In this document: positions 1 through 64,000 of the stretch, one piece after another
How the letters are laid out: every line of letters starts with the position of its first letter
How positions within the stretch are numbered: the stretch's first letter is position 1
Source: an uncultured Pelagibacteraceae bacterium
GTDB taxonomy: Bacteria > Pseudomonadota > Alphaproteobacteria > Pelagibacterales > Pelagibacteraceae
Direction of reading: 5' to 3'
DNA length: 64,000 bases
Assembly (NCBI GenBank): GCA_902572225.1
Contig: CACGFJ010000003.1
Span: 1 to 64,000 of the forward strand
Notes under the pieces: model-generated
What the model was told of the DNA's origin: nothing
What the model saw: only the letters and a program-made list of their open reading frames with translations
Database searches by the model: none
Made by a program: the position numbers and the translations under genes

Positions 1-497
1 GACCAAAAGAAACAACAAAAGTATTTTCAGAATTTCAGAAAAATAAAGATGCAAAAATTTATGATGCTGGTTGTGGTACTGGATTGGTTGGTGTTGAATT
101 AAAAAAACATGGTTTTAAAAATTTTCATGGGGCAGATCTTTCGAAAAAGTTATTAGAATTGGTACCGAATGATCTTTATGAAGAGCTTGAACAAGTAGAC
201 TTGAATAAACCCATTAATAAAAAAGATGACGAATATGACTCTGTTATGTGCGTTGGTACATTTACTTTTGGACATGTCAAGCCACCAGCTTTGGAGGAAT
301 TTATCAGGATTACAAAGAATGATGGATTTATCTGTTTTACTATAAATGAGGGAATACATGAAGAATATGGTTTTGATAAAAAAATTGAACAACTTAAACA
401 GCAAAATAAATGGAAAGAAATAAAATTTTTTAAGTCAGATTACATTGCAAGTAAAGATGTAAATGCTTGGTTAGGGTTATATCAAGTGATAAAGTAA
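1..497 (+). CDS. Class I SAM-dependent methyltransferase, 5'-truncated by the window edge
   Basis: Frame is open from the window start; 'IYDAGCGTGLVGVELKKHGF' is SAM motif I; ORF track gives 84..497 only because of an internal ATG. Confidence 0.8.
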   Translation, partial: PKETTKVFSEFQKNKDAKIYDAGCGTGLVGVELKKHGFKNFHGADLSKKLLELVPNDLYEELEQVDLNKPINKKDDEYDSVMCVGTFTFGHVKPPALEEFIRITKNDGFICFTINEGIHEEYGFDKKIEQLKQQNKWKEIKFFKSDYIASKDVNAWLGLYQVIK

Positions 498-500
498 GCC

Positions 501-1676
501 ATGTCAGAAATTTACAATATTATAGATAAACAAAAGTTAGATATTGTATCGAAACCAATTAGTGAAGCTCATGGTTTACCAAATGAATGTTACATCAGTA
601 AAGAATATACTTTAATTGAAAGAAAAAAATTATTTGAAGATAAGTGGATAGTAATAGGAGTAGGAAGTTCAATTCCAGATGCAGGCGATGTAAAACCAAT
701 TGATTTACTTGGAATACCTTTGCTTATTGTTAGAACAAAAAATAAAGAAATAAAAGTTTTCCATAATATTTGTAGTCATAGAGGAGTTAAATTAGTTAAA
801 GAAGCTGGCAAAATTAGAAATGTTATGAGGTGCTCATATCATTCATGGTCATATGACTTAGAGGGAAAATTAATTGCTACACCTCACATAGGAGGCATGA
901 ATATTCATCAAACACCTGAATTTGATAAATCAAAAAGTAATTTAAAAGAGATAAGATCATATATTTGGTTAGATCTAATTATGATTAATATTAACAACAA
1001 TGAAATTTCATTTGAGGATTACATTAGTCCTTTAAGTGAAAGATGGGAAAAATTTTGGCCTTTGAAAGATAGAGAATTAATTTATCATGCAAATGATTAT
1101 GGTTATTTTAAATTAGATGCAAAATGTAATTGGAAATTTGCAATTGAAAATTATTGTGAGAGCTATCATTTGCCTTGGGTACATCCAGGTTTAAATTCTT
1201 ATTCAAAATTAGAGGATCACTATCATATTCAAGGACTGCCAAATCGTTTCGCTGGACAAGGAACAGTTGTTTACAATCCAAGATTTGAAGGAAATGAAAA
1301 GTTTCCTTGTTTCCCTAACTGGCCGAAAGATAAAGAAAATATAGCTGAGTACGTAGCACTTTTTCCTAACGTAATGTTAGGAATTCACAAAGATCATTAT
1401 TATGCTTATTGGTTAGAGCTAATCAATCATGAGTTTACAATAGAACATATGGAAATTTATTATGTAGGAGATGAAGCAGCAAATTCAACAAAATATAAAT
1501 CCCTAAGACAAAAAAATCACAAACAATGGGAAGATATTCAAAAAGAAGATGTAGATATAATTCAAAGTATGCAAATAGGTAGAAACTCTCCAGCTTATAA
1601 TGGTGGTAATTTTTCTCCAAAGATGGACAATCCTACACATCATTTTCATAAGTGGGTTGCTGGTAATTTAATTTAA
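501..1676 (+). CDS. Rieske 2Fe-2S aromatic-ring-hydroxylating-type oxygenase alpha subunit
   Basis: Rieske motif CSHRGVKL...CSYHSWSYDLEGKL; catalytic-domain motif NWKFAIENYCESYHLPWVHPGL. Confidence 0.9.
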   Translation: MSEIYNIIDKQKLDIVSKPISEAHGLPNECYISKEYTLIERKKLFEDKWIVIGVGSSIPDAGDVKPIDLLGIPLLIVRTKNKEIKVFHNICSHRGVKLVKEAGKIRNVMRCSYHSWSYDLEGKLIATPHIGGMNIHQTPEFDKSKSNLKEIRSYIWLDLIMININNNEISFEDYISPLSERWEKFWPLKDRELIYHANDYGYFKLDAKCNWKFAIENYCESYHLPWVHPGLNSYSKLEDHYHIQGLPNRFAGQGTVVYNPRFEGNEKFPCFPNWPKDKENIAEYVALFPNVMLGIHKDHYYAYWLELINHEFTIEHMEIYYVGDEAANSTKYKSLRQKNHKQWEDIQKEDVDIIQSMQIGRNSPAYNGGNFSPKMDNPTHHFHKWVAGNLI

Positions 1677-1691
1677 AGTTAAAACCTAAAA

Positions 1692-2102
1692 ATGAAAATT
1701 ATATTAATTATGGGACTTCCAGGCGCAGGGAAAACTACATTAGCTGATAAACTTGCTCCCTTATTGAATGCAAAAAGATTAAATGCAGATGAAGTAAGAA
1801 AAGCTGCAAACGATTGGGATTTTTCAGAAGAGGGAAGAACAAGACAAGCAAAAAGAATGGCTGACTTTGCATTAAAATTAAAAAAAGAAGGAAATTATGT
1901 GATTGCGGATTTTATTTGCCCAACTCCAAAGGCAAGAAGTTTATTTCCTGCAGATTATGTAGTTTGGGTAGATACTATAAAAGAAGGTAGGTTTGATGAC
2001 ACTAATAAAATGTTTGTTAAACCAGAAAAATATGATTTTCATGTTACATCGCAAGATGCTAAGTCTTGGGCACCAAAGATTTTAAAGGAGATAAAAAAAT
2101 GA
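1692..2102 (+). CDS. Adenylylsulfate-kinase-like P-loop kinase
   Basis: GLPGAGKTTLADKLAPLL Walker A, LNADEVRKAANDWDFSEEGR, short (136 aa) APS-kinase-like layout. Confidence 0.75.
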   Translation: MKIILIMGLPGAGKTTLADKLAPLLNAKRLNADEVRKAANDWDFSEEGRTRQAKRMADFALKLKKEGNYVIADFICPTPKARSLFPADYVVWVDTIKEGRFDDTNKMFVKPEKYDFHVTSQDAKSWAPKILKEIKK

Positions 2103-2473
2103 CGTATCAATGGGACAATAAAAAACCAACTGCTCAAATGTTAGGAAGATGGCAACCGTTTCATGATGGTCACTATACTCTATTTAAGGAAATTATAAAA
2201 AAAACAGGACAAGTATGTATTCAAATTAGAGATGTACAAGGTGTTGATGATAATCCATTTGATTTTGAAACAGTTAAGAAAAATATTGAAGAAAAACTTA
2301 ATCCAGAGTTTGAGGGCAGGTTCAAAATTATGCTTGTCCCTAATATTACAAATATTTGTTATGGAAGAGGTGTTGGATATAAAATTGAAGAAATAGTTTT
2401 GTCTGAAGAAATCCAAAAAATTTCAGCAACTAAAATTAGAGCCAAGATGAGAGAAGAAGGTAAATTAAAATAA
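2099..2473 (+). CDS. HIGH-superfamily nucleotidyltransferase (adenylyl/cytidylyltransferase-like)
   Basis: GRWQPFHDGHYTLF (HxGH) and C-terminal ISATKIRAKM (ISSTxIR-like). Start set to the ATG in the ATGA overlap with the upstream gene, not the 2066 start in the ORF track. Confidence 0.75.
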   Translation: MTYQWDNKKPTAQMLGRWQPFHDGHYTLFKEIIKKTGQVCIQIRDVQGVDDNPFDFETVKKNIEEKLNPEFEGRFKIMLVPNITNICYGRGVGYKIEEIVLSEEIQKISATKIRAKMREEGKLK

Positions 2474-3247
2474 GTGACTGTAAAAATAAATAAAGTATCA
2501 CCGGGTGTTAAAAGAGTTTTAATTAATGATCCAAAAACTTATAATTCCTTATCATACAATACTCTTTCGTATTTATTAAAAGCATTCAAAAAATTAGATA
2601 ATGATAAAGAAACTAGAGTTATTATTTTAGAGGGAGCTGGCAAAGGATTTAGTGCTGGTCATAATTTAAAAGAGGTAAGAGGTATAAAAAATAGATCTAA
2701 TCATCTAAAACTGTTTAAGCTTTGTTCAAAACTTATGATGCAAATTGTAGAAGGAAACAAACCAGTAATAGCAAAAGTTCATGGTGCCGCTTATGCAGCT
2801 GGATGTCAATTAGCAGCAAGTTGCGATCTTGCATACAGCACAAACTCGGCAACATTCGCTACACCTGGAGTAAAAATTGGATTATTTTGTAGTACACCAA
2901 TGGTAGCTGTCAGCCGAAAAATTAGCAGAAAAAGAATGATGGAAATGCTCCTAACTGGAGATCCGATTACTGCAAAATATGCAAAGGAAATAGGTTTGAT
3001 AAATGATCATTACAGCCCAAAAACTTTGAATAAAAAAGTTTTAGATATTGCAAAAAAAATATCTTCAAAATCAAATTTAACTATCAAAATAGGTAAAAAA
3101 GGTTTTTATAAACAATTAGAAATGCCATTAGGTAAAGCTTACGATTATACAAGTAAGATGATGACACTAAATATGTCATCTTATGATGCTAAAGAAGGTA
3201 TTAGTGCATTTATTGAAAAAAGAAATCCAAGTTGGAAAAACAAATAA
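2474..3247 (+). CDS. Enoyl-CoA hydratase/isomerase (crotonase) family, ECHDC3-like
   Basis: GTG start; GKGFSAGHNLKE, HGAAYAAGCQLAASCDLAYST oxyanion-hole region, GLFCSTPMVAVSR. Confidence 0.85.
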   Translation: MTVKINKVSPGVKRVLINDPKTYNSLSYNTLSYLLKAFKKLDNDKETRVIILEGAGKGFSAGHNLKEVRGIKNRSNHLKLFKLCSKLMMQIVEGNKPVIAKVHGAAYAAGCQLAASCDLAYSTNSATFATPGVKIGLFCSTPMVAVSRKISRKRMMEMLLTGDPITAKYAKEIGLINDHYSPKTLNKKVLDIAKKISSKSNLTIKIGKKGFYKQLEMPLGKAYDYTSKMMTLNMSSYDAKEGISAFIEKRNPSWKNK

Positions 3248-3307
3248 CCATTAAGTTGAAGTCACTTAAAAAAAAGATTAAGTTGTAATCAAAGGAGAAA
3301 ATCAATC

Positions 3308-4660
3308 ATGGATGGATGCTGTGGCCCTGGATATGCTAGTCCTGCAGAAGCAATAAAAGCACCAAAAGAAAAGCTTTTATACACAATAGCTATTTACACA
3401 GGGACGGGAATTCAAAAACCAGACTATTTAGCAACTGTCGATGTTGATCCGCAAAGCCCTACATATTCTAAAGTAATTCATAGACTTGAAATGCCAGGTA
3501 TTGGAGATGAATTGCATCACATGGGATGGAATGCATGTTCGTCTTGTCATGGCGACTCAAATATGAGTAGAAAATATTTATTAGTTCCAGGCGTTAGATC
3601 AAATAACATCTATGTCGTTGATACTGCATCTGATCCTAGAGCTCCAAAAATACATAAAGTAGTCGATGGATCTGAAATTAAGAAAAAAACTAATTTATCA
3701 GGACCGCACACAGTTCATTGCCTAGGTTCTGAAATTATAATTTCTTTTCTTGGAGACGCTCGAGGAGAAGCGCCAGGAGGGTATTTACATTTAAATAAAA
3801 ATTTTGAAATTGTCGGTAGGTGGGAAAATTCAATGGGAGACATACCTTTTAGTTATGACTTCTGGTACCAGCCAAGACATAATGTGATGGTTAGTTCTGA
3901 ATGGGCTGCTCCAAATACTTTCATGCCTGGATTTGATTTAGAGGAAGTTGGTCATTTAAAATATGGTAGACGACTTCATGTTTGGGATTTTAAAAAAAAA
4001 GAGCCAGTTCAAACAATGTATTTAGGTGAAGATGGTTTAATACCATTAGAAGTTAAATTTATGCATAATCCTGATAGTAGTCATGGATTTTGTGGTGCTG
4101 CACTAAGTGCAAATGTAATTCATTTTTGGAAATCAAAAGAAGGAAAATGGGAATGGGAAAAAATAATTGATGTTGAAAATGAACCACATCCTGATTGGCC
4201 AATCCCTGTACCCGGAGTTATGTCAGCGATATTAGTTTCAATGGATGATAAATATCTCTATATAAATAATTGGCTTCATGGAGATATGAGACAATACGAT
4301 ATTTCAGATCCACACAAACCAAAATTAACAGGTCAAGTTTGGATGGGTGGATTGTTAGGAAAGGCTCCAGAAGTAAATGGTGTTAAAATAGCTGGCGGAC
4401 CTCAAATGTATCAATTATCTTTAGATGGCAAAAGGATGTATGTAACAACATCATTATTTTCTACTTGGGATAATCAATTTTATCCTGAAATAAGAAAGCA
4501 GGGTGGAGCAATGATTATGATTGATTGTGATGTTGAAAATGGAGGAATGAAAATTAATACAGATTTTATTGTTGATTTTGGTAAAGAACCAAATGGACCT
4601 AGTAGATGCCACGAAAGTAGATATCCTGGTGGAGATTGTACAAGCGATATCTGGCTATGA
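3308..4660 (+). CDS. mtoX: Selenium-binding protein 56 / methanethiol oxidase family
   Basis: CCGPGYASPAEA N-terminus, HHMGWNACSSCHGD, beta-propeller layout typical of SBP56/SELENBP1/MtoX; RBS-like AAAGGAG upstream. The specific MtoX activity is inferred from family. Confidence 0.8.
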   Translation: MDGCCGPGYASPAEAIKAPKEKLLYTIAIYTGTGIQKPDYLATVDVDPQSPTYSKVIHRLEMPGIGDELHHMGWNACSSCHGDSNMSRKYLLVPGVRSNNIYVVDTASDPRAPKIHKVVDGSEIKKKTNLSGPHTVHCLGSEIIISFLGDARGEAPGGYLHLNKNFEIVGRWENSMGDIPFSYDFWYQPRHNVMVSSEWAAPNTFMPGFDLEEVGHLKYGRRLHVWDFKKKEPVQTMYLGEDGLIPLEVKFMHNPDSSHGFCGAALSANVIHFWKSKEGKWEWEKIIDVENEPHPDWPIPVPGVMSAILVSMDDKYLYINNWLHGDMRQYDISDPHKPKLTGQVWMGGLLGKAPEVNGVKIAGGPQMYQLSLDGKRMYVTTSLFSTWDNQFYPEIRKQGGAMIMIDCDVENGGMKINTDFIVDFGKEPNGPSRCHESRYPGGDCTSDIWL

Positions 4661-5022
4661 CAAAGATTACAATCTCAAACAGAAATAATAGTGCATTTGA
4701 AGTAAGTGGAAAAAAACCTTTATTAAATGAATTAAGAGATCAAGGTGTCGATCTTCCATACGGATGTCAGTATGGAGGATGTATTACATGTGCAGCTAAA
4801 CTAATTAATGGAGAAGTGGATCAACGTTCTCAAGTTGCTTTAAATAACAGACAAATAAATGATGGATATATTATTTTATGTGTTGCTAAAGCAAAAACAG
4901 ATTGCACAATTGAGATAGGAGTTGAAAGTCATGATAAATTATACCGAAATCCTTTTCTTGATCCTTTAGAGCCACACGAATTAAAAGCAGATATTGCAAG
5001 TAAAAAGGATGAAAAAAAATAA
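4657..5022 (+). CDS. Plant-type 2Fe-2S ferredoxin
   Basis: LPYGCQYGGCITCAAKL ... LCVAKAKTDC cluster ligands; ATGA overlap with preceding CDS. Confidence 0.85.
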   Translation: MTKITISNRNNSAFEVSGKKPLLNELRDQGVDLPYGCQYGGCITCAAKLINGEVDQRSQVALNNRQINDGYIILCVAKAKTDCTIEIGVESHDKLYRNPFLDPLEPHELKADIASKKDEKK

Positions 5023-5024
5023 AA

Positions 5025-5474
5025 ATGAACCATAACGAACCTTATAGCGCTGAATATTTAAAAGATATTTTAAGCTCAGTTAAGACAATTGCTATGGTTG
5101 GTGCTAGCCCAGACAAAACTAAATTTAGTTATGGTGTATTAAGAGTTTTGCACGAAACTGGCTATGATATGATACCTGTAAACCCTAAACCAGGTATAAA
5201 GGAAATTAGAAATTTAAAAGTTTATCCAAATTTATCGGCTATCGATAGACCCGTTGATATGGTCGAAGTTTTTAGAAGATCTGAGGATCTTTATGGAATT
5301 GCTGAAGAGGCAATATCAATTGGAGCAAAAGTTTTATGGGGACAAATCGGTGTAATTAATCATGATGCAGCAAAAATTGCTGAAGATGCAGGTTTAAAGG
5401 TAGTTATGAATAGATGCCCAAAAATTGAACTCTTCAGACCATTTTGGAAACCTCGACTAGATCTTAAAATTTAA
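5025..5474 (+). CDS. CoA-binding domain protein (YccU-like)
   Basis: TIAMVGASPDKTKFSYGVLRVLHETGYDMIPVNPK Rossmann CoA_binding signature. Confidence 0.85.
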   Translation: MNHNEPYSAEYLKDILSSVKTIAMVGASPDKTKFSYGVLRVLHETGYDMIPVNPKPGIKEIRNLKVYPNLSAIDRPVDMVEVFRRSEDLYGIAEEAISIGAKVLWGQIGVINHDAAKIAEDAGLKVVMNRCPKIELFRPFWKPRLDLKI

Positions 5475-5482
5475 ATTAAATT

Positions 5483-5908
5483 ATGGATACAACACTCGTA
5501 GATGAAAAGATAAAAGAACTTTATTTAAGTTATCGGACAATTGCGATTGTTGGAGCAAGCCCAGACTCAAAAAAAACTTCCAATATAATAATGAAATATT
5601 TAAGAAATACAGGTTATAAAGTTTTTCCTGTTAATCCAGTAACAGATAATAAAATTATACATGGTGAGCCAGTTTATAAAAAATTAACGGATATAAAAGA
5701 TCATGTAGGAATTGTTAATGTTTTTAGACCCAGTGAAGAGGCTGAGGAAATTGCAAAACAAACAATTGAAATTGGTGCAAATGTATTATGGTTGCAATTA
5801 GGAATTCACAATGAAAATGCAGCAAAATTAGTCTCTCAAAATAAAATATATTATATATCTAATAAATGTATTAAAAACGAATACGATAGATTATTCAAAA
5901 CTATATAA
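5483..5908 (+). CDS. CoA-binding domain protein (YccU-like), tandem paralog
   Basis: TIAIVGASPDSKKTSNIIMKYLRNTGYKVFPVNP, collinear with the previous CDS. Confidence 0.85.
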   Translation: MDTTLVDEKIKELYLSYRTIAIVGASPDSKKTSNIIMKYLRNTGYKVFPVNPVTDNKIIHGEPVYKKLTDIKDHVGIVNVFRPSEEAEEIAKQTIEIGANVLWLQLGIHNENAAKLVSQNKIYYISNKCIKNEYDRLFKTI

Positions 5909-5974
5909 TATCAAATTATTAAGTGTGATATTAAGACCTTTTATTTCATTTTAAATTTAAGATAAATTTTAAAT

Positions 5975-6436
5975 ATGAAATTTAAAATTTTATTTATTTT
6001 AATTACATTTTTTTATTTTAATTCTTCATTTGCTGATGTTTTAAAACCAAGTGTGAATATAGATCCGAAACAAGTTGTTTTAATTCAATTAAAGGCGTTA
6101 ATGAAAAATGACAGTCCATATAAAGATAGAGGGATTGAGCAAACATGGGAATTTGCACATCCAAATAATCAAAGGATGACAGGTCCATTAGATAGATTTA
6201 AAAGAATGTTAAAAGGGGCTTCATACTCGATGCTGATTGATCACAAAGAAAATACAGTAACTGAAATTTACAAATCAAGTACCATGGCAACTTATGAAGT
6301 TGTTGTCTTGGATAAAGATAAACAATATTTTAAATTTAAATGGAAAGTTGAAAAGAATAGTAAGGAAGGCAATCTTTTAGATTGCTGGCTAACAACTGCA
6401 GTTTCACAACCAATACCAATGGGATCATCAATATAA
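5975..6436 (+). CDS. Exported protein, DUF4864-like
   Basis: Signal peptide (KILFILITFFYFNSSFA); body resembles DUF4864 (GPLDRFKRMLKGASYSMLIDH). Confidence 0.6.
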   Translation: MKFKILFILITFFYFNSSFADVLKPSVNIDPKQVVLIQLKALMKNDSPYKDRGIEQTWEFAHPNNQRMTGPLDRFKRMLKGASYSMLIDHKENTVTEIYKSSTMATYEVVVLDKDKQYFKFKWKVEKNSKEGNLLDCWLTTAVSQPIPMGSSI

Positions 6437-6639
6437 TGAAAAAGCCTCCAATGTATATTAGATACGCAATTCTAATGTTTATTTTATGCTTTCCAACAAT
6501 TTCATCCACTCAACTTGGATGGTATTTTTGGGGAAGTGAAGTTGGGATTAATATTGGCATGGTAGTAGGTACAATTTCCGTTATAGTTGCCGCTTATTTA
6601 ATGTTCAGAATGGGCTGGCGTGACGCAGATGATGAATAA
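6436..6639 (+). CDS. Small membrane protein, two predicted TM helices
   Basis: ATG at 6436 overlaps upstream TAA; MKKPPMYIRYAILMFILCFPTISSTQLGWYFWGSEVGINIGMVVGTISVIVAAYLMFRMGWRDADDE. Confidence 0.65.
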   Translation: MKKPPMYIRYAILMFILCFPTISSTQLGWYFWGSEVGINIGMVVGTISVIVAAYLMFRMGWRDADDE

Positions 6640-6685
6640 TATAATTTTGTTTCGTTAGTAATTAAAATTTAGTAGGAATCTGATA

Positions 6686-9118
6686 ATGAAATCCAAAGCA
6701 AAAGTAGTTGTAGTTGGTGGTGGAGTAGTAGGGGTTAGCGCACTCTATCACTTAGCAAAAAAAGGTTGGTCAGATGTTGTTTTAATTGAGAGAAAAGAAC
6801 TAACATCAGGCTCAACTTGGCATGCAGCTGGCTTATTACCACTATTTAATATGAGTTATTCTGTGGGACAACTTCATAAGTATGCTGTCAATTTGTATAA
6901 AACTTTAGAAGAAGAGACAGGCAAGAATGTAGGTTTCAGCGTTGTATCTAATATTAGATTAGCAAGCACTAAAGATAGAATGGATGAATACTTTCAATAC
7001 GCTGGTGTTGCTCAAACAATAGGTGTTGATGTAAAATTTTTAACTCCAGATCAAGTTAAGGAAATATGGCCATTATGTAATACATCAGATTTAGTTGGTG
7101 CAATACAACACCCTGAAGATGGATATATTCAACCAGCAGATTTAACCCAAGCACTTGCAACAGGTGCAAGAAATAGAGGAGCAGAAATTTATAGAAATAC
7201 AAATGTTGTTGGAATGAAACAAACTTATGATGGTTGGGTTGTTGAAACAGATAAAGGGTCCATAGAATGTGAACATATTATTTCTTGTTCAGGAAATTTT
7301 GCAAGACAAACTGGAAAGATGGTTGGATTAGATATTCCAGTTATTCCAGTAGAACATCAATACATTGTTACTGAACCCCATCCAGATATTCAAAAAAGAA
7401 AAAAAGATGGATTACCAGAGATGGGAGTTTTAAGGGATAGTGATAGCAGATGGTATATGAGAGAAGAAGCAGGTGGATTAATTTTAGGACCATATGAAGA
7501 TGGTGCACCAGCTTGTTATGTAGATGGACCATCAAAAGATTCTGAATATGAATTATTTCAGGAAGATTTGGATAGATTGGCTCCACACATTGAAGGTGCA
7601 ATACATAGAGTCCCTGCGTTTGGAGAAGTGGGAGTTAAGAAAGTTTATAACGGTGCAATTTGTTATACACCTGATGGTAACCCAATTGTTGGTCCTGCTT
7701 GGGGATTGAAAAATTTTTGGATAAATGAAGGTCATAGCTTTGGTATCACCGCAGCAGGTGGAGCAGGATGGCAACTTGCTGAATGGATCGTAGATGGTGA
7801 ACCCACAATAGATATGCTTGGTGTTGAACCAAGAAGGTATGGAGATTATTGCTCTAAATCATATTTAAAAGCTAAAAATGAAGAAGCTTACAGTCACGTT
7901 TTCATAACTCACTTTCCTGATGAAGAAAGACCAGCAGCAAGACCATTAAGAACAGCGCCATGTTATGACAGAATGAAAAATTTAGGAGCAGTGTTTGGTC
8001 AAAAATTTGGATGGGAACGACCTAACTTTTTTGCAACTGATGGAATGGAGCAAAAAGATGATTGGTCATTTAGAAGATCAAAATGGTTCAATGCGATGGA
8101 AAAAGAATGCAAAAACGTAAAAGAAAATGTAGGTCTTTTGGATATGACTGCATTCGCAAAATGTAGAATTAAAGGACCTGGTGCTGAGGAATTTTTAGAT
8201 AATTTAGTTGCAAACAAATTACCAAAAAAAGTTGGAAGAATTAATTTATGTCACGCTTTAAATACTAAAGGCGGAGTTCATTCTGAATTTACTATTATGA
8301 GAGAGTCACATGATAGCTTTTATTTAGTATCAGCAGGAGCTTTTCAAAGATTAGATCATGATTGGATTTTAAAATGGATGCCTTCAGATGGTTCAGTACA
8401 GTTTGAAAATTTAACTAATAGTAATGGAGTTTTGGTTGTTTCAGGTCCAAAAGCAAGAGAGTTAATGCAAAGAGTTTCAAAAGATGATTTTTCAAATGAA
8501 AACTTTAAATGGCTAAGTGCAAAAATGGTTGATGTAGGGTATGCACCAGTAAATGCTATGAGAGTTAATTTTGTTGGTGAATTAGGATGGGAACTTCATC
8601 ATCCAATTGAATATCAAAATCACATTTTTGATAAACTTATGGAAGCAGGACAAGATCTTGGATTAAAACCTTATGGTATTAGAGCTATGAATAGTTTGAG
8701 AGTAGAAAAATCATATAAATTAGTTGGAACAGAATTATCAATAGAATACTCACCTTATGAAAGTGGTCTTGATAGATTTATACACCCTAATAAAGGAAGT
8801 TTTATTGGACTTGAAGCATTGAACAAGTGGAGAGAAAAAGGTTTTGATAACAAACTTGTTACCTTAGAAGTTCACAATCCAAAAGATGCAGATGTTTTGG
8901 GCAATAACCCAATTTATGAAAATGGAAGTGTAATAGGAAGAGCAACAGGTGGAGATTTTGGTTTTAGAATTGGAAAATCTTTAGCATTAGGAATGGTTAA
9001 ACCAGAATTAGCAAATGTTGGACAAAAACTTAAAATTGAAATATTAGGTGAGAAATATGATGCAACAATTTTAGATGAAAGTCCTTACGATCCAGAAAAC
9101 AATTTATTAAGAGCTTAA
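6686..9118 (+). CDS. Dimethylglycine/sarcosine dehydrogenase-family flavoprotein (FAD oxidoreductase plus GcvT domain)
   Basis: [22 protein letters not shown] dinucleotide fold; [13 protein letters not shown] motif; C-terminal GcvT-like region ([25 protein letters not shown]). Confidence 0.85.
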
Positions 9119-9867
9119 TGAAAATATTAGTCGCTGTTAAAAGAGTTATTGATTACAACGTTCAAATACGAGTTAAAGAAGATGGCTCAGGTGTTGTTAC
9201 TGACAACGTTAAAATGTCAACAAATCCACCAGATGACAATGCGATAGAAGAAGCAGTAAAAATTAAAGAGGCTGGCAAAGCTAAAGAAATAGTTGCAATT
9301 ACAATTGGTGAAGAAAAAGCTCAAGAAACAGTTAGAAAAGCTTTAGCAGTTGGAGCGGATAGGGGAATACATGTCAAAGTTGATAATGTGATTGAACCAT
9401 TAGCAGTTTCAAAAATTTTAAAAAAAATTGTAGAAAAAGAAAATCCTGATTTAGTATTTATGGGAAAACAAGCAATTGATGATGACTGTAATCAAACTGG
9501 TCAGATGCTTGCAGCTTTATTAAATTGGCCTCAAGCAACTTTTGCATCTAAAATTGAAGTAAAAGATAATGCATTAGAGGTAACTCGTGAAATTGATGAA
9601 GGTTTGGAAACCATTGAAGTGAATGTTCCAGCAATTGTTACATGTGATTTAAGATTAAATGAACCAAGATATGCTTCACTTCCAAATATTATGAAAGCTA
9701 AGAAAAAACCAATAGAACAGATAAATGCTTCAGATTTAGGAGTTGATATTAATCCTAGAATCGAACAAATTAAAGTTGAAGAGCCACCAAAAAGAAAAGC
9801 TGGAATAAAAGTCGCTAGTGTTGAAGAATTGGTGCAAAAATTAAAAAATGAGGCTAAGGTAATTTAA
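9118..9867 (+). CDS. etfB: Electron transfer flavoprotein beta subunit
   Basis: [58 protein letters not shown]. Confidence 0.95.
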
Positions 9868-10821
9868 ATGTCGGTATTATTAATTGCAGAACATAACAAT
9901 AAAGAAGTAAGACCATTTACATATAATGCTATTACAGCAGCTTCTCAAATAAACGAGGATCTTCATGTTTTGGTTTTAGGTCATCAAGCTGATGATGTTG
10001 CAAAATCTTTATCTGAAGTTCCAAGTGTAAAAAAAGTTATTCATGTCGATAATGAGATTTACGAAAACTATATCGCAGAAAATTATACATCAGCAATAAT
10101 CAAGCATGCAGAAAATTATTCACACATTGTAAGCTCAGCAAATACATTTGGCAAAAATTTAATGCCAAGAATCGCAGCATTACTAGATACGTCTCAAGTA
10201 AGCGATATAATTAAAGTTATTTCTGAAGATACTTTTTTAAGACCAATTTATGCAGGAAATGCTTTTGCTACGGTTAAAAGTAATGACAAAAAAAAATGTG
10301 TTACTATAAGACCGACGTCATTTGATCCTGCTGATAAGAGTGGTGGATCTGCTGAAATTACAAAATCTGATCCAGCAGAAGCTAGTTCATCTACTAAATT
10401 TCTAAAGAAAGAAGAAGTTAAGTCAGACAGACCAGAGCTTGGAACAGCCAGAATAGTAATTTCTGGTGGCAGAGGAATGCAAAATGGTGAAAATTTCAAA
10501 TTAATCAGTGATATTGCTGATAAACTTAATGCAGCAATTGGAGCATCAAGAGCAGCAGTTGATGCAGGTTATATTACGAATGATCATCAAGTGGGACAAA
10601 CGGGAAAAGTTGTGGTTCCAGATTTATATATTGCAGTTGGAATTTCAGGTGCGATACAGCACTTAGCAGGAATGAAAGAAAGTAAAGTTATTGTAGCTAT
10701 AAATAAAGACGGTGAAGCTCCAATTTTTAGTGTCGCAGATTACGGATTAGAAGCAGATCTTTTTGAGGCGCTTCCTCAGTTTTTGTCAGAATTGAACAAA
10801 TTAAACACTATACAAAAATAG
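9868..10821 (+). CDS. etfA: Electron transfer flavoprotein alpha subunit
   Basis: SGGRGMQNGENF; GASRAAVDAGYITNDHQVGQTGKVVVPDLYIAVGISGAIQHLAGM. Confidence 0.95.
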   Translation: MSVLLIAEHNNKEVRPFTYNAITAASQINEDLHVLVLGHQADDVAKSLSEVPSVKKVIHVDNEIYENYIAENYTSAIIKHAENYSHIVSSANTFGKNLMPRIAALLDTSQVSDIIKVISEDTFLRPIYAGNAFATVKSNDKKKCVTIRPTSFDPADKSGGSAEITKSDPAEASSSTKFLKKEEVKSDRPELGTARIVISGGRGMQNGENFKLISDIADKLNAAIGASRAAVDAGYITNDHQVGQTGKVVVPDLYIAVGISGAIQHLAGMKESKVIVAINKDGEAPIFSVADYGLEADLFEALPQFLSELNKLNTIQK

Positions 10822-10845
10822 CAAATACTGTAAGAAATTATCATT

Positions 10846-12465
10846 ATGTCCAGAGAAGTGATGGAATACGATGTTGTCATCGTAGGTGGCGGACCATCAG
10901 GACTTTCAACTGCAATTAAATTAAAGCAGTTAAATCCAGATATTAATGTCTGCCTTTTAGAGAAAGCATCTGAAATAGGTGCACATATTTTATCAGGGAA
11001 CGTGTTTGAAACACGTGCTTTAGACGAACTAATACCTAATTGGAAAGAATTAAATGCTCCAATTAAAACAAAAGTTACAAAAGAAAAATTTTTATTTTTA
11101 GGAAAACAAAAATCATTAAGTTGGCCAACATGGTTGCTTCCCAAGGTTCAACAAAATCATAATAATTATATTATAAGTCTTGCAAATCTTTGCAGATGGT
11201 TAGCAGAGCAGGCTGAGGGATTAGGAGTTGAAATATTTCCAGGATTTCCAGCAAGTGAAGTTTTATATAATGATGATGGATCAGTTAAAGGTATTGCAAC
11301 CCAAGATATGGGTATCGACAAAGAGGGAAATAAAAAAGATACTTATGAACCAGGAATGGAATTACATGCAAAAGTTACAGTATTTGCAGAAGGATGCAGA
11401 GGTCACTTAGGAAAAGAATTAATTAAGAAGTTTGAGTTGGATAAAGGCAAAAATCCTCAACAATATGGAATTGGTTTTAAAGAAATTTGGGAGATAGATG
11501 AAAAAAATCATACAGAAGGTTTAGTAATTCATACTGCTGGATGGCCTTTAGACAATAATACCTACGGTGGAAGTTTTATGTATCATGCGGAAAATAAACA
11601 AGTTTTTCTTGGTTACGTAATTGGATTAGATTACCAAAATCCTCATCTCTCACCTTTTGATGAATTCCAAAGATTTAAAACCCATCCAGATATAAAAAAA
11701 ATAATTGAAGGTGGAAAAAGAATTTCTTATGGCGCAAGAGCTTTAATTGAGGGAGGAATACAGAGTTTACCTCAGATGTTTATGCCAGGTGCTTTGTTAG
11801 TTGGATGTGATGCGGGAACATTAAATATGCCTAAAATAAAAGGGTCTCATACTGCAATGAAGAGTGGAATGATCGCTGCTGAAACAATTTATGATCATCT
11901 TACAAAAAATATAAATTTATCTTCATATGAACAAAAATTTAAAGAAAGTTGGGTTTACAAAGAATTATATGAGGCAAGAAATGTAAAACCAAGTTTCTCT
12001 TGGGGTTTAATTCTAGGTATATTATTTACTGGAATTGACCAGATTTTATTTAGAGGAAAGCTTCCTTTCACATTAAAACATAAACATGCTGATCATGAAG
12101 CTCTAAAACCAGCAAATAAAATGCCAAAAATTGATTATCCTAAGCCTGATAACGTTATTACTTTTGATAAAACTAGTTCGGTTTATTTAACGGGTACAAT
12201 TCATGATGATAATCAACCAGTGCATTTAAAACTTAAAGATCCAGATTTGCCTATAAAATATACTTTAGAGAAATTTGATGAGCCCGCACAAAGATATTGT
12301 CCAGCAGGAGTTTATGAAGTTCAAGAAGTAAATTCTGTTCAAAAATTTGTAATCAATGCTCAAAATTGCATACATTGTAAAACGTGTGATATTAAAGAAC
12401 CGTCTCAAAATATTACTTGGGTAACCCCAGAAGGTGGAGGCGGACCTAAATACGGAAATATGTAA
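10846..12465 (+). CDS. Electron transfer flavoprotein-ubiquinone oxidoreductase
   Basis: YDVVIVGGGPSGLSTAIKLKQL; NCIHCKTCDIKEPSQNITWVTPEGGGGPKY 4Fe-4S tail. Confidence 0.95.
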   Translation: MSREVMEYDVVIVGGGPSGLSTAIKLKQLNPDINVCLLEKASEIGAHILSGNVFETRALDELIPNWKELNAPIKTKVTKEKFLFLGKQKSLSWPTWLLPKVQQNHNNYIISLANLCRWLAEQAEGLGVEIFPGFPASEVLYNDDGSVKGIATQDMGIDKEGNKKDTYEPGMELHAKVTVFAEGCRGHLGKELIKKFELDKGKNPQQYGIGFKEIWEIDEKNHTEGLVIHTAGWPLDNNTYGGSFMYHAENKQVFLGYVIGLDYQNPHLSPFDEFQRFKTHPDIKKIIEGGKRISYGARALIEGGIQSLPQMFMPGALLVGCDAGTLNMPKIKGSHTAMKSGMIAAETIYDHLTKNINLSSYEQKFKESWVYKELYEARNVKPSFSWGLILGILFTGIDQILFRGKLPFTLKHKHADHEALKPANKMPKIDYPKPDNVITFDKTSSVYLTGTIHDDNQPVHLKLKDPDLPIKYTLEKFDEPAQRYCPAGVYEVQEVNSVQKFVINAQNCIHCKTCDIKEPSQNITWVTPEGGGGPKYGNM

Positions 12466-12840
12466 TTAAGATAAATCGATTGCGAACTTTTTTAAAGTTT
12501 CAATTGGAATAAGTTTCAAAGTGTTTTTGTGAGTTTTTTTTAAATAAATAGGACATCCTTTTCCCGCTTCTAAAGCTCTAGCATACCAACCTGCACACAC
12601 ACACCAACTATCTCCATCTTTTAAACCCGGAAAACCAAACTCAGGATGAGGTGTAACTAAATCATTCCCTGCTTCTTTGCACCATTCTAAAAATTCAGTA
12701 TTTACTTTTGCACAAACAGTGTGAACACCATGATCATTTTCATCTGTATTACAACATCCGTCTCTATACCATCCTGTCAAAGGGTCATTAGAGCATAACT
12801 CCAAATCTTCATCTAAAACATTTTTTTGTTTATCAGCCAT
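12466..12840 (-). CDS. DUF2237 family protein
   Basis: NVLDEDLELCSNDPLTGWYRDGCCNTDENDHGVHTVCAKV...GDSWCVCAGWYARALEAG. Confidence 0.85.
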   Translation of the reverse strand: MADKQKNVLDEDLELCSNDPLTGWYRDGCCNTDENDHGVHTVCAKVNTEFLEWCKEAGNDLVTPHPEFGFPGLKDGDSWCVCAGWYARALEAGKGCPIYLKKTHKNTLKLIPIETLKKFAIDLS

Positions 12841-13441
12841 GAAATAATTCTGTTAATTTTTTATCAATATCTATGTTAAATGAAAAAGATCTTCTTTCAC
12901 CGTCAGATTTAAATGGATATGCAGTATGCATTAAATTATTTGGGAACAAAATAAGATCGCCAACTTTTGGTTTATGATTAAATATAGAATTATTTAAAAA
13001 AGATTTAGAGCCATAAATAAAATCAATGGTTCCGTTAGTTTTTATTTTCTTGTTTCCTTTTGTTAAATTATTTGGAATTTTCAAATAACCAACTCCAGAA
13101 ACATTACCATCATGGAAATGAATAGGATTGTAATCATTTTTAAATTGTCTTACAACCCATAAATTCTTAATTTTAATATTTTTTGACTTCTTATTAAGAT
13201 TTTTTTTTAAATATTGATTAACAGATTTAGAAATAAAACTTTTTAAATTTTTTTTTATAAATTTATTTTTTAATTCAATTTCTTGCTCAACTTGACCTAC
13301 CAATTTTTTTGAATAGTCACTTGATTTTGATTTTTTTTTATCTTTAATAATACTTTCAACTTCATCATTAATTTTTTTTACCAAGTTTAATGGAATTTTA
13401 ATAACAGCAATTTTTGGTCCAAACGGACTTAAAACTTTCAT
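12833..13441 (-). CDS. 2OG-Fe(II) oxygenase family protein
   Basis: Downstream start MKVLSPFGPKIAV chosen; HFHDGNVSGVGYLKIP and LILFPNNLMHTAYPF...RRSFSFNI iron/2OG motifs. The 13519 start would overlap hisI by about 70 nt. Confidence 0.75.
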   Translation of the reverse strand: MKVLSPFGPKIAVIKIPLNLVKKINDEVESIIKDKKKSKSSDYSKKLVGQVEQEIELKNKFIKKNLKSFISKSVNQYLKKNLNKKSKNIKIKNLWVVRQFKNDYNPIHFHDGNVSGVGYLKIPNNLTKGNKKIKTNGTIDFIYGSKSFLNNSIFNHKPKVGDLILFPNNLMHTAYPFKSDGERRSFSFNIDIDKKLTELFHG

Positions 13442-13448
13442 CAATTTT

Positions 13449-13937
13449 TTATATTTTTGTTGGATTAGGTTGTCCTTTATAAACAACCTCTGGATCAAAT
13501 TTTTTTTCTTCTTCTTCAAATTTCATTTCGATTTGTCTTGCATTATCAATTTTTCCCAAAGGAACAGATCTATAAAAACAGGATCTGTACCCAACGTGGC
13601 AACTAGAGCCTTCGCCAATATCTACAGTCATCCAAACTGCATCTTGATCATCATCAATTCGAATCTCTTTTACTTTTTGAACAAATCCACTTGTTTTTCC
13701 TTTATGCCAAATTGATTGTCTTGATCTGCTCCAGTAATGAGCTTCTTTAGTTTCAATAGTTAATTTGAATGCTTCCACATTCATATACCCATGCATTAAT
13801 ATTTCTTTTGTTTTTGAGCATGTTGTAATGACTGGAATCAATCCATCATTATCGAATTTAGGAGATAAAAGCTTGCCTTCTTCTATTTCTGCTACATTTT
13901 CTCTTTTTTTAAACATATATGTGGAATTATCTAACAT
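13449..13937 (-). CDS. hisI: Phosphoribosyl-AMP cyclohydrolase
   Basis: LMHGYMNVEAFKLTIETKEAHYWSRSRQSIWHKGKTSGFVQKVKEIRIDDDQDAVWM...CHVGYRSCFYR. Confidence 0.95.
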   Translation of the reverse strand: MLDNSTYMFKKRENVAEIEEGKLLSPKFDNDGLIPVITTCSKTKEILMHGYMNVEAFKLTIETKEAHYWSRSRQSIWHKGKTSGFVQKVKEIRIDDDQDAVWMTVDIGEGSSCHVGYRSCFYRSVPLGKIDNARQIEMKFEEEEKKFDPEVVYKGQPNPTKI

Positions 13938-13994
13938 AATAATAAATATATTAAATATTTTAAAATTAAGGTTTTATATATATAAAAGCACGTC

Positions 13995-14597
13995 ATGAAA
14001 TTAGTAAAAAACGAAAACGAAAAAAAAATTAATGAAGTAACAGACAAAGAAGCCGAAGAAGCTTTTGTCAAAATCCTTAAATGGTTAGGTGAAGACCCTA
14101 CTAGAGAAGGTTTATTAGAAACTCCAAAGAGAGTTACAAAAGCATTTAAAGAATATTTCAAAGGCTACAAAGAAGATCCAAAAGCAGTTTTAGATAAAAC
14201 ATTTGGTGATGTTGAAGGCTATAGCGATATGGTTGTTCAAAAAAATATCTCAGTCCAAAGTCATTGCGAACATCACATGGCACCAATTATAGGAATTGCT
14301 CATGTAGCATACATTCCAAATCAAAGAGTTGTAGGATTAAGCAAAATAGCAAGAGTAGTAGAAGTATTTTCTAAAAGATTACAAACACAAGAAAGATTAA
14401 CTGTTCAGATCGCTAATACTTTAATGGAGTCTTTGGATGCAAAAGGTGTTGCGGTAACAATAGATTCAACTCATCAGTGTATGACTATGAGAGGTATAAA
14501 AAAAGAGCAAGCTACTACAGTTACAAATTTTTATCTTGGACAGTTTAAAGACGATTTAAGTTATCAAAATAGATATTTGCGATTTATTGCAAAATAA
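13995..14597 (+). CDS. folE: GTP cyclohydrolase I
   Basis: EDPTREGLLETPKRVTKAF; SHCEHHMAPIIGIAHVAYIPNQRVVGLSKIARVVEVFSKRLQTQERLT. Confidence 0.95.
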   Translation: MKLVKNENEKKINEVTDKEAEEAFVKILKWLGEDPTREGLLETPKRVTKAFKEYFKGYKEDPKAVLDKTFGDVEGYSDMVVQKNISVQSHCEHHMAPIIGIAHVAYIPNQRVVGLSKIARVVEVFSKRLQTQERLTVQIANTLMESLDAKGVAVTIDSTHQCMTMRGIKKEQATTVTNFYLGQFKDDLSYQNRYLRFIAK

Positions 14598-14612
14598 TAT
14601 TTACTGATAAAC

Positions 14613-15614
14613 ATGGCGGACTCATTTAAAGCAGTTGTAATAAACAATCAGAACGAAAATTTTACAAGAGAAGTCAAAGAATTAAGTTTAGACCATTTTA
14701 AAGATGGAGAGGTGCTAGTTAAGATAGATTATTCTGATCTTAATTGGAAAGATGCAATGATACTAAAAGATGGTGGTAAGTTAGTGAAAGAGTATCCAAG
14801 AATACCTGGCATTGATTTTTCTGGAACTGTTGCACAAGGTGATGGTGAAGAATTTAAAGAAGGAGACAGAGTTATATTAACAGGTTGCAGAGCAGGTGAA
14901 CTTTTTGATGGTGGATATTCTCAATACGCAAAAGTTAAAAAGGATCATATTACAAAAACACCTGAAGGTATGACAAATAAACAAGCTATGATTTTAGGAA
15001 CTGCTGGTCTTACTGGTTTATTATGTGCTTTTGCAGTTAAAGCAAGAGAGGAACTATTGATGCAGTCAAAAGTTAATGATGTATTAGTAACTGGTTCTAC
15101 AGGAGGTGTTGGAATGGTGGCAGTAATGGTTCTTGCTAAAATGGGAATTAACGTTACAGCGATAACTGGTAAACCAGATAAAGCAGATTATCTAAAAGAA
15201 CTTGGCGCTAAAAACGTTATAGATCGTAAAGAATTTGAGGGTGAAGCAAGATTAATAGATAAAGGAACATGGGATGGTGTTGTAGATACTGTGGGTGGTA
15301 ACATTTTATCTAATGCAATAGCTCAAACTAAACCAAAAGGAATTGTTGCTATATGTGGAAATGCTAGTGGCAATAAATTAAATACTTCAGTAATTCCATT
15401 TATTTTAAGAGCAGTCAAATTATGGGGAGTGGACTCGGTTAATATCAGTAAAAAAAGAAAAGAGTTTGTATGGGGGGAATTTCCTGCTTTGCTAGATTTT
15501 AATATTTTAGAAAAATCAGTAAATACTATTGGATTAGATGAATTATTAAATGTCTATCCTGATATATTAAAAGGAAATTTAAAAAATAAAATTGTAGTGG
15601 ATGTAAATAAATAA
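14613..15614 (+). CDS. acuI: YhdH/AcuI-type quinone oxidoreductase (acryloyl-CoA reductase-like)
   Basis: DLNWKDAMILKDGGKLVKEYPRIPGIDFSGTV; VLVTGSTGGVGMVAVMVLAKMG. The AcuI reaction is assigned by family only. Confidence 0.8.
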   Translation: MADSFKAVVINNQNENFTREVKELSLDHFKDGEVLVKIDYSDLNWKDAMILKDGGKLVKEYPRIPGIDFSGTVAQGDGEEFKEGDRVILTGCRAGELFDGGYSQYAKVKKDHITKTPEGMTNKQAMILGTAGLTGLLCAFAVKAREELLMQSKVNDVLVTGSTGGVGMVAVMVLAKMGINVTAITGKPDKADYLKELGAKNVIDRKEFEGEARLIDKGTWDGVVDTVGGNILSNAIAQTKPKGIVAICGNASGNKLNTSVIPFILRAVKLWGVDSVNISKKRKEFVWGEFPALLDFNILEKSVNTIGLDELLNVYPDILKGNLKNKIVVDVNK

Positions 15615-16504
15615 TGGATTGGGATAAATTAAAGATTTTTCATGCAGTTGCTGAGGCAGGTAGCTTTACTAGTGCAACAGTAATTCTAAATCTAAGTCAA
15701 TCTGCAATTAGTAGACAAATTCAATCTTTAGAAGATGACTTAAAAGTTAAGTTATTTGAGAGACATGCTAGAGGATTAACTCTTACAGAAAATGGAGAAT
15801 ATGTATTTAAAACAGCTCATGAAGTTATCTCCAAATTAAAAGAGGTAGAAACAACTTTAGGAGACAAAAAAACCAAACCTTCTGGAAAATTATCAGTAAC
15901 AACTGTAGTAAGTTTTGGAACAACCTGGTTAACACCAAGAATACAAGAATTTATGCAACTTAATCCTGAAATTGAGGTTGAACTGATATTTGATGATAGA
16001 GAACTAGATTTAAGCACAAGACAAGCGGATATTGGTATATTTATGAGAAGACCAAAACAGCTAAACTATATTCAAAAAAAGCTTATTGATATCAACTACC
16101 ATATCTATGGATCACCAAAATACTTAGAAAAACATGGATATCCTAAGACAATTAATGATTTAAATAAGCACAACTTTATTTCATTTGGTAGAGGAGCTCC
16201 ATCTCCTGTTTATAATCCAGATTGGGCACTAAAACTTGGAATGAAAGATAATAAAAAAAGAAAAACTGTAATGAGAGTGAATAGTGTTTATGGTTTACTA
16301 TTAGCTGTTCAAAGCGGTGTAGGGCTAGCTGCAATTCCAGATTACTTGACTGTGAAACAACCAAATATTGTTAAAGTTTTACCAAGCGTTCAAGGTCCAA
16401 CTACTGAGGCACACTTTGTATATCCTCAATCACTTAAAAATGTTGCTAGAGTTCAAGCTTTCAGGAACTTCCTTTACAGTAAAATTTCTGAGTGGGAATT
16501 TTAA
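15614..16504 (+). CDS. LysR family transcriptional regulator
   Basis: N-terminal HTH LKIFHAVAEAGSFTSATVILNLSQSAISRQIQSLEDDLKVKLFERHARGLTLT. Confidence 0.93.
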   Translation: MDWDKLKIFHAVAEAGSFTSATVILNLSQSAISRQIQSLEDDLKVKLFERHARGLTLTENGEYVFKTAHEVISKLKEVETTLGDKKTKPSGKLSVTTVVSFGTTWLTPRIQEFMQLNPEIEVELIFDDRELDLSTRQADIGIFMRRPKQLNYIQKKLIDINYHIYGSPKYLEKHGYPKTINDLNKHNFISFGRGAPSPVYNPDWALKLGMKDNKKRKTVMRVNSVYGLLLAVQSGVGLAAIPDYLTVKQPNIVKVLPSVQGPTTEAHFVYPQSLKNVARVQAFRNFLYSKISEWEF

Positions 16505-16533
16505 ATAAATCATCAAAAAAAACAGTACTAATT

Positions 16534-16600
16534 GCAATTGATTATCAATTGCGACAATATTGCAATTGATAATCATTTTCATTGAGAATAGTTATCATCC
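16534..16600. promoter_or_regulatory. Fur-superfamily-type operator array upstream of the Fe3+ transporter
   Basis: GCAATTGATTATCAATTGC (16534-16552) is a perfect 9+1+9 palindrome; GCAATTGATAATCATTTTC (16562-16580) repeats its left half; TTGAGAATAGTTATCAT follows. Sits about 50-115 nt before the ATG at 16651. Confidence 0.65.
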
Positions 16601-16650
16601 GCATTGCAGGACAAATTACGTTTAATATAAATATAAATTTAAGGAGTAGA

Positions 16651-17673
16651 ATGAGAAAATTAACAATAATTTCATTGTTTTTTGCTTTAATTTCAAGTTT
16701 TACGATTGCAGCTGAGGTCAATATTTTTAGTGCAAGACACTATGATTCTGACATTCAATTATATGAAAAGTTCACAGCAGCAACAGGAATTAAAGTAAAC
16801 GTAGTATCAGGTAAAGATAAAGCCCTGCAGAAAAGAATTACTGAAGAGGGAGCAGATTGTGTTGGAGATTTATACATCACAGCTGATGCTGGAAGACTAG
16901 GTGCATTTGCAGCAAAAGGAATGATGCAAAATGCAGGCTGGTCAAAAGCTATTAAGGATGCCGTACCTGCACAATTTAGATCTGCAAAATGGACTGGAAT
17001 AGCTAAAAGAGCAAGAATAATTTATTATTCACCTGAAAGAGTAAATGCAAACGAACTTAATGGTATGACTTACGAAGGTCTAGCTGATCCAAAATGGAAA
17101 GGCAGATTAGTAATAAGAAAATCTAACAACATTTATAACCAATCTTTAGTTGCTTCACTTGTTAAGAATAATGGTAAAGCAAAAACCGCAGAATGGTCTA
17201 AAGCTGTTGTAGCAAACATGGCTAGAACTCCAAAAGGTAACGACCGTGCTCAAATCATGGCTGTTGCTGCAGGAGAAGCTGATATTGCTGTTGCAAACAC
17301 GTACTATCATGCGTTGATGTTATCCGGAAAAAAAGGTGCTGAACAACAAGAAGCAGCAAAAAAAGTAATGCCTTTTTTCCCGAATCAACAAGATAGAGGA
17401 ACGCACATTAATATTAGTGGAGCTGGTATGCTTAAACATGCACCAAACAAAGCTAATGCTGTAAAATTAGTTGAGTTTTTATTATCAACAGAGGCTCAAA
17501 ATCACATTGTAAATAATACTTTTGAGTATCCAATGATAGGTGGTGTAACACCTAATGATTTAGTTCCAGGTAAAGAAATGAACTTTGTAATGGATACTAA
17601 AACAAGTGTTAAGTCATACGGTGCAAAACAAGCAGATGCATTAGAAGTAATGTTAGCTGCTGGTTGGAAGTAA
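16651..17673 (+). CDS. Fe3+ ABC transporter substrate-binding protein
   Basis: Start moved to ATG after AAGGAG; signal peptide then EVNIFSARHYDSDIQLYEKFTAATGIKVNVVSGKDKALQKRITEEG (FutA/FbpA-like). Confidence 0.9.
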   Translation: MRKLTIISLFFALISSFTIAAEVNIFSARHYDSDIQLYEKFTAATGIKVNVVSGKDKALQKRITEEGADCVGDLYITADAGRLGAFAAKGMMQNAGWSKAIKDAVPAQFRSAKWTGIAKRARIIYYSPERVNANELNGMTYEGLADPKWKGRLVIRKSNNIYNQSLVASLVKNNGKAKTAEWSKAVVANMARTPKGNDRAQIMAVAAGEADIAVANTYYHALMLSGKKGAEQQEAAKKVMPFFPNQQDRGTHINISGAGMLKHAPNKANAVKLVEFLLSTEAQNHIVNNTFEYPMIGGVTPNDLVPGKEMNFVMDTKTSVKSYGAKQADALEVMLAAGWK

Positions 17674-17847
17674 ATGACAGCTGTTAAAAAAAAATTTACT
17701 ACGGAAGTTGATTATAATAAATCTACCAAAGCCTGTCCTGCATGTGCTTCGGAGTGTGAAAAAATCAATAAACGTGTAAATAATAGAAAATTGTCTGAAA
17801 TTAAAACTAAGGAGGTTCCGCATATCCTAAAAGTATTTAATTTTTGA
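17674..17847 (+). CDS. Small Cys-rich protein (57 aa), below the ORF-track cutoff
   Basis: Read directly: MTAVKKKFTTEVDYNKSTKACPACASECEKINKRVNNRKLSEIKTKEVPHILKVFNF; ATG immediately follows the upstream TAA. Confidence 0.6.
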   Translation: MTAVKKKFTTEVDYNKSTKACPACASECEKINKRVNNRKLSEIKTKEVPHILKVFNF

Positions 17848-17860
17848 TTTTCTAAAGTTT

Positions 17861-17894
17861 GTGCCTATGGTTTGGTCTCCTAAACCATGGGCAC
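17861..17894 (+). terminator. Strong RNA hairpin between substrate-binding and permease genes (terminator/attenuator-like)
   Basis: GTGCCTATGGTTT - GGTCTCCT - AAACCATGGGCAC: 13-bp stem with one G.U wobble, followed by TTTTGATTTT. Confidence 0.75.
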
Positions 17895-17930
17895 TTTTGA
17901 TTTTCATGATTATAAGGCGGATTATAATAT

Positions 17931-19541
17931 ATGAAATTTAATTCCTGGTACTTATCATCTTTTATAGTTTCATTTATTGTTGCAATCCCAATTTTAACTG
18001 TGTTTGCAAGTTTCTTTCAAGAAACAACAAATTACTACGATATATTGAAAAATACTTTTCTAATCGAATACATCTACAACTCTTTAACTTTACTTTTTGG
18101 AGTATTAATACTTACTTTGTTTTTAGGTGTTGGATGTGCTTATGTAGTTTCATTTTATGATTTTCCAGGTGTTAAATTTTTTAAATGGGCGTTAATATTA
18201 TCTTTTGCGGTACCTGCTTACATTTATGCTTATTCATTAACAGCTTTTTTTGAAAACTTTGGAACACTGTATTCAATTTTAAAATCTTTATTTGGACCTG
18301 GTGAATATAATCAATCCATCCCAAAATTTGATGGTATGCTTGGTGCTATCTTATCAGTTTCTTTTTCTCTATTTGGATACGTATACGTTCTAACAAGAGC
18401 ATCTTTTCATTATCAATCTCAAAATTTAATAGAATTAGGACAAAATCTAGGTTTTTCGAAATATAAATCTTTTTTTAAGATTATTTTACCATCAGCTAGA
18501 CCAGCAATTGTTGCAGGATTAGCCTTAGTTGCAATGGAAACATTATCTGATTTTGGTGCAGTATCGTTTTTTGGAATAGCAACTCTTACAACAGGTATTT
18601 ATGACTCATGGATATCTTTTGATGATTTAGCTTTTGCAAACCAACTTTCATTTTTTTTGCTGTTATTTATTTTAGGACTTTTTTTTATTGAAAATATCTC
18701 AAGAAAGCGTGCTCAATATCACTCACCAATTAAAGGTGGTATTAAAGAAAAGAAGAAAATTAAACTAAATTTTTCTAAAGGAACTTTGGCTTTCGGGTTT
18801 TGTTTTTTAGTATTTTTTATAAGTTTTTTATTTCCTGTTTTACAAATGTTATATTGGACAATAATTTTTCCAAAAAATTTATTTGATTTAAATACCTTTC
18901 AATTATTTTCAAACACCATTTATCTAGTTTTTTTATCTAGTATCGTATTAGTAGTTTTTTCATTTATTTCAAATTATGGAAATAGAGTAACTAAAAGTAA
19001 ATTTTTAAACTATCTTACAACATTTTCAATCACAGGATATGCGATTCCTGGAGTAATTTTAGCTGTTGCGTTCATCACTTTTATTGCTTGGTTTGACAAT
19101 ACTTTTGTCAAAGCCTTTGAATTTAATTCTATTAAGAAAATTTTTATAGGATCTATTTTTGGTTTAGTGATAGTTTATTTTATAAGATTTTATTCACTAG
19201 CTTATAATGGATTGAAAACTGGCTACGAAAGGATTAATAGGTCAATTGATGAGAGCTCTTATCTTCTTGGTTATTCTAAAATAAAAACTTTCCTTGGAAT
19301 TCATGTTCCTTATTTAAAAAATTCTGTCTTTCTAATAGGAATATTGATTACGATAGAAGTAATAAAAGAATTACCTATAACTTTAATATTGAGACCATTT
19401 AACTTTGAAACTTTTGCTACAACAGCATATATTTTTGCATCTCAAGATCTTTTAGAAGCAGCAGCAGTTCCATCATTATTCTTGATATTAATTGCAAGTA
19501 CATTTATTTTGATAACGTCTAAATTTATTTTGAAAGACTAA
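17931..19541 (+). CDS. Fe3+ ABC transporter permease (fused double permease domain)
   Basis: About 12 hydrophobic segments; two binding-protein-dependent permease loops (ELGQNLGFSKYKSFFKIILPSARPAI and ESSYLLGYSKIKTFLGIHVP). Confidence 0.9.
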   Translation: MKFNSWYLSSFIVSFIVAIPILTVFASFFQETTNYYDILKNTFLIEYIYNSLTLLFGVLILTLFLGVGCAYVVSFYDFPGVKFFKWALILSFAVPAYIYAYSLTAFFENFGTLYSILKSLFGPGEYNQSIPKFDGMLGAILSVSFSLFGYVYVLTRASFHYQSQNLIELGQNLGFSKYKSFFKIILPSARPAIVAGLALVAMETLSDFGAVSFFGIATLTTGIYDSWISFDDLAFANQLSFFLLLFILGLFFIENISRKRAQYHSPIKGGIKEKKKIKLNFSKGTLAFGFCFLVFFISFLFPVLQMLYWTIIFPKNLFDLNTFQLFSNTIYLVFLSSIVLVVFSFISNYGNRVTKSKFLNYLTTFSITGYAIPGVILAVAFITFIAWFDNTFVKAFEFNSIKKIFIGSIFGLVIVYFIRFYSLAYNGLKTGYERINRSIDESSYLLGYSKIKTFLGIHVPYLKNSVFLIGILITIEVIKELPITLILRPFNFETFATTAYIFASQDLLEAAAVPSLFLILIASTFILITSKFILKD

Positions 19542-20596
19542 TGACTAATAATTTTTTTGAAATTGAAAATGTATCTTTTGCTGCTGGCGGGAAAAATAAA
19601 GTTAATAATGTTTCTTTAAAAATTGAAAATGAAGGTGAAATTGTATGTTTACTTGGTCCCTCTGGTATAGGTAAAACCACAATATTAAGAACTATTGCGG
19701 GTTTAGAAAAAATTAATAAAGGTAAAATTAATCTAAAAGGCAGAACACTTTCATCTCAAAATATTCATATTGAGCCAGAAAATCGTAATATTGCTCTATC
19801 ATTTCAAGAGAACAGCTTATTTCCTCATTACAATATAGAAAAAAATATTAATCTTGGTTCAGATAGAGTGAAAGATGATAAAAAAATACAAACTAAAGAA
19901 GTAATTAATTTTTTAAACTTAAACAAAATATTAAATAAATTTCCGCATGAGATCAGTGCGGGTGAAGCCCAAAGAGCATCTTTAGCAAGATCTTTAGTCT
20001 CTCAACCAGATTTATTAATGCTTGATGAGCCGTTATCAAATGTAGACCAAAGTTTTAAAGAGGAAATTCAAGTTGAATTAAAACAAATTTTAACAAATTC
20101 TAAAATCACAACAATTATTGTTACTCACGATTCATACGAAGCTTTTTACCTGGGTAGTAAATGCGGAATAATTTTAGACGGTGAGTTAAAGCAATATGAT
20201 GATCCATATAATGTCTACCATTTACCAAATTCAGTAGAAGTAGTTAATTTTCTTAATAGAGGAATTTTAATACCTGCTGAAGTTACTAGTCCAAAAAGTC
20301 TTGAAAATGAAGATTTAGGCACAATAACAGGAAATTTTGCTAGACCTTTCCCAATAGGATCTAAAGTAAAACTTTTAATACAGCCAGAAGACTTGCAACA
20401 TGATGATGCGAGCAATCTTAAACTTGAAGTCGTAGATAGAAAATTCAGAGGGTCAAATTTTATTTATACGTTAAAAACATTAAGTAATAAATTAATACCA
20501 GTTTTTGTGCATTCTCATCATATTCATCAACATGAAGTCGATGAAAAATTTGGTATAAAAAGACCCATCCATATCGATCATATTGTTTGCTTTTAA
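19541..20596 (+). CDS. Fe3+ ABC transporter ATP-binding protein
   Basis: LLGPSGIGKTTILRTIAGLE, ISAGEAQRASLARSLV, LLMLDEPLSNVD. Confidence 0.93.
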   Translation: MTNNFFEIENVSFAAGGKNKVNNVSLKIENEGEIVCLLGPSGIGKTTILRTIAGLEKINKGKINLKGRTLSSQNIHIEPENRNIALSFQENSLFPHYNIEKNINLGSDRVKDDKKIQTKEVINFLNLNKILNKFPHEISAGEAQRASLARSLVSQPDLLMLDEPLSNVDQSFKEEIQVELKQILTNSKITTIIVTHDSYEAFYLGSKCGIILDGELKQYDDPYNVYHLPNSVEVVNFLNRGILIPAEVTSPKSLENEDLGTITGNFARPFPIGSKVKLLIQPEDLQHDDASNLKLEVVDRKFRGSNFIYTLKTLSNKLIPVFVHSHHIHQHEVDEKFGIKRPIHIDHIVCF

Positions 20597-20622
20597 ATTT
20601 AATTATATAAATCAAAAAATGC

Positions 20623-23061
20623 ATGAAAGAGTTACCTAAAAGTACTAAAGTAGTTGTTATAGGGGGTGGTGTTGCTGGAACATCATGTGCTTATCATCTT
20701 GCAAAATTTGGATGGAAAGATGTTGTTTTACTTGAAAGAGATTTGCTTACTTCAGGAACTACCTGGCATGCAGCAGGTCTTCTAGGTCAATTAGGTGCAT
20801 CATCAACAATTACAAAAATAAGAAAATATTCTTTAGATCTTTATAAAGATTTAGAAAAGACTACAGGTTTATCAACTGGAATGAAGCAAAATGGTGCAAT
20901 TACAGTTGCATCTACCAAACAAAGAATGCAAGAACTACTAAGACAAGCAACAACTGCTCAATTATCAAATGTTGAAGTAGAAGTTCTTAATAAAAAACGT
21001 TTAAAGGAATTGTATCCCGTATTAAATAGTGAAGATATTGTAGGTGGTGTTTATATGCCGAAAGATGGTCAAGCAGATCCAGTTGGAGTAACTAATGTTC
21101 TTGCAAAAGCTGCAAGAATGGAGGGTGCAAAGATTTTTGAAAAAACCCCTGTAAAAAAAATTCTAATCAAGAATTCTAGAATAAGTGGAGTAGAAACAAA
21201 CAAAGGTATCATCGATTGTGAATACGTTGTTATGGCAACAGGAATGTGGTCAAGACAATTAGGTGAAGAAATAAATGTGAGTGTGCCTTTGTATCCAAAC
21301 GAGCATTTTTATATCATTACAGAACCAATAAAAGATTTACCTGAAAATCTTCCAGTATTGAGAGATTATAATGCTTGTTTATATTTAAAAGAAGATGCAG
21401 GAAAAATGCTCGTAGGTATTTTTGAACCAAAAGCAAAACCAGCATTTAAAGACACTGGAAGAGTTCCAGATAATTTTTCATTTGGTGAACTGCCAGATGA
21501 TTTTGATCATTTTGAACCTTACTTAGAAAAATCATTTCATAGATTGCCAATGTTAGAAAGTGCAGGAATAAGAAAATTCTTCTCTGGTCCAGAGTCTTTT
21601 ACTCCAGATACTCAATATTTATTAGGCGAAACTCCTGAAGTTAAAAATCTATTTACATGTTGCGGTTTTAATAGCATTGGGATTGCTAGCTCAGGAGGAG
21701 CTGGCAGAGTTACTGCCGAGTGGATGATCAATGGACATATTAATGAAGATTTATTTTCAGTGGATATTAAAAGGTTTCAAAAATTCCACTCATCAAAAAA
21801 CTTTATTATGGAAAGAGTAACAGAAACGCTTGGTGATCTGTATGGAATGCATTGGCCTTATAAACAACCAAATACATCAAGAAATCAAAAACTTTTGCCC
21901 TATCATGAAGAATTAAAAAAAGCAGGAGCTTGTTTTGGAGTTGCCGGAGGTTTTGAAAGACCAATGTGGTATTCATTAAATGGTAAAGAGCCTAAATATG
22001 AATATAGTTTTAATTATCAAAATTGGTACCCATCAGCAAAACACGAGACTTTAAATGCCAGGAGGAATGTTGGACTTTTTGATTTTTCAACTTTTTCAAA
22101 GTTTGATTTGAAAGGCGAAAAAACTCACCAAGAACTTCAAAAGTTGTGTACCGCTAATATTAAAAATGAGATTGGAAAAACAAATTACACTCATATGTTA
22201 AATGAAGATGGTGGAATAGAAACAGATTTAACTGTTGTATGTATGGATAAAAATTATTTTAGAATTGTGAGCTCAGCAGCTACTAGAGAACACGATAAAT
22301 ACCATATCTTAAAGTATTTAGATGGAGATGTGTCTTTTAAAGATGTAACAGAAGATATTTGTTGTCTAGGATTGTTTGGTCCAAAGAGTAGAGAGATGAT
22401 TTCGAAAATAAGCAATGAAGATTTTAGTAATGATAAATTTAAGTTTGGAACTGGAAAGTTCATCATGATAAATGGTGTTAAAGTTTGGACCCAACGACTT
22501 TCTTACGTTGGTGAATTAGGATTTGAGCTTTATGTTGACTCAAGTTTAGCTAAGGATTTATATGAAATTTTAATTGAAGAGGGGAAAAACTTCGAACTAT
22601 CTCATTGTGGAATGCATGCAATGGATATTATGAGAATGGAAAGTGGATTTGTTCACTGGGGACATGATATTTCACCAGAGGAAAATCAGTATCAAGCAGG
22701 TTTAAAATTTGCAATTAGTTATAAGAAAAATGTAAACTTTATTGGAAAAGATGCTCTATTAAAAATTAAAGACCAAAAATTAGATAAAAGGATGATGATG
22801 TTTACTCTTAAAGACAGTAAACCTGGTGAGCCACTTTTACTACATGAAGAACCTATTTATATGGATGACAAAATAATTGGTAGAACAACTTCAGGAAATT
22901 ATTCTTTTTGTTATGAGAAAAATCTTTCATTTGGATATGTCAATTCTGGAAATACAGTTAAAACATTAAAAGACAAAAATATATACATTGAAATTGAAAA
23001 ACAAAAATATCCAGTTGAGGTATTAGAAAAACCTCTAAACAATAAAGATTTTAAGAACTAA
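20623..23061 (+). CDS. Dimethylglycine/sarcosine dehydrogenase-family flavoprotein, second copy
   Basis: [45 protein letters not shown]; GcvT-like C-terminus (SYVGELGFELYV, GMHAMDIMRMESG). Confidence 0.85.
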   Translation: MKELPKSTKVVVIGGGVAGTSCAYHLAKFGWKDVVLLERDLLTSGTTWHAAGLLGQLGASSTITKIRKYSLDLYKDLEKTTGLSTGMKQNGAITVASTKQRMQELLRQATTAQLSNVEVEVLNKKRLKELYPVLNSEDIVGGVYMPKDGQADPVGVTNVLAKAARMEGAKIFEKTPVKKILIKNSRISGVETNKGIIDCEYVVMATGMWSRQLGEEINVSVPLYPNEHFYIITEPIKDLPENLPVLRDYNACLYLKEDAGKMLVGIFEPKAKPAFKDTGRVPDNFSFGELPDDFDHFEPYLEKSFHRLPMLESAGIRKFFSGPESFTPDTQYLLGETPEVKNLFTCCGFNSIGIASSGGAGRVTAEWMINGHINEDLFSVDIKRFQKFHSSKNFIMERVTETLGDLYGMHWPYKQPNTSRNQKLLPYHEELKKAGACFGVAGGFERPMWYSLNGKEPKYEYSFNYQNWYPSAKHETLNARRNVGLFDFSTFSKFDLKGEKTHQELQKLCTANIKNEIGKTNYTHMLNEDGGIETDLTVVCMDKNYFRIVSSAATREHDKYHILKYLDGDVSFKDVTEDICCLGLFGPKSREMISKISNEDFSNDKFKFGTGKFIMINGVKVWTQRLSYVGELGFELYVDSSLAKDLYEILIEEGKNFELSHCGMHAMDIMRMESGFVHWGHDISPEENQYQAGLKFAISYKKNVNFIGKDALLKIKDQKLDKRMMMFTLKDSKPGEPLLLHEEPIYMDDKIIGRTTSGNYSFCYEKNLSFGYVNSGNTVKTLKDKNIYIEIEKQKYPVEVLEKPLNNKDFKN

Positions 23062-23932
23062 TTTTCTTTTTTCTACTTTCGGCCTGAACAAATAAAACAC
23101 CAAAAACTATTATTCCAATAACTCCAAAAGTTTTATTAAAATCAAAAGGTACTCCAAATATATAAAAATTTATTAATGTTGACCAAATTAATTGTGAATA
23201 TTGAAAATTAGTTACAAAAGACAAATTTGATAGTTGAATAGCAAATATAATTAAAAGGTGGCTAGTAAAACCTAATACACCAAGAAATATCAACCAAACC
23301 CATAACCTTTTATTCTCAATAGGTGTCCAGTCTAACATTACATAAATAGAGAAAACAATGGCCCCAACAACAGCAGCATAAAATAACGCCACTAAAGGAT
23401 CATTATTACCAGAAATAAATTTTGTAAAAAATTGATATAAAGCCCAACATACTGGTGGCACCAAAGGAAAAATTAAGTCTAAACTTAATACTTTCATGCT
23501 AGGACTCATTGAATAAATTATACACCCGAAGCTTAATAACATTAAAATTATACCTTTAGATGAAAGAATATCTTTTAAAAACAATGCTGTTAAAATTGAT
23601 ACTATTAATGGAGCTGAGAAGAAAACTACATAGATATCGACAAGGTCAAATTTTTGTAAAGAATGAATGAAAAAAAAAGTAGCAAAAACCATTAATATAG
23701 ATCTAATAATATTAATTTTAAAATTGCTTTTTAAGTTTAACTTAGGTTTTAATATCGCGAATAAAATTATAATAATCACAAAGTGAAAAAAAAATCTGCC
23801 CCAAATTACTTGATTTAATGGCATTAATGTTCCAAGATATTTTGCAGTAGAATCTTGGCAAACTAAAATAAAAAATCCAGATATAGATAAAATTATAACT
23901 TTGGTAATAGATTTATTTTTAAGGAAATTCAT
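23051..23932 (-). CDS. EamA/DMT-superfamily permease
   Basis: About 10 TM segments, FLVCQDSTAKYLGTLMPLNQVIWGRFFFH and the second EamA repeat. Confidence 0.85.
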   Translation of the reverse strand: MNFLKNKSITKVIILSISGFFILVCQDSTAKYLGTLMPLNQVIWGRFFFHFVIIIILFAILKPKLNLKSNFKINIIRSILMVFATFFFIHSLQKFDLVDIYVVFFSAPLIVSILTALFLKDILSSKGIILMLLSFGCIIYSMSPSMKVLSLDLIFPLVPPVCWALYQFFTKFISGNNDPLVALFYAAVVGAIVFSIYVMLDWTPIENKRLWVWLIFLGVLGFTSHLLIIFAIQLSNLSFVTNFQYSQLIWSTLINFYIFGVPFDFNKTFGVIGIIVFGVLFVQAESRKKKISS

Positions 23933-23947
23933 ATTTGTGATTAAATT

Positions 23948-25021
23948 TTAGACCGAGCTAAGATTATCTAAAATTTTTTTTGAACACTGTTCTGTATTAC
24001 TAGAGCCTTGAAGATCTTTTGTTCGACTGTCTTTATCTTTAAGAGTTAATTCAATTGATTTTACTATTCTATCAGAAGCTTCTTTTTCGCCTAAATAATC
24101 TAACATCATTGCAGCTGACCAAATTTGTCCTACTGGATTAGCTATCCCTTGTCCCGCAATATCTGGTGCGGATCCATGCACAGGTTCAAATAATGATGGG
24201 TATTTATTTGTTGGATTAATATTTCCAGATGGTGCAATTCCAATAGTTCCAGTACAAGCTGGCCCTAGATCTGATAAAATATCTCCAAAAAGGTTTGATG
24301 CGACTATCACATCAAAACGTTCAGGACTTAAAACAAATCTAGCAGCTAATATATCAATGTGATACTGATCAGTTTCCACATCAGAATAGTTCTTTTTATT
24401 CTCATTAAATCTTTCATCCCAATAAGGCATTGTAATAGATATTCCATTTGATTTTGTAGCACTTGTTAGTTTTTTTCTTTTTCTTTTTTTAGCTAATTCA
24501 AATGCAAATTGTTGAACTCTATCTATTCCGTATTTTGACATTATTGTTTCTTGAATAACCACTTCTCTATCACTTCCCTGAAACATTCTTCCACCGACTG
24601 ATGAGTATTCTCCTTCAGTATTTTCTCTAACAATTATCATGTCAATATCACCTGGCTTTTTATTAGCTAACGGAGCATTTACACCTTCAAAAAGTTTTAC
24701 AGGTCTTAAGTTAATAAATTGATCAAACTCTCTTCTAAATTTTAATAATGAACCCCAAAGAGTTATGTGATCTGGATATTTATCTGGCATACCAACCGCA
24801 CCAAAGAAAATTGCATCGTGTTTAGTTAATTTATCTTTCCAGTCATCTGGCATCATTTTTCCATGCTTTTCATAATAATCACATGATGCAAAATCATAAT
24901 CTTCTATCTTTAATTTGAATTGATGTTGTTGAGAAATCTCTTTTAATATTTTTTGCGCTTCAGGTACAACTTCTTTTCCAATGCCGTCACCAGCAATAGA
25001 AGCTATAGAATACTCTTTCAT
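23948..25021 (-). CDS. Tartrate/D-malate dehydrogenase family (isopropylmalate dehydrogenase-like)
   Basis: IAGDGIGKEVVPEAQKIL; RENTEGEYSSVGG; NLFGDILSDLGPACTGTIGIAPSGNINP; EPVHGSAPDIAGQGIANP. Confidence 0.88.
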   Translation of the reverse strand: MKEYSIASIAGDGIGKEVVPEAQKILKEISQQHQFKLKIEDYDFASCDYYEKHGKMMPDDWKDKLTKHDAIFFGAVGMPDKYPDHITLWGSLLKFRREFDQFINLRPVKLFEGVNAPLANKKPGDIDMIIVRENTEGEYSSVGGRMFQGSDREVVIQETIMSKYGIDRVQQFAFELAKKRKRKKLTSATKSNGISITMPYWDERFNENKKNYSDVETDQYHIDILAARFVLSPERFDVIVASNLFGDILSDLGPACTGTIGIAPSGNINPTNKYPSLFEPVHGSAPDIAGQGIANPVGQIWSAAMMLDYLGEKEASDRIVKSIELTLKDKDSRTKDLQGSSNTEQCSKKILDNLSSV

Positions 25022-26074
25022 TTATTTAGTGAATGTATCGTTAAATTGCTTAGTAACTCTGACAAAAGTTGTGCACTTACTTAATTGTTTTAAAGAGGGG
25101 GCACCAACATATGTACAACTACTTCTCACACCACCTAAAATATTTAAAATGGTATCATTAATTTTACCACGGTACTTCACTCTGACTGTTCTTCCTTCGC
25201 TACTTCTGTAGTCTGATAGTCCGCCGTAATGTTTATTGTTAGCTGTTTCAGAACTCGATCCATAAAATTCGACATATTTAGAACCATTAGATTTTACTAA
25301 TTTTCCTTTACCTTCATCGTGACCTGCAAACATTCCCCCAAGCATAACAAAATCAGCTCCTCCACCAAATGCTTTAGCAACGTCACCTGGACATGTGCAT
25401 CCACCATCTGCAATTATATGTGCACCTAATCCATGAGCTGCATCAGCGCATTCTATCACTGCACTTAACTGGGGATAGCCAACTCCAGTTTGTATACGTG
25501 TTGTGCAAACACTACCTGGTCCAATTCCAACTTTTACAATATCTGCACCTGATAAAATTAATTCTTGAGTCATATCGGCGGTTACCACATTACCAGCTAT
25601 GATTGTTTTCGTTGGATATTTATCTCTTACAGATTTTAAAAATTTACTAAAATGCTCTGAGTAACCATTTGCAACATCAATACAGATGAATTTAATGAAA
25701 CTAAATTCTTTTAAAACTTTATCTAAATTTTGAAAATCTTCTTTTTTGGTTCCAATACTTAAAGCTACATTTGGATATATTGATTTAATTTTTTTAAATT
25801 GTTTAATTTTTTTAACATCATGCTGTTTTGTTAAGCATGTAATCATTCCGTATTCAGATAATTTTTCTGCAACACCAAGCACACCCACTCCATCCATATT
25901 AGCTGCCATTATAGGGATTCCAGACCATTCGTTTTTACTATATTTAAAACGATAAGTTCTTTTTAAATTAACATCTTTTCTACTTTTAAGAGTGCTTCTT
26001 TTAGGTCTAAAAAGTACGTCGGAATAATCTAGTTTTAGCTCTTCTTCAATTCTCACAAAAATGAAGGTATACAT
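25022..26074 (-). CDS. guaC: GMP reductase
   Basis: [95 protein letters not shown]. Confidence 0.92.
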
Positions 26075-26177
26075 TCAATGAATGATAATTCAATTTAATA
26101 ATTAAGCTTATTAACGTTGTATTTGAACAATTTTAAAATTACTGATTGAATTATAAAATATAAATTAAAATAAATAA

Positions 26178-27053
26178 ATGTTTGAAGGATTTAAGAGTAA
26201 ATACGTACAGGTAAAAAAAGGGAAAGTCTTTTGTAAAGTTAAAGGAAAAGGTCTACCTTTATTATTACTTCATGGTTACCCTCAAACACATTTAATGTGG
26301 CACAAAACAGCTCCAGAGTTATCGAAAAGCTTTACAGTTGTTGTTGCAGACCTAAGAGGTTATGGAAATAGTTTAGCTCCACAATCTGATAGTAAACATT
26401 TTAATTATTCAAAACGAGAAATGGCGAGTGACATGAAACAAATGATGGTAAAATTGGGATACCCCAAATTTTTTGTTGCAGGCCATGATAGAGGTGCAAG
26501 AGTTGCTCATAGACTAGCAAGAGACCACAGAAAAAATGTGCTTGCTCTCAGCGTTTTAGATATTTGTCCAACATTAGATATGTATGAACTAACCACTAGA
26601 GATTTTGCAAAAGCATACTTCCATTGGTTTTTCTTAATCCAACCAAAGTGGTTACCTGAAAGAATGATAATGAGCGACCCAAGAAAATGGATGAAGAATT
26701 GCTTAGATAAATGGTCTGGGAATCATAAATTTGGTAGGGTTGAAGAGAGTTATCTAAAGTGCTTTAAGCAACCAAAGAGAATTCATGGATCATGCGAGGA
26801 TTATAGAGCATCTGCTACTATTGATCTTGATCATGACAGATACGATCGAAAGAAAAAATTAAATATTCCAGTTCAAGTATTATGGGGAAAAAATGGTGTT
26901 ATAGGTAAACAATTTAAACCAATAAAAATTTGGCAAAAATATTCAAATAAAAAAGTTATTGGAGTTGCTGTTAAATCTGGACATTTTATACCAGAGCAAA
27001 ATCCTAAAGAAACTATTAAACAATTAAAAAGTTTCTTTTTAAAAAATGCTTAA
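26178..27053 (+). CDS. Alpha/beta hydrolase, haloacetate (fluoroacetate) dehalogenase family
   Basis: LLLLHGYPQTHLMWHK; AGHDRGARVAHRLARDH; YFHWFFLIQP; CEDYRASATIDLDHD; C-terminal SGHFIPEQNP. Confidence 0.85.
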   Translation: MFEGFKSKYVQVKKGKVFCKVKGKGLPLLLLHGYPQTHLMWHKTAPELSKSFTVVVADLRGYGNSLAPQSDSKHFNYSKREMASDMKQMMVKLGYPKFFVAGHDRGARVAHRLARDHRKNVLALSVLDICPTLDMYELTTRDFAKAYFHWFFLIQPKWLPERMIMSDPRKWMKNCLDKWSGNHKFGRVEESYLKCFKQPKRIHGSCEDYRASATIDLDHDRYDRKKKLNIPVQVLWGKNGVIGKQFKPIKIWQKYSNKKVIGVAVKSGHFIPEQNPKETIKQLKSFFLKNA

Positions 27054-27834
27054 AATTATTCCTAATAAAAAAAATATAGGTGCAGAATTAGTCTGTGATT
27101 TAAATAAAATTAATAATTCTTCGTTAAAAAAAATAAAATCTGCTCTTTCAAAATATGGGATGATTTATTTTAGAAACCAAAAATTAAATTCTGATCATTA
27201 TATTAAATTTGCAAAAAAATTTGGAAAACTTGCAAACTATCCAAGACTTAAAGGATTGAATAAAAAATATCCTCAAATAACTGTTGTTCAAAGAAAATCT
27301 ACTGATAAAGGCCCTAGTTTTGGTGAGCAATTTCATACAGACTCAATTTATACTAAAAAGCCACCAAGATTTACTATGTTACTATCTAAATTAGTCCCAA
27401 AAAAAGGTCAGGCAAATACAGATTTCTGTTCTCAATATTTAGCTTATGAAAAATTACCAGCTAACTTTAAAAGAAAGTTTAAAAATGAAAAATGTATTTT
27501 TTCATCAGAAGGACCTATTTCTGTAACTAGATTGGAAAGAGAGAAAGAAAAGGGGAAAAAAGCTAAAGAACTTATTTCAAAGCATAAATTAATAAGAAAA
27601 ATAAATAGTAAATATACTTTATATTGTAGTCCAGGACACTTTATACGTTTTAATAACAGCAAAATTGATAAAAAATTAAAAACTTATTTATTTAAACACC
27701 AATTAAAAAAAAGTTTTCAATATTCTTTAGAGTGGGAAAAGAACCAATTAGCCATTTGGGACAATAGATCTATGCTTCATCAAGCTACAGCTTTTAAAGG
27801 TAATAGAATTATGCATAGAATTACTGTTCAATAA
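27046..27834 (+). CDS. TauD/TfdA-family 2-oxoglutarate/Fe(II) dioxygenase
   Basis: FGEQFHTDSIYTKKPPRFTMLLS (HxD) and AIWDNRSMLHQATAF...RIMHRITV. Confidence 0.88.
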   Translation: MLKIIPNKKNIGAELVCDLNKINNSSLKKIKSALSKYGMIYFRNQKLNSDHYIKFAKKFGKLANYPRLKGLNKKYPQITVVQRKSTDKGPSFGEQFHTDSIYTKKPPRFTMLLSKLVPKKGQANTDFCSQYLAYEKLPANFKRKFKNEKCIFSSEGPISVTRLEREKEKGKKAKELISKHKLIRKINSKYTLYCSPGHFIRFNNSKIDKKLKTYLFKHQLKKSFQYSLEWEKNQLAIWDNRSMLHQATAFKGNRIMHRITVQ

Positions 27835-28757
27835 TGTTTCAGGTATTTCTAGGCTTAACTCCATTTATAGGTATTACTCTTATTGGTTATCTTTTAGGAT
27901 ATATCAAAATATTTGATTTACAAAAGGCTAGAATATTTAATTTATTTTCATTTTATATCGCGGTACCAGCCTTAATCATAAAACTAGTTGCACAAAGTGA
28001 TGTTGGGGAAATAGATGTGTCTCAAATTTCATCATATTTTTTAATGCAATTAACAAGTGGAATGTTTGCTTTCTTATTAACCAAAAATACTTTCAAAAGA
28101 TCAATGCAAGAATCTATTATTTGGGCCCTAACAGTTGCTTTATCAAATCACGTAATATTAGTTTTACCTATTGCTGAAATATTCTTTGATGGAAGCACAA
28201 TAACTCAAATATCAGGTATTATTTTAATGGATAGTGTTGTTTTATTATCCATAGTTAGTTTTTTTTTAGAACTTACTGTAAAAAAAAGAATTAAATTATT
28301 TCAGTTTTTAAGAAATTTAATATTAAATCCCATGATATTAGCAATATTAATTGGATTGATTATAAGAATTTCAAAGATCAATATAGACGAAACTCCATTT
28401 GAGTATATTCTACAAAGACTGGCAGCATGTGTGATGCCAGTTGGTTTATTTGCAATTGGTATCATTTTATCTTTCTACTCAAAAAAAGTTTTCAATAAAT
28501 TAACAATCACTATTTCAATATTAAAACTTATTATATCACCATTGATTTTGCTAATATTAGGCTACACATTCTTTAGCTTGTCAAATCCAATTAATTTTGC
28601 TGGAGCTTTGTTGGTTAGTGTTGGCCCGTGTGGAGCCACCTCAATTGTTATGTGTTCTGCATATAATGTAAGCCCAGAAAATATTATTAAGGCAATATTT
28701 ATTTCAACATTTGCGTCAATATTTACTTTTTTATTTACAATAAATTTATTAAATTAA
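27834..28757 (+). CDS. AEC (auxin efflux carrier) family transporter
   Basis: Multi-TM protein; LGYIKIFDLQKARIFNLFSFYIAVPALIIKLVAQS and C-terminal GPCGATSIVMCSAYNVSPE. Confidence 0.85.
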   Translation: MFQVFLGLTPFIGITLIGYLLGYIKIFDLQKARIFNLFSFYIAVPALIIKLVAQSDVGEIDVSQISSYFLMQLTSGMFAFLLTKNTFKRSMQESIIWALTVALSNHVILVLPIAEIFFDGSTITQISGIILMDSVVLLSIVSFFLELTVKKRIKLFQFLRNLILNPMILAILIGLIIRISKINIDETPFEYILQRLAACVMPVGLFAIGIILSFYSKKVFNKLTITISILKLIISPLILLILGYTFFSLSNPINFAGALLVSVGPCGATSIVMCSAYNVSPENIIKAIFISTFASIFTFLFTINLLN

Positions 28758-28763
28758 TAAAGT

Positions 28764-29213
28764 ATGTTTAAAAAAATTTTTAGCATTCTTTTTATTTCTC
28801 TTTTTTTATCTTCGGTCTCAACAGCCAAAGATAAAATAGATAAAACTATTGATAAAACTACAGACTTTTTGAAATCTATATCCAAAAAAAGTTTGAATAA
28901 ATCTCAAACTGCAGAATTTTTAAATAATTATGCAATAACTTTGGAAGATGAAAGAAATCAAGGTACTGTTACTTATATATTTGATGAAAAGAATTATAAA
29001 AGATACCAAGATGGAAATGTTATTTCAGAAGATGGGTGGAGATTTACAAACCTAGGTAAATTAAGAGTTTTTTCAGGTGATATTAAATTAACTTGGAAAT
29101 TTAAACTTGATAAACAAAACGTAATAGTAATTAAGACTAAATTTCAACCACTTGGAAAGGAGTATCCTTTTACCTATCAATTAAAAGACAAGTTCTTTGA
29201 AAAGATTAATTAA
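28764..29213 (+). CDS. Exported hypothetical protein
   Basis: Signal peptide MFKKIFSILFISLFLSSVSTAKD; no domain recognised. Confidence 0.6.
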   Translation: MFKKIFSILFISLFLSSVSTAKDKIDKTIDKTTDFLKSISKKSLNKSQTAEFLNNYAITLEDERNQGTVTYIFDEKNYKRYQDGNVISEDGWRFTNLGKLRVFSGDIKLTWKFKLDKQNVIVIKTKFQPLGKEYPFTYQLKDKFFEKIN

Positions 29214-29326
29214 TGTCAAAAAGATATAGTGGAAAATCATTTAAAGACTCCAGCGTAATGAAAAAAGCCAAACTTTCTTTGAAGGAGAAAAGAAAAATTA
29301 AAAAAGATAAGAAAAAGAGCAAGTGA
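29213..29326 (+). CDS. Small highly basic protein (37 aa), below the ORF-track cutoff
   Basis: MSKRYSGKSFKDSSVMKKAKLSLKEKRKIKKDKKKSK; TAATG overlap with upstream stop. Confidence 0.5.
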   Translation: MSKRYSGKSFKDSSVMKKAKLSLKEKRKIKKDKKKSK

Positions 29327-29330
29327 AATC

Positions 29331-29359
29331 TTGTTTGCATCAAAAAATAAAAGTAGTAT
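29331..29359 (+). promoter_or_regulatory. Putative sigma70-type promoter for tRNA-Met
   Basis: TTGTTT - 17 nt - TAGTAT, about 18 nt before the tRNA 5' end. Confidence 0.5.
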
Positions 29360-29377
29360 AAACCAACAATTATTTAC

Positions 29378-29454
29378 GGCGGGGTAGCTCAGTTGGTTAG
29401 AGCGCGGGACTCATAAGCCCGAGGTCAGTGGTTCGATCCCACTTCCCGCTACCA
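29378..29454 (+). tRNA. tRNA-Met (CAU), elongator-type
   Basis: GGCGGGGTAGCTCAGTTGGTTAGAGCGCGGGACTCATAAGCCCGAGGTCAGTGGTTCGATCCCACTTCCCGCTACCA; cloverleaf, encoded CCA, anticodon loop CTCATAA. Confidence 0.92.
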
Positions 29455-29498
29455 AATTTAATTCTTTTAATTATTATATTTATCCTTATAAAGATGTT

Positions 29499-30347
29499 AT
29501 GAAACTGTTAGTTAAAGTATTGATATTTAACATAATTTTTGTTTCTGTTTCTTTTGCTAAAGTAGACAGAGTAGTAGATAAATTTTATTCTTCTCTTGAG
29601 GATTTTTTAGAGGAAAATTTTGAGAATACAGATTTCTCAATAAAAAAAATTGATAAAATTAAACCAGAAATTGGAATACAAACTTTTAAGATATTTTCAG
29701 AGGAAAATTCAGATTTATCTTTCTTTCAGGGATCTTTATTTTTACATGATAGCGATAGAGAGACATTTAATTTAGGTTTAGGAAAAAGATATTTATCAAA
29801 TGATGAGAGCGTTCTATTTGGAATAAATGCATTTTATGACCATGAATTTGATTACGAACACCAAAGATTTAGTATAGGTACTGAAATAAAATCATCAATT
29901 TTGGATTTAAACTACAATCACTACATCGCGCAAAGTTCTAACAAAAAAGGAAAGAACAGTAAAAATGAAGAAGCTATTGACGGTTACGATCTAGAATTAG
30001 GAGCGCACCTACCCTATATTCCTTCAATGAAAGCATATGTTAAGGCTTTTGACTTTGATGTTTCTGGTGGAAATGATTTTCAAGGTTTAGAATTTTCTAC
30101 ACAAATAAAAGTTCCAAATTCAGGGTTATCATTGGAGATTGGTCACACAGATTACGATAATCACAACGATCAAAGTTTTATCAATCTTAAATACAGTAGC
30201 AATATAAAAAATTCAGGCTATTCATTCTTTAGTAGAAATGCATTCGAAAAAATTTCTATGAAAGATAGAATGTTCGAAAAAGTTAGAAGAGATAATGTTA
30301 TTAAGAAAAAAGGAGCAGGTTTTACTGTTAAAGCAGGAGGATTTTAA
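29499..30347 (+). CDS. Intimin/invasin-like inverse-autotransporter beta-barrel, without a fused passenger
   Basis: Signal peptide; FFQGSLFLHDSDRETFNLGLGKRYLSNDESVLFGINAFYDHEFDYEHQRFSIGTEIKSS...AIDGYDLELGAHLPYIPSMKAYVKAFDFD matches the IAT-beta pattern; ends in Phe. Confidence 0.75.
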   Translation: MKLLVKVLIFNIIFVSVSFAKVDRVVDKFYSSLEDFLEENFENTDFSIKKIDKIKPEIGIQTFKIFSEENSDLSFFQGSLFLHDSDRETFNLGLGKRYLSNDESVLFGINAFYDHEFDYEHQRFSIGTEIKSSILDLNYNHYIAQSSNKKGKNSKNEEAIDGYDLELGAHLPYIPSMKAYVKAFDFDVSGGNDFQGLEFSTQIKVPNSGLSLEIGHTDYDNHNDQSFINLKYSSNIKNSGYSFFSRNAFEKISMKDRMFEKVRRDNVIKKKGAGFTVKAGGF

Positions 30348-31196
30348 ATGAAAAATATTAAATATTTATTTTTGATTTTATCTACAATTTTTATTTTTGA
30401 GATTTTTAATTCAAAAAGTGCGGAAGCCTGTACAATTTCCTCTGGAGTTGTTTCAGAAGGTGATATTAACAGTGGATGTGATACTGCACCTGCTGAATAT
30501 GAAATTGTAATTTATAAACTATTTTTATGCACAAGTTCTCCAACTGAAGCAACTACTTCATCTACAGTTGTATTAACATCTTGTTCTCAGATTTTTAATA
30601 ATGATAGTGGGGCAACTGCAGCTGTAACTCAAGGAGCAGAAATTAACCTTGATGGAACTTACACAAGACCTCCAAATGGTACTTATACTCATGGATACGC
30701 CTATATGGACAATACTTTCGGTTTAACATGGGCAGGCGAACTTAGTGGTGCTAAGACAGGAACATCAAGTGGAACAGGAGTTTTTTGTGGAACAAAAGCT
30801 GGTTCTGGTACTCATGCAAAAGGAAGTACTCATACTGGTAATTCTGTTTGTGGTGCAAGTGCTATTACACCAGGAAAATTTGTTGAAACATTAGCTCAAT
30901 TTGGTGCACATGATGATGCATTTTCATCAAAAGCTACAGTTAATAATATTAATGGAACAACTGCTAGTATTATTGGATACTTAGTTGATAGCAACGAACA
31001 TAGAGCAGCTAACACAGGTGAGGTTGTAAAGTTAGAAGGTCTTGTGGAATTTGCAGATCCCATAACAGTCACTTCAGGAACAACTTCTTTAAGCATGACT
31101 TTTAATGTTGGAGAAGGTATGCACTTATCAAATACTGGTGCAGACTCACTTTGGATAGGAAGTGGTCCTTTTCAGGCAATAATGACAGCAAATTAA
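30348..31196 (+). CDS. Secreted Ser/Thr/Gly-rich protein with several Cys
   Basis: Signal peptide ending near SAEAC; T/S/G-rich body; ATG directly follows the barrel-gene TAA. Confidence 0.65.
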   Translation: MKNIKYLFLILSTIFIFEIFNSKSAEACTISSGVVSEGDINSGCDTAPAEYEIVIYKLFLCTSSPTEATTSSTVVLTSCSQIFNNDSGATAAVTQGAEINLDGTYTRPPNGTYTHGYAYMDNTFGLTWAGELSGAKTGTSSGTGVFCGTKAGSGTHAKGSTHTGNSVCGASAITPGKFVETLAQFGAHDDAFSSKATVNNINGTTASIIGYLVDSNEHRAANTGEVVKLEGLVEFADPITVTSGTTSLSMTFNVGEGMHLSNTGADSLWIGSGPFQAIMTAN

Positions 31197-31720
31197 TGAC
31201 CAGGAAAATCTAAAAGATTTTCTACTTCATAACCCTTTTTTAAAAGATTATCAGTACCACCAAGATCAAATAAATTAATTACAAAAATAAAACCTGCAAC
31301 CTTGCTTTTTGATATTTCAATTAATTTAGCAGCTGCTTCAGCGGTGCCTCCTGTAGCAATTAAATCATCAATAATTAATACATTATCGCTTTCATTGAAT
31401 GAGTCTTTGTGAACTTCAATTGTAGCTGTACCGTATTCTAGTTCAAAATCAACAGAATGTACTTCTGCAGGTAATTTATTTTTTTTTCTTAACATTATAA
31501 ATGGCTTATCTAAAATATATGAAATAGCAGAAGCAAAAACAAAGCCTCTAGATTCTACTGCTGCAATTTTATCAAACTGGAATTTTTTTGATCTTTCAAC
31601 AATTTGGTTAATACATTCTTTGAATGCTTTTTCATTTTTTATAAGTGTTGTAATATCTCTGAATAGAATTCCCTTTTTAGGATAGTCTTGAATTGATCTA
31701 ATATGTTCTTTTAAATCCAT
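31193..31720 (-). CDS. apt: Adenine phosphoribosyltransferase
   Basis: LKEHIRSIQDYPKKGILFRDITTLI; AVESRGFVFASAISY; VLIIDDLIATGGTAEAAAKLIE PRPP motif. Confidence 0.95.
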   Translation of the reverse strand: MDLKEHIRSIQDYPKKGILFRDITTLIKNEKAFKECINQIVERSKKFQFDKIAAVESRGFVFASAISYILDKPFIMLRKKNKLPAEVHSVDFELEYGTATIEVHKDSFNESDNVLIIDDLIATGGTAEAAAKLIEISKSKVAGFIFVINLFDLGGTDNLLKKGYEVENLLDFPGH

Positions 31721-31748
31721 AAAACTTAATTATAATCTAAAATGTATT

Positions 31749-32621
31749 ATGGCAAATAATAAATTAGCAATTATTGGTGGAAGTGGCCTATATGATGTTG
31801 AAGAGTTTAAAGATAGAGAAACTTTAGATTTAAACACTCCTTGGGGAAAACCCTCAGATTTAATATTAAAAGCAAAATATAATAACAAAGAAATTTACTT
31901 TTTACCTAGACATGGAAAAGGTCATTTTATTTCTCCATCAAAAATAAATTTTAGAGCAAATATTGATGCTCTTAAACAATTAGGTATCACAGACATAGTT
32001 TCTGTTTCAGCCGTTGGATCTTTAAAAGAAGATTTGCCCCCAGGTAAATTTGTTATTGTTGATCAATTCATTGATAGAACTTTTGCAAGAAATAAAACCT
32101 TTTTTGATGATGAAATTGTTGCGCATGTATCAATGGCACACCCAACCTCAAATGGGCTGATGAATGCTTGCGAAGATTCTATAAAAAAAGAAAATATACC
32201 TTATCAAAGAGGTGGAACTTATGTTGTAATGGAAGGTCCACAATTTTCTACATTAGCAGAGTCAAACCTATATAGATCATGGAAAGCAGATGTTATTGGA
32301 ATGACAAATATGCCAGAAGCTAAGCTAGCTAGAGAAGCTGAAATCAGATATGCTTCAGTTTCAATGGTAACAGACTATGATTGCTGGCATCCAGATCATG
32401 AAAATGTTGATGTTCAACAAGTTATAAAAGTACTCTTAGATAATGCCGCGAAAGCCAAAAATATGATTAAAAACTTAATAGAGAACTTTGAAAATCACAT
32501 TGATCCTAATGATCCAACTAATAATTGCTTAGATGTAGCAATAATTACGGCTCCAGAAAAAAGAACTCAAAAAACAATTGAAAAACTTAAAACTATTGCT
32601 GGTAGAATATTAAATAAATGA
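31749..32621 (+). CDS. mtnP: S-methyl-5'-thioadenosine phosphorylase
   Basis: AIIGGSGLYDVEEF; FLPRHGKGHFISPSKINFRANIDALKQLG; VMEGPQFSTLAESNLYRSWKADVIGMTNMPEAKLAREAEIRYASVSMVTDYDCWH. Confidence 0.95.
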   Translation: MANNKLAIIGGSGLYDVEEFKDRETLDLNTPWGKPSDLILKAKYNNKEIYFLPRHGKGHFISPSKINFRANIDALKQLGITDIVSVSAVGSLKEDLPPGKFVIVDQFIDRTFARNKTFFDDEIVAHVSMAHPTSNGLMNACEDSIKKENIPYQRGGTYVVMEGPQFSTLAESNLYRSWKADVIGMTNMPEAKLAREAEIRYASVSMVTDYDCWHPDHENVDVQQVIKVLLDNAAKAKNMIKNLIENFENHIDPNDPTNNCLDVAIITAPEKRTQKTIEKLKTIAGRILNK

Positions 32622-32800
32622 GAATATTTTTTTTTCTAATATTATTTTTATTTTCAAATTTTTCATTTGCAGATCACAAAGATTTTAGTTGTTCAGACCC
32701 ATTTGATGAACCTCCTTGGAATGATATATTTTGTACTAAAGAGAGTGTTAATAATTATTTAAGAGAAAATAATGTCTCTGGTGAGTATTTTTGGAGATAA
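32618..32800 (+). CDS. Small exported protein (60 aa) between mtnP and mtnA
   Basis: MRIFFFLILFLFSNFSFADHKDFSCSDPFDEPPWNDIFCTKESVNNYLRENNVSGEYFWR; signal peptide; ATGA overlap upstream and abuts mtnA. Confidence 0.65.
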   Translation: MRIFFFLILFLFSNFSFADHKDFSCSDPFDEPPWNDIFCTKESVNNYLRENNVSGEYFWR

Positions 32801-33871
32801 ATGAAAATTCAAGGAAAAGAATATCGAACAATATGGTTTGAAAAAAATGTTGTAAAAATTATAGATCAGACAAAGCTTCCACACAAATTTATAATAAAAG
32901 AATTATGTTCAGTTAAAGACGCTATAAATGCTATCAAAACAATGGAAGTCCGAGGTGCTCCGTTAATTGGAGGAACGGCTGCATTTGGATTAGTTTTGGC
33001 TATAAAAGAAAACAACAGTTTAGATTTTATAAAGAGAAGTTCAGAGGAATTAGTTGCATCTAGACCAACGGCTATAAATCTTCAATGGGCAGTACATAGA
33101 ATGAATAATAAATTGTCATTTGTTGAGCCTGAAGATTTATTTAAAGTTGCACTCAATGAAGCTAAAGAAATTTGTAAAGAAGATGAGGGATTTTGTGAAA
33201 GTATTGGTAAAAATGGATTAAAAATTATTGAAGACATATATAAAAAAAAGAAAGATACTGTAAATATTCTCACACATTGCAATGCAGGTTGGTTAGCCAC
33301 AATAAATTGGGGAACGGCTACATCTCCTATTTATCATGCGCACAAAAAAGGAATACCAATACATGTTTGGGTAGACGAAACTAGACCAAGAAATCAAGGA
33401 GCAAACCTTACATCATATGAACTTAATGAAGAAGAAATTCCAAATACAATTATAGCAGATAATACAGGTGGAATATTAATGCAAAGAGGACAGGTTGATA
33501 TGTGTATTGTTGGAACAGATAGAACATTATCTAATGGAGATGTCTGCAATAAAATTGGCACATATTTAAAAGCACTCGCAGCTCATGATAATAAGGTACC
33601 TTTTTATGTTGCTTTACCAAGTTCAACTATAGATTGGAATTTAAAAAACTCTAAAGATATCCCAATAGAAGAAAGAGATCCAAAAGAACTTTCTCATGTA
33701 GATGGAATTAACAAAGATAATAAAGTTGATAAAGTTTTAATATATCCTGAAAAAAGTAAATCATTAAATTTAGCCTTTGATGTAACACCTGCTAAATATG
33801 TTACTGCATTAATAACAGAAAAAGGAGTTTGTGATGCTTCTTCTGAGGGCTTAAAAAAGTTATTTAATTAA
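32801..33871 (+). CDS. mtnA: Methylthioribose-1-phosphate isomerase
   Basis: MEVRGAPLIGGTAAFGL; ILTHCNAGWLATINWGTATSPIYHAHKKGIPIHVWVDETRPRNQGANLTSYEL; IVGTDRTLSNGDVCNKIGTY. Confidence 0.92.
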   Translation: MKIQGKEYRTIWFEKNVVKIIDQTKLPHKFIIKELCSVKDAINAIKTMEVRGAPLIGGTAAFGLVLAIKENNSLDFIKRSSEELVASRPTAINLQWAVHRMNNKLSFVEPEDLFKVALNEAKEICKEDEGFCESIGKNGLKIIEDIYKKKKDTVNILTHCNAGWLATINWGTATSPIYHAHKKGIPIHVWVDETRPRNQGANLTSYELNEEEIPNTIIADNTGGILMQRGQVDMCIVGTDRTLSNGDVCNKIGTYLKALAAHDNKVPFYVALPSSTIDWNLKNSKDIPIEERDPKELSHVDGINKDNKVDKVLIYPEKSKSLNLAFDVTPAKYVTALITEKGVCDASSEGLKKLFN

Positions 33872-35905
33872 TTATCTTAAAGAAGCTGCAATATTTCCAC
33901 CGTCTACGGTTAATACTGCTCCAGTTGATTTTTTTGATATTGCAAGATGATAAAAAGCTTTGGCCACATCATCTGCTTTAACTTCGCTTAACAGTAGATT
34001 ACCACTCATATATTGATCCGTGGTTACTTCTCTTGCCTTTGCTCTTTGTTTAATCATTTTATCATTTAATAAACCACTTCTAATTCTATCAGCATTAACA
34101 CCATTTGATCTAATACCAAGGTGTCCATAATCAACTGCATATTGCTTACATAAATTTAAAAGTGCAGACTTAGGCAATCCATATGGTCCAAAATTTTTAC
34201 CAGGATTAACTGATTGCTTAGATATATTAAATAACAAGCATCCATTTATATTTTGTTTTTTCATAATTTTTACAGCCTCTGAAGCACAATTTTGGTGTGA
34301 AAAAAAATTATCTTCAAAACTTTTTCGAAGTATTTCATCATTAACTTCTGCAATTGATCCACCTATAGCAGTACCAGCATTAGATATCAAAATATCTACA
34401 CCTCCATATATTTCCAAAATTTTACTAAATGCTTTTTTTACGCTTTGTTTGTTAGTTACATCACAATGAATACAAAGATCACTTATTTTTGTCTGTAAAT
34501 CATTTATCTTACTTTTATTAATATCAAGCAAAACAACTTCTGCTCCGTATTTTTTAAATAATTTATAGGTTGCTTTACCAATTTCACCAGTGCTACCAGT
34601 GATAACAACAACGTTGCCTTGCAATTCTTTTTTTGCTTTATTTAATTTTGCTTGTTCCAAGGACCAATACTCAACATCAAATAAGTCTTTTTTCGATAAA
34701 AATTTATATCTGGATGTTTCTTCAACACTTGAAATTACATTGGCATTAGTTTGAGTTAAATCTCCTGCAATTTTTGCAGCTTTTAAGGTATCTCCTACTG
34801 TAAATAAACCAAAATTCTGAATTAGAATTACTCTAGGAGATGTATCAAGCATTACCTTTTTTTCTTTAGTTTTTTTCTTATTAGATTCAAAATATTTTTT
34901 ATATTTTTGCCTATATTCTTTGAATTTTTTTTCAGCTAAATTTTTAAATTCATCTAAAGTACAGTTTGCTTTTGGTGATATTACTAAAGGAAATGGTTTA
35001 ACTCTTATAACGTGATCAGGCGTAGCTGTACCTTCATTTGAGTATCTATTTATATCTTTACCATTAATAAAATAATCTAACTTACTATTTTTTTTAAAAT
35101 TCAAGATAAATTTGTTATCATTTTTTTCAGATAAAAGACCTCTCAATATAGGAGCTATATCTGCAGTTGAGAAATTAAATTTAGTTTTCTTTATTTGTTT
35201 TATTTTTTTCTTTTTTAGTTTGGTTAAAGTTTTTTCAGCATCAGATATATACTTAATCATTAAACTGTAAGCATCTTTTGCATTATCAGCAAATGTAAAA
35301 ATACCGTGGTTTAACAAAATTAAACAGTTTATATTTGGGTTTTTAGAATAAACTTCATTTATTTTTTGCGCTAATTTAAATCCTGGCATTACATAGGGTA
35401 CTATTGCAGTTTTTTTACCAAATATATTTTTTGATAGAATTTCTCCATTTGGTCTATTAGTAATTTTCATAATTGCATCTGAATGAGTGTGATCGACGAA
35501 TTTAAATGGTAAAAATGCATGTAAAAAAGTTTCAACTGATGGATTGGGCGATTTTGTATCTATCAAATTTTTTTTTTGAAAAGCAACCATGTCATCATCA
35601 GAGAGCGTTTTCTTTTTTTTCATAGCAAGCAATGGATTTAATTTAACAGCTGGCAAACCCGCTGGTTCAATTTCAGCCATATCCCATCCGCTCCCTTTTA
35701 CGCAAAGAACATCATAATATTTACCATCTATATCTTTGATTTTTGTCTTAACTGATGTATTGCCACCACCATGCAACACCAATTCTGGATTTCTTCCTAA
35801 AAGCCTGGTTGTATAAACTCTTAAAGCCATATCTTCAGAATGACCTAATTTCTTATACTTTTTAATATATTTTTTAGCTTCGTTTTCTGACCAATTGTTT
35901 TTCAA
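33872..35905 (-). CDS. Bifunctional class II aldolase / short-chain dehydrogenase fusion (RhaD-like)
   Basis: N-terminal class II aldolase (VETFLHAFLPFKFVDHTHSDAI, LLNHGIFTFADNAKDAYSLM); C-terminal SDR (VVVITGSTGEIGKATYKLF, ISNAGTAIGG, YGLPKSALL). Confidence 0.9.
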   Translation of the reverse strand: MKNNWSENEAKKYIKKYKKLGHSEDMALRVYTTRLLGRNPELVLHGGGNTSVKTKIKDIDGKYYDVLCVKGSGWDMAEIEPAGLPAVKLNPLLAMKKKKTLSDDDMVAFQKKNLIDTKSPNPSVETFLHAFLPFKFVDHTHSDAIMKITNRPNGEILSKNIFGKKTAIVPYVMPGFKLAQKINEVYSKNPNINCLILLNHGIFTFADNAKDAYSLMIKYISDAEKTLTKLKKKKIKQIKKTKFNFSTADIAPILRGLLSEKNDNKFILNFKKNSKLDYFINGKDINRYSNEGTATPDHVIRVKPFPLVISPKANCTLDEFKNLAEKKFKEYRQKYKKYFESNKKKTKEKKVMLDTSPRVILIQNFGLFTVGDTLKAAKIAGDLTQTNANVISSVEETSRYKFLSKKDLFDVEYWSLEQAKLNKAKKELQGNVVVITGSTGEIGKATYKLFKKYGAEVVLLDINKSKINDLQTKISDLCIHCDVTNKQSVKKAFSKILEIYGGVDILISNAGTAIGGSIAEVNDEILRKSFEDNFFSHQNCASEAVKIMKKQNINGCLLFNISKQSVNPGKNFGPYGLPKSALLNLCKQYAVDYGHLGIRSNGVNADRIRSGLLNDKMIKQRAKAREVTTDQYMSGNLLLSEVKADDVAKAFYHLAISKKSTGAVLTVDGGNIAASLR

Positions 35906-35994
35906 TGTTTATCCTCGATAAATTATTATAATAGTTTTTTGTTTGAAAGAAGTAAAAAATTTCGTTAGTTAAAAAAGATATTTATTAGATTCTT

Positions 35995-37035
35995 ATGGAA
36001 AAAGTTGGAGAACATATAACACTGGATATAGTAGGAACTAAAAAGGAATATACTCCTGAATTTTATGAAAAGTTAGTTTATAAAATTGCTAAAGCAGCAA
36101 AAGTAACAGTTTTAAAAATCTCTAAATATAAATTCGAGCCACAAGGATTTACATTGGTTGCTTTGCTTGCTGAAAGCCACATTAGTTTTCATACTTTCCC
36201 AGAAAAAGAAATTGTAAGCTTTGATTTTTTTACATGTGGAAAAGTATCACCAAAAGTTTCTCTCGATATAATAAAAGACGAGATGGAACATACAAATATC
36301 ATAATTAAAGAATTTAATAGAGATACTATTGATCTTTATCATGACAATTATAGTTCTCCAGGTTTAAAAAAATCATATGTTGTTAATAGAGTTTTAGAAA
36401 ATTTTAAATCTAAAGTTGGTCAATATATTGAAATACTTGATTTAGAACAATTTGGAAAAGCTTTATTTATTGATAATGAGATACAAGTAGCTGAAAGTGA
36501 TGAACACTTATATAGCTCAACCTTTGTAAATTCAGGTCTTAATTTAAATTCAAATAAAGAAAAAGCTGCAATTATTGGTGGAGGTGATGGTGGTGTTGCA
36601 AGAGAATGCATTTCACAAAACTTTGGCTTTATAGATTGGTATGAATTAGATCCTGAAGTTGTTGATGTATGTGATAAACATTTAAGCAAAATTGGCGAGA
36701 AAGCTACTGAAAAGAATTCAGTTAAATGCGTATGGGGAGATGCTTTTGAAAGTATTAAATCTGTTAAAGACAATACTTATGATCAAATATTTGTTGATCT
36801 AAATGATGATCAATTTTGTATAGATTTGGCTGCAAAAAATATGTCATCTTTAGAAAGAATTTTAAAACCTAAAGGTGTAATTACTGCTCAAGTAGGAAGC
36901 CAAGACAAAAAACCAAAACAAGTTGAAAATTGGTTAAATGTTTTTAACAAAAATTTTGGAAATACAAAACTTTCAAGAGTTTATATACCAAGTTTCGATT
37001 GTTCTTGGAATTTTTCCTCGTCAATAAATCATTAA
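35995..37035 (+). CDS. AdoMet decarboxylase (SpeD) - spermidine synthase (SpeE) fusion
   Basis: SpeD core ALLAESHISFHTFPEKEIVSFDFFTCG (pyruvoyl Ser at codon 36175-36177); SpeE core QYIEILDLEQFGKALFIDNEIQVAESDEHLYSSTFV, AAIIGGGDGGVARE. Confidence 0.9.
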   Translation: MEKVGEHITLDIVGTKKEYTPEFYEKLVYKIAKAAKVTVLKISKYKFEPQGFTLVALLAESHISFHTFPEKEIVSFDFFTCGKVSPKVSLDIIKDEMEHTNIIIKEFNRDTIDLYHDNYSSPGLKKSYVVNRVLENFKSKVGQYIEILDLEQFGKALFIDNEIQVAESDEHLYSSTFVNSGLNLNSNKEKAAIIGGGDGGVARECISQNFGFIDWYELDPEVVDVCDKHLSKIGEKATEKNSVKCVWGDAFESIKSVKDNTYDQIFVDLNDDQFCIDLAAKNMSSLERILKPKGVITAQVGSQDKKPKQVENWLNVFNKNFGNTKLSRVYIPSFDCSWNFSSSINH

Positions 37036-37093
37036 TTTTTCTTTTTAAAACAATAATTTTATGAAATAATCTTCAAAATTTTTGGAGGAAAAA

Positions 37094-37921
37094 ATGAAAA
37101 AATTAAAAGTATTAGGACTTGGTATTTTAATATCATCATTTCTAACAATTTCTTCAATTGCAGATCAAATTAAAATAGGAACCGAAGGCGCATATCCGCC
37201 TTGGAATTCTAAAGATTCAGCTGGAAATTTGATCGGCTTTGAAGTCGAATTAGCAAATGAATTATGCAAAATTATGAACCATGATTGCACAATTGTAGAG
37301 CAAGATTGGGATGGAATGATACCAGCTTTAGTCTCAAGAAAATTTGATGCTATTATGGCTGGAATGTCAATAACTGGTGAGAGAATGAAAACAATAAACT
37401 TTTCTCAAGGTTATGCTGATGAAGTTGCATCATTAGCTGTTATGAAAGGATCGAAAAACGAAGGCCTTAAAACAATGTCAGCTATAAATTTATCTGATGT
37501 AAGTGCTGATGAACAAGCAACACTAGATGTTTTGACAAAAGCATTTAAAGGTAAAACAATTGGAGTACAAACAGCAACAATTCACCAGAACTTCTTAGAA
37601 TCTGGTTTAATGGGTAATGTAAAAATAAGAACTTATAAAACTCAAGATGAAGTAAACTTAGATTTATCTGCTGGTAGAATAGATGCAGCACTAGCTGCAG
37701 CAGTTGCTTTTACAGATTATGCAGAAAAATCTGGTAAAGGAGTTGTATTAACTGGACCAACATTTGCAGGTGGAGATTTTGGTAATGGTGTTGGCGTAGG
37801 TATTAGAAAAGGTGACTCTAAACTTTTAAATGATTTTAATGCAGCAATTGATAAAGCTAGAGATGATGGCATTATTAGTAAGCTTGCTATAAAACATTTT
37901 GGTTTTGACGCTTCTATGTAA
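37094..37921 (+). CDS. Polar amino-acid ABC transporter substrate-binding protein
   Basis: Start after TTTGGAGGA; signal peptide; IKIGTEGAYPPWNSKDSAGNLIGFEVELANELCKIM. Confidence 0.92.
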   Translation: MKKLKVLGLGILISSFLTISSIADQIKIGTEGAYPPWNSKDSAGNLIGFEVELANELCKIMNHDCTIVEQDWDGMIPALVSRKFDAIMAGMSITGERMKTINFSQGYADEVASLAVMKGSKNEGLKTMSAINLSDVSADEQATLDVLTKAFKGKTIGVQTATIHQNFLESGLMGNVKIRTYKTQDEVNLDLSAGRIDAALAAAVAFTDYAEKSGKGVVLTGPTFAGGDFGNGVGVGIRKGDSKLLNDFNAAIDKARDDGIISKLAIKHFGFDASM

Positions 37922-37930
37922 TAAATTATT

Positions 37931-37958
37931 TATGGGTGGCTATAGTTAGCCACCTATA
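37931..37958 (+). terminator. Intra-operon hairpin between substrate-binding and permease genes
   Basis: GGTGGCTA-TAGT-TAGCCACC (37935-37954), extendable outward with one G.U pair. Confidence 0.65.
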
Positions 37959-37960
37959 TT

Positions 37961-38653
37961 ATGGAACTTCTATATTTTGGTGATAAAGGTTGGGGAGACG
38001 AGTTATTCTTTGCAACCTTAATGACAATTGCGGTTTCAATAACTGCAATGATAATAGGCTTTATATTTGCTGCTTTATTTACTCCATTAAAATTATCTAA
38101 TAACAAATTTCTTAATTCTATTGGTAATGCTTACACCACTGTTATTAGAGGTGTACCTGAGCTACTAGTAATTTATTTATTTTTCTTTGGTGGAAGTGGA
38201 GCAATTATGTTTGTTGCTTCAATATTTGGTTATAATGATTACATCGAAATTAATGCTTTTTTAACTGGTTCATTTTCAATAGGGATAATATCGGGAGCGT
38301 ATTCAACCGAAGTATTTAGAGGAGCCCTACAATCAATTGATAAAGGTCAGTTCGAAGCTGCTAAAGTTTTAGGTTTTAATAAATATATTTACTTCTTTAA
38401 AATAATTTTGCCTCAAATGCTAAGACTAGCAATTCCAAACTTAAGTAATGTTTGGCAAATTACATTAAAAGATACTTCTCTTATATCTGTAACGGGTTTA
38501 GTTGAAATAATGAGACAATCCTATATTGCGGCTGGCTCAACTAGAGATCCATTATTTTTTTACTCGTTTGCAGCAGTTTTATACTTAATGCTAACATTTT
38601 TAAGTATGCAATTGTTAAACAGATTAGAAACAAAATATAGCAAAGGTTATTAA
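37961..38653 (+). CDS. Polar amino-acid ABC transporter permease (HisQ/OccQ-like)
   Basis: Multi-TM; TVIRGVPELLVIYLFFFGG; EVFRGALQSIDKGQFEAAKVLGFNKYIYFFKIILPQMLRLAIPNL. Confidence 0.9.
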   Translation: MELLYFGDKGWGDELFFATLMTIAVSITAMIIGFIFAALFTPLKLSNNKFLNSIGNAYTTVIRGVPELLVIYLFFFGGSGAIMFVASIFGYNDYIEINAFLTGSFSIGIISGAYSTEVFRGALQSIDKGQFEAAKVLGFNKYIYFFKIILPQMLRLAIPNLSNVWQITLKDTSLISVTGLVEIMRQSYIAAGSTRDPLFFYSFAAVLYLMLTFLSMQLLNRLETKYSKGY

Positions 38654-39330
38654 TGGATATTGAATTAATGATTAATAGTTTTCCTAAGTTGTTAAACGCA
38701 ACTTTGATTACTCTTAAACTATTATCTGTATCTTTAATTCTTGGACTTTTTATTGGGTTAGGTTTTGCAATCTTGAGGATGAATAATAATAAGTTGATTA
38801 ATAAATTTGCTTATGGGTATTCATATATTTTTAGAGGAACACCTTTATTAGTTCAAATCTTCATAATATATTTTGGATTAGGTCAAATTGAATACTTAAG
38901 AACAACATTTTTGTGGGTAGTTTTAAAAGAACCATATTGGTGCGCGATAATTGCATTTTCATTAAATACTGGGGCTTATACTTCAGAAATATTAAGATCA
39001 GCTTTTCAAACAATAAAACCTGGATATTTAGAAGCTGGAAGAAGCCTAGGTATACCTTCAAAAATTATTTTTACAAAAATACAGATTCCTATTGCAATTA
39101 AACAATCTTTGCCAGCCTATGGTAATGAAATTATTTTAATGCTTAAAGGCACATCCTTGGCAAGCACAGTCACACTTATGGACTTAACTGGTGTTGCTAA
39201 ATATATAATTTCAACAACATTTAAGCCTGTTGAGGTATTTATTGTGGCAGGAGGTATTTATTTGTTTATGACTTTTATAATTCATAATGTAATTAAATAT
39301 TTAGAAAAAAAATATGGATTTCAAACATGA
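38653..39330 (+). CDS. Polar amino-acid ABC transporter permease (HisM/OccM-like)
   Basis: Multi-TM; YIFRGTPLLVQIFIIYFGL; EILRSAFQTIKPGYLEAGRSLGIPSKIIFTKIQIPIAIKQSLPAYGNE. Confidence 0.9.
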   Translation: MDIELMINSFPKLLNATLITLKLLSVSLILGLFIGLGFAILRMNNNKLINKFAYGYSYIFRGTPLLVQIFIIYFGLGQIEYLRTTFLWVVLKEPYWCAIIAFSLNTGAYTSEILRSAFQTIKPGYLEAGRSLGIPSKIIFTKIQIPIAIKQSLPAYGNEIILMLKGTSLASTVTLMDLTGVAKYIISTTFKPVEVFIVAGGIYLFMTFIIHNVIKYLEKKYGFQT

Positions 39331-40112
39331 AAATAGCTTGTATACAATTATCTAGTGGAGAAAATTATCAAAGTAATTTTAAAGATATTATTAAATACAT
39401 AAATCAAGCTATAAAAAATAAATCTGATTTAATTATTACACCTGAGACCTCTTCTTTGATGTCTAGTAGTAGAGAAACACTTTTTAAATATTCATATGAA
39501 ATGAATAAAGATCCAATTTTGAAGAAAATTAGGGAAGTTTCAAAAAAATATAAGAAATGGATTTTACTCGGATCAATTTGTGTTAAGGTTAAAAACAAAC
39601 TCAGAAATAGATCTATACTGGTTGGACCAAATGGAAAAATTGTCAAATATTATGACAAAATTAATATGTTTGATGTTAAAATTCCAAATAAAGAACAACA
39701 TAAAGAAAGTAAAACTTTTAAAGCAGGAAATAAATTGGTCACTGCCAACTTACCTTGGGGCAAAATAGGTTTTACAATCTGTTTTGATCTAAGATTTCCT
39801 GAACTTTATAGGAATTTATCAAAAAAAAATTTAAGTTTTATAGCCGTTCCATCAGCTTTTACAAAGTTTACGGGACAAAAACATTGGTTACCACTTTTAA
39901 GAGCAAGAGCGATTGAAAATTTTTGTTATATTTTTGCACCAGCTCAAACTGGTAAAAACACACCTAAAAGAGAAACGTTTGGTCATACAACGATTATTTC
40001 TCCAGACGGAAAAATATTAGCATTAAAAAAATTAGGGAAGGGCGTAATTTATTCAAAAATTAATCCTAAACTTTCTATGGATTTAAGAAAAATTATTCCT
40101 AGTTTAGTTTAA
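39327..40112 (+). CDS. Carbon-nitrogen hydrolase (nitrilase superfamily, Nit2-like)
   Basis: IITPETSSLM, GKIVKYYDKINMFDVKIP, GKIGFTICFDLRFPELYRNLS (Glu-Lys-Cys triad). Confidence 0.88.
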   Translation: MKIACIQLSSGENYQSNFKDIIKYINQAIKNKSDLIITPETSSLMSSSRETLFKYSYEMNKDPILKKIREVSKKYKKWILLGSICVKVKNKLRNRSILVGPNGKIVKYYDKINMFDVKIPNKEQHKESKTFKAGNKLVTANLPWGKIGFTICFDLRFPELYRNLSKKNLSFIAVPSAFTKFTGQKHWLPLLRARAIENFCYIFAPAQTGKNTPKRETFGHTTIISPDGKILALKKLGKGVIYSKINPKLSMDLRKIIPSLV

Positions 40113-43012
40113 TTAACTGTTTCAAAAATTTTAAATAATAATTCTGAGACATGCTTACCTTTTTTCTCAGATAAATCAGATATTTGATGTCTGCAGCTTG
40201 TACCATTTGCAACTATAAAATCTTTTTCATCACTATTATTGATCGCAGGTATTAAAGAAAGATTAGCCATTTTTTTGGAGACTTCATAAGTCTTACTGTC
40301 ATACCCAAATGAACCAGCCATTCCACAACAACTAGACTCTATCATTTTATTATTAATATTTAATTCTGATAAAAGATCAATTAGACCCTTCATTCTATCT
40401 TGTGATTTTTGATGACAGTGCCCGTGGATTAATACATTTTGATCGAACTTATTAGTTTTAATATTATTGTTATTTTTTATTTGTTCTAGAATAAATTCCT
40501 CAAGTAGATAAAATTTATTTTTGATTTGTTCTCTATTATTCACATTTTTTAAAGTCTGATATTCATCGTTAAATGTTAACAAACAAGATGGTTCAATACC
40601 TACAACTGGTAGATCAATATAATTATTTTGGATAACGTAATTATTAAATCTGTTTAGCTCTTCAGAGGCTTTGTCTAATTGACCGTAAGATATATAAGTT
40701 CTTCCACAACAAAGTGGTCTCTTTAATTTGTCTTTACCAAAACTTGGTATAATCGCCTGATAACCAAATTTATTTAATACTTTAATGGCATAAACTAAAT
40801 TTTCATTTTCAAAATTAATATTAAATGTATCTGCAAACAAAATTACTTTATTTTCCGATACTGTCTGACTATCGTAAATCTCTCTTAATGCGTTCTGGTT
40901 TTGAACTTCAGGCATAGACCTTGCTGTTGCAAATCCAAACTTTTCAACAATTGTAGAGATTAGAGGTAGGTTTTTGACCTTATTGAAAAGAGGAGCAACA
41001 ATCTTTAATAACCAAATAAGTCTTGGCATACCTGAGATAACTCTATCTTTAATACGCATGCTAAATTTTTTATAGTAATGAGAAAGAAACTCAGATTTCA
41101 TCTTAGCCATATCAACCGACATAGGACATTCTCTTTGACAAGCTTTACAGCTGACACATAACTCCATAGTTTCATACATGTCTTTTGATGCAAATGAACC
41201 TTCTGGAAGTTGATTAGATAAAGCTAATCTTAAAGTATTTGCTCTACCTCGAACTAAATCTTTTTCTTCTTTAGTTACTCTGTATGATGGACACATCACA
41301 CCAGAGTCTAGTTTTCTACAAGCACCATTGTTATTACACATCTCAATAGCATCAGAGAATTGGCCCCAGTTTGACCAATCATAATGTGTATTTATGTTTT
41401 CAGTTTGATAACCTGATTTATATCTCATTAAAGATCTATCATTTGATTTAAACGGTCGAACAATTTTACCTGGATTTAGAAGGTTTTTACTATCGAATGT
41501 ATCTTTTATTTCTTCAAAAGCGTTTGTGATTTTTTTACCAAACATCATTTCATGGAATTCTGATCTAACAATTCCATCACCATGTTCTCCTGAGTGAGAA
41601 CCTTTATAATCCTTAACCATTTCAAAAGCTTCTTCAGATATAGATCTCATGTTTTGTATATCTTTGTCTGATTTCATATTTAAAACTGGTCTTACGTGTA
41701 GAGTTCCAACGGATGCATGTGCATAAAACATTCCACTTGTTCCATATTTTTTAAATATTTCTTTTAATCTTGCTGTATAGTCAGCTAAATGTTCTAGAGA
41801 AACTGCACAATCTTCAATAAATGCAACTGGTTTTTTATCACCTTTCATTGACATTAAAATATTTAATCCAGCTTTTCTTATTTCGAAAACTTCTTTCTGC
41901 TCTGAAAGATCTGAATAATATGAAAACTCGTTTTTTTTGTTTTGGTTTAAAACTAAATATTCTAGATCCTTTATTTTCTTTTCATAAACACTTTTCTCTG
42001 TATCAATAAATTCTACCATCAAAACAGCTTCAGGATTTCCTTTGATGTATTTTTTTATACCCCCAGCATACATTGGTATTTCTTTTGCTAAATTTAATAA
42101 ATTCTGGTCCATCAATTCAACACAAGTTGGTTTTAATTTTACTATCTCTTTTGATAATTCCATTGCTTGATGGAAATTATCAAAGTAGCAAACACCTAAA
42201 ATTTTATTATTTGGTATTTCTGATAATTTTAATTTTATTTTATTAAATAAAGATAATGTTCCTTCAGAGCCAACAAGAAGATTTGATGAATTAAATCCTT
42301 TTGGATCAATTAGATCGATATTATATCCTCCAACTCTTCTTTGCGTTGTTGGCCAATTAGCATCAATTTCGCCTCCAACTTGTTGTCTTACATCGATAAA
42401 TTTATCTATGATTTTATAAAGTCTATCTTGGTTATTCTTAGTAGCTAAATAATTCTTATTTATCTGGTCAAAATTAAATATAGAACCATCATCTAATATT
42501 GCTTCAATAGCTAATACGTTATGAACCATGTTGCCATAATATAAAGATCTTGATCCACAGGAATTATTAGCTGACATTCCTCCAATAGTTGCTCTACTAC
42601 TTGTTGAAACATCCACTGGAAACCAAAGACCATGAGGCTTCAAATATGCATTTAGATGATCTAATACGACACCTGGTTGAACCCATACATATTTTTCTTC
42701 AACATTAAGTTCTAAAATTTTATTCTGATGTTTAGAGTAATCTAGTACAACACTTTCCCCAACGGTTTGACCACATTGAGAACTTCCACCACCTCTAGCT
42801 AATAGAGGCACTGAATTCTTTTGTGAATACTCCATTAAACTTAAAACATCATTAGTATCTTTTGGAAGAACTACACCAAGGGGTTTAATTTGATATACAG
42901 AAGCATCGGTACTGTATCTTCCACGTGAGAATTCATCGAATAAAGTTTTTCCATCAACTTTGTTACTAATTTCTTTACCAATTTTTTGTATCTGATCTGA
43001 ATTAAACCGCAT
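40109..43012 (-). CDS. FAD-linked oxidase / Fe-S oxidoreductase fusion (GlcD-GlcF / YdiJ-like)
   Basis: FAD_binding_4 region (LLARGGGSSQCGQTVGESVVLDYS; SANNSCGSRSLYYGN); CVSCKACQRECP ferredoxin motif; CCGxxY/CCGMAGSFGY C-terminal CCG motifs. Confidence 0.9.
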   Translation of the reverse strand: MRFNSDQIQKIGKEISNKVDGKTLFDEFSRGRYSTDASVYQIKPLGVVLPKDTNDVLSLMEYSQKNSVPLLARGGGSSQCGQTVGESVVLDYSKHQNKILELNVEEKYVWVQPGVVLDHLNAYLKPHGLWFPVDVSTSSRATIGGMSANNSCGSRSLYYGNMVHNVLAIEAILDDGSIFNFDQINKNYLATKNNQDRLYKIIDKFIDVRQQVGGEIDANWPTTQRRVGGYNIDLIDPKGFNSSNLLVGSEGTLSLFNKIKLKLSEIPNNKILGVCYFDNFHQAMELSKEIVKLKPTCVELMDQNLLNLAKEIPMYAGGIKKYIKGNPEAVLMVEFIDTEKSVYEKKIKDLEYLVLNQNKKNEFSYYSDLSEQKEVFEIRKAGLNILMSMKGDKKPVAFIEDCAVSLEHLADYTARLKEIFKKYGTSGMFYAHASVGTLHVRPVLNMKSDKDIQNMRSISEEAFEMVKDYKGSHSGEHGDGIVRSEFHEMMFGKKITNAFEEIKDTFDSKNLLNPGKIVRPFKSNDRSLMRYKSGYQTENINTHYDWSNWGQFSDAIEMCNNNGACRKLDSGVMCPSYRVTKEEKDLVRGRANTLRLALSNQLPEGSFASKDMYETMELCVSCKACQRECPMSVDMAKMKSEFLSHYYKKFSMRIKDRVISGMPRLIWLLKIVAPLFNKVKNLPLISTIVEKFGFATARSMPEVQNQNALREIYDSQTVSENKVILFADTFNINFENENLVYAIKVLNKFGYQAIIPSFGKDKLKRPLCCGRTYISYGQLDKASEELNRFNNYVIQNNYIDLPVVGIEPSCLLTFNDEYQTLKNVNNREQIKNKFYLLEEFILEQIKNNNNIKTNKFDQNVLIHGHCHQKSQDRMKGLIDLLSELNINNKMIESSCCGMAGSFGYDSKTYEVSKKMANLSLIPAINNSDEKDFIVANGTSCRHQISDLSEKKGKHVSELLFKIFETVN

Positions 43013-43029
43013 AAAACTTAATTAAAGGT

Positions 43030-44184
43030 TTATTTATTTTTGTAAACCAGTTTGCCGAACTTTTTTAACGCGGCCTCAGAAATCTCTAAACCTAAACCAG
43101 GTTTTTCATTTAAATGTATCCATCCATCACTCATTTTATGTGGATTTTCAAATAATTGAGCCTGCAAAGGATCTCTTTCATCATCAAATGACTCAACTAT
43201 TCTTCCAGCTGGAGTTGATGCTACTAATGGAGCATGAATATAACAATCATGATGTGGTGCTACATCTATATGATTTAATTCACACAGTGCAGAGAGTTTT
43301 TTTCCATTAGTAAAACCACCAAACATTGTGCAATCAAATTGTAAAATTTGTATTGCATCTTCTTCAATCATGGACCTGCATCCATAAATAGTTATTTCAC
43401 TTTCACCACCTGATAATGGAATTTTAGTTTGTTTTGATAAAAGTTTTAAAGTCCTTCTGTCATCTTCCCATCTAACAGGTTCTTCAATCCATGTAGGATT
43501 AAATCTCTCAAATTCTTTTACACCTTCAATTGCAGTTTTTAGATCCCATGCTCTATTAACATCAACCATTAAATTTTTTTGATCTCCAATTTCATCTCTA
43601 ATAATTTCCAATCTCTTAGCATCCTCTTTGATGCTAAGCCCTCCAACTTTAACTTTAAAACTTTGATGACCAATATTTACTAATTTTTTAATTTCATCTC
43701 TTAATTCTTTTTCGTCTTTTCCATCTCTGTAATAAGCACATGTAACATAAACAGGAATTTTATTTCTGTATCCTCCAAATAATTTATACAATGGGATATT
43801 TGAAGCTTTTCCTATCAAATCCCAACATGCAATATCCAAAGCTGCAGAAATTCTGATTAATGCTTCTCTGCTCCAGCCTTTTTCACTACTGACTCGAGTA
43901 TCAGTTAATTTGAAAATTTTTTCATAAATTTTTTCAGGGCAAAATGGATCTTCTCCAATTATTAAATCTTGTAAGCCATTTGAAAATGGTTTGATGATAG
44001 GAGCAATATCAGTATAGCTTGTTGCTAAACCAAAGCCTGAATGACCATCTTTAGTTTTAATTTTAATTAAAAGTTCGTTAGCTGTTGGAACAATAAAGTG
44101 ACTAACCCAATGTGGTTTTACTTCATCTGGATTATTAAGAACATAAACTTCTAGGCTATCAATTAAATTACTACTATTTGTCAT
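43030..44184 (-). CDS. Mandelate racemase/muconate lactonizing enzyme (enolase superfamily)
   Basis: FKVKVGGLSIKEDAKRLE (KxK), LMVDVNRAWD, TWIEEPVRWED, SGGESE metal-ligand series, HHDCYIHAPLV. Confidence 0.88.
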   Translation of the reverse strand: MTNSSNLIDSLEVYVLNNPDEVKPHWVSHFIVPTANELLIKIKTKDGHSGFGLATSYTDIAPIIKPFSNGLQDLIIGEDPFCPEKIYEKIFKLTDTRVSSEKGWSREALIRISAALDIACWDLIGKASNIPLYKLFGGYRNKIPVYVTCAYYRDGKDEKELRDEIKKLVNIGHQSFKVKVGGLSIKEDAKRLEIIRDEIGDQKNLMVDVNRAWDLKTAIEGVKEFERFNPTWIEEPVRWEDDRRTLKLLSKQTKIPLSGGESEITIYGCRSMIEEDAIQILQFDCTMFGGFTNGKKLSALCELNHIDVAPHHDCYIHAPLVASTPAGRIVESFDDERDPLQAQLFENPHKMSDGWIHLNEKPGLGLEISEAALKKFGKLVYKNK

Positions 44185-44229
44185 ATATTATAAATTTGAT
44201 TATATAATTTCTTTAGCATATACAGCGTT

Positions 44230-45402
44230 ATGGCAATTTCAAATAATATAAGACCTGGTCGACATTTTTTACAAATTCCAGGACCAACAAATGTCCCAGA
44301 TAGAGTTCTAAGAGCAATGGATTATCCAACTATAGATCACAGAGGTCCTGACTTTGCTGAATTAGGATTAAGAGTTTTAGATCGAATAAAATTAATTTTT
44401 AAAACTTCTGAACCTGTAATAATTTTTCCAGCTTCAGGAACAGGAGCTTGGGAAGCTGCACTTGTAAACACTTTAAGTGCTGGTGATAAAATCTTGATGT
44501 TTGAAACCGGACATTTCTCAACTCTTTGGTGGGATATTGCTCAAAAATTTAAAATTGAAGTAGACTTTGTTGAAGGTGATTGGAGAACAGGTGTTGACCC
44601 AAACATTGTTGAGCAAAAACTAAAAGAAGATAAAGATAAAAAAATTAAAGCAGTTTGTGCAGTGCATAATGAAACTTCTACTGGTGTTACAAGTAGAATT
44701 GGAGAAATTAGAAAAGCTATGGATAATGCGGAACATCCAGCTTTATTATTTGTTGATACTATATCTTCATTAGGCTCTATTGATTATAGACATGAAGAGT
44801 GGAAAGTTGATGTAACTGTTGGGGGTTCTCAAAAAGGATTACTATTACCACCAGGACTTTCTTTTAATGCAATAAGTTCTAAAGCTTTGGAGGCATATAA
44901 AACATCTGAATTACCAAAATCGTATTGGGATTGGGGACCGATGTTAGAGAATAATAAAAAAGGTTACTTTCCTTATACACCAGCCACAAATTTATTTTAT
45001 GGTTTGGATGAAGCAATCAATATACTTACAGAAGAAGGTTTAGATAATGTTTTCAAAAGACACAAAAGATTTGCAGAAGCTACAAGAGTTGCAGTCAATT
45101 CGTGGGGATTAGAAATACTTTGTAAAAATCCAGAAGAATACTCAGACTCATTAACAGCAGTAATGGTTCCAGATGGTCATGATGCAGATTTTTTAAGAAA
45201 AACTATTTTAGATCATTACAACATGTCATTAGGAACAGGACTTGCAAAAGTTGCGGGCAAAATTTTTAGAATTGGCCACTTGGGTGATTTTAACGAACTC
45301 ATGTTAGCTGGAACATTGGCAGGTGTTGAAATGGGTTTAATGAAATCTAAAATACCTTATAAAAAAGGTGGAATACTTAAGGCACTTGAGTATCTTTGTT
45401 AA
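44230..45402 (+). CDS. Serine--glyoxylate aminotransferase family
   Basis: QIPGPTNVPDRVLRAMDYPTIDHRGPDFAELG; VTVGGSQKGLLLPPGLSF PLP lysine. Confidence 0.9.
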   Translation: MAISNNIRPGRHFLQIPGPTNVPDRVLRAMDYPTIDHRGPDFAELGLRVLDRIKLIFKTSEPVIIFPASGTGAWEAALVNTLSAGDKILMFETGHFSTLWWDIAQKFKIEVDFVEGDWRTGVDPNIVEQKLKEDKDKKIKAVCAVHNETSTGVTSRIGEIRKAMDNAEHPALLFVDTISSLGSIDYRHEEWKVDVTVGGSQKGLLLPPGLSFNAISSKALEAYKTSELPKSYWDWGPMLENNKKGYFPYTPATNLFYGLDEAINILTEEGLDNVFKRHKRFAEATRVAVNSWGLEILCKNPEEYSDSLTAVMVPDGHDADFLRKTILDHYNMSLGTGLAKVAGKIFRIGHLGDFNELMLAGTLAGVEMGLMKSKIPYKKGGILKALEYLC

Positions 45403-45420
45403 TCAATCAAGTTGTGAATT

Positions 45421-46398
45421 ATGCTTGATTTTTGCATCATAGGATCGGGAATTTCTGGATCAACGATAGCAAACTTATTAAATAAAAAATATTCCGTTGC
45501 AATTTATGATAAAGCAAGAGGTTATGGTGGAAGAAGTTCATTTAAAAAATACAAAGATAAAGTTGGATTTGATCATGGACTTCAATATATCTCTCCAAAA
45601 TCTAAAAAATTTAAAACATTTACTAATCAACTTATTAAGAAAAAAGTTTTAAAAAAGTGGGAAGGAAATCATTTATTTCTGCATAAAACGGTTAAAGAAA
45701 TTAAAAATCATTTAAAATTAATTGGAACAAAAGGAAACAACTCTATTAGCAAACATTTATTAAAGAAAATTAAATGTAATTTTGAACATGAACTTACAAA
45801 TATAAAGAGATTAAATGATCATTGGGAATTAACATTTAAAAATGATGTAAAACAAATTTGTAAAAATCTTATTTTGACTTGTCCATTTCCTCAAAGTAAG
45901 AAATTAGGACAAAAATATTTAAATAAATCCTATTTAAATCAAAAAGTTAAAATGGATGCTAATTTAACAGTCATGATTGTCTCTAATAAGCTTAAACAAT
46001 CAAATAGTAGTTATTTTTTTAATGATGATATGCTTGGTTGGGCTGCATACGAAAATAGTAAGAAAAGATTTAAATTTAAGTATGATTTATGGACACTTCA
46101 AAGCACATACAAATATGGTAATAAATTCACTAAAGATTATAGAAACAAAAGAAAATACTACACAAATCAACTAGTTAAAAAATTTGAAAAATTAACAAAG
46201 TTAAAAATCAAAAAAATTCATCACTCTAGAATTCATGGCTGGATGTATTCATCAAATTCAAAGCCACTCAAACAATTATCTTTATGGAATAAGTCTTTAA
46301 AATTAGGTTTATGTGGTGATTATTTTGGAGGACCAAGATTAGAAAATGGGTGGCAAAGTGCACACGATTTACACAGTAAAATACGATATGGTAAATAA
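45421..46398 (+). CDS. FAD-dependent amine-oxidase/renalase-like oxidoreductase
   Basis: FCIIGSGISGSTIANLLNKKYSVAIYDKARGYGGRSSFKK; C-terminal LGLCGDYFGGPRLENGWQSAHDL. Confidence 0.8.
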   Translation: MLDFCIIGSGISGSTIANLLNKKYSVAIYDKARGYGGRSSFKKYKDKVGFDHGLQYISPKSKKFKTFTNQLIKKKVLKKWEGNHLFLHKTVKEIKNHLKLIGTKGNNSISKHLLKKIKCNFEHELTNIKRLNDHWELTFKNDVKQICKNLILTCPFPQSKKLGQKYLNKSYLNQKVKMDANLTVMIVSNKLKQSNSSYFFNDDMLGWAAYENSKKRFKFKYDLWTLQSTYKYGNKFTKDYRNKRKYYTNQLVKKFEKLTKLKIKKIHHSRIHGWMYSSNSKPLKQLSLWNKSLKLGLCGDYFGGPRLENGWQSAHDLHSKIRYGK

Positions 46399-46869
46399 AT
46401 GAAAATTATATTTTCGATAGTAATTTTACTTTTTTCATCATCAATTAGTTTTTCTAAAAATACTGATATTATCCATGACTTTAAAATTACTTTTGATTGT
46501 AAATTAGAAAAAATAATGATCAAAAATAAAGATTTTAATTATCAAACTTTTACTGCAGATAATATTGAGGTAGATAAAAAAAAAGTTTTAAAAGTTGTAG
46601 CAGCACAACCAAGTAAACTTACTATTAATGGTTTATCAGAATTTATAGATACTTATTCAGATATAAGTAAAGACAACGTTAGAATTGCAAAAAATGATAC
46701 CATTTTGTTTAAGAATATAGATAAAGAAAAAAAATATTCAGAGTCAGTATTTTTAAATAGATCAACTGGCGAATTAATTCATGAAGTTACAAAAAATATG
46801 AAAACTAAAGATAATGAAAAATATATTTCTTTCTTTGATTGTAATAATAAATGGAAATCCAATAATTAA
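46399..46869 (+). CDS. Exported hypothetical protein
   Basis: Signal peptide MKIIFSIVILLFSSSISFSKN; two Cys; no domain recognised. Confidence 0.55.
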   Translation: MKIIFSIVILLFSSSISFSKNTDIIHDFKITFDCKLEKIMIKNKDFNYQTFTADNIEVDKKKVLKVVAAQPSKLTINGLSEFIDTYSDISKDNVRIAKNDTILFKNIDKEKKYSESVFLNRSTGELIHEVTKNMKTKDNEKYISFFDCNNKWKSNN

Positions 46870-46963
46870 TAATTTTATATATTCACGAAAACCTAAAGTT
46901 TGTGATAAAGTTTATGAATTGAATAATGGATTGATAACGAAAAAAAAAAGCTAATTTAATTTA

Positions 46964-47992
46964 ATGAAAATTTTTAAAAAAACACCTTTTATAATTGCAG
47001 AAGCAGGAGTTAATCATAATGGATCATTTAATAGAGCCATAAAGCTAATAAAAGAAGCTAAAATAACAGGAGCAGATTGTATTAAATTTCAAAATTTTAA
47101 AGCTGCAAAATTAGTTACAAAAAAATCACCAAAACCAAATTATCAAAATAAAAATGTAGGAAAAAAAATTACTCAATATGATATGTTAAAATCTTTAGAA
47201 ATATCGGAGAGTAAATATTTTGATTTGGTAAAAGCATGTAATAAAAATAAAATTATATTTTCATCTACACCTTACAACAAAGATGATGTAATTTTTTTAA
47301 ATAAATTAAATGTTAAATTTTTTAAACTTGCTTCTATACATATATTTGAGCCAGAATTTGTTGAATTTGTAATAAGATTTGATAAGCCAATAATAATATC
47401 AACAGGAATGGCATCAGAAAAAGATGTAAAAATTATTAATGATTTATTTATAAAAAAAAATTTCAAAAAATATTTTTTATTACAATGTACATCGGATTAC
47501 CCAGCTCAAGAAACAGAAGCAAATATAAATGTTCTTGATACATATAAAAAAAAATTCACAACTAATATAGGATATTCAGATCATACCACTAGCAATTTAA
47601 GTTCAATATTAGCATTATCTAAAGGTGCTAAAGTTTTTGAAAAACACTTTACTCTTAACAAAAATCTTCCAGGCCCTGATCATTCTTCTTCCTACGAACC
47701 AAAAGAATTTAAAAAATATGTTAATGATCTTAAGATTTGTTTTAAAATTTTAGGATCTGATAAAAAAAAAATTACAAATAGAGAAAAATTAAATTTTAAG
47801 TTAATGCGTAGGTCTTTAGTATCAACTAAAAAAATTGACAAGGGAGAGATTATAAGTTTTAAAAAATTAGAATATAAAAGACCTTTGCAAAATAATATTA
47901 TTCCATCATATGAAAAATTATTAAAAGGAAAACTTAAAGCTAAAAGAAATATTTTGCCAGGTGAGTTTTTGAAAAAAAACAACACAATATGA
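46964..47992 (+). CDS. N-acetylneuraminate synthase (NeuB/PseI/LegI) family with SAF domain
   Basis: FIIAEAGVNHNGSFNRAIKLIKEAKITGADCIKFQNFKA; IISTGMAS; GYSDHTTSNLSSILALSKGAKVFEKHFTLNKNLPGPDHSSS. Confidence 0.9.
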   Translation: MKIFKKTPFIIAEAGVNHNGSFNRAIKLIKEAKITGADCIKFQNFKAAKLVTKKSPKPNYQNKNVGKKITQYDMLKSLEISESKYFDLVKACNKNKIIFSSTPYNKDDVIFLNKLNVKFFKLASIHIFEPEFVEFVIRFDKPIIISTGMASEKDVKIINDLFIKKNFKKYFLLQCTSDYPAQETEANINVLDTYKKKFTTNIGYSDHTTSNLSSILALSKGAKVFEKHFTLNKNLPGPDHSSSYEPKEFKKYVNDLKICFKILGSDKKKITNREKLNFKLMRRSLVSTKKIDKGEIISFKKLEYKRPLQNNIIPSYEKLLKGKLKAKRNILPGEFLKKNNTI

Positions 47993-48633
47993 TGAAAGTT
48001 TTATTTCTTACGAGAAAAAAGATTAAATATAATAAGAATATTTATAATTTAATAAAAAAAAAATTTAAACATGTTGAGGTATTTTATTCAAATGAAATTG
48101 GTCAAAAACTACCAAAAAAATTTTTAAAATCTTATGATTTTATTTTTTCATATAGAAGTTATATAATATTAAAAAAAAATATTCTTAAAAAAGTTAAAAT
48201 TAATGCTATAAATTTTCATCCTGCACCTCCAAACTTAAGAGGATTTGCACCCGCATCTTTTGCTATTTTAAAAAAATTAAAGAATTATGGATCTACAATA
48301 CATACTATGAATGAAAAGATAGATAATGGTGAAATTTTAGATGTGCGTTTGTTTAAAATAAAAAAAAATATAAATATTTCTTTGCTATTAAAAGAAACTT
48401 ATCAAAATCAATTAACTCAAATCAAAATTTTTTTTAAAAATTTTAAATTTTATCAAAGAAATAAAGTAAATTTTAAATGGTCAAAAAAAATAAATTACAA
48501 AAAAGATATAGATAAAATCATGTATATTAAAAATTCTTATTCAAAAGATAAAATAAATCGAATAATAAAAGCAACAAAAATAGGTAAATTTAAACCATAT
48601 AAAATTGAAAGTGGAAAAAAAATTTATTTCTAG
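47989..48633 (+). CDS. Formyltransferase-like protein (Fmt/WbkC-type fold)
   Basis: INFHPAPPNLRGFAPASFAILKKLKNYGSTIHTMNEKIDNGEILD: formyl-transferase HxxP...G and D region; ATGA overlap with neuB-like gene. Confidence 0.75.
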   Translation: MMKVLFLTRKKIKYNKNIYNLIKKKFKHVEVFYSNEIGQKLPKKFLKSYDFIFSYRSYIILKKNILKKVKINAINFHPAPPNLRGFAPASFAILKKLKNYGSTIHTMNEKIDNGEILDVRLFKIKKNINISLLLKETYQNQLTQIKIFFKNFKFYQRNKVNFKWSKKINYKKDIDKIMYIKNSYSKDKINRIIKATKIGKFKPYKIESGKKIYF

Positions 48634-48731
48634 ATTAATTAAATAAAATATGGAATTACTTCAGCCCTTACTGAATATATGATTGAAGTAAATCGTGTAT
48701 CAAAATTAGAGTCTAGCTAGAGCCTAGCGCC

Positions 48732-49883
48732 CTAAAGCACCACTAAATCAAGTTTTTGTTTCCCTAATCTCTCGTTGCCATCTTCTGTAACTAAATACGT
48801 TTCTCCTAGATTCATCGCTAATTGACTTTCAGAATCCATCAATATCATGTGCATGAAGAAGATGTTGCCTGGTTCAATGCAGTAAGGATTACCCGTGTAA
48901 AGCATTGGCCAATCCATCCAGTTTGGAGAAAATGTTGCTCCTAATGAGTACCCACATGCATTCATTCTTGAATTTTTAAATCCATGATCATCAAAAGTTT
49001 TTGCATGAACATCAAAAACTTCTCCAATTTTATTTCCAGGTTTTAATTTATTTTCACAATTTGTAAGAGCCTCAACGCATGCTTCATGCATTTTATGATG
49101 TTTCGGATCTGCTTTTCCTATGGGTATTGTTCTAAACATCGCTGAATGATAGTGCCTATAAGTTCCAGCCCATTCAATAGTTAACTGATCTTGATTATTA
49201 AGTATTTGTTTTTCTGCTTGATATCGACAGAGTAGGGCATTTTTCCCAGACCCTATAATAAATTCATTTGCAGGATAATCCCCACCTCCCTCAAATATAA
49301 CTCTGTTCATTTCAGCTAAAATTTTAGACTCACTTACTCCTGCTTTTGCATACTTCCAAACTTCATCCAAAGCCTTGTCAGCTAAATTTGCTGCTTTTTT
49401 AACATAACTAATTTCTTCATCAGATTTAATTACTCTTAATTTTGTAATTAGTTCTGATTTATCTTCGATTGAGCAATAGTTTTGTAATACTGTGTTAAGT
49501 CTTAATGCATTTCTTCCTGTAAGACCGTATGCTTCATATTCGACACCAATTTTTTTTCCTTTTAAATTTAAATTATCTAAAATTATTTTGAGATCATCAG
49601 CAGGATTGGCACCATCTTTATCAACCCAAATTCTTATATCACTTATATTAGATGTGTTTTGAGCTTGTCTTAGATCGGGGGCTCTAGTTAATAATATTAT
49701 ATTACCTTTTTGATCTAAAACTAATGCTTGAAAAAAAACATATCCGAAGGTGTCGTAGCCAGTGAGCCAATACATAGACTCTTGTCTAAACATAATAAGT
49801 GCATCTACACCCTCATTTTTCATAGAGTTCAGTGTCTTTTCTTTTCTATTTGAGAATTCTTCTTTACTAAAATGAAGACCCAT
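48732..49883 (-). CDS. M24 peptidase family (Xaa-Pro aminopeptidase/creatinase-like)
   Basis: N-terminal creatinase-like domain, pita-bread domain AGVSESKILAEMNRVIFEGGGDYPANEFIIGSG ... HYHSAMFRTIPIG. Confidence 0.85.
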   Translation of the reverse strand: MGLHFSKEEFSNRKEKTLNSMKNEGVDALIMFRQESMYWLTGYDTFGYVFFQALVLDQKGNIILLTRAPDLRQAQNTSNISDIRIWVDKDGANPADDLKIILDNLNLKGKKIGVEYEAYGLTGRNALRLNTVLQNYCSIEDKSELITKLRVIKSDEEISYVKKAANLADKALDEVWKYAKAGVSESKILAEMNRVIFEGGGDYPANEFIIGSGKNALLCRYQAEKQILNNQDQLTIEWAGTYRHYHSAMFRTIPIGKADPKHHKMHEACVEALTNCENKLKPGNKIGEVFDVHAKTFDDHGFKNSRMNACGYSLGATFSPNWMDWPMLYTGNPYCIEPGNIFFMHMILMDSESQLAMNLGETYLVTEDGNERLGKQKLDLVVL

Positions 49884-50656
49884 TAACGAATGTTAACACT
49901 AACAGAACCGATTTTATCAACTGTTCCTTTGTATAATCCTTTTCCTTTAAATGGAACTACTCCCACAGTTGAACCTGTGAAAACATAAAAATCTTTATTT
50001 AATTTTATCTTTTCTTTCTTAACTTTATTTAAAACAAATCTTAAAGAATTTAATGGGTTAATATAAACAATATTTGTATTACCATTTACTTTTACTCCAT
50101 TTTTCTTACTAACTAATGATGTTTTTAAATTATTTAAGTTTAATTTTTTAAATTTTGTTTTTCTTCCAACAACAAATTTGATGTTAAATCCAAAATCCCC
50201 ACAAATGTCTCCTAAATATGTAAATTTTTTATTTCTTTGTCTAAATCCAACTATTTCAAAACAAGGCCCCATAAATTTAATAAATTTAGTGACATTTGAT
50301 TTTGTGACTTTTCCTTTAAAATCAAAGAAAGATTTCTTAATAAAATAATAAACTTCAACCTCTATACCTTTAGTGTGTTGGTTTATTTTTACTTTTTGAC
50401 CGGATTTAACTAATCTTTTTTTAAATACTTTTGCTGTAAAAGGTTCTTTTTCTTTTAATTTTTTTAAAGCTTGAATTCCAGTTCCACCAGCTTTTATTCC
50501 AATTGTTTCATCTTTAATTTGATCTTCACACAATTTTCTAAGTTTGTTGGCTAAATTAATATTTTTACAATATTTTACTGGGATAGGATTGATGACTGTA
50601 TTTGTGTTGTAAGCTTTTACAAGTCTTCCAGCGATACGTTCAATTTCATTTTTCAT
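49883..50656 (-). CDS. 2-keto-4-pentenoate hydratase (MhpD-like)
   Basis: RIAGRLVKAYNTNTVINPI; ANKLRKLCEDQIKDETIGIKAGGTGIQALKKL; FTGSTVGVVPFKGKGLYKGTVDKIGSVSVNI. Confidence 0.75.
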   Translation of the reverse strand: MKNEIERIAGRLVKAYNTNTVINPIPVKYCKNINLANKLRKLCEDQIKDETIGIKAGGTGIQALKKLKEKEPFTAKVFKKRLVKSGQKVKINQHTKGIEVEVYYFIKKSFFDFKGKVTKSNVTKFIKFMGPCFEIVGFRQRNKKFTYLGDICGDFGFNIKFVVGRKTKFKKLNLNNLKTSLVSKKNGVKVNGNTNIVYINPLNSLRFVLNKVKKEKIKLNKDFYVFTGSTVGVVPFKGKGLYKGTVDKIGSVSVNIR

Positions 50657-50665
50657 AGCCAGAAC

Positions 50666-51454
50666 TTATTGAAGAATGCTCATAGGATCAAGTCTAGTTT
50701 GAAACCAATTTATCCTAAAATCTAAATGAGGCCCGGTTGATCTTCCAGTGGATCCAACAGTTCCAATAATTTCTCCTTGTTTAACTTCATCACCAACTTT
50801 AACCATTACATTCTCAAGGTGTGAATATATCGTTGAAATTCCGTGTCCGTGATCCATTATTACAGTACCACCTGTATAATAAAGATCATCTTCCGCCATT
50901 GTGACTATTCCAGTTCCAGATGATTTAATTTTAGTTCCTTGTTTAGCTGCAATATCAATTCCATAGTGAGGCCATTTTGGTTTACCATTAAGAATTCTTT
51001 GGCTACCGTAAACTCCACTAATTATCCCTTTAACTGGCATAATAAATTGTTCAGTAAAGAAAGTTAAATCTGAATTTATGGCTCTTGCTTTTCCAATTCT
51101 TCCATTTTCTTCTTTAATCCTTTTATAAACAGACTCTGGTGGTGTAACTTTATTTTCAGGAAGACCATCAATTCTTTGAATATTATATTTTCTCTTAAAA
51201 ACTTTTTTTATAATTCTATTTTTTTTACCATTATTTATTTCAGTAATAGCTACATCAAATTTTCGATCTCTATCTATACCAAATACAAAATATCCATCTT
51301 CGGATACCTTAACTTGCGTTTTATCTACAAATACCTTTGATCCAGCTTCTGCTTTACCTAAAATAAAATGTCCTTGTAAAAATTTACCTTGAAACTCTAA
51401 AGCATGAGAGTGTGTAGAAAATATAATTGCTAAAAAAAGCAACAATTTTTTCAT
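50666..51454 (-). CDS. M23 family metallopeptidase (LytM domain)
   Basis: Start at MKKLLLFLAI; GIISGVYGSQRILNGKPKWPHYGIDIAAKQGTKIKSSGTGIVTMAEDDLYYTGGTVIMDHGHGISTIYSHL...GSTGRSTGPHLDFRINW. Confidence 0.92.
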   Translation of the reverse strand: MKKLLLFLAIIFSTHSHALEFQGKFLQGHFILGKAEAGSKVFVDKTQVKVSEDGYFVFGIDRDRKFDVAITEINNGKKNRIIKKVFKRKYNIQRIDGLPENKVTPPESVYKRIKEENGRIGKARAINSDLTFFTEQFIMPVKGIISGVYGSQRILNGKPKWPHYGIDIAAKQGTKIKSSGTGIVTMAEDDLYYTGGTVIMDHGHGISTIYSHLENVMVKVGDEVKQGEIIGTVGSTGRSTGPHLDFRINWFQTRLDPMSILQ

Positions 51455-52212
51455 TATTTTGCTGTCCAACCCCCATCAATTACAATTGATGTTCCAGTTA
51501 TCATACTTGCTGCATCTGAAGCTAAAAAACATACTGCTGTAGCCACATCAGACTCTGTTGCAACTTTTCCCATGGGTATATTACTTAAAGCTAGTTGTTT
51601 AAATTTTTTATTTTTAAAGAATTTTTTAACCATTGGAGTTTCAACAAATGTAGGTGCAACTGTATTTACTCTGATATTTTTTGTTGCAAGTTCAACTCCC
51701 ATCCCTTTTGTTAATCCCTCAATTCCAAATTTTGTCATGTTATAAATATTTCTACCTGACATACCGACATGTCCTAATTGTGAGGACATATTAATTATAG
51801 ATCCACCTTTTTTTTTATTTTTTAACATTTTTAGGACTACTAATTGTGCAACATTGAATGCTGCTTTCATATTTAAATCTACAAGATAATTCATACTTGT
51901 TTGTTTTATTTTTTCGAAAGGCTCAGGAATGTTTGTACCTGCATTATTTACAAGTATATCGATCTTCTTAATTTTTTTTAATTTAGAAGAAAGATCTTCA
52001 TAATCCATAATATCACAGGTTATTTTAGTTAATTTTCCTTTAACTTTTTTTATATCTTTTTGAAGTTTATCAAGATCAGAAGCAGTTCTGCTCACTCCAA
52101 TTATTGTTGCACCAGCTTCTGCAAGTGCAATAGAACATGCTCTACCAATACCTTTCCCCGCACCAGTAACTAAAGCAACTTTATTTTTTAAATTAATTTT
52201 TTTTAAATACAT
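51454..52212 (-). CDS. Short-chain dehydrogenase/reductase
   Basis: KVALVTGAGKGIGRACSIALAEAGA; VNNAGTN; YNMTKFGIEGLTKGMGVE; PG-like terminus. Confidence 0.93.
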   Translation of the reverse strand: MYLKKINLKNKVALVTGAGKGIGRACSIALAEAGATIIGVSRTASDLDKLQKDIKKVKGKLTKITCDIMDYEDLSSKLKKIKKIDILVNNAGTNIPEPFEKIKQTSMNYLVDLNMKAAFNVAQLVVLKMLKNKKKGGSIINMSSQLGHVGMSGRNIYNMTKFGIEGLTKGMGVELATKNIRVNTVAPTFVETPMVKKFFKNKKFKQLALSNIPMGKVATESDVATAVCFLASDAASMITGTSIVIDGGWTAK

Positions 52213-52791
52213 TTATAAAAATAGTTTTACGTCTGTATATATTAGCTCTATTGCAACAAATAATATTGCTAATAATCCAACCCATCCTATCCATTTATAC
52301 TTTTTAATCCAGCCAGATATCAATGTTGCTGCAGTAGCCATTAAAACTATTGATAAAACTAAACCAAATATCAATAACATGTAATGATCTCTAGCCGCTC
52401 CCGCTACTCCTAATACATTATCTAAACTCATTGTTACATCTGCTAGAATTACAGTTGTTATTGCCTTCATGAATGAACTGTTATCAACTTTTTTGATATT
52501 TTCTTCAGCATTACTATTAATTTTAATTACATCTTCATAAAGTCTGTAACATATATAAAGTAGTAATATTCCACCTATAAGTCTAAGTCCTGTGATTTGT
52601 AATAGATAAGCAGTTATTAGTGTAAATATAATTCTTAAAACTACCGCTGCTCCAATTCCCCAAAAAATAATTTTTTTTCTTTGCTCGGTTGGAAATTGAG
52701 AAGCAACCATTCCAATTATAATTGCATTGTCTCCTGCTAAAACTAAATCGATAAAAACTATTTGAAAAAAAATTACTATTTGTTCGGTCAT
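52213..52791 (-). CDS. TerC/YjbE family integral membrane protein
   Basis: FIDLVLAGDNAIIIGMVASQFP...VILADVTMSLDNVLGVAGAARDH. Confidence 0.92.
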   Translation of the reverse strand: MTEQIVIFFQIVFIDLVLAGDNAIIIGMVASQFPTEQRKKIIFWGIGAAVVLRIIFTLITAYLLQITGLRLIGGILLLYICYRLYEDVIKINSNAEENIKKVDNSSFMKAITTVILADVTMSLDNVLGVAGAARDHYMLLIFGLVLSIVLMATAATLISGWIKKYKWIGWVGLLAILFVAIELIYTDVKLFL

Positions 52792-54392
52792 CTTCTACTA
52801 TCCTCAATTATCATATCAGCTGCTTTTTCCGCAATCATTATTGTCGGTGCATTTGTGTTTCCTGATGTGATATGAGGCATAACAGAGGCATCTACAACCC
52901 TTAAATTTTCTAGTCCGTGAGCGACTAATCGATCGTTAACAACAGCATTTTCATCTTTACCCATTCTACAAGTACTTACTGGATGGAAAATTGTATTCGC
53001 AAATTTTCCAGCTTCTGTTGCTAATTCTTCATTATCTGTAATATTGATTCCCGGTCTAAGCTCTTCAGGTTGGTAATCTTTATAAGCTTTAGACTCCATA
53101 ACAATTTTTCTTACAATCTTTAAAGCTTTTCCAGCAATTTCACGATCTTCATCAGTTGATAAATAATTCATTTTTATTTTTGGTGAAACTCTGGTGTCTG
53201 GAGATTTTAATTCTATAGACCCTCTACTTGTTGGTCTTACATTTGTAATTGTTGGAGTGAACGCTGGAAATTTATGTAAAGCTGATTTTCCTAAAAGATC
53301 GGTACTTGCTGGTGAAATATGAAATTGAAGATTTGGAGTTTCTAAATGTTGATCACTTTTAACAAAACCACAAACATAACTAGCACCAACTGTTAGAGGT
53401 CCTTTTCTTAAGAGAAGAAACTTTAAACCAGATAACATTTTTTTAGTAAAGCTGTAGTAAATATCATTTAAAGTTTCTAAATTTTTAATCTTGTAAACAG
53501 GTCTTAGCATTAAATGATCAGTTAGATTTCTCCCAACTCCTTGATGATCTTTTAATACATTAATATTATTTTCTTTTAGAAGTTCTCCTGGACCAATTCC
53601 TGAAGCTTGTAATATATGAGGCGAACCAATTGTGCCTGCGCTTAATATAATTTCTTTATTAGTTTCAACAGAAAATTCTTTTCCATCAATCCAATAATTT
53701 ACTTTTTTTGCTATATTATTTTCAAATTCTATATTTTTAATATGTGCTTTAGTTATAATTTTTAGATTTTTTCTACGCTTCACTGGATTTAAATAACCTA
53801 CAGCTGTACTACATCTAAAGCCATTTTTAATTGTAAAGGGGAAGTATCCCATACCTTCATTATCACCGTTGTTAAAATCATCAGTTCTTTTGTAACCATG
53901 CTCTTCAGCAGCTTCTAAAAATAGATCAAGAACTTTAAATGTTGCTCTAATTTTCTCGACTGCAATTGGTCCTCCAGAACCATGAAATTCATTTTCTCCA
54001 AATTGAAAATCTTCAGATTTTTTAAAATATGGCAGAACATCATCCCATGACCAACCAACATTACCTAATTGTCTCCAATAATTATAATCATTCGATTGAC
54101 CTCTAATATAGAGCATTCCATTAATCGATGAGCTTCCTCCAAGTGTTTTGCCTCTAGGATAAACCATTTGTCTGTTATCGCAGTTTGGTTCTTTTTCTGT
54201 ATTAAAACACCAGTCGGTATCTGGATTGTGCATAGTTTTAAAATAACCTCCTGGGATATGGATCCAAGGATTGGTATCTTTTCCTCCAGCCTCAAGTAAA
54301 AGAACTTTAGCGTCAGGATTTGCTGTTAATCTATTAGCTAAAACACATCCTGCGGATCCTGCACCAATAATTATGTAATCAAATTTATCCAT
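52788..54392 (-). CDS. GMC oxidoreductase (choline dehydrogenase family)
   Basis: DYIIIGAGSAGCVLANRLTANPDAKVLLLEAGGKDTNPWIHIPGG; GKTLGGSSSINGMLYIRGQ; HPVSTCRMGKDENAVVNDRLVAHGLENLRVVDASVMPHITSGNTNAP. Confidence 0.93.
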   Translation of the reverse strand: MDKFDYIIIGAGSAGCVLANRLTANPDAKVLLLEAGGKDTNPWIHIPGGYFKTMHNPDTDWCFNTEKEPNCDNRQMVYPRGKTLGGSSSINGMLYIRGQSNDYNYWRQLGNVGWSWDDVLPYFKKSEDFQFGENEFHGSGGPIAVEKIRATFKVLDLFLEAAEEHGYKRTDDFNNGDNEGMGYFPFTIKNGFRCSTAVGYLNPVKRRKNLKIITKAHIKNIEFENNIAKKVNYWIDGKEFSVETNKEIILSAGTIGSPHILQASGIGPGELLKENNINVLKDHQGVGRNLTDHLMLRPVYKIKNLETLNDIYYSFTKKMLSGLKFLLLRKGPLTVGASYVCGFVKSDQHLETPNLQFHISPASTDLLGKSALHKFPAFTPTITNVRPTSRGSIELKSPDTRVSPKIKMNYLSTDEDREIAGKALKIVRKIVMESKAYKDYQPEELRPGINITDNEELATEAGKFANTIFHPVSTCRMGKDENAVVNDRLVAHGLENLRVVDASVMPHITSGNTNAPTIMIAEKAADMIIEDSRR

Positions 54393-54527
54393 ATTTTTTA
54401 TAAATAATCTTTAATGAATATTTAATGATTTTAAACATTTTTCTCATAAAAACGTCGAAATGACACTTGTATGTGGCTTTGATTTTTGAGAGGATCTTAA
54501 CATTATAAATAAAAAGAGAGGGATATA

Positions 54528-55625
54528 ATGAAAAAAATCGTTTCAGCGTTATTTGCTGCGTTCTTAGTATTTGGATTTATTTCAAATGCAAATGCTGCAA
54601 AAACGTTAAAGTGTCAGACGGTTATTAGCGCTAAAGGTGATGAAGCGGTAATGTTAAAAGACTTTACTGACAACGTAACAAAACTAACAGGTGGATCTCT
54701 AAAATTTGAAATTATGCCAGCAGGAACAGTAGTTGGAGTTAAAGAAACTCTTGATGCTGTTGATAAAGGTTTGATTGATTGTGGATTTGCTTGGACTCAC
54801 TATTGGTCTGGAGAACATCCAGCTGCTATGTTATTTGGTTCGCCAGTAGCAGGTGGTGGTGTAGGAATTGATAACATCGCATTCTTATCATGGTTTTTAT
54901 ATGGTGGTGGAGAACAACTATATGACAGACTTTGGGGAGAAATGAAAAGAGACATTAAAGGTTTCATGCTTCAACCAGTTGGTCCAGAAGCTTTAGGATG
55001 GTTCCCAAGAAAAATCAAAGATATGGATGATTTCAGAACATTTAAGTTCAGAACTCCTCCAGGAATTCCAGGTCAAACTTACAAAGACATTGGAATAGCT
55101 TCAGTTGCAATGGGTGGTGGAGATATTCTTCCAGCATTGGAAGCAGGAACTATTGATGCTGCTGAGTGGTGTTGTCCTCAACCAGATAAAGTGTTTGGTA
55201 TACATAAAGTATTAAAACACTACTATCTACAAGGTTTACACCAAGTAGTCGTAAATGCTGACTTTTATTTAAACAAAAGCACTTACGATAAGTTCACTGA
55301 CCATGAGAAATTTTCAATGAAGATGGCTGCTGATGCATCGTTGATGAGAGCTTTAGCTTACAGAATCAACACTAATGGATTAGCACTTAAAGATCTAACT
55401 GAAAATCATGGTGTGATACTTGAAGATACACCAGCTGATTATTTCCCAGCTTACATGGCTGCAGCGAAAGCAACTTTAGAGAAAAATGCAAAAGAAAACG
55501 CATTCTTTAAAGAAGTTTATGACTCAATGATAAGCTTTGCTAATACTGCTGTACCATTCTGGTCTGGTGCACAAACATCGAATGCTAAGCTAGGAATGGC
55601 TTATGCTAATTCGTTGAAGAAATAA
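54528..55625 (+). CDS. TRAP transporter substrate-binding protein (DctP)
   Basis: Signal peptide; EIMPAGTVVGVKETLDAVDKGLIDCGFAWTHYWSGEHPAAMLFG; FKFRTPPGIPGQTYKDIGIASVAMGGGDILPALEAGTIDAAEW. Confidence 0.95.
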   Translation: MKKIVSALFAAFLVFGFISNANAAKTLKCQTVISAKGDEAVMLKDFTDNVTKLTGGSLKFEIMPAGTVVGVKETLDAVDKGLIDCGFAWTHYWSGEHPAAMLFGSPVAGGGVGIDNIAFLSWFLYGGGEQLYDRLWGEMKRDIKGFMLQPVGPEALGWFPRKIKDMDDFRTFKFRTPPGIPGQTYKDIGIASVAMGGGDILPALEAGTIDAAEWCCPQPDKVFGIHKVLKHYYLQGLHQVVVNADFYLNKSTYDKFTDHEKFSMKMAADASLMRALAYRINTNGLALKDLTENHGVILEDTPADYFPAYMAAAKATLEKNAKENAFFKEVYDSMISFANTAVPFWSGAQTSNAKLGMAYANSLKK

Positions 55626-55636
55626 ATAAAGTTATT

Positions 55637-55668
55637 AAGCGGGCTTTTATAGGCCCGCTTTTCTTTTC
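55637..55668 (+). terminator. Rho-independent-terminator-like hairpin inside the TRAP operon
   Basis: AAGCGGGC-TTTTATAG-GCCCGCTT followed by TTCTTTTC; between DctP and DctQ genes. Confidence 0.85.
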
Positions 55669-55678
55669 AAAAAATTAT

Positions 55679-56284
55679 ATGTCGGATAATCCAAAGTTAG
55701 ATATTTCAGACGAAATGATAGCCGAAAGGCGATCAGGATCTGGAAAGATGCCTGATGATATGCCAACTTGGATGGCTAAAACTATAGTTAACATTGATAG
55801 ATTTAGTAAATTAATAGGAAACATTGTTTGCTGGATTACGATCCCACTAATGCTTGGGATGGTTTATGAAGTTTTAGCAAGAAAATTATTTTTAGCTCCT
55901 ACAATCTGGGCTTATGATATGAGCAGATTTTTTTATGGAGCACTTTTTATGTTAGGAGCAGGATACGCTCTTTCAAAAGGTGTTCATATTAGAGCAGATT
56001 TTTTATATAGAAATTTTAAAGTTAAAACTCAAGGCAGAATAGATTTTTGGCTTTATTTATTATTTTATTTTCCAGGATTGATAGTCTTTTTGTATATGAC
56101 AACAGGCTTTGTCCAAGAAAGTATAATGAGAAATGAAAGAGGGATGGATACAACATGGATGCCATATATGTGGCCGATAAAATCTTGTTTATGGATTGGA
56201 ATTGTTTTTCTTCTTATCCAAGGTATTTCAGAACTTTTTAAAAGTTATTACGCAGCCGTCAAAGGTAAATGGCCAGGTAGTTAA
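55679..56284 (+). CDS. TRAP transporter small permease (DctQ)
   Basis: Four-TM small subunit; VLARKLFLAPTIWAYDMSRFFYGALFMLGAGYALSKGVHIRADFLY. Confidence 0.92.
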   Translation: MSDNPKLDISDEMIAERRSGSGKMPDDMPTWMAKTIVNIDRFSKLIGNIVCWITIPLMLGMVYEVLARKLFLAPTIWAYDMSRFFYGALFMLGAGYALSKGVHIRADFLYRNFKVKTQGRIDFWLYLLFYFPGLIVFLYMTTGFVQESIMRNERGMDTTWMPYMWPIKSCLWIGIVFLLIQGISELFKSYYAAVKGKWPGS

Positions 56285-57621
56285 TGCTTTCACATTTAAT
56301 AGATCCAGCAATTTTAGGTTTCATACTTATTGGTGTGATGTTGTTTGCAATATTTATAGGATTTCCAATTTCATTTACTCTTATTTTTTTAGGTTTTGTT
56401 TTTGGTTATTTAGGTTTTGGAAAATTGGTTTTCTATTTAATGACATTACAATTTTCGATGGTGATGACCGAACAAACTCTCGCCGCCGTTCCCTTATTTG
56501 TATTTATGGGAATAATGATGGAACAAGCAGGTTTAATGGAAAGATTATTCTCAGCTTTCCAAATGATGTTGGCAAGAGTTAGAGGATCTTTATATTATGC
56601 AGTTTTGTTTGTTTCGGTAATATTTGCTGCTGCAACTGGAATAGTTGGTGCATCAGTTACAATTCTTGGAATTATGGCTGCTAAATCAATGAATAGATCA
56701 AACTATGATGTTAAATTAGCTGCCGGTACGATTACTGCTGGGGGAACTTTAGGTATTCTAATTCCACCGAGTATTATGCTCGTAGTTATGGGTCCAATTA
56801 TGGAAATTCCTGTAACTGATTTATTTGCTGCAGCAATTGTTCCAGGAATATTGTTGGCATGCTTATATGCTGCATACACCACTTTCAGATGTATGATGAA
56901 CCCAAATTTAGGTCCACCCATACCAGAAGAATTAAGAACAACAGATTTAAAAAAATTATGGCTAGAATTTTTCTTAGGATTAGTTCCACCTGCTGCATTA
57001 GTATTTGCCGCATTAGGTAGTATTTTATTTGGATTTGCTACACCAACAGAAGCTGCAGGATGTGGAGCAGGTGGTGCATTATTACTTTCATTAGCTTACA
57101 AAAAATTAACATTAAAAAAATTACAAGATGCTTTAGTTAAAACTTTAGAAATTTCTGCACTAATTATGGTTTTAGTTGCTGCTTCTAATTTCTTTGGAGC
57201 AGTGTTTGCAAGATTAGGAACTCCAATGGTTTTAACAGATTTCCTTTTGTCACTTGAGATGAATAAATATTTAATTTTAGGAATAATCATGATTATGATT
57301 TTTCTTTTAGGATGGCCATTAGAGTGGGTACCAATTGTTATGATAGTTGTTCCTATAATTTTACCATTAATTGAAGCATTAGGATTTAATTTAACTTGGT
57401 TTGCAATTCTTGTTGCTGTTAATTTGCAAACCGCCTGGCTCTCACCCCCCGTAGCATTATCTGCGTATTTTTTAAAAGGAGTAGTTCCAAGTTGGGATTT
57501 AAAAGATATTTATCTTGGAATGATGCAGTTCATGGTATTACAGATAATTGGATTAATTATCATCATAGCGTATCCAAAAATAGTACTGTGGTTGCCAACT
57601 CTCTTATATGGACAGCAGTAA
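56284..57621 (+). CDS. TRAP transporter large permease (DctM)
   Basis: Multi-TM; AAVPLFVFMGIMMEQAGL; TITAGGTLGILIPPSIMLVVMGPIMEIPVTDLFAAAIVPGILL. Confidence 0.95.
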   Translation: MLSHLIDPAILGFILIGVMLFAIFIGFPISFTLIFLGFVFGYLGFGKLVFYLMTLQFSMVMTEQTLAAVPLFVFMGIMMEQAGLMERLFSAFQMMLARVRGSLYYAVLFVSVIFAAATGIVGASVTILGIMAAKSMNRSNYDVKLAAGTITAGGTLGILIPPSIMLVVMGPIMEIPVTDLFAAAIVPGILLACLYAAYTTFRCMMNPNLGPPIPEELRTTDLKKLWLEFFLGLVPPAALVFAALGSILFGFATPTEAAGCGAGGALLLSLAYKKLTLKKLQDALVKTLEISALIMVLVAASNFFGAVFARLGTPMVLTDFLLSLEMNKYLILGIIMIMIFLLGWPLEWVPIVMIVVPIILPLIEALGFNLTWFAILVAVNLQTAWLSPPVALSAYFLKGVVPSWDLKDIYLGMMQFMVLQIIGLIIIIAYPKIVLWLPTLLYGQQ

Positions 57622-57643
57622 ATAATTGATTAATATCATTTAA

Positions 57644-59098
57644 GTGAATCAAAGCGAAAAATTTCAATTAAGGAATTGGGAATTAGTTTCAATAAATCCT
57701 AATAATAGAGACTGGAGTTGGAAGAATTATTTTAACTTTTGGGCTATAAATATTCAAACAATAGTTGGGTTCTCTCTAATATCAGCTTTATATTTATTCT
57801 ATGATCTGAATTTTTTTGTTGTCTTAATAGGATCATTACTGGCAGGATTATTAGTATTCTTTTTTGCTAATATCATTGGAAAAATTTCTCAAAGTAGTGG
57901 ATTAAGTTTTCCAACAATTCTTAGACTTTCAATGGGTTTTACTGGTGCAAGATATGTAGGGATGATCAGAGGATTAGTTGGCTTATTCATGTTTGGTGTA
58001 CAAACATTCTTTATATCAAAGTCTCTAGGTTATATTGCAAGGATCATTTTGTTTAAAATTGATAATCAAATCTTACAGAATGAAATATTTTTATTATTCT
58101 TTTTTGGTTTGAATTTAATTGATTGGGTTTGTTTATTTTTAACTTTAATATTTCAATACATTCTTTTTACAAAAGGACAGAATTTTCTAAAATCATTTAT
58201 TAATTTTTCAGGTCTTTCAATATATTTGGGGTTATCTGTATTATTAATTGTTATTTTATCTGAGTATTACAACGAACTACTAAATGGAATAAAACTAAGC
58301 TTAGTTTTTAGCAATTTTGCAATTCAGTCAAATATCGCTCCAATAATTTCAATCACAGGAACTTTATTTGCTTATTTTGCAATAGTTCTTCTCACTTTTG
58401 GAGACTTTTCTAGATACTCAATGAATTATAAAGAAATGACTAAAGGAAACTTAAGTATAATATTAAATTTAATATTCTTTTCTTTTTTCTCTGTTTTGAT
58501 CACATTAGGTTCAGATATTATTCTTACTAGCAAAGGTTTAAATGCTTCAAGTCTACTTACAAATCCAAATGATATAATTGGTAAATTTAATAATAATTTT
58601 TTAACTTTTTTTTGTTTGATATTTATTATTATCTCTTCTTTATCAACTAATTTGATAGCAAATTATATTCCTTCACAAAATACATTGATAAATTTTTTCC
58701 CGAACTCTTTAACATTAAAAAAAACAGGAATTGTAATATCAATTATTGGATTAATTATTTCAACATTTTGGCTTTCAATTTTCAGTAAAGCTAATGTTTT
58801 AATATTTGTTGAAGCTGTAGCGACAACTTTTGGCCCAATTTTTGGAGTATTAGTTGCAGATTATTATTTGTTTAAAAAACAACAAATTAATCACAAAGAG
58901 CTTTTTTATCCTAAAGAACATACAGAATATATTTACAGTAACGGTTGGAACTTCAAAGCACTGTATGCTCTTTTAATTGGATCAATCTTTTCTTTATCAT
59001 CTTTGCTAAATGAAAATTTAATACAATATCAATCTTTTGGATGGATTATTGGAGCATTCGCGTCTTATTTAGTATATTATTTATTAAATAATAAGTAA
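57644..59098 (+). CDS. NCS1-family nucleobase/cation symporter
   Basis: GTG start; about 12 TM; FWAINIQTIVGFSLISALYLFYDLN; SSGLSFPTILRLSMGFTGARYVGMIRGLVGLFMFGVQTF. Confidence 0.85.
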   Translation: MNQSEKFQLRNWELVSINPNNRDWSWKNYFNFWAINIQTIVGFSLISALYLFYDLNFFVVLIGSLLAGLLVFFFANIIGKISQSSGLSFPTILRLSMGFTGARYVGMIRGLVGLFMFGVQTFFISKSLGYIARIILFKIDNQILQNEIFLLFFFGLNLIDWVCLFLTLIFQYILFTKGQNFLKSFINFSGLSIYLGLSVLLIVILSEYYNELLNGIKLSLVFSNFAIQSNIAPIISITGTLFAYFAIVLLTFGDFSRYSMNYKEMTKGNLSIILNLIFFSFFSVLITLGSDIILTSKGLNASSLLTNPNDIIGKFNNNFLTFFCLIFIIISSLSTNLIANYIPSQNTLINFFPNSLTLKKTGIVISIIGLIISTFWLSIFSKANVLIFVEAVATTFGPIFGVLVADYYLFKKQQINHKELFYPKEHTEYIYSNGWNFKALYALLIGSIFSLSSLLNENLIQYQSFGWIIGAFASYLVYYLLNNK

Positions 59099-60105
59099 TG
59101 ATGAAAGCCCTTGTCTACACTGGTGTTGAAGAAATGGAATTCAGGGAGGAAAAAGAACCTTCTGAAAAACCTGGAGAAAGTATTCTTAAAGTTCATGCAT
59201 CAGGTATCTGTGGTTCTGATATGCATGCTTACCACGGAAAAGACGAGAGAAGAATTCCACCGTTAATTTTAGGTCATGAAGTCAGTGGTCAAATTATTAA
59301 CGGTAAGCTTAAAGATCAAATTTCAGTTCTTAATCCATTAATAACTTGTAGAAATTGTGAATACTGCAAGAGTGGAAGAGAACATTTATGTCCAGACAGA
59401 GTTCTTCTAGGAATGAATAGACCTTATGAAAGACAAGGTGCGTTTGCTGAACTTATTACTGTTCCAGATCACAATATTTTCAAAGTTCCTGAAAAGCTTG
59501 ATGTAAAAGAGGCTGCGGTTGCAGAACCAACAGCAGTTTCATATCATGCAGTATTATTAGCAGTAGAAGCATCAAAAAAACCATTAAATGAATGCAGAAC
59601 GCTTGTTCAGGGTGGTGGAGCAATTGGGCTATTATGTGCATTAATTTTATCCAAGATCCAAGGAAATACAAATTTAACTATTTCTGATCCAAATCAAAAA
59701 AGACTTAATGCATGCTCAAAATATGTAGATGCAAAAACAGTATCACCAGATCATAAAGACATTAAAGAGAGCAGCTTTGATTTAGTTTTTGATACTGTTG
59801 GACTTGAAGTTTCACGACAACAGGCAATCAGTGTAGTAAAACCAGGCGGAATAATAGTTCATATCGGACTAACTCAGCCTGCAGGATCTTTTAATTTTAG
59901 AAAAGCAACTCTTCAAGAAGTCACTTTTATTGGGACTTATTGTTATACAAATAAAGAGTTTGGAGAAACTATTGATATTTTAACTAATAACAAGCTAGGC
60001 AAGATAGAGTGGATTGAGTACAGAAATCTTAAAGACGGGTGGGGAGCTTTCAAGGAAATTCATGATGGAACCTGTTCGGCCCCAAAGATAGTGCTTCTGC
60101 CTTAA
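59098..60105 (+). CDS. Zinc-dependent alcohol/polyol dehydrogenase (MDR)
   Basis: GICGSDMHAYHGKDERRIPPLILGHEVSGQI; CRNCEYCKSGREHLCPDRVLLGMNRPYERQGAFAELITVP structural zinc Cys set. Confidence 0.92.
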   Translation: MMKALVYTGVEEMEFREEKEPSEKPGESILKVHASGICGSDMHAYHGKDERRIPPLILGHEVSGQIINGKLKDQISVLNPLITCRNCEYCKSGREHLCPDRVLLGMNRPYERQGAFAELITVPDHNIFKVPEKLDVKEAAVAEPTAVSYHAVLLAVEASKKPLNECRTLVQGGGAIGLLCALILSKIQGNTNLTISDPNQKRLNACSKYVDAKTVSPDHKDIKESSFDLVFDTVGLEVSRQQAISVVKPGGIIVHIGLTQPAGSFNFRKATLQEVTFIGTYCYTNKEFGETIDILTNNKLGKIEWIEYRNLKDGWGAFKEIHDGTCSAPKIVLLP

Positions 60106-60233
60106 ATTCTTGGTTTTTTAAGAGGTACTAATACCTTTTTTTCTCCAAATTTTTCAGAATTTTTTGAAATAACAGGTGCAGTTATAATTATAGACCAATA
60201 AATCATCAAACCAAAAAGAACTGCTAACTTCAT
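60102..60233 (-). CDS. Small single-TM protein (43 aa), below the ORF-track cutoff
   Basis: MKLAVLFGLMIYWSIIITAPVISKNSEKFGEKKVLVPLKKPRI, read by hand; fills an otherwise large gap; overlaps the stop of the upstream gene. Confidence 0.45.
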   Translation of the reverse strand: MKLAVLFGLMIYWSIIITAPVISKNSEKFGEKKVLVPLKKPRI

Positions 60234-60328
60234 ATCTTCTAAGTAGAGAACAATAATGATTTATGCATGTTTAAATAATGTCAAAATTTTGAATTTGAAA
60301 ATTATTTTATCTTTTATATAGAAAGGAC

Positions 60329-60982
60329 ATGTTTAAATTTTTATTTAAATTGATTTTGGTTACAGCTTTGTTTCAAACTATTTTGTATGCTGAGGATATA
60401 AAAGTATTTGAGTTTACGGATAAAGAATTATCAGAATTAACAGTTAGAAAAGTAAGAGGGGCAGATAATAAAACTACATATTCAGTCGGATCTAATGAGA
60501 ATGGCAATTATTTAAAAGCTATTGCAGATAATGCTGCTTCTGGCCTAGGTAAGGAGATTAAAATTGATCTAAATGAAACACCTTTCATAAATATAACTTG
60601 GAAAATTGAGAAGGATATACCAGGGATAGACGAGACAGCTAAAAAGGGTCACGATTTTGCAGCAAGAGTATTTGTTATAAAAAAAACTGGAGCTACGGCT
60701 TTATCAAATAGAGCCATAAATTATGTTTTTTCAAGCAATCAGGATGTTGGAAGCAATTCACCAAGCCCATACACTAAAAAATCTATAGATAATGTTCTTG
60801 CTACCACCAAAACAAATTTAAATGAGTGGGTAACTGTTAAGGCAAATGTTAAAGAAGATTTCAAGAAATTCCATAATTTGGATGTTACTGAGCTGGATGG
60901 TATAGCGATCATGTCAGATACAGATAATTCAAAGCAAAAATCAATTACTTATTATCAAAATATCTATTTTTCTTCTCAATAA
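60329..60982 (+). CDS. Exported DUF3047-like protein
   Basis: Signal peptide; INITWKIEKDIPGIDETAKKGHDFAARVFVI...NYVFSSNQ...ELDGIAIMSDTDNSKQKSITYYQNIYF. Confidence 0.75.
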   Translation: MFKFLFKLILVTALFQTILYAEDIKVFEFTDKELSELTVRKVRGADNKTTYSVGSNENGNYLKAIADNAASGLGKEIKIDLNETPFINITWKIEKDIPGIDETAKKGHDFAARVFVIKKTGATALSNRAINYVFSSNQDVGSNSPSPYTKKSIDNVLATTKTNLNEWVTVKANVKEDFKKFHNLDVTELDGIAIMSDTDNSKQKSITYYQNIYFSSQ

Positions 60983-61001
60983 ATTTTATTAATATCAATT
61001 A

Positions 61002-61394
61002 ATGAAAGTATTTAAGTATAATTTAAAAGTATACTATGAAGATACTGATTTTGGTGGAATAGTTTACTACGCAAATTATTTAAAGTACTTTGAAAGAGCA
61101 AGATCTGAGCTCATTTATTCAATAGGATATTCAAATAAAAAGTTATTAGAAAAATTTAATGTTTTAATTGCAGTTAAAACTTGCAATGTAGACTTTAAAA
61201 AACCAGCAAAATTTGAGGATAAAATTACTGTTTTTACAAAAATTAAGTCTAATACTTTGACTACAATTACAATGTCACAAGTAATTAAAAGAAAATCAGA
61301 TATCTTGTGTGATGCAGAGATTAAACTGGTATCTCTAAATAAGTTGGGAAAACCAGTAAAACTTCCAAAAGCACTTATTAACAAATTAAACTAG
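61002..61394 (+). CDS. ybgC: YbgC-type acyl-CoA thioesterase
   Basis: VYYEDTDFGGIVYYANYLKYFERARSELIYSIGYSN hotdog/4-HBT signature. Confidence 0.9.
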   Translation: MKVFKYNLKVYYEDTDFGGIVYYANYLKYFERARSELIYSIGYSNKKLLEKFNVLIAVKTCNVDFKKPAKFEDKITVFTKIKSNTLTTITMSQVIKRKSDILCDAEIKLVSLNKLGKPVKLPKALINKLN

Positions 61395-62060
61395 TTCTTT
61401 TACTTTTTTAAATAGTTTAGTCATTTGTTTTTCATTTATTCGTCCAGTATTTACATTTCTTGGACTTGGATGATAACACCCCATTAACAACACATTGTTA
61501 GGTAATTTAAAATATGTTCCATGACCAAATTTTACTCTTTCATTGTAATCAAAATTTTCTCTATAAAATTTTACACAAGTATCAAAGGCAATTTTCCCTA
61601 AAGCCACAATTATTTTAAGATTTTTAAGTATTTCAAATTCAGATTTAAAATAACCAAAACAATTTTTTAACTCTTCATTTAATGGTTTATCTCCTGGAGG
61701 GACACACTTTAAAGCCGGTGTTATGAAAGTATTTTTTATTTGCAATCCATCATCTACATGATCTGAATTACTTTGATTGGCAATTTTTACATTGTGTAAA
61801 CATTTATATAAAAAGTCTGAGGATTTATCGCCAGTAAAGACCCTACCTGTTCTGGTTCCACCATGGGCTGCTGGTGCAAGTCCTACTATCATTATCTTTC
61901 CATTTATATCTCCAAAACCTGTTACTGGTTTTCCCCAATATATTTGTTTCATATATTGTTTTCTTTTTTCTGTAGATATTTTTTTTCTAAACTTCACAAG
62001 TCTAGGGCATTTATTACATTTAATTATTGTTTTTTTTAATTTTTCAAATTTAACTGTCAT
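61386..62060 (-). CDS. Uracil-DNA glycosylase family (type V / UdgB-like)
   Basis: CNKCPRLVKFR; YWGKPVTGFGDINGKIMIVGLAPAAHGGTRTGRVFTGDKSSDFLYKCL; LMGCYHPSPRNVNTGR. Confidence 0.88.
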   Translation of the reverse strand: MTVKFEKLKKTIIKCNKCPRLVKFRKKISTEKRKQYMKQIYWGKPVTGFGDINGKIMIVGLAPAAHGGTRTGRVFTGDKSSDFLYKCLHNVKIANQSNSDHVDDGLQIKNTFITPALKCVPPGDKPLNEELKNCFGYFKSEFEILKNLKIIVALGKIAFDTCVKFYRENFDYNERVKFGHGTYFKLPNNVLLMGCYHPSPRNVNTGRINEKQMTKLFKKVKELV

Positions 62061-62062
62061 TT

Positions 62063-62617
62063 ATGAAATATATTTATACCTCTATTTTCTTTATTCTAAA
62101 TCTTTTTATTTCAAATAATGTAATCGCCGATCAATCAGTTATTAAAGAATTGCAGAAGGGTGGAAAGATTGTATTTATAAGACACTCACTCGCACCAGGA
62201 AATGGAGATCCTGACAATATTGATTTAACAAAATGTGATACTCAAAGAAATTTAAATCAAGAGGGCATAGAGCAATCAAAAAATATTGGAAAACTATTTA
62301 AAGACAATAACCTTCAAATTGATAAAGTATTGTCGAGTGAATGGTGTAGATGCAAAGATACTGCAAGATTTGCGTTTAATAATTATGAAACCTTCAAAGG
62401 TTTAAACTCTTTTTATCAAGAGAAGTTTTATAAATATAAAGATGAACAAATTAAAAGTTTAAAAAAATATATATCTAATTGGAATAGTGATAAAAATCTT
62501 ATTTTAGTAACACATTTTGTAGTTATTTCTGAAATGTTAAATTTCGGTACTTCTTCAGGTGAAATTGTAGTTATTGATAAAGATTATAATTTTATAGGTA
62601 GTATTGAAACCATGTAA
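62063..62617 (+). CDS. Histidine phosphatase superfamily, exported
   Basis: Signal peptide; GKIVFIRHSLAPGNGDP (RHG-like), SSEWCRCKDTARFAF, LVTHFVVISEML. Confidence 0.85.
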   Translation: MKYIYTSIFFILNLFISNNVIADQSVIKELQKGGKIVFIRHSLAPGNGDPDNIDLTKCDTQRNLNQEGIEQSKNIGKLFKDNNLQIDKVLSSEWCRCKDTARFAFNNYETFKGLNSFYQEKFYKYKDEQIKSLKKYISNWNSDKNLILVTHFVVISEMLNFGTSSGEIVVIDKDYNFIGSIETM

Positions 62618-62632
62618 TGATAAAATCAAATT

Positions 62633-63037
62633 GTGAAAATCTTAATTACAGTTTTATTTGTTTGTATTCTTTTAACTGGTTGCGAAAAAAAGGAAAAAAT
62701 TTATACGGTAGGTCTTTTTGGATCTAACGTAGTTGGTGACTCTTACGGGGTAAAAATTGATAATATATGGAAAGCAACAGATGGTTTAAAAGTAGCTGAT
62801 AAGCATTGTGGAAAATACGGTAAGAGAGCATATATAGTTGGTCACTCAGGATACGTTGGTGTTTATGATTGTGTTAAACAAAGTATTAGTGGAAACAAAA
62901 ATTATGTTACCTTGACATTATATGGCGAGGAGAATGAAGCACTACCATACGCTGAAAAACATTGTAATAAATTTGGCAGATCAGCAACATATAAATCAAA
63001 AGAAAAATATAAAGTTATATTTGATTGTATAGAATAA
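62633..63037 (+). CDS. Putative lipoprotein with duplicated HCxKxGRxA...C motif
   Basis: GTG start; lipobox LLTGC; two copies of ADKHCGKYGKRAYIVGHSGYVGVYDC / AEKHCNKFGRSATYKSKEKYKVIFDC. Confidence 0.7.
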   Translation: MKILITVLFVCILLTGCEKKEKIYTVGLFGSNVVGDSYGVKIDNIWKATDGLKVADKHCGKYGKRAYIVGHSGYVGVYDCVKQSISGNKNYVTLTLYGEENEALPYAEKHCNKFGRSATYKSKEKYKVIFDCIE

Positions 63038-63892
63038 ATGAAAGTCGGTTTTATAGGTGTTGGATGGATGGGATTTGGTATCGCAAATAACATCCTTAAA
63101 AATAATCATGAATTATTTGTAATTGCTAATAAGAACAGAAAGCCAATTGATAGAATAGTTAAAGAGGGTGCAAAAGAAGTGAAATCCTACGATGAACTTT
63201 GCAAAAGTGAATTAGATGCTTTGTTTTTGTGTGTAACGAATTCTCCTATTGCTCATGAAATTGGAAAAAAAATAGTTTCATTACTGACTGATAAAACAAT
63301 CATAATTGATATTACCACTCATAATCAAAATGGATCTATCGAAATGGAGCAAATATTAAATGCAAATAATATTCCTTATTTAGAGTGCCCAGTAATGGGA
63401 GGTCCTGTTCAAGCAGAAGAGGGAATATTGGGTGGAATTGTTGGTGGATCTGAGGAAAATTTAAAAAGATCAGAAGAACTTTTAAAATGTTTTTGTAAAA
63501 ATTATTATCATTTTGGTGTGATTGGAAATGGCGCAAAAACAAAATTATTAAATAATTTTCTATCTTTAGGAACAGCTACATATGTAATTGAATTAATAAA
63601 AGCTGCAAAAAAGTTGAATATTGATTTAGATAAACTCTATAAAGTTGCTCAATTAGGATCAGGTAATTCTAATGCTTTAAAAAGGATTTTTGATAAAGTG
63701 TTAGAGGATGATTACACTGGTTTTAAGTTTACGGCAACTAATACACTAAAAGATTTAACATATATTACTGACTTACTAAAAGGCATGGATAATGCGGAAA
63801 AATTATCTGATTTATCAAAATCATTTTATAAAAAAGCAGTTGATGATGGCGATGGTGAACTTTTTATAAGTGAATTAATAAAGAAGAATTAA
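63038..63892 (+). CDS. 3-hydroxyisobutyrate dehydrogenase / glyoxylate reductase family
   Basis: VGFIGVGWMGFGIANNILKNNHEL; ECPVMGGPVQAEEGILGGIVGG; GNGAKTKLLNNFLSLGT. Confidence 0.9.
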   Translation: MKVGFIGVGWMGFGIANNILKNNHELFVIANKNRKPIDRIVKEGAKEVKSYDELCKSELDALFLCVTNSPIAHEIGKKIVSLLTDKTIIIDITTHNQNGSIEMEQILNANNIPYLECPVMGGPVQAEEGILGGIVGGSEENLKRSEELLKCFCKNYYHFGVIGNGAKTKLLNNFLSLGTATYVIELIKAAKKLNIDLDKLYKVAQLGSGNSNALKRIFDKVLEDDYTGFKFTATNTLKDLTYITDLLKGMDNAEKLSDLSKSFYKKAVDDGDGELFISELIKKN

Positions 63893-64000
63893 TCTTTTTT
63901 TTCTTCTTTTTCTTTTTCAGCAAAGAATAAAGCAATCGCAAATAAAGTTGTCCATGCAATTCCTAATAAAGCTTTTGGACTGGTTTCAGCACTCCATATA
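63889..64000 (-). CDS. C-terminal end of a membrane protein, truncated by window edge
   Basis: Open minus-strand frame ...IWSAETSPKALLGIAWTTLFAIALFFAEKEKEEKKD-stop. Confidence 0.5.
   Translation of the reverse strand, partial: IWSAETSPKALLGIAWTTLFAIALFFAEKEKEEKKD

Follow-up and report, generated by a model that had tools for sequence, protein, structure and literature searches.

Three open reading frames on the forward strand of the window (the whole 64,000-nucleotide stretch of DNA analysed here) are assigned to a hydrolase of the fluoroacetate dehalogenase (FAcD) family, a TauD-like oxygenase and an AEC-family carrier (Table 1). The sequence-only reading had delimited these frames correctly, including the overlap of the second and third genes with the gene before each: the hydrolase and oxygenase frames share 8 bp, and the oxygenase and carrier frames share 1 bp (TAATG). 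The origin lies in SAR11, as each of the best 80 contig matches to the hydrolase bears a Pelagibacteraceae title. Purifying selection acts on all three genes. The median dN/dS of the hydrolase inside the window clade is 0.06 (40 comparisons), and values across the three genes range from 0.04 to 0.22, although wider comparisons approach synonymous saturation and their ratios are rough. A scan for promoters and terminators gave nothing exceeding shuffles, and no fluoride riboswitch was found in the window. The window also holds a tRNA (29378-29451) and, next to it, a gene for a 282-aa protein (29499-30347) with a signal-like start and a beta-barrel-like domain that appears inverse-autotransporter-like by eye only.

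Table 1. Features of the three-gene locus, the hydrolase motifs and one neighbouring gene
Feature	Positions	Strand	Length or residues	Basis or setting
FAcD-family alpha/beta hydrolase (haloacetate/fluoroacetate dehalogenase type)	26178..27053	+	291 aa	homology, tree, model
TauD/TfdA-family Fe(II)/2-oxoglutarate oxygenase	27046..27834	+	262 aa	PF02668
AEC-family (Mem_trans) carrier, putative organic-acid permease	27834..28757	+	307 aa	PF03547
HDRGAR: nucleophile D104, carboxylate-clamp R105 and R108	26484..26501	+	residues 103-108	
FHWFF: halide pocket H149, W150	26619..26633	+	residues 148-152	
CEDYRA: halide pocket Y209	26793..26810	+	residues 206-211	
SGHF: catalytic H269	26976..26987	+	residues 267-270	
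TTC, tartrate/D-malate-type beta-decarboxylating dehydrogenase	23948..25021	-		neighbour across GuaC

Family identity and active site of the hydrolase

The first gene almost certainly encodes a FAcD-family hydrolase with an intact pocket, as had been claimed from its motifs. Its top PDB match is Alr0039 (NOS0089; 3qyj) of Nostoc sp. PCC 7120 (phmmer E = 2e-97, 329 bits), with the FAcDs from Delftia D4B, Dechloromonas (DAR3835) and Rhodopseudomonas (RPA1163) ranking next. Identity to these four solved enzymes is 50.7%, 48.0%, 44.8% and 44.1%, respectively, and to pUO1 DehH1 42.1%. Alr0039 resembles the hydrolase over its whole length and matches it at every catalytic, clamp and pocket residue (TM 0.95), although its host lies outside SAR11. 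A structural model, proposed earlier as a check on the pocket, agrees: the AlphaFold model (pLDDT 88.7) matches 3qyj and RPA1163 (3r3u) in Foldseek at TM 0.94-0.95. In the family tree, sequences from Pelagibacter and from g5 group in a single clade (SH-aLRT 99), and five enzymes named FAcD or haloacetate dehalogenase are scattered elsewhere among deep branches, many of them long and weak. As a member of the FAcD family, the hydrolase is ordinary.

Two other assignments were considered and rejected. Against an epoxide hydrolase or esterase, the PDB epoxide hydrolase 1ehy scores 88 bits versus 329 for Alr0039, and the D-R-x-x-R clamp and H-W-Y pocket are complete; 4bat and 4b9a, named "probable epoxide hydrolase", score alongside the FAcD group. 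A haloalkane dehalogenase identity fails at 62.8 bits against a cut-off of 241.

The four motifs lie where the sequence-only reading placed them, and each aligns to a functional residue of RPA1163, whose triad and H155/W156/Y219 have described roles (PMC11022551). Sequence alignment yields a catalytic triad D104-H269-D128 (D110, H280 and D134 in RPA1163), a carboxylate clamp R105 and R108 (R111, R114) and a halide pocket H149, W150 and Y209 (H155, W156, Y219). D128 and W179 (W185 in RPA1163), which that reading did not list, are also present. D104, R105, R108, D128, H149, W150, Y209 and H269 are unvarying across an alignment of 140 homologues, and the pocket residues are all unvarying in the window clade (n = 55) and its sister clade (n = 36). 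W179 is kept in the window clade, clade B and g5; clade C has a gap at this position, and distant SAR11 homologues have R or Q instead. The surroundings of the RPA1163 pocket differ from those of the hydrolase at three positions, where F40, Y141 and K181 correspond to Y34, M135 and C175.

The reaction can be transferred from the literature on characterised relatives. D104 would attack the alpha-carbon of a small 2-substituted carboxylate gripped by R105 and R108 in an SN2 step, with the departing halide stabilised by H149, W150 and Y209; water activated by H269-D128 would then hydrolyse the ester to release a 2-hydroxy acid. Defluorination is reported for Alr0039, on fluoroacetate and difluoroacetate, and for DAR3835 (PMC11022551). 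Dehalogenation of a small 2-haloacid by the hydrolase in vivo is slightly more likely than not.

Some relatives depart from this pattern. The Gly preceding the catalytic His is Asp in clade C loci (L012-L018) and mostly Lys in g5 loci (L019-L024), a possible change to the pocket as judged by alignment. Distant SAR11 homologues (~42%; L160-L162, L164) lie among housekeeping genes (Rho, AICAR transformylase) in a conserved arrangement; since most carry R at the W185 position and N at the F40 position, they probably have another specificity.

The oxygenase, the carrier and their linkage to the hydrolase

Domain profiles bear out the earlier naming of the second and third genes. The oxygenase exceeds the Pfam gathering score for PF02668 (136 bits), and its H97-D99-H245 metal triad, R254 and R258 are unvarying over 12 SAR11 orthologues. 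A profile of the protein scores best against (R)-2-phenoxypropionate dioxygenases (RdpA), which are its nearest relatives of solved structure, and second against taurine dioxygenases, and it falls short of the taurine dioxygenase model NF007104 (110 bits versus a cut-off of 313). RdpA and TauD share with the oxygenase a fold family, an HxD...H metal site and C-terminal arginines, over a similarity that is full-length but low. The structure model of the oxygenase (pLDDT 63.5) is too poor for use. The carrier contains a full-length membrane-transport domain (PF03547, 79.7 bits versus a gathering score of 25.7), although it reaches only 57.7 bits against a cut-off of 246 for the AEC family model TIGR00946. 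Solitary orthologues of the carrier lie beside groEL in three loci (L212:6118-7044; L221:7950-8876; L227:8161-9087).

The trio very probably constitutes a linked module. Synteny, which the sequence-only reading had also named as a check, supports a genuine association, as the genes co-occur and have come together repeatedly at different sites. In a larger sample of 201 genomes of the genus, counted as FAcD-positive at an identity of at least 66% (two further genomes with only a distant homologue, at 40-41%, were left out of that count), 53 carry FAcD, 45 carry AEC, 43 carry both and 2 carry AEC without FAcD. Fisher's exact p for this co-occurrence is 1.2e-31, a value that ignores phylogeny, or shared ancestry, and genome incompleteness. 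Within the genus part of the family sample, the FAcD-positive and AEC-positive sets coincide (18 genomes each), and all are TauD-positive.

Neighbourhoods are more telling than the co-occurrence test on this question. FAcD-TauD-AEC adjoins GuaC in the window clade and in L222 and L225, and recurs at a FolD/metallo-beta-lactamase site in clade C; FAcD-TauD lies next to FabI/FabB in L215 and between PhyH-like and TrpB-like genes in L223, L224 and the short contig L216. This makes four distinct chromosomal locations at which FAcD directly precedes the oxygenase gene, so the two form a genuinely linked unit. The 8-bp overlap of FAcD and TauD is seen again in L210, L215, L216 and L222-L226, the flanks at the other insertion sites are housekeeping genes, and in L214 FAcD is directly followed by AEC.

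It is very improbable that the genes are merely adjacent and share no function, with the hydrolase acting by itself as a generic haloacid scavenger. The partners are separable: several genomes have FAcD by itself at the FolD site, AEC stands alone next to GroEL, and TauD occurs elsewhere by itself or with TTC. In clade B, TTC-GuaC lies between TauD-AEC on one side and FAcD on the other, and identity to the window is 88% for FAcD but 75% for TauD and 62% for AEC, which can be read as separate histories. The same figures suggest parts that were exchanged yet kept together, and re-association at four sites, many of them with the same short overlap, and the strong co-occurrence speak against mere adjacency.

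TTC might be an accessory to the cassette. All 19 TTC-positive genomes in the genus part of the family sample are TauD-positive, and TTC is directly followed by TauD, with neither FAcD nor AEC, in two loci (L146:7708-9570; L151:7994-9856). This two-gene run suggests that a partner of the oxygenase acts in 2-hydroxyacid metabolism. It also lends something to the idea that the FAcD fold has been repurposed for a natural, non-halogenated 2-substituted acid (an ester, lactone, sulfonate or other leaving group), acting with the oxygenase and sometimes TTC. That idea gains further from the likeness of the oxygenase to RdpA, which acts on 2-aryloxy acids, from the absence of fluoride handling described below, and from the existence of mixed esterase/dehalogenase hydrolases (PMC13230308), though the one reported has a Ser nucleophile. 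Yet the halide pocket is fully kept and, in the window clade, shows no trace of remodelling, and an Asp nucleophile is characteristic of dehalogenases and of epoxide hydrolases but not of esterases. Repurposing of this kind is doubtful.

Fluoride handling and the likely substrate

The fluoride exporter CrcB is missing from all 53 FAcD-positive Pelagibacter genomes, with controls positive. In the sample of the SAR11 family, CrcB occurs in 25 genomes of four other genera (g5, g7, g9, g12) and in none of the window's genus; FAcD-positive g5 relatives do carry it. For CLC, no match above the cut-off appears in 197 genomes of the family. Among the window neighbours scanned, no fluoroacetyl-CoA thioesterase or methyltransferase was found. 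A fluoride exporter of either type, linked or elsewhere in the genome, and these two companion genes would mark a dedicated fluoroacetate-degradation island.

Characterised fluoroacetate clusters look different. On pUO1 (Delftia), a methyltransferase, a thioesterase and dehH1 are consecutive and are followed by an IS element and crcB; CrcB, thioesterase and methyltransferase likewise surround the FAcD of Caballeronia S22 (PMC11812338). Both clusters use the same enzyme family, but the SAR11 hydrolase lacks such neighbours and is accompanied instead by a TauD-like oxygenase and an AEC carrier. An exporter is present in more than 85% of surveyed bacteria, and in one system strains without a functional fluoride exporter did not defluorinate (PMC11139923).

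The fate of a glycolate product bears on the same question. No genome of the window clade has a full-scoring GlcD (best 340 bits versus a cut-off of 568), so glycolate would have no obvious route there, and glycolate salvage is weakened as the purpose of the locus. The GlcD model reaches ~527 bits in three clade C genomes, and some SAR11, such as HTCC7211, are reported to lack glcDEF (PMC6775983). Elsewhere in the window, a 967-aa protein (40109-43012) matches a GlcD-like FAD domain in two stretches and may be a fusion of a D-2-hydroxyacid dehydrogenase with another domain.

A dedicated pathway for fluoroacetate detoxification or utilisation, yielding fluoride and glycolate as in Delftia or Caballeronia, is thus unlikely, even though the known fluoride-pocket residues are all kept and the nearest homologues defluorinate fluoroacetate. 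Because CrcB, CLC and the flanking resistance genes are absent, fluoroacetate is an unlikely natural substrate, and fluoride release is unlikely to be the daily job of the hydrolase. Any fluoride that is released may be too little to require export. The retention of W150 nevertheless counts against a non-fluorinated substrate, since the matching Trp is reported to be needed for C-F cleavage and dispensable for dechlorination (PMC11022551). FAcDs are also described as favouring fluorine above other halogens (PMC11139923).

The locus is probably best explained as a competent FAcD-family dehalogenase in a SAR11 cassette that takes up and opens short 2-substituted acids. The cassette, transferable and combining the hydrolase with a TauD/RdpA-type 2-oxoglutarate oxygenase and an AEC organic-acid carrier, would import and open such acids, probably marine chloro-, bromo- or iodo-acids, and would not serve as a dedicated fluoroacetate route. 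Judged from the residues, hydrolysis of a short 2-chloro-, 2-bromo-, 2-iodo- or other 2-substituted acid is the best reading of the enzyme, and the "halogenated or otherwise 2-substituted organic acid" proposed earlier stays the best, if putative, substrate class. We infer acid transport by the AEC protein, its direction and the place of the oxygenase in the route. The availability of haloacetates in open seawater is not established from the literature found. Only tentatively can the cassette (FAcD, RdpA-like oxygenase and AEC permease) be put forward as a previously undescribed transferable SAR11 system for natural organohalogens or 2-substituted acids that operates without known fluoride export.

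Distribution among SAR11 and other bacteria

SAR11 bacteria rank among the most abundant groups in the ocean. The FAcD homologue is present in 53 of the 201 Pelagibacter genomes sampled (26%) and in 86 of 337 genomes in the class sample (25%). The sequence-only reading, which stands as to FAcD identity, pocket and module, does not hold where it called the locus unusual for open-ocean bacteria. As about a quarter of the sampled genus genomes carry a FAcD-type dehalogenase, short halogenated or 2-substituted acids could commonly be turned over in surface waters.

The literature searched contains no paper that ties SAR11 to fluoroacetate dehalogenase. The enzyme family itself is known; the novelty lies in the SAR11 cassette and in its occurrence where fluoride export is lacking. 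It amounts to a natural experiment on whether cells that lack a fluoride exporter can retain an enzyme whose pocket is fully equipped to cleave C-F bonds. Hadal Chloroflexi are reported to carry haloacetate dehalogenase genes (PMC9088039), and FAcD homologues occur in 312 plasmid records.
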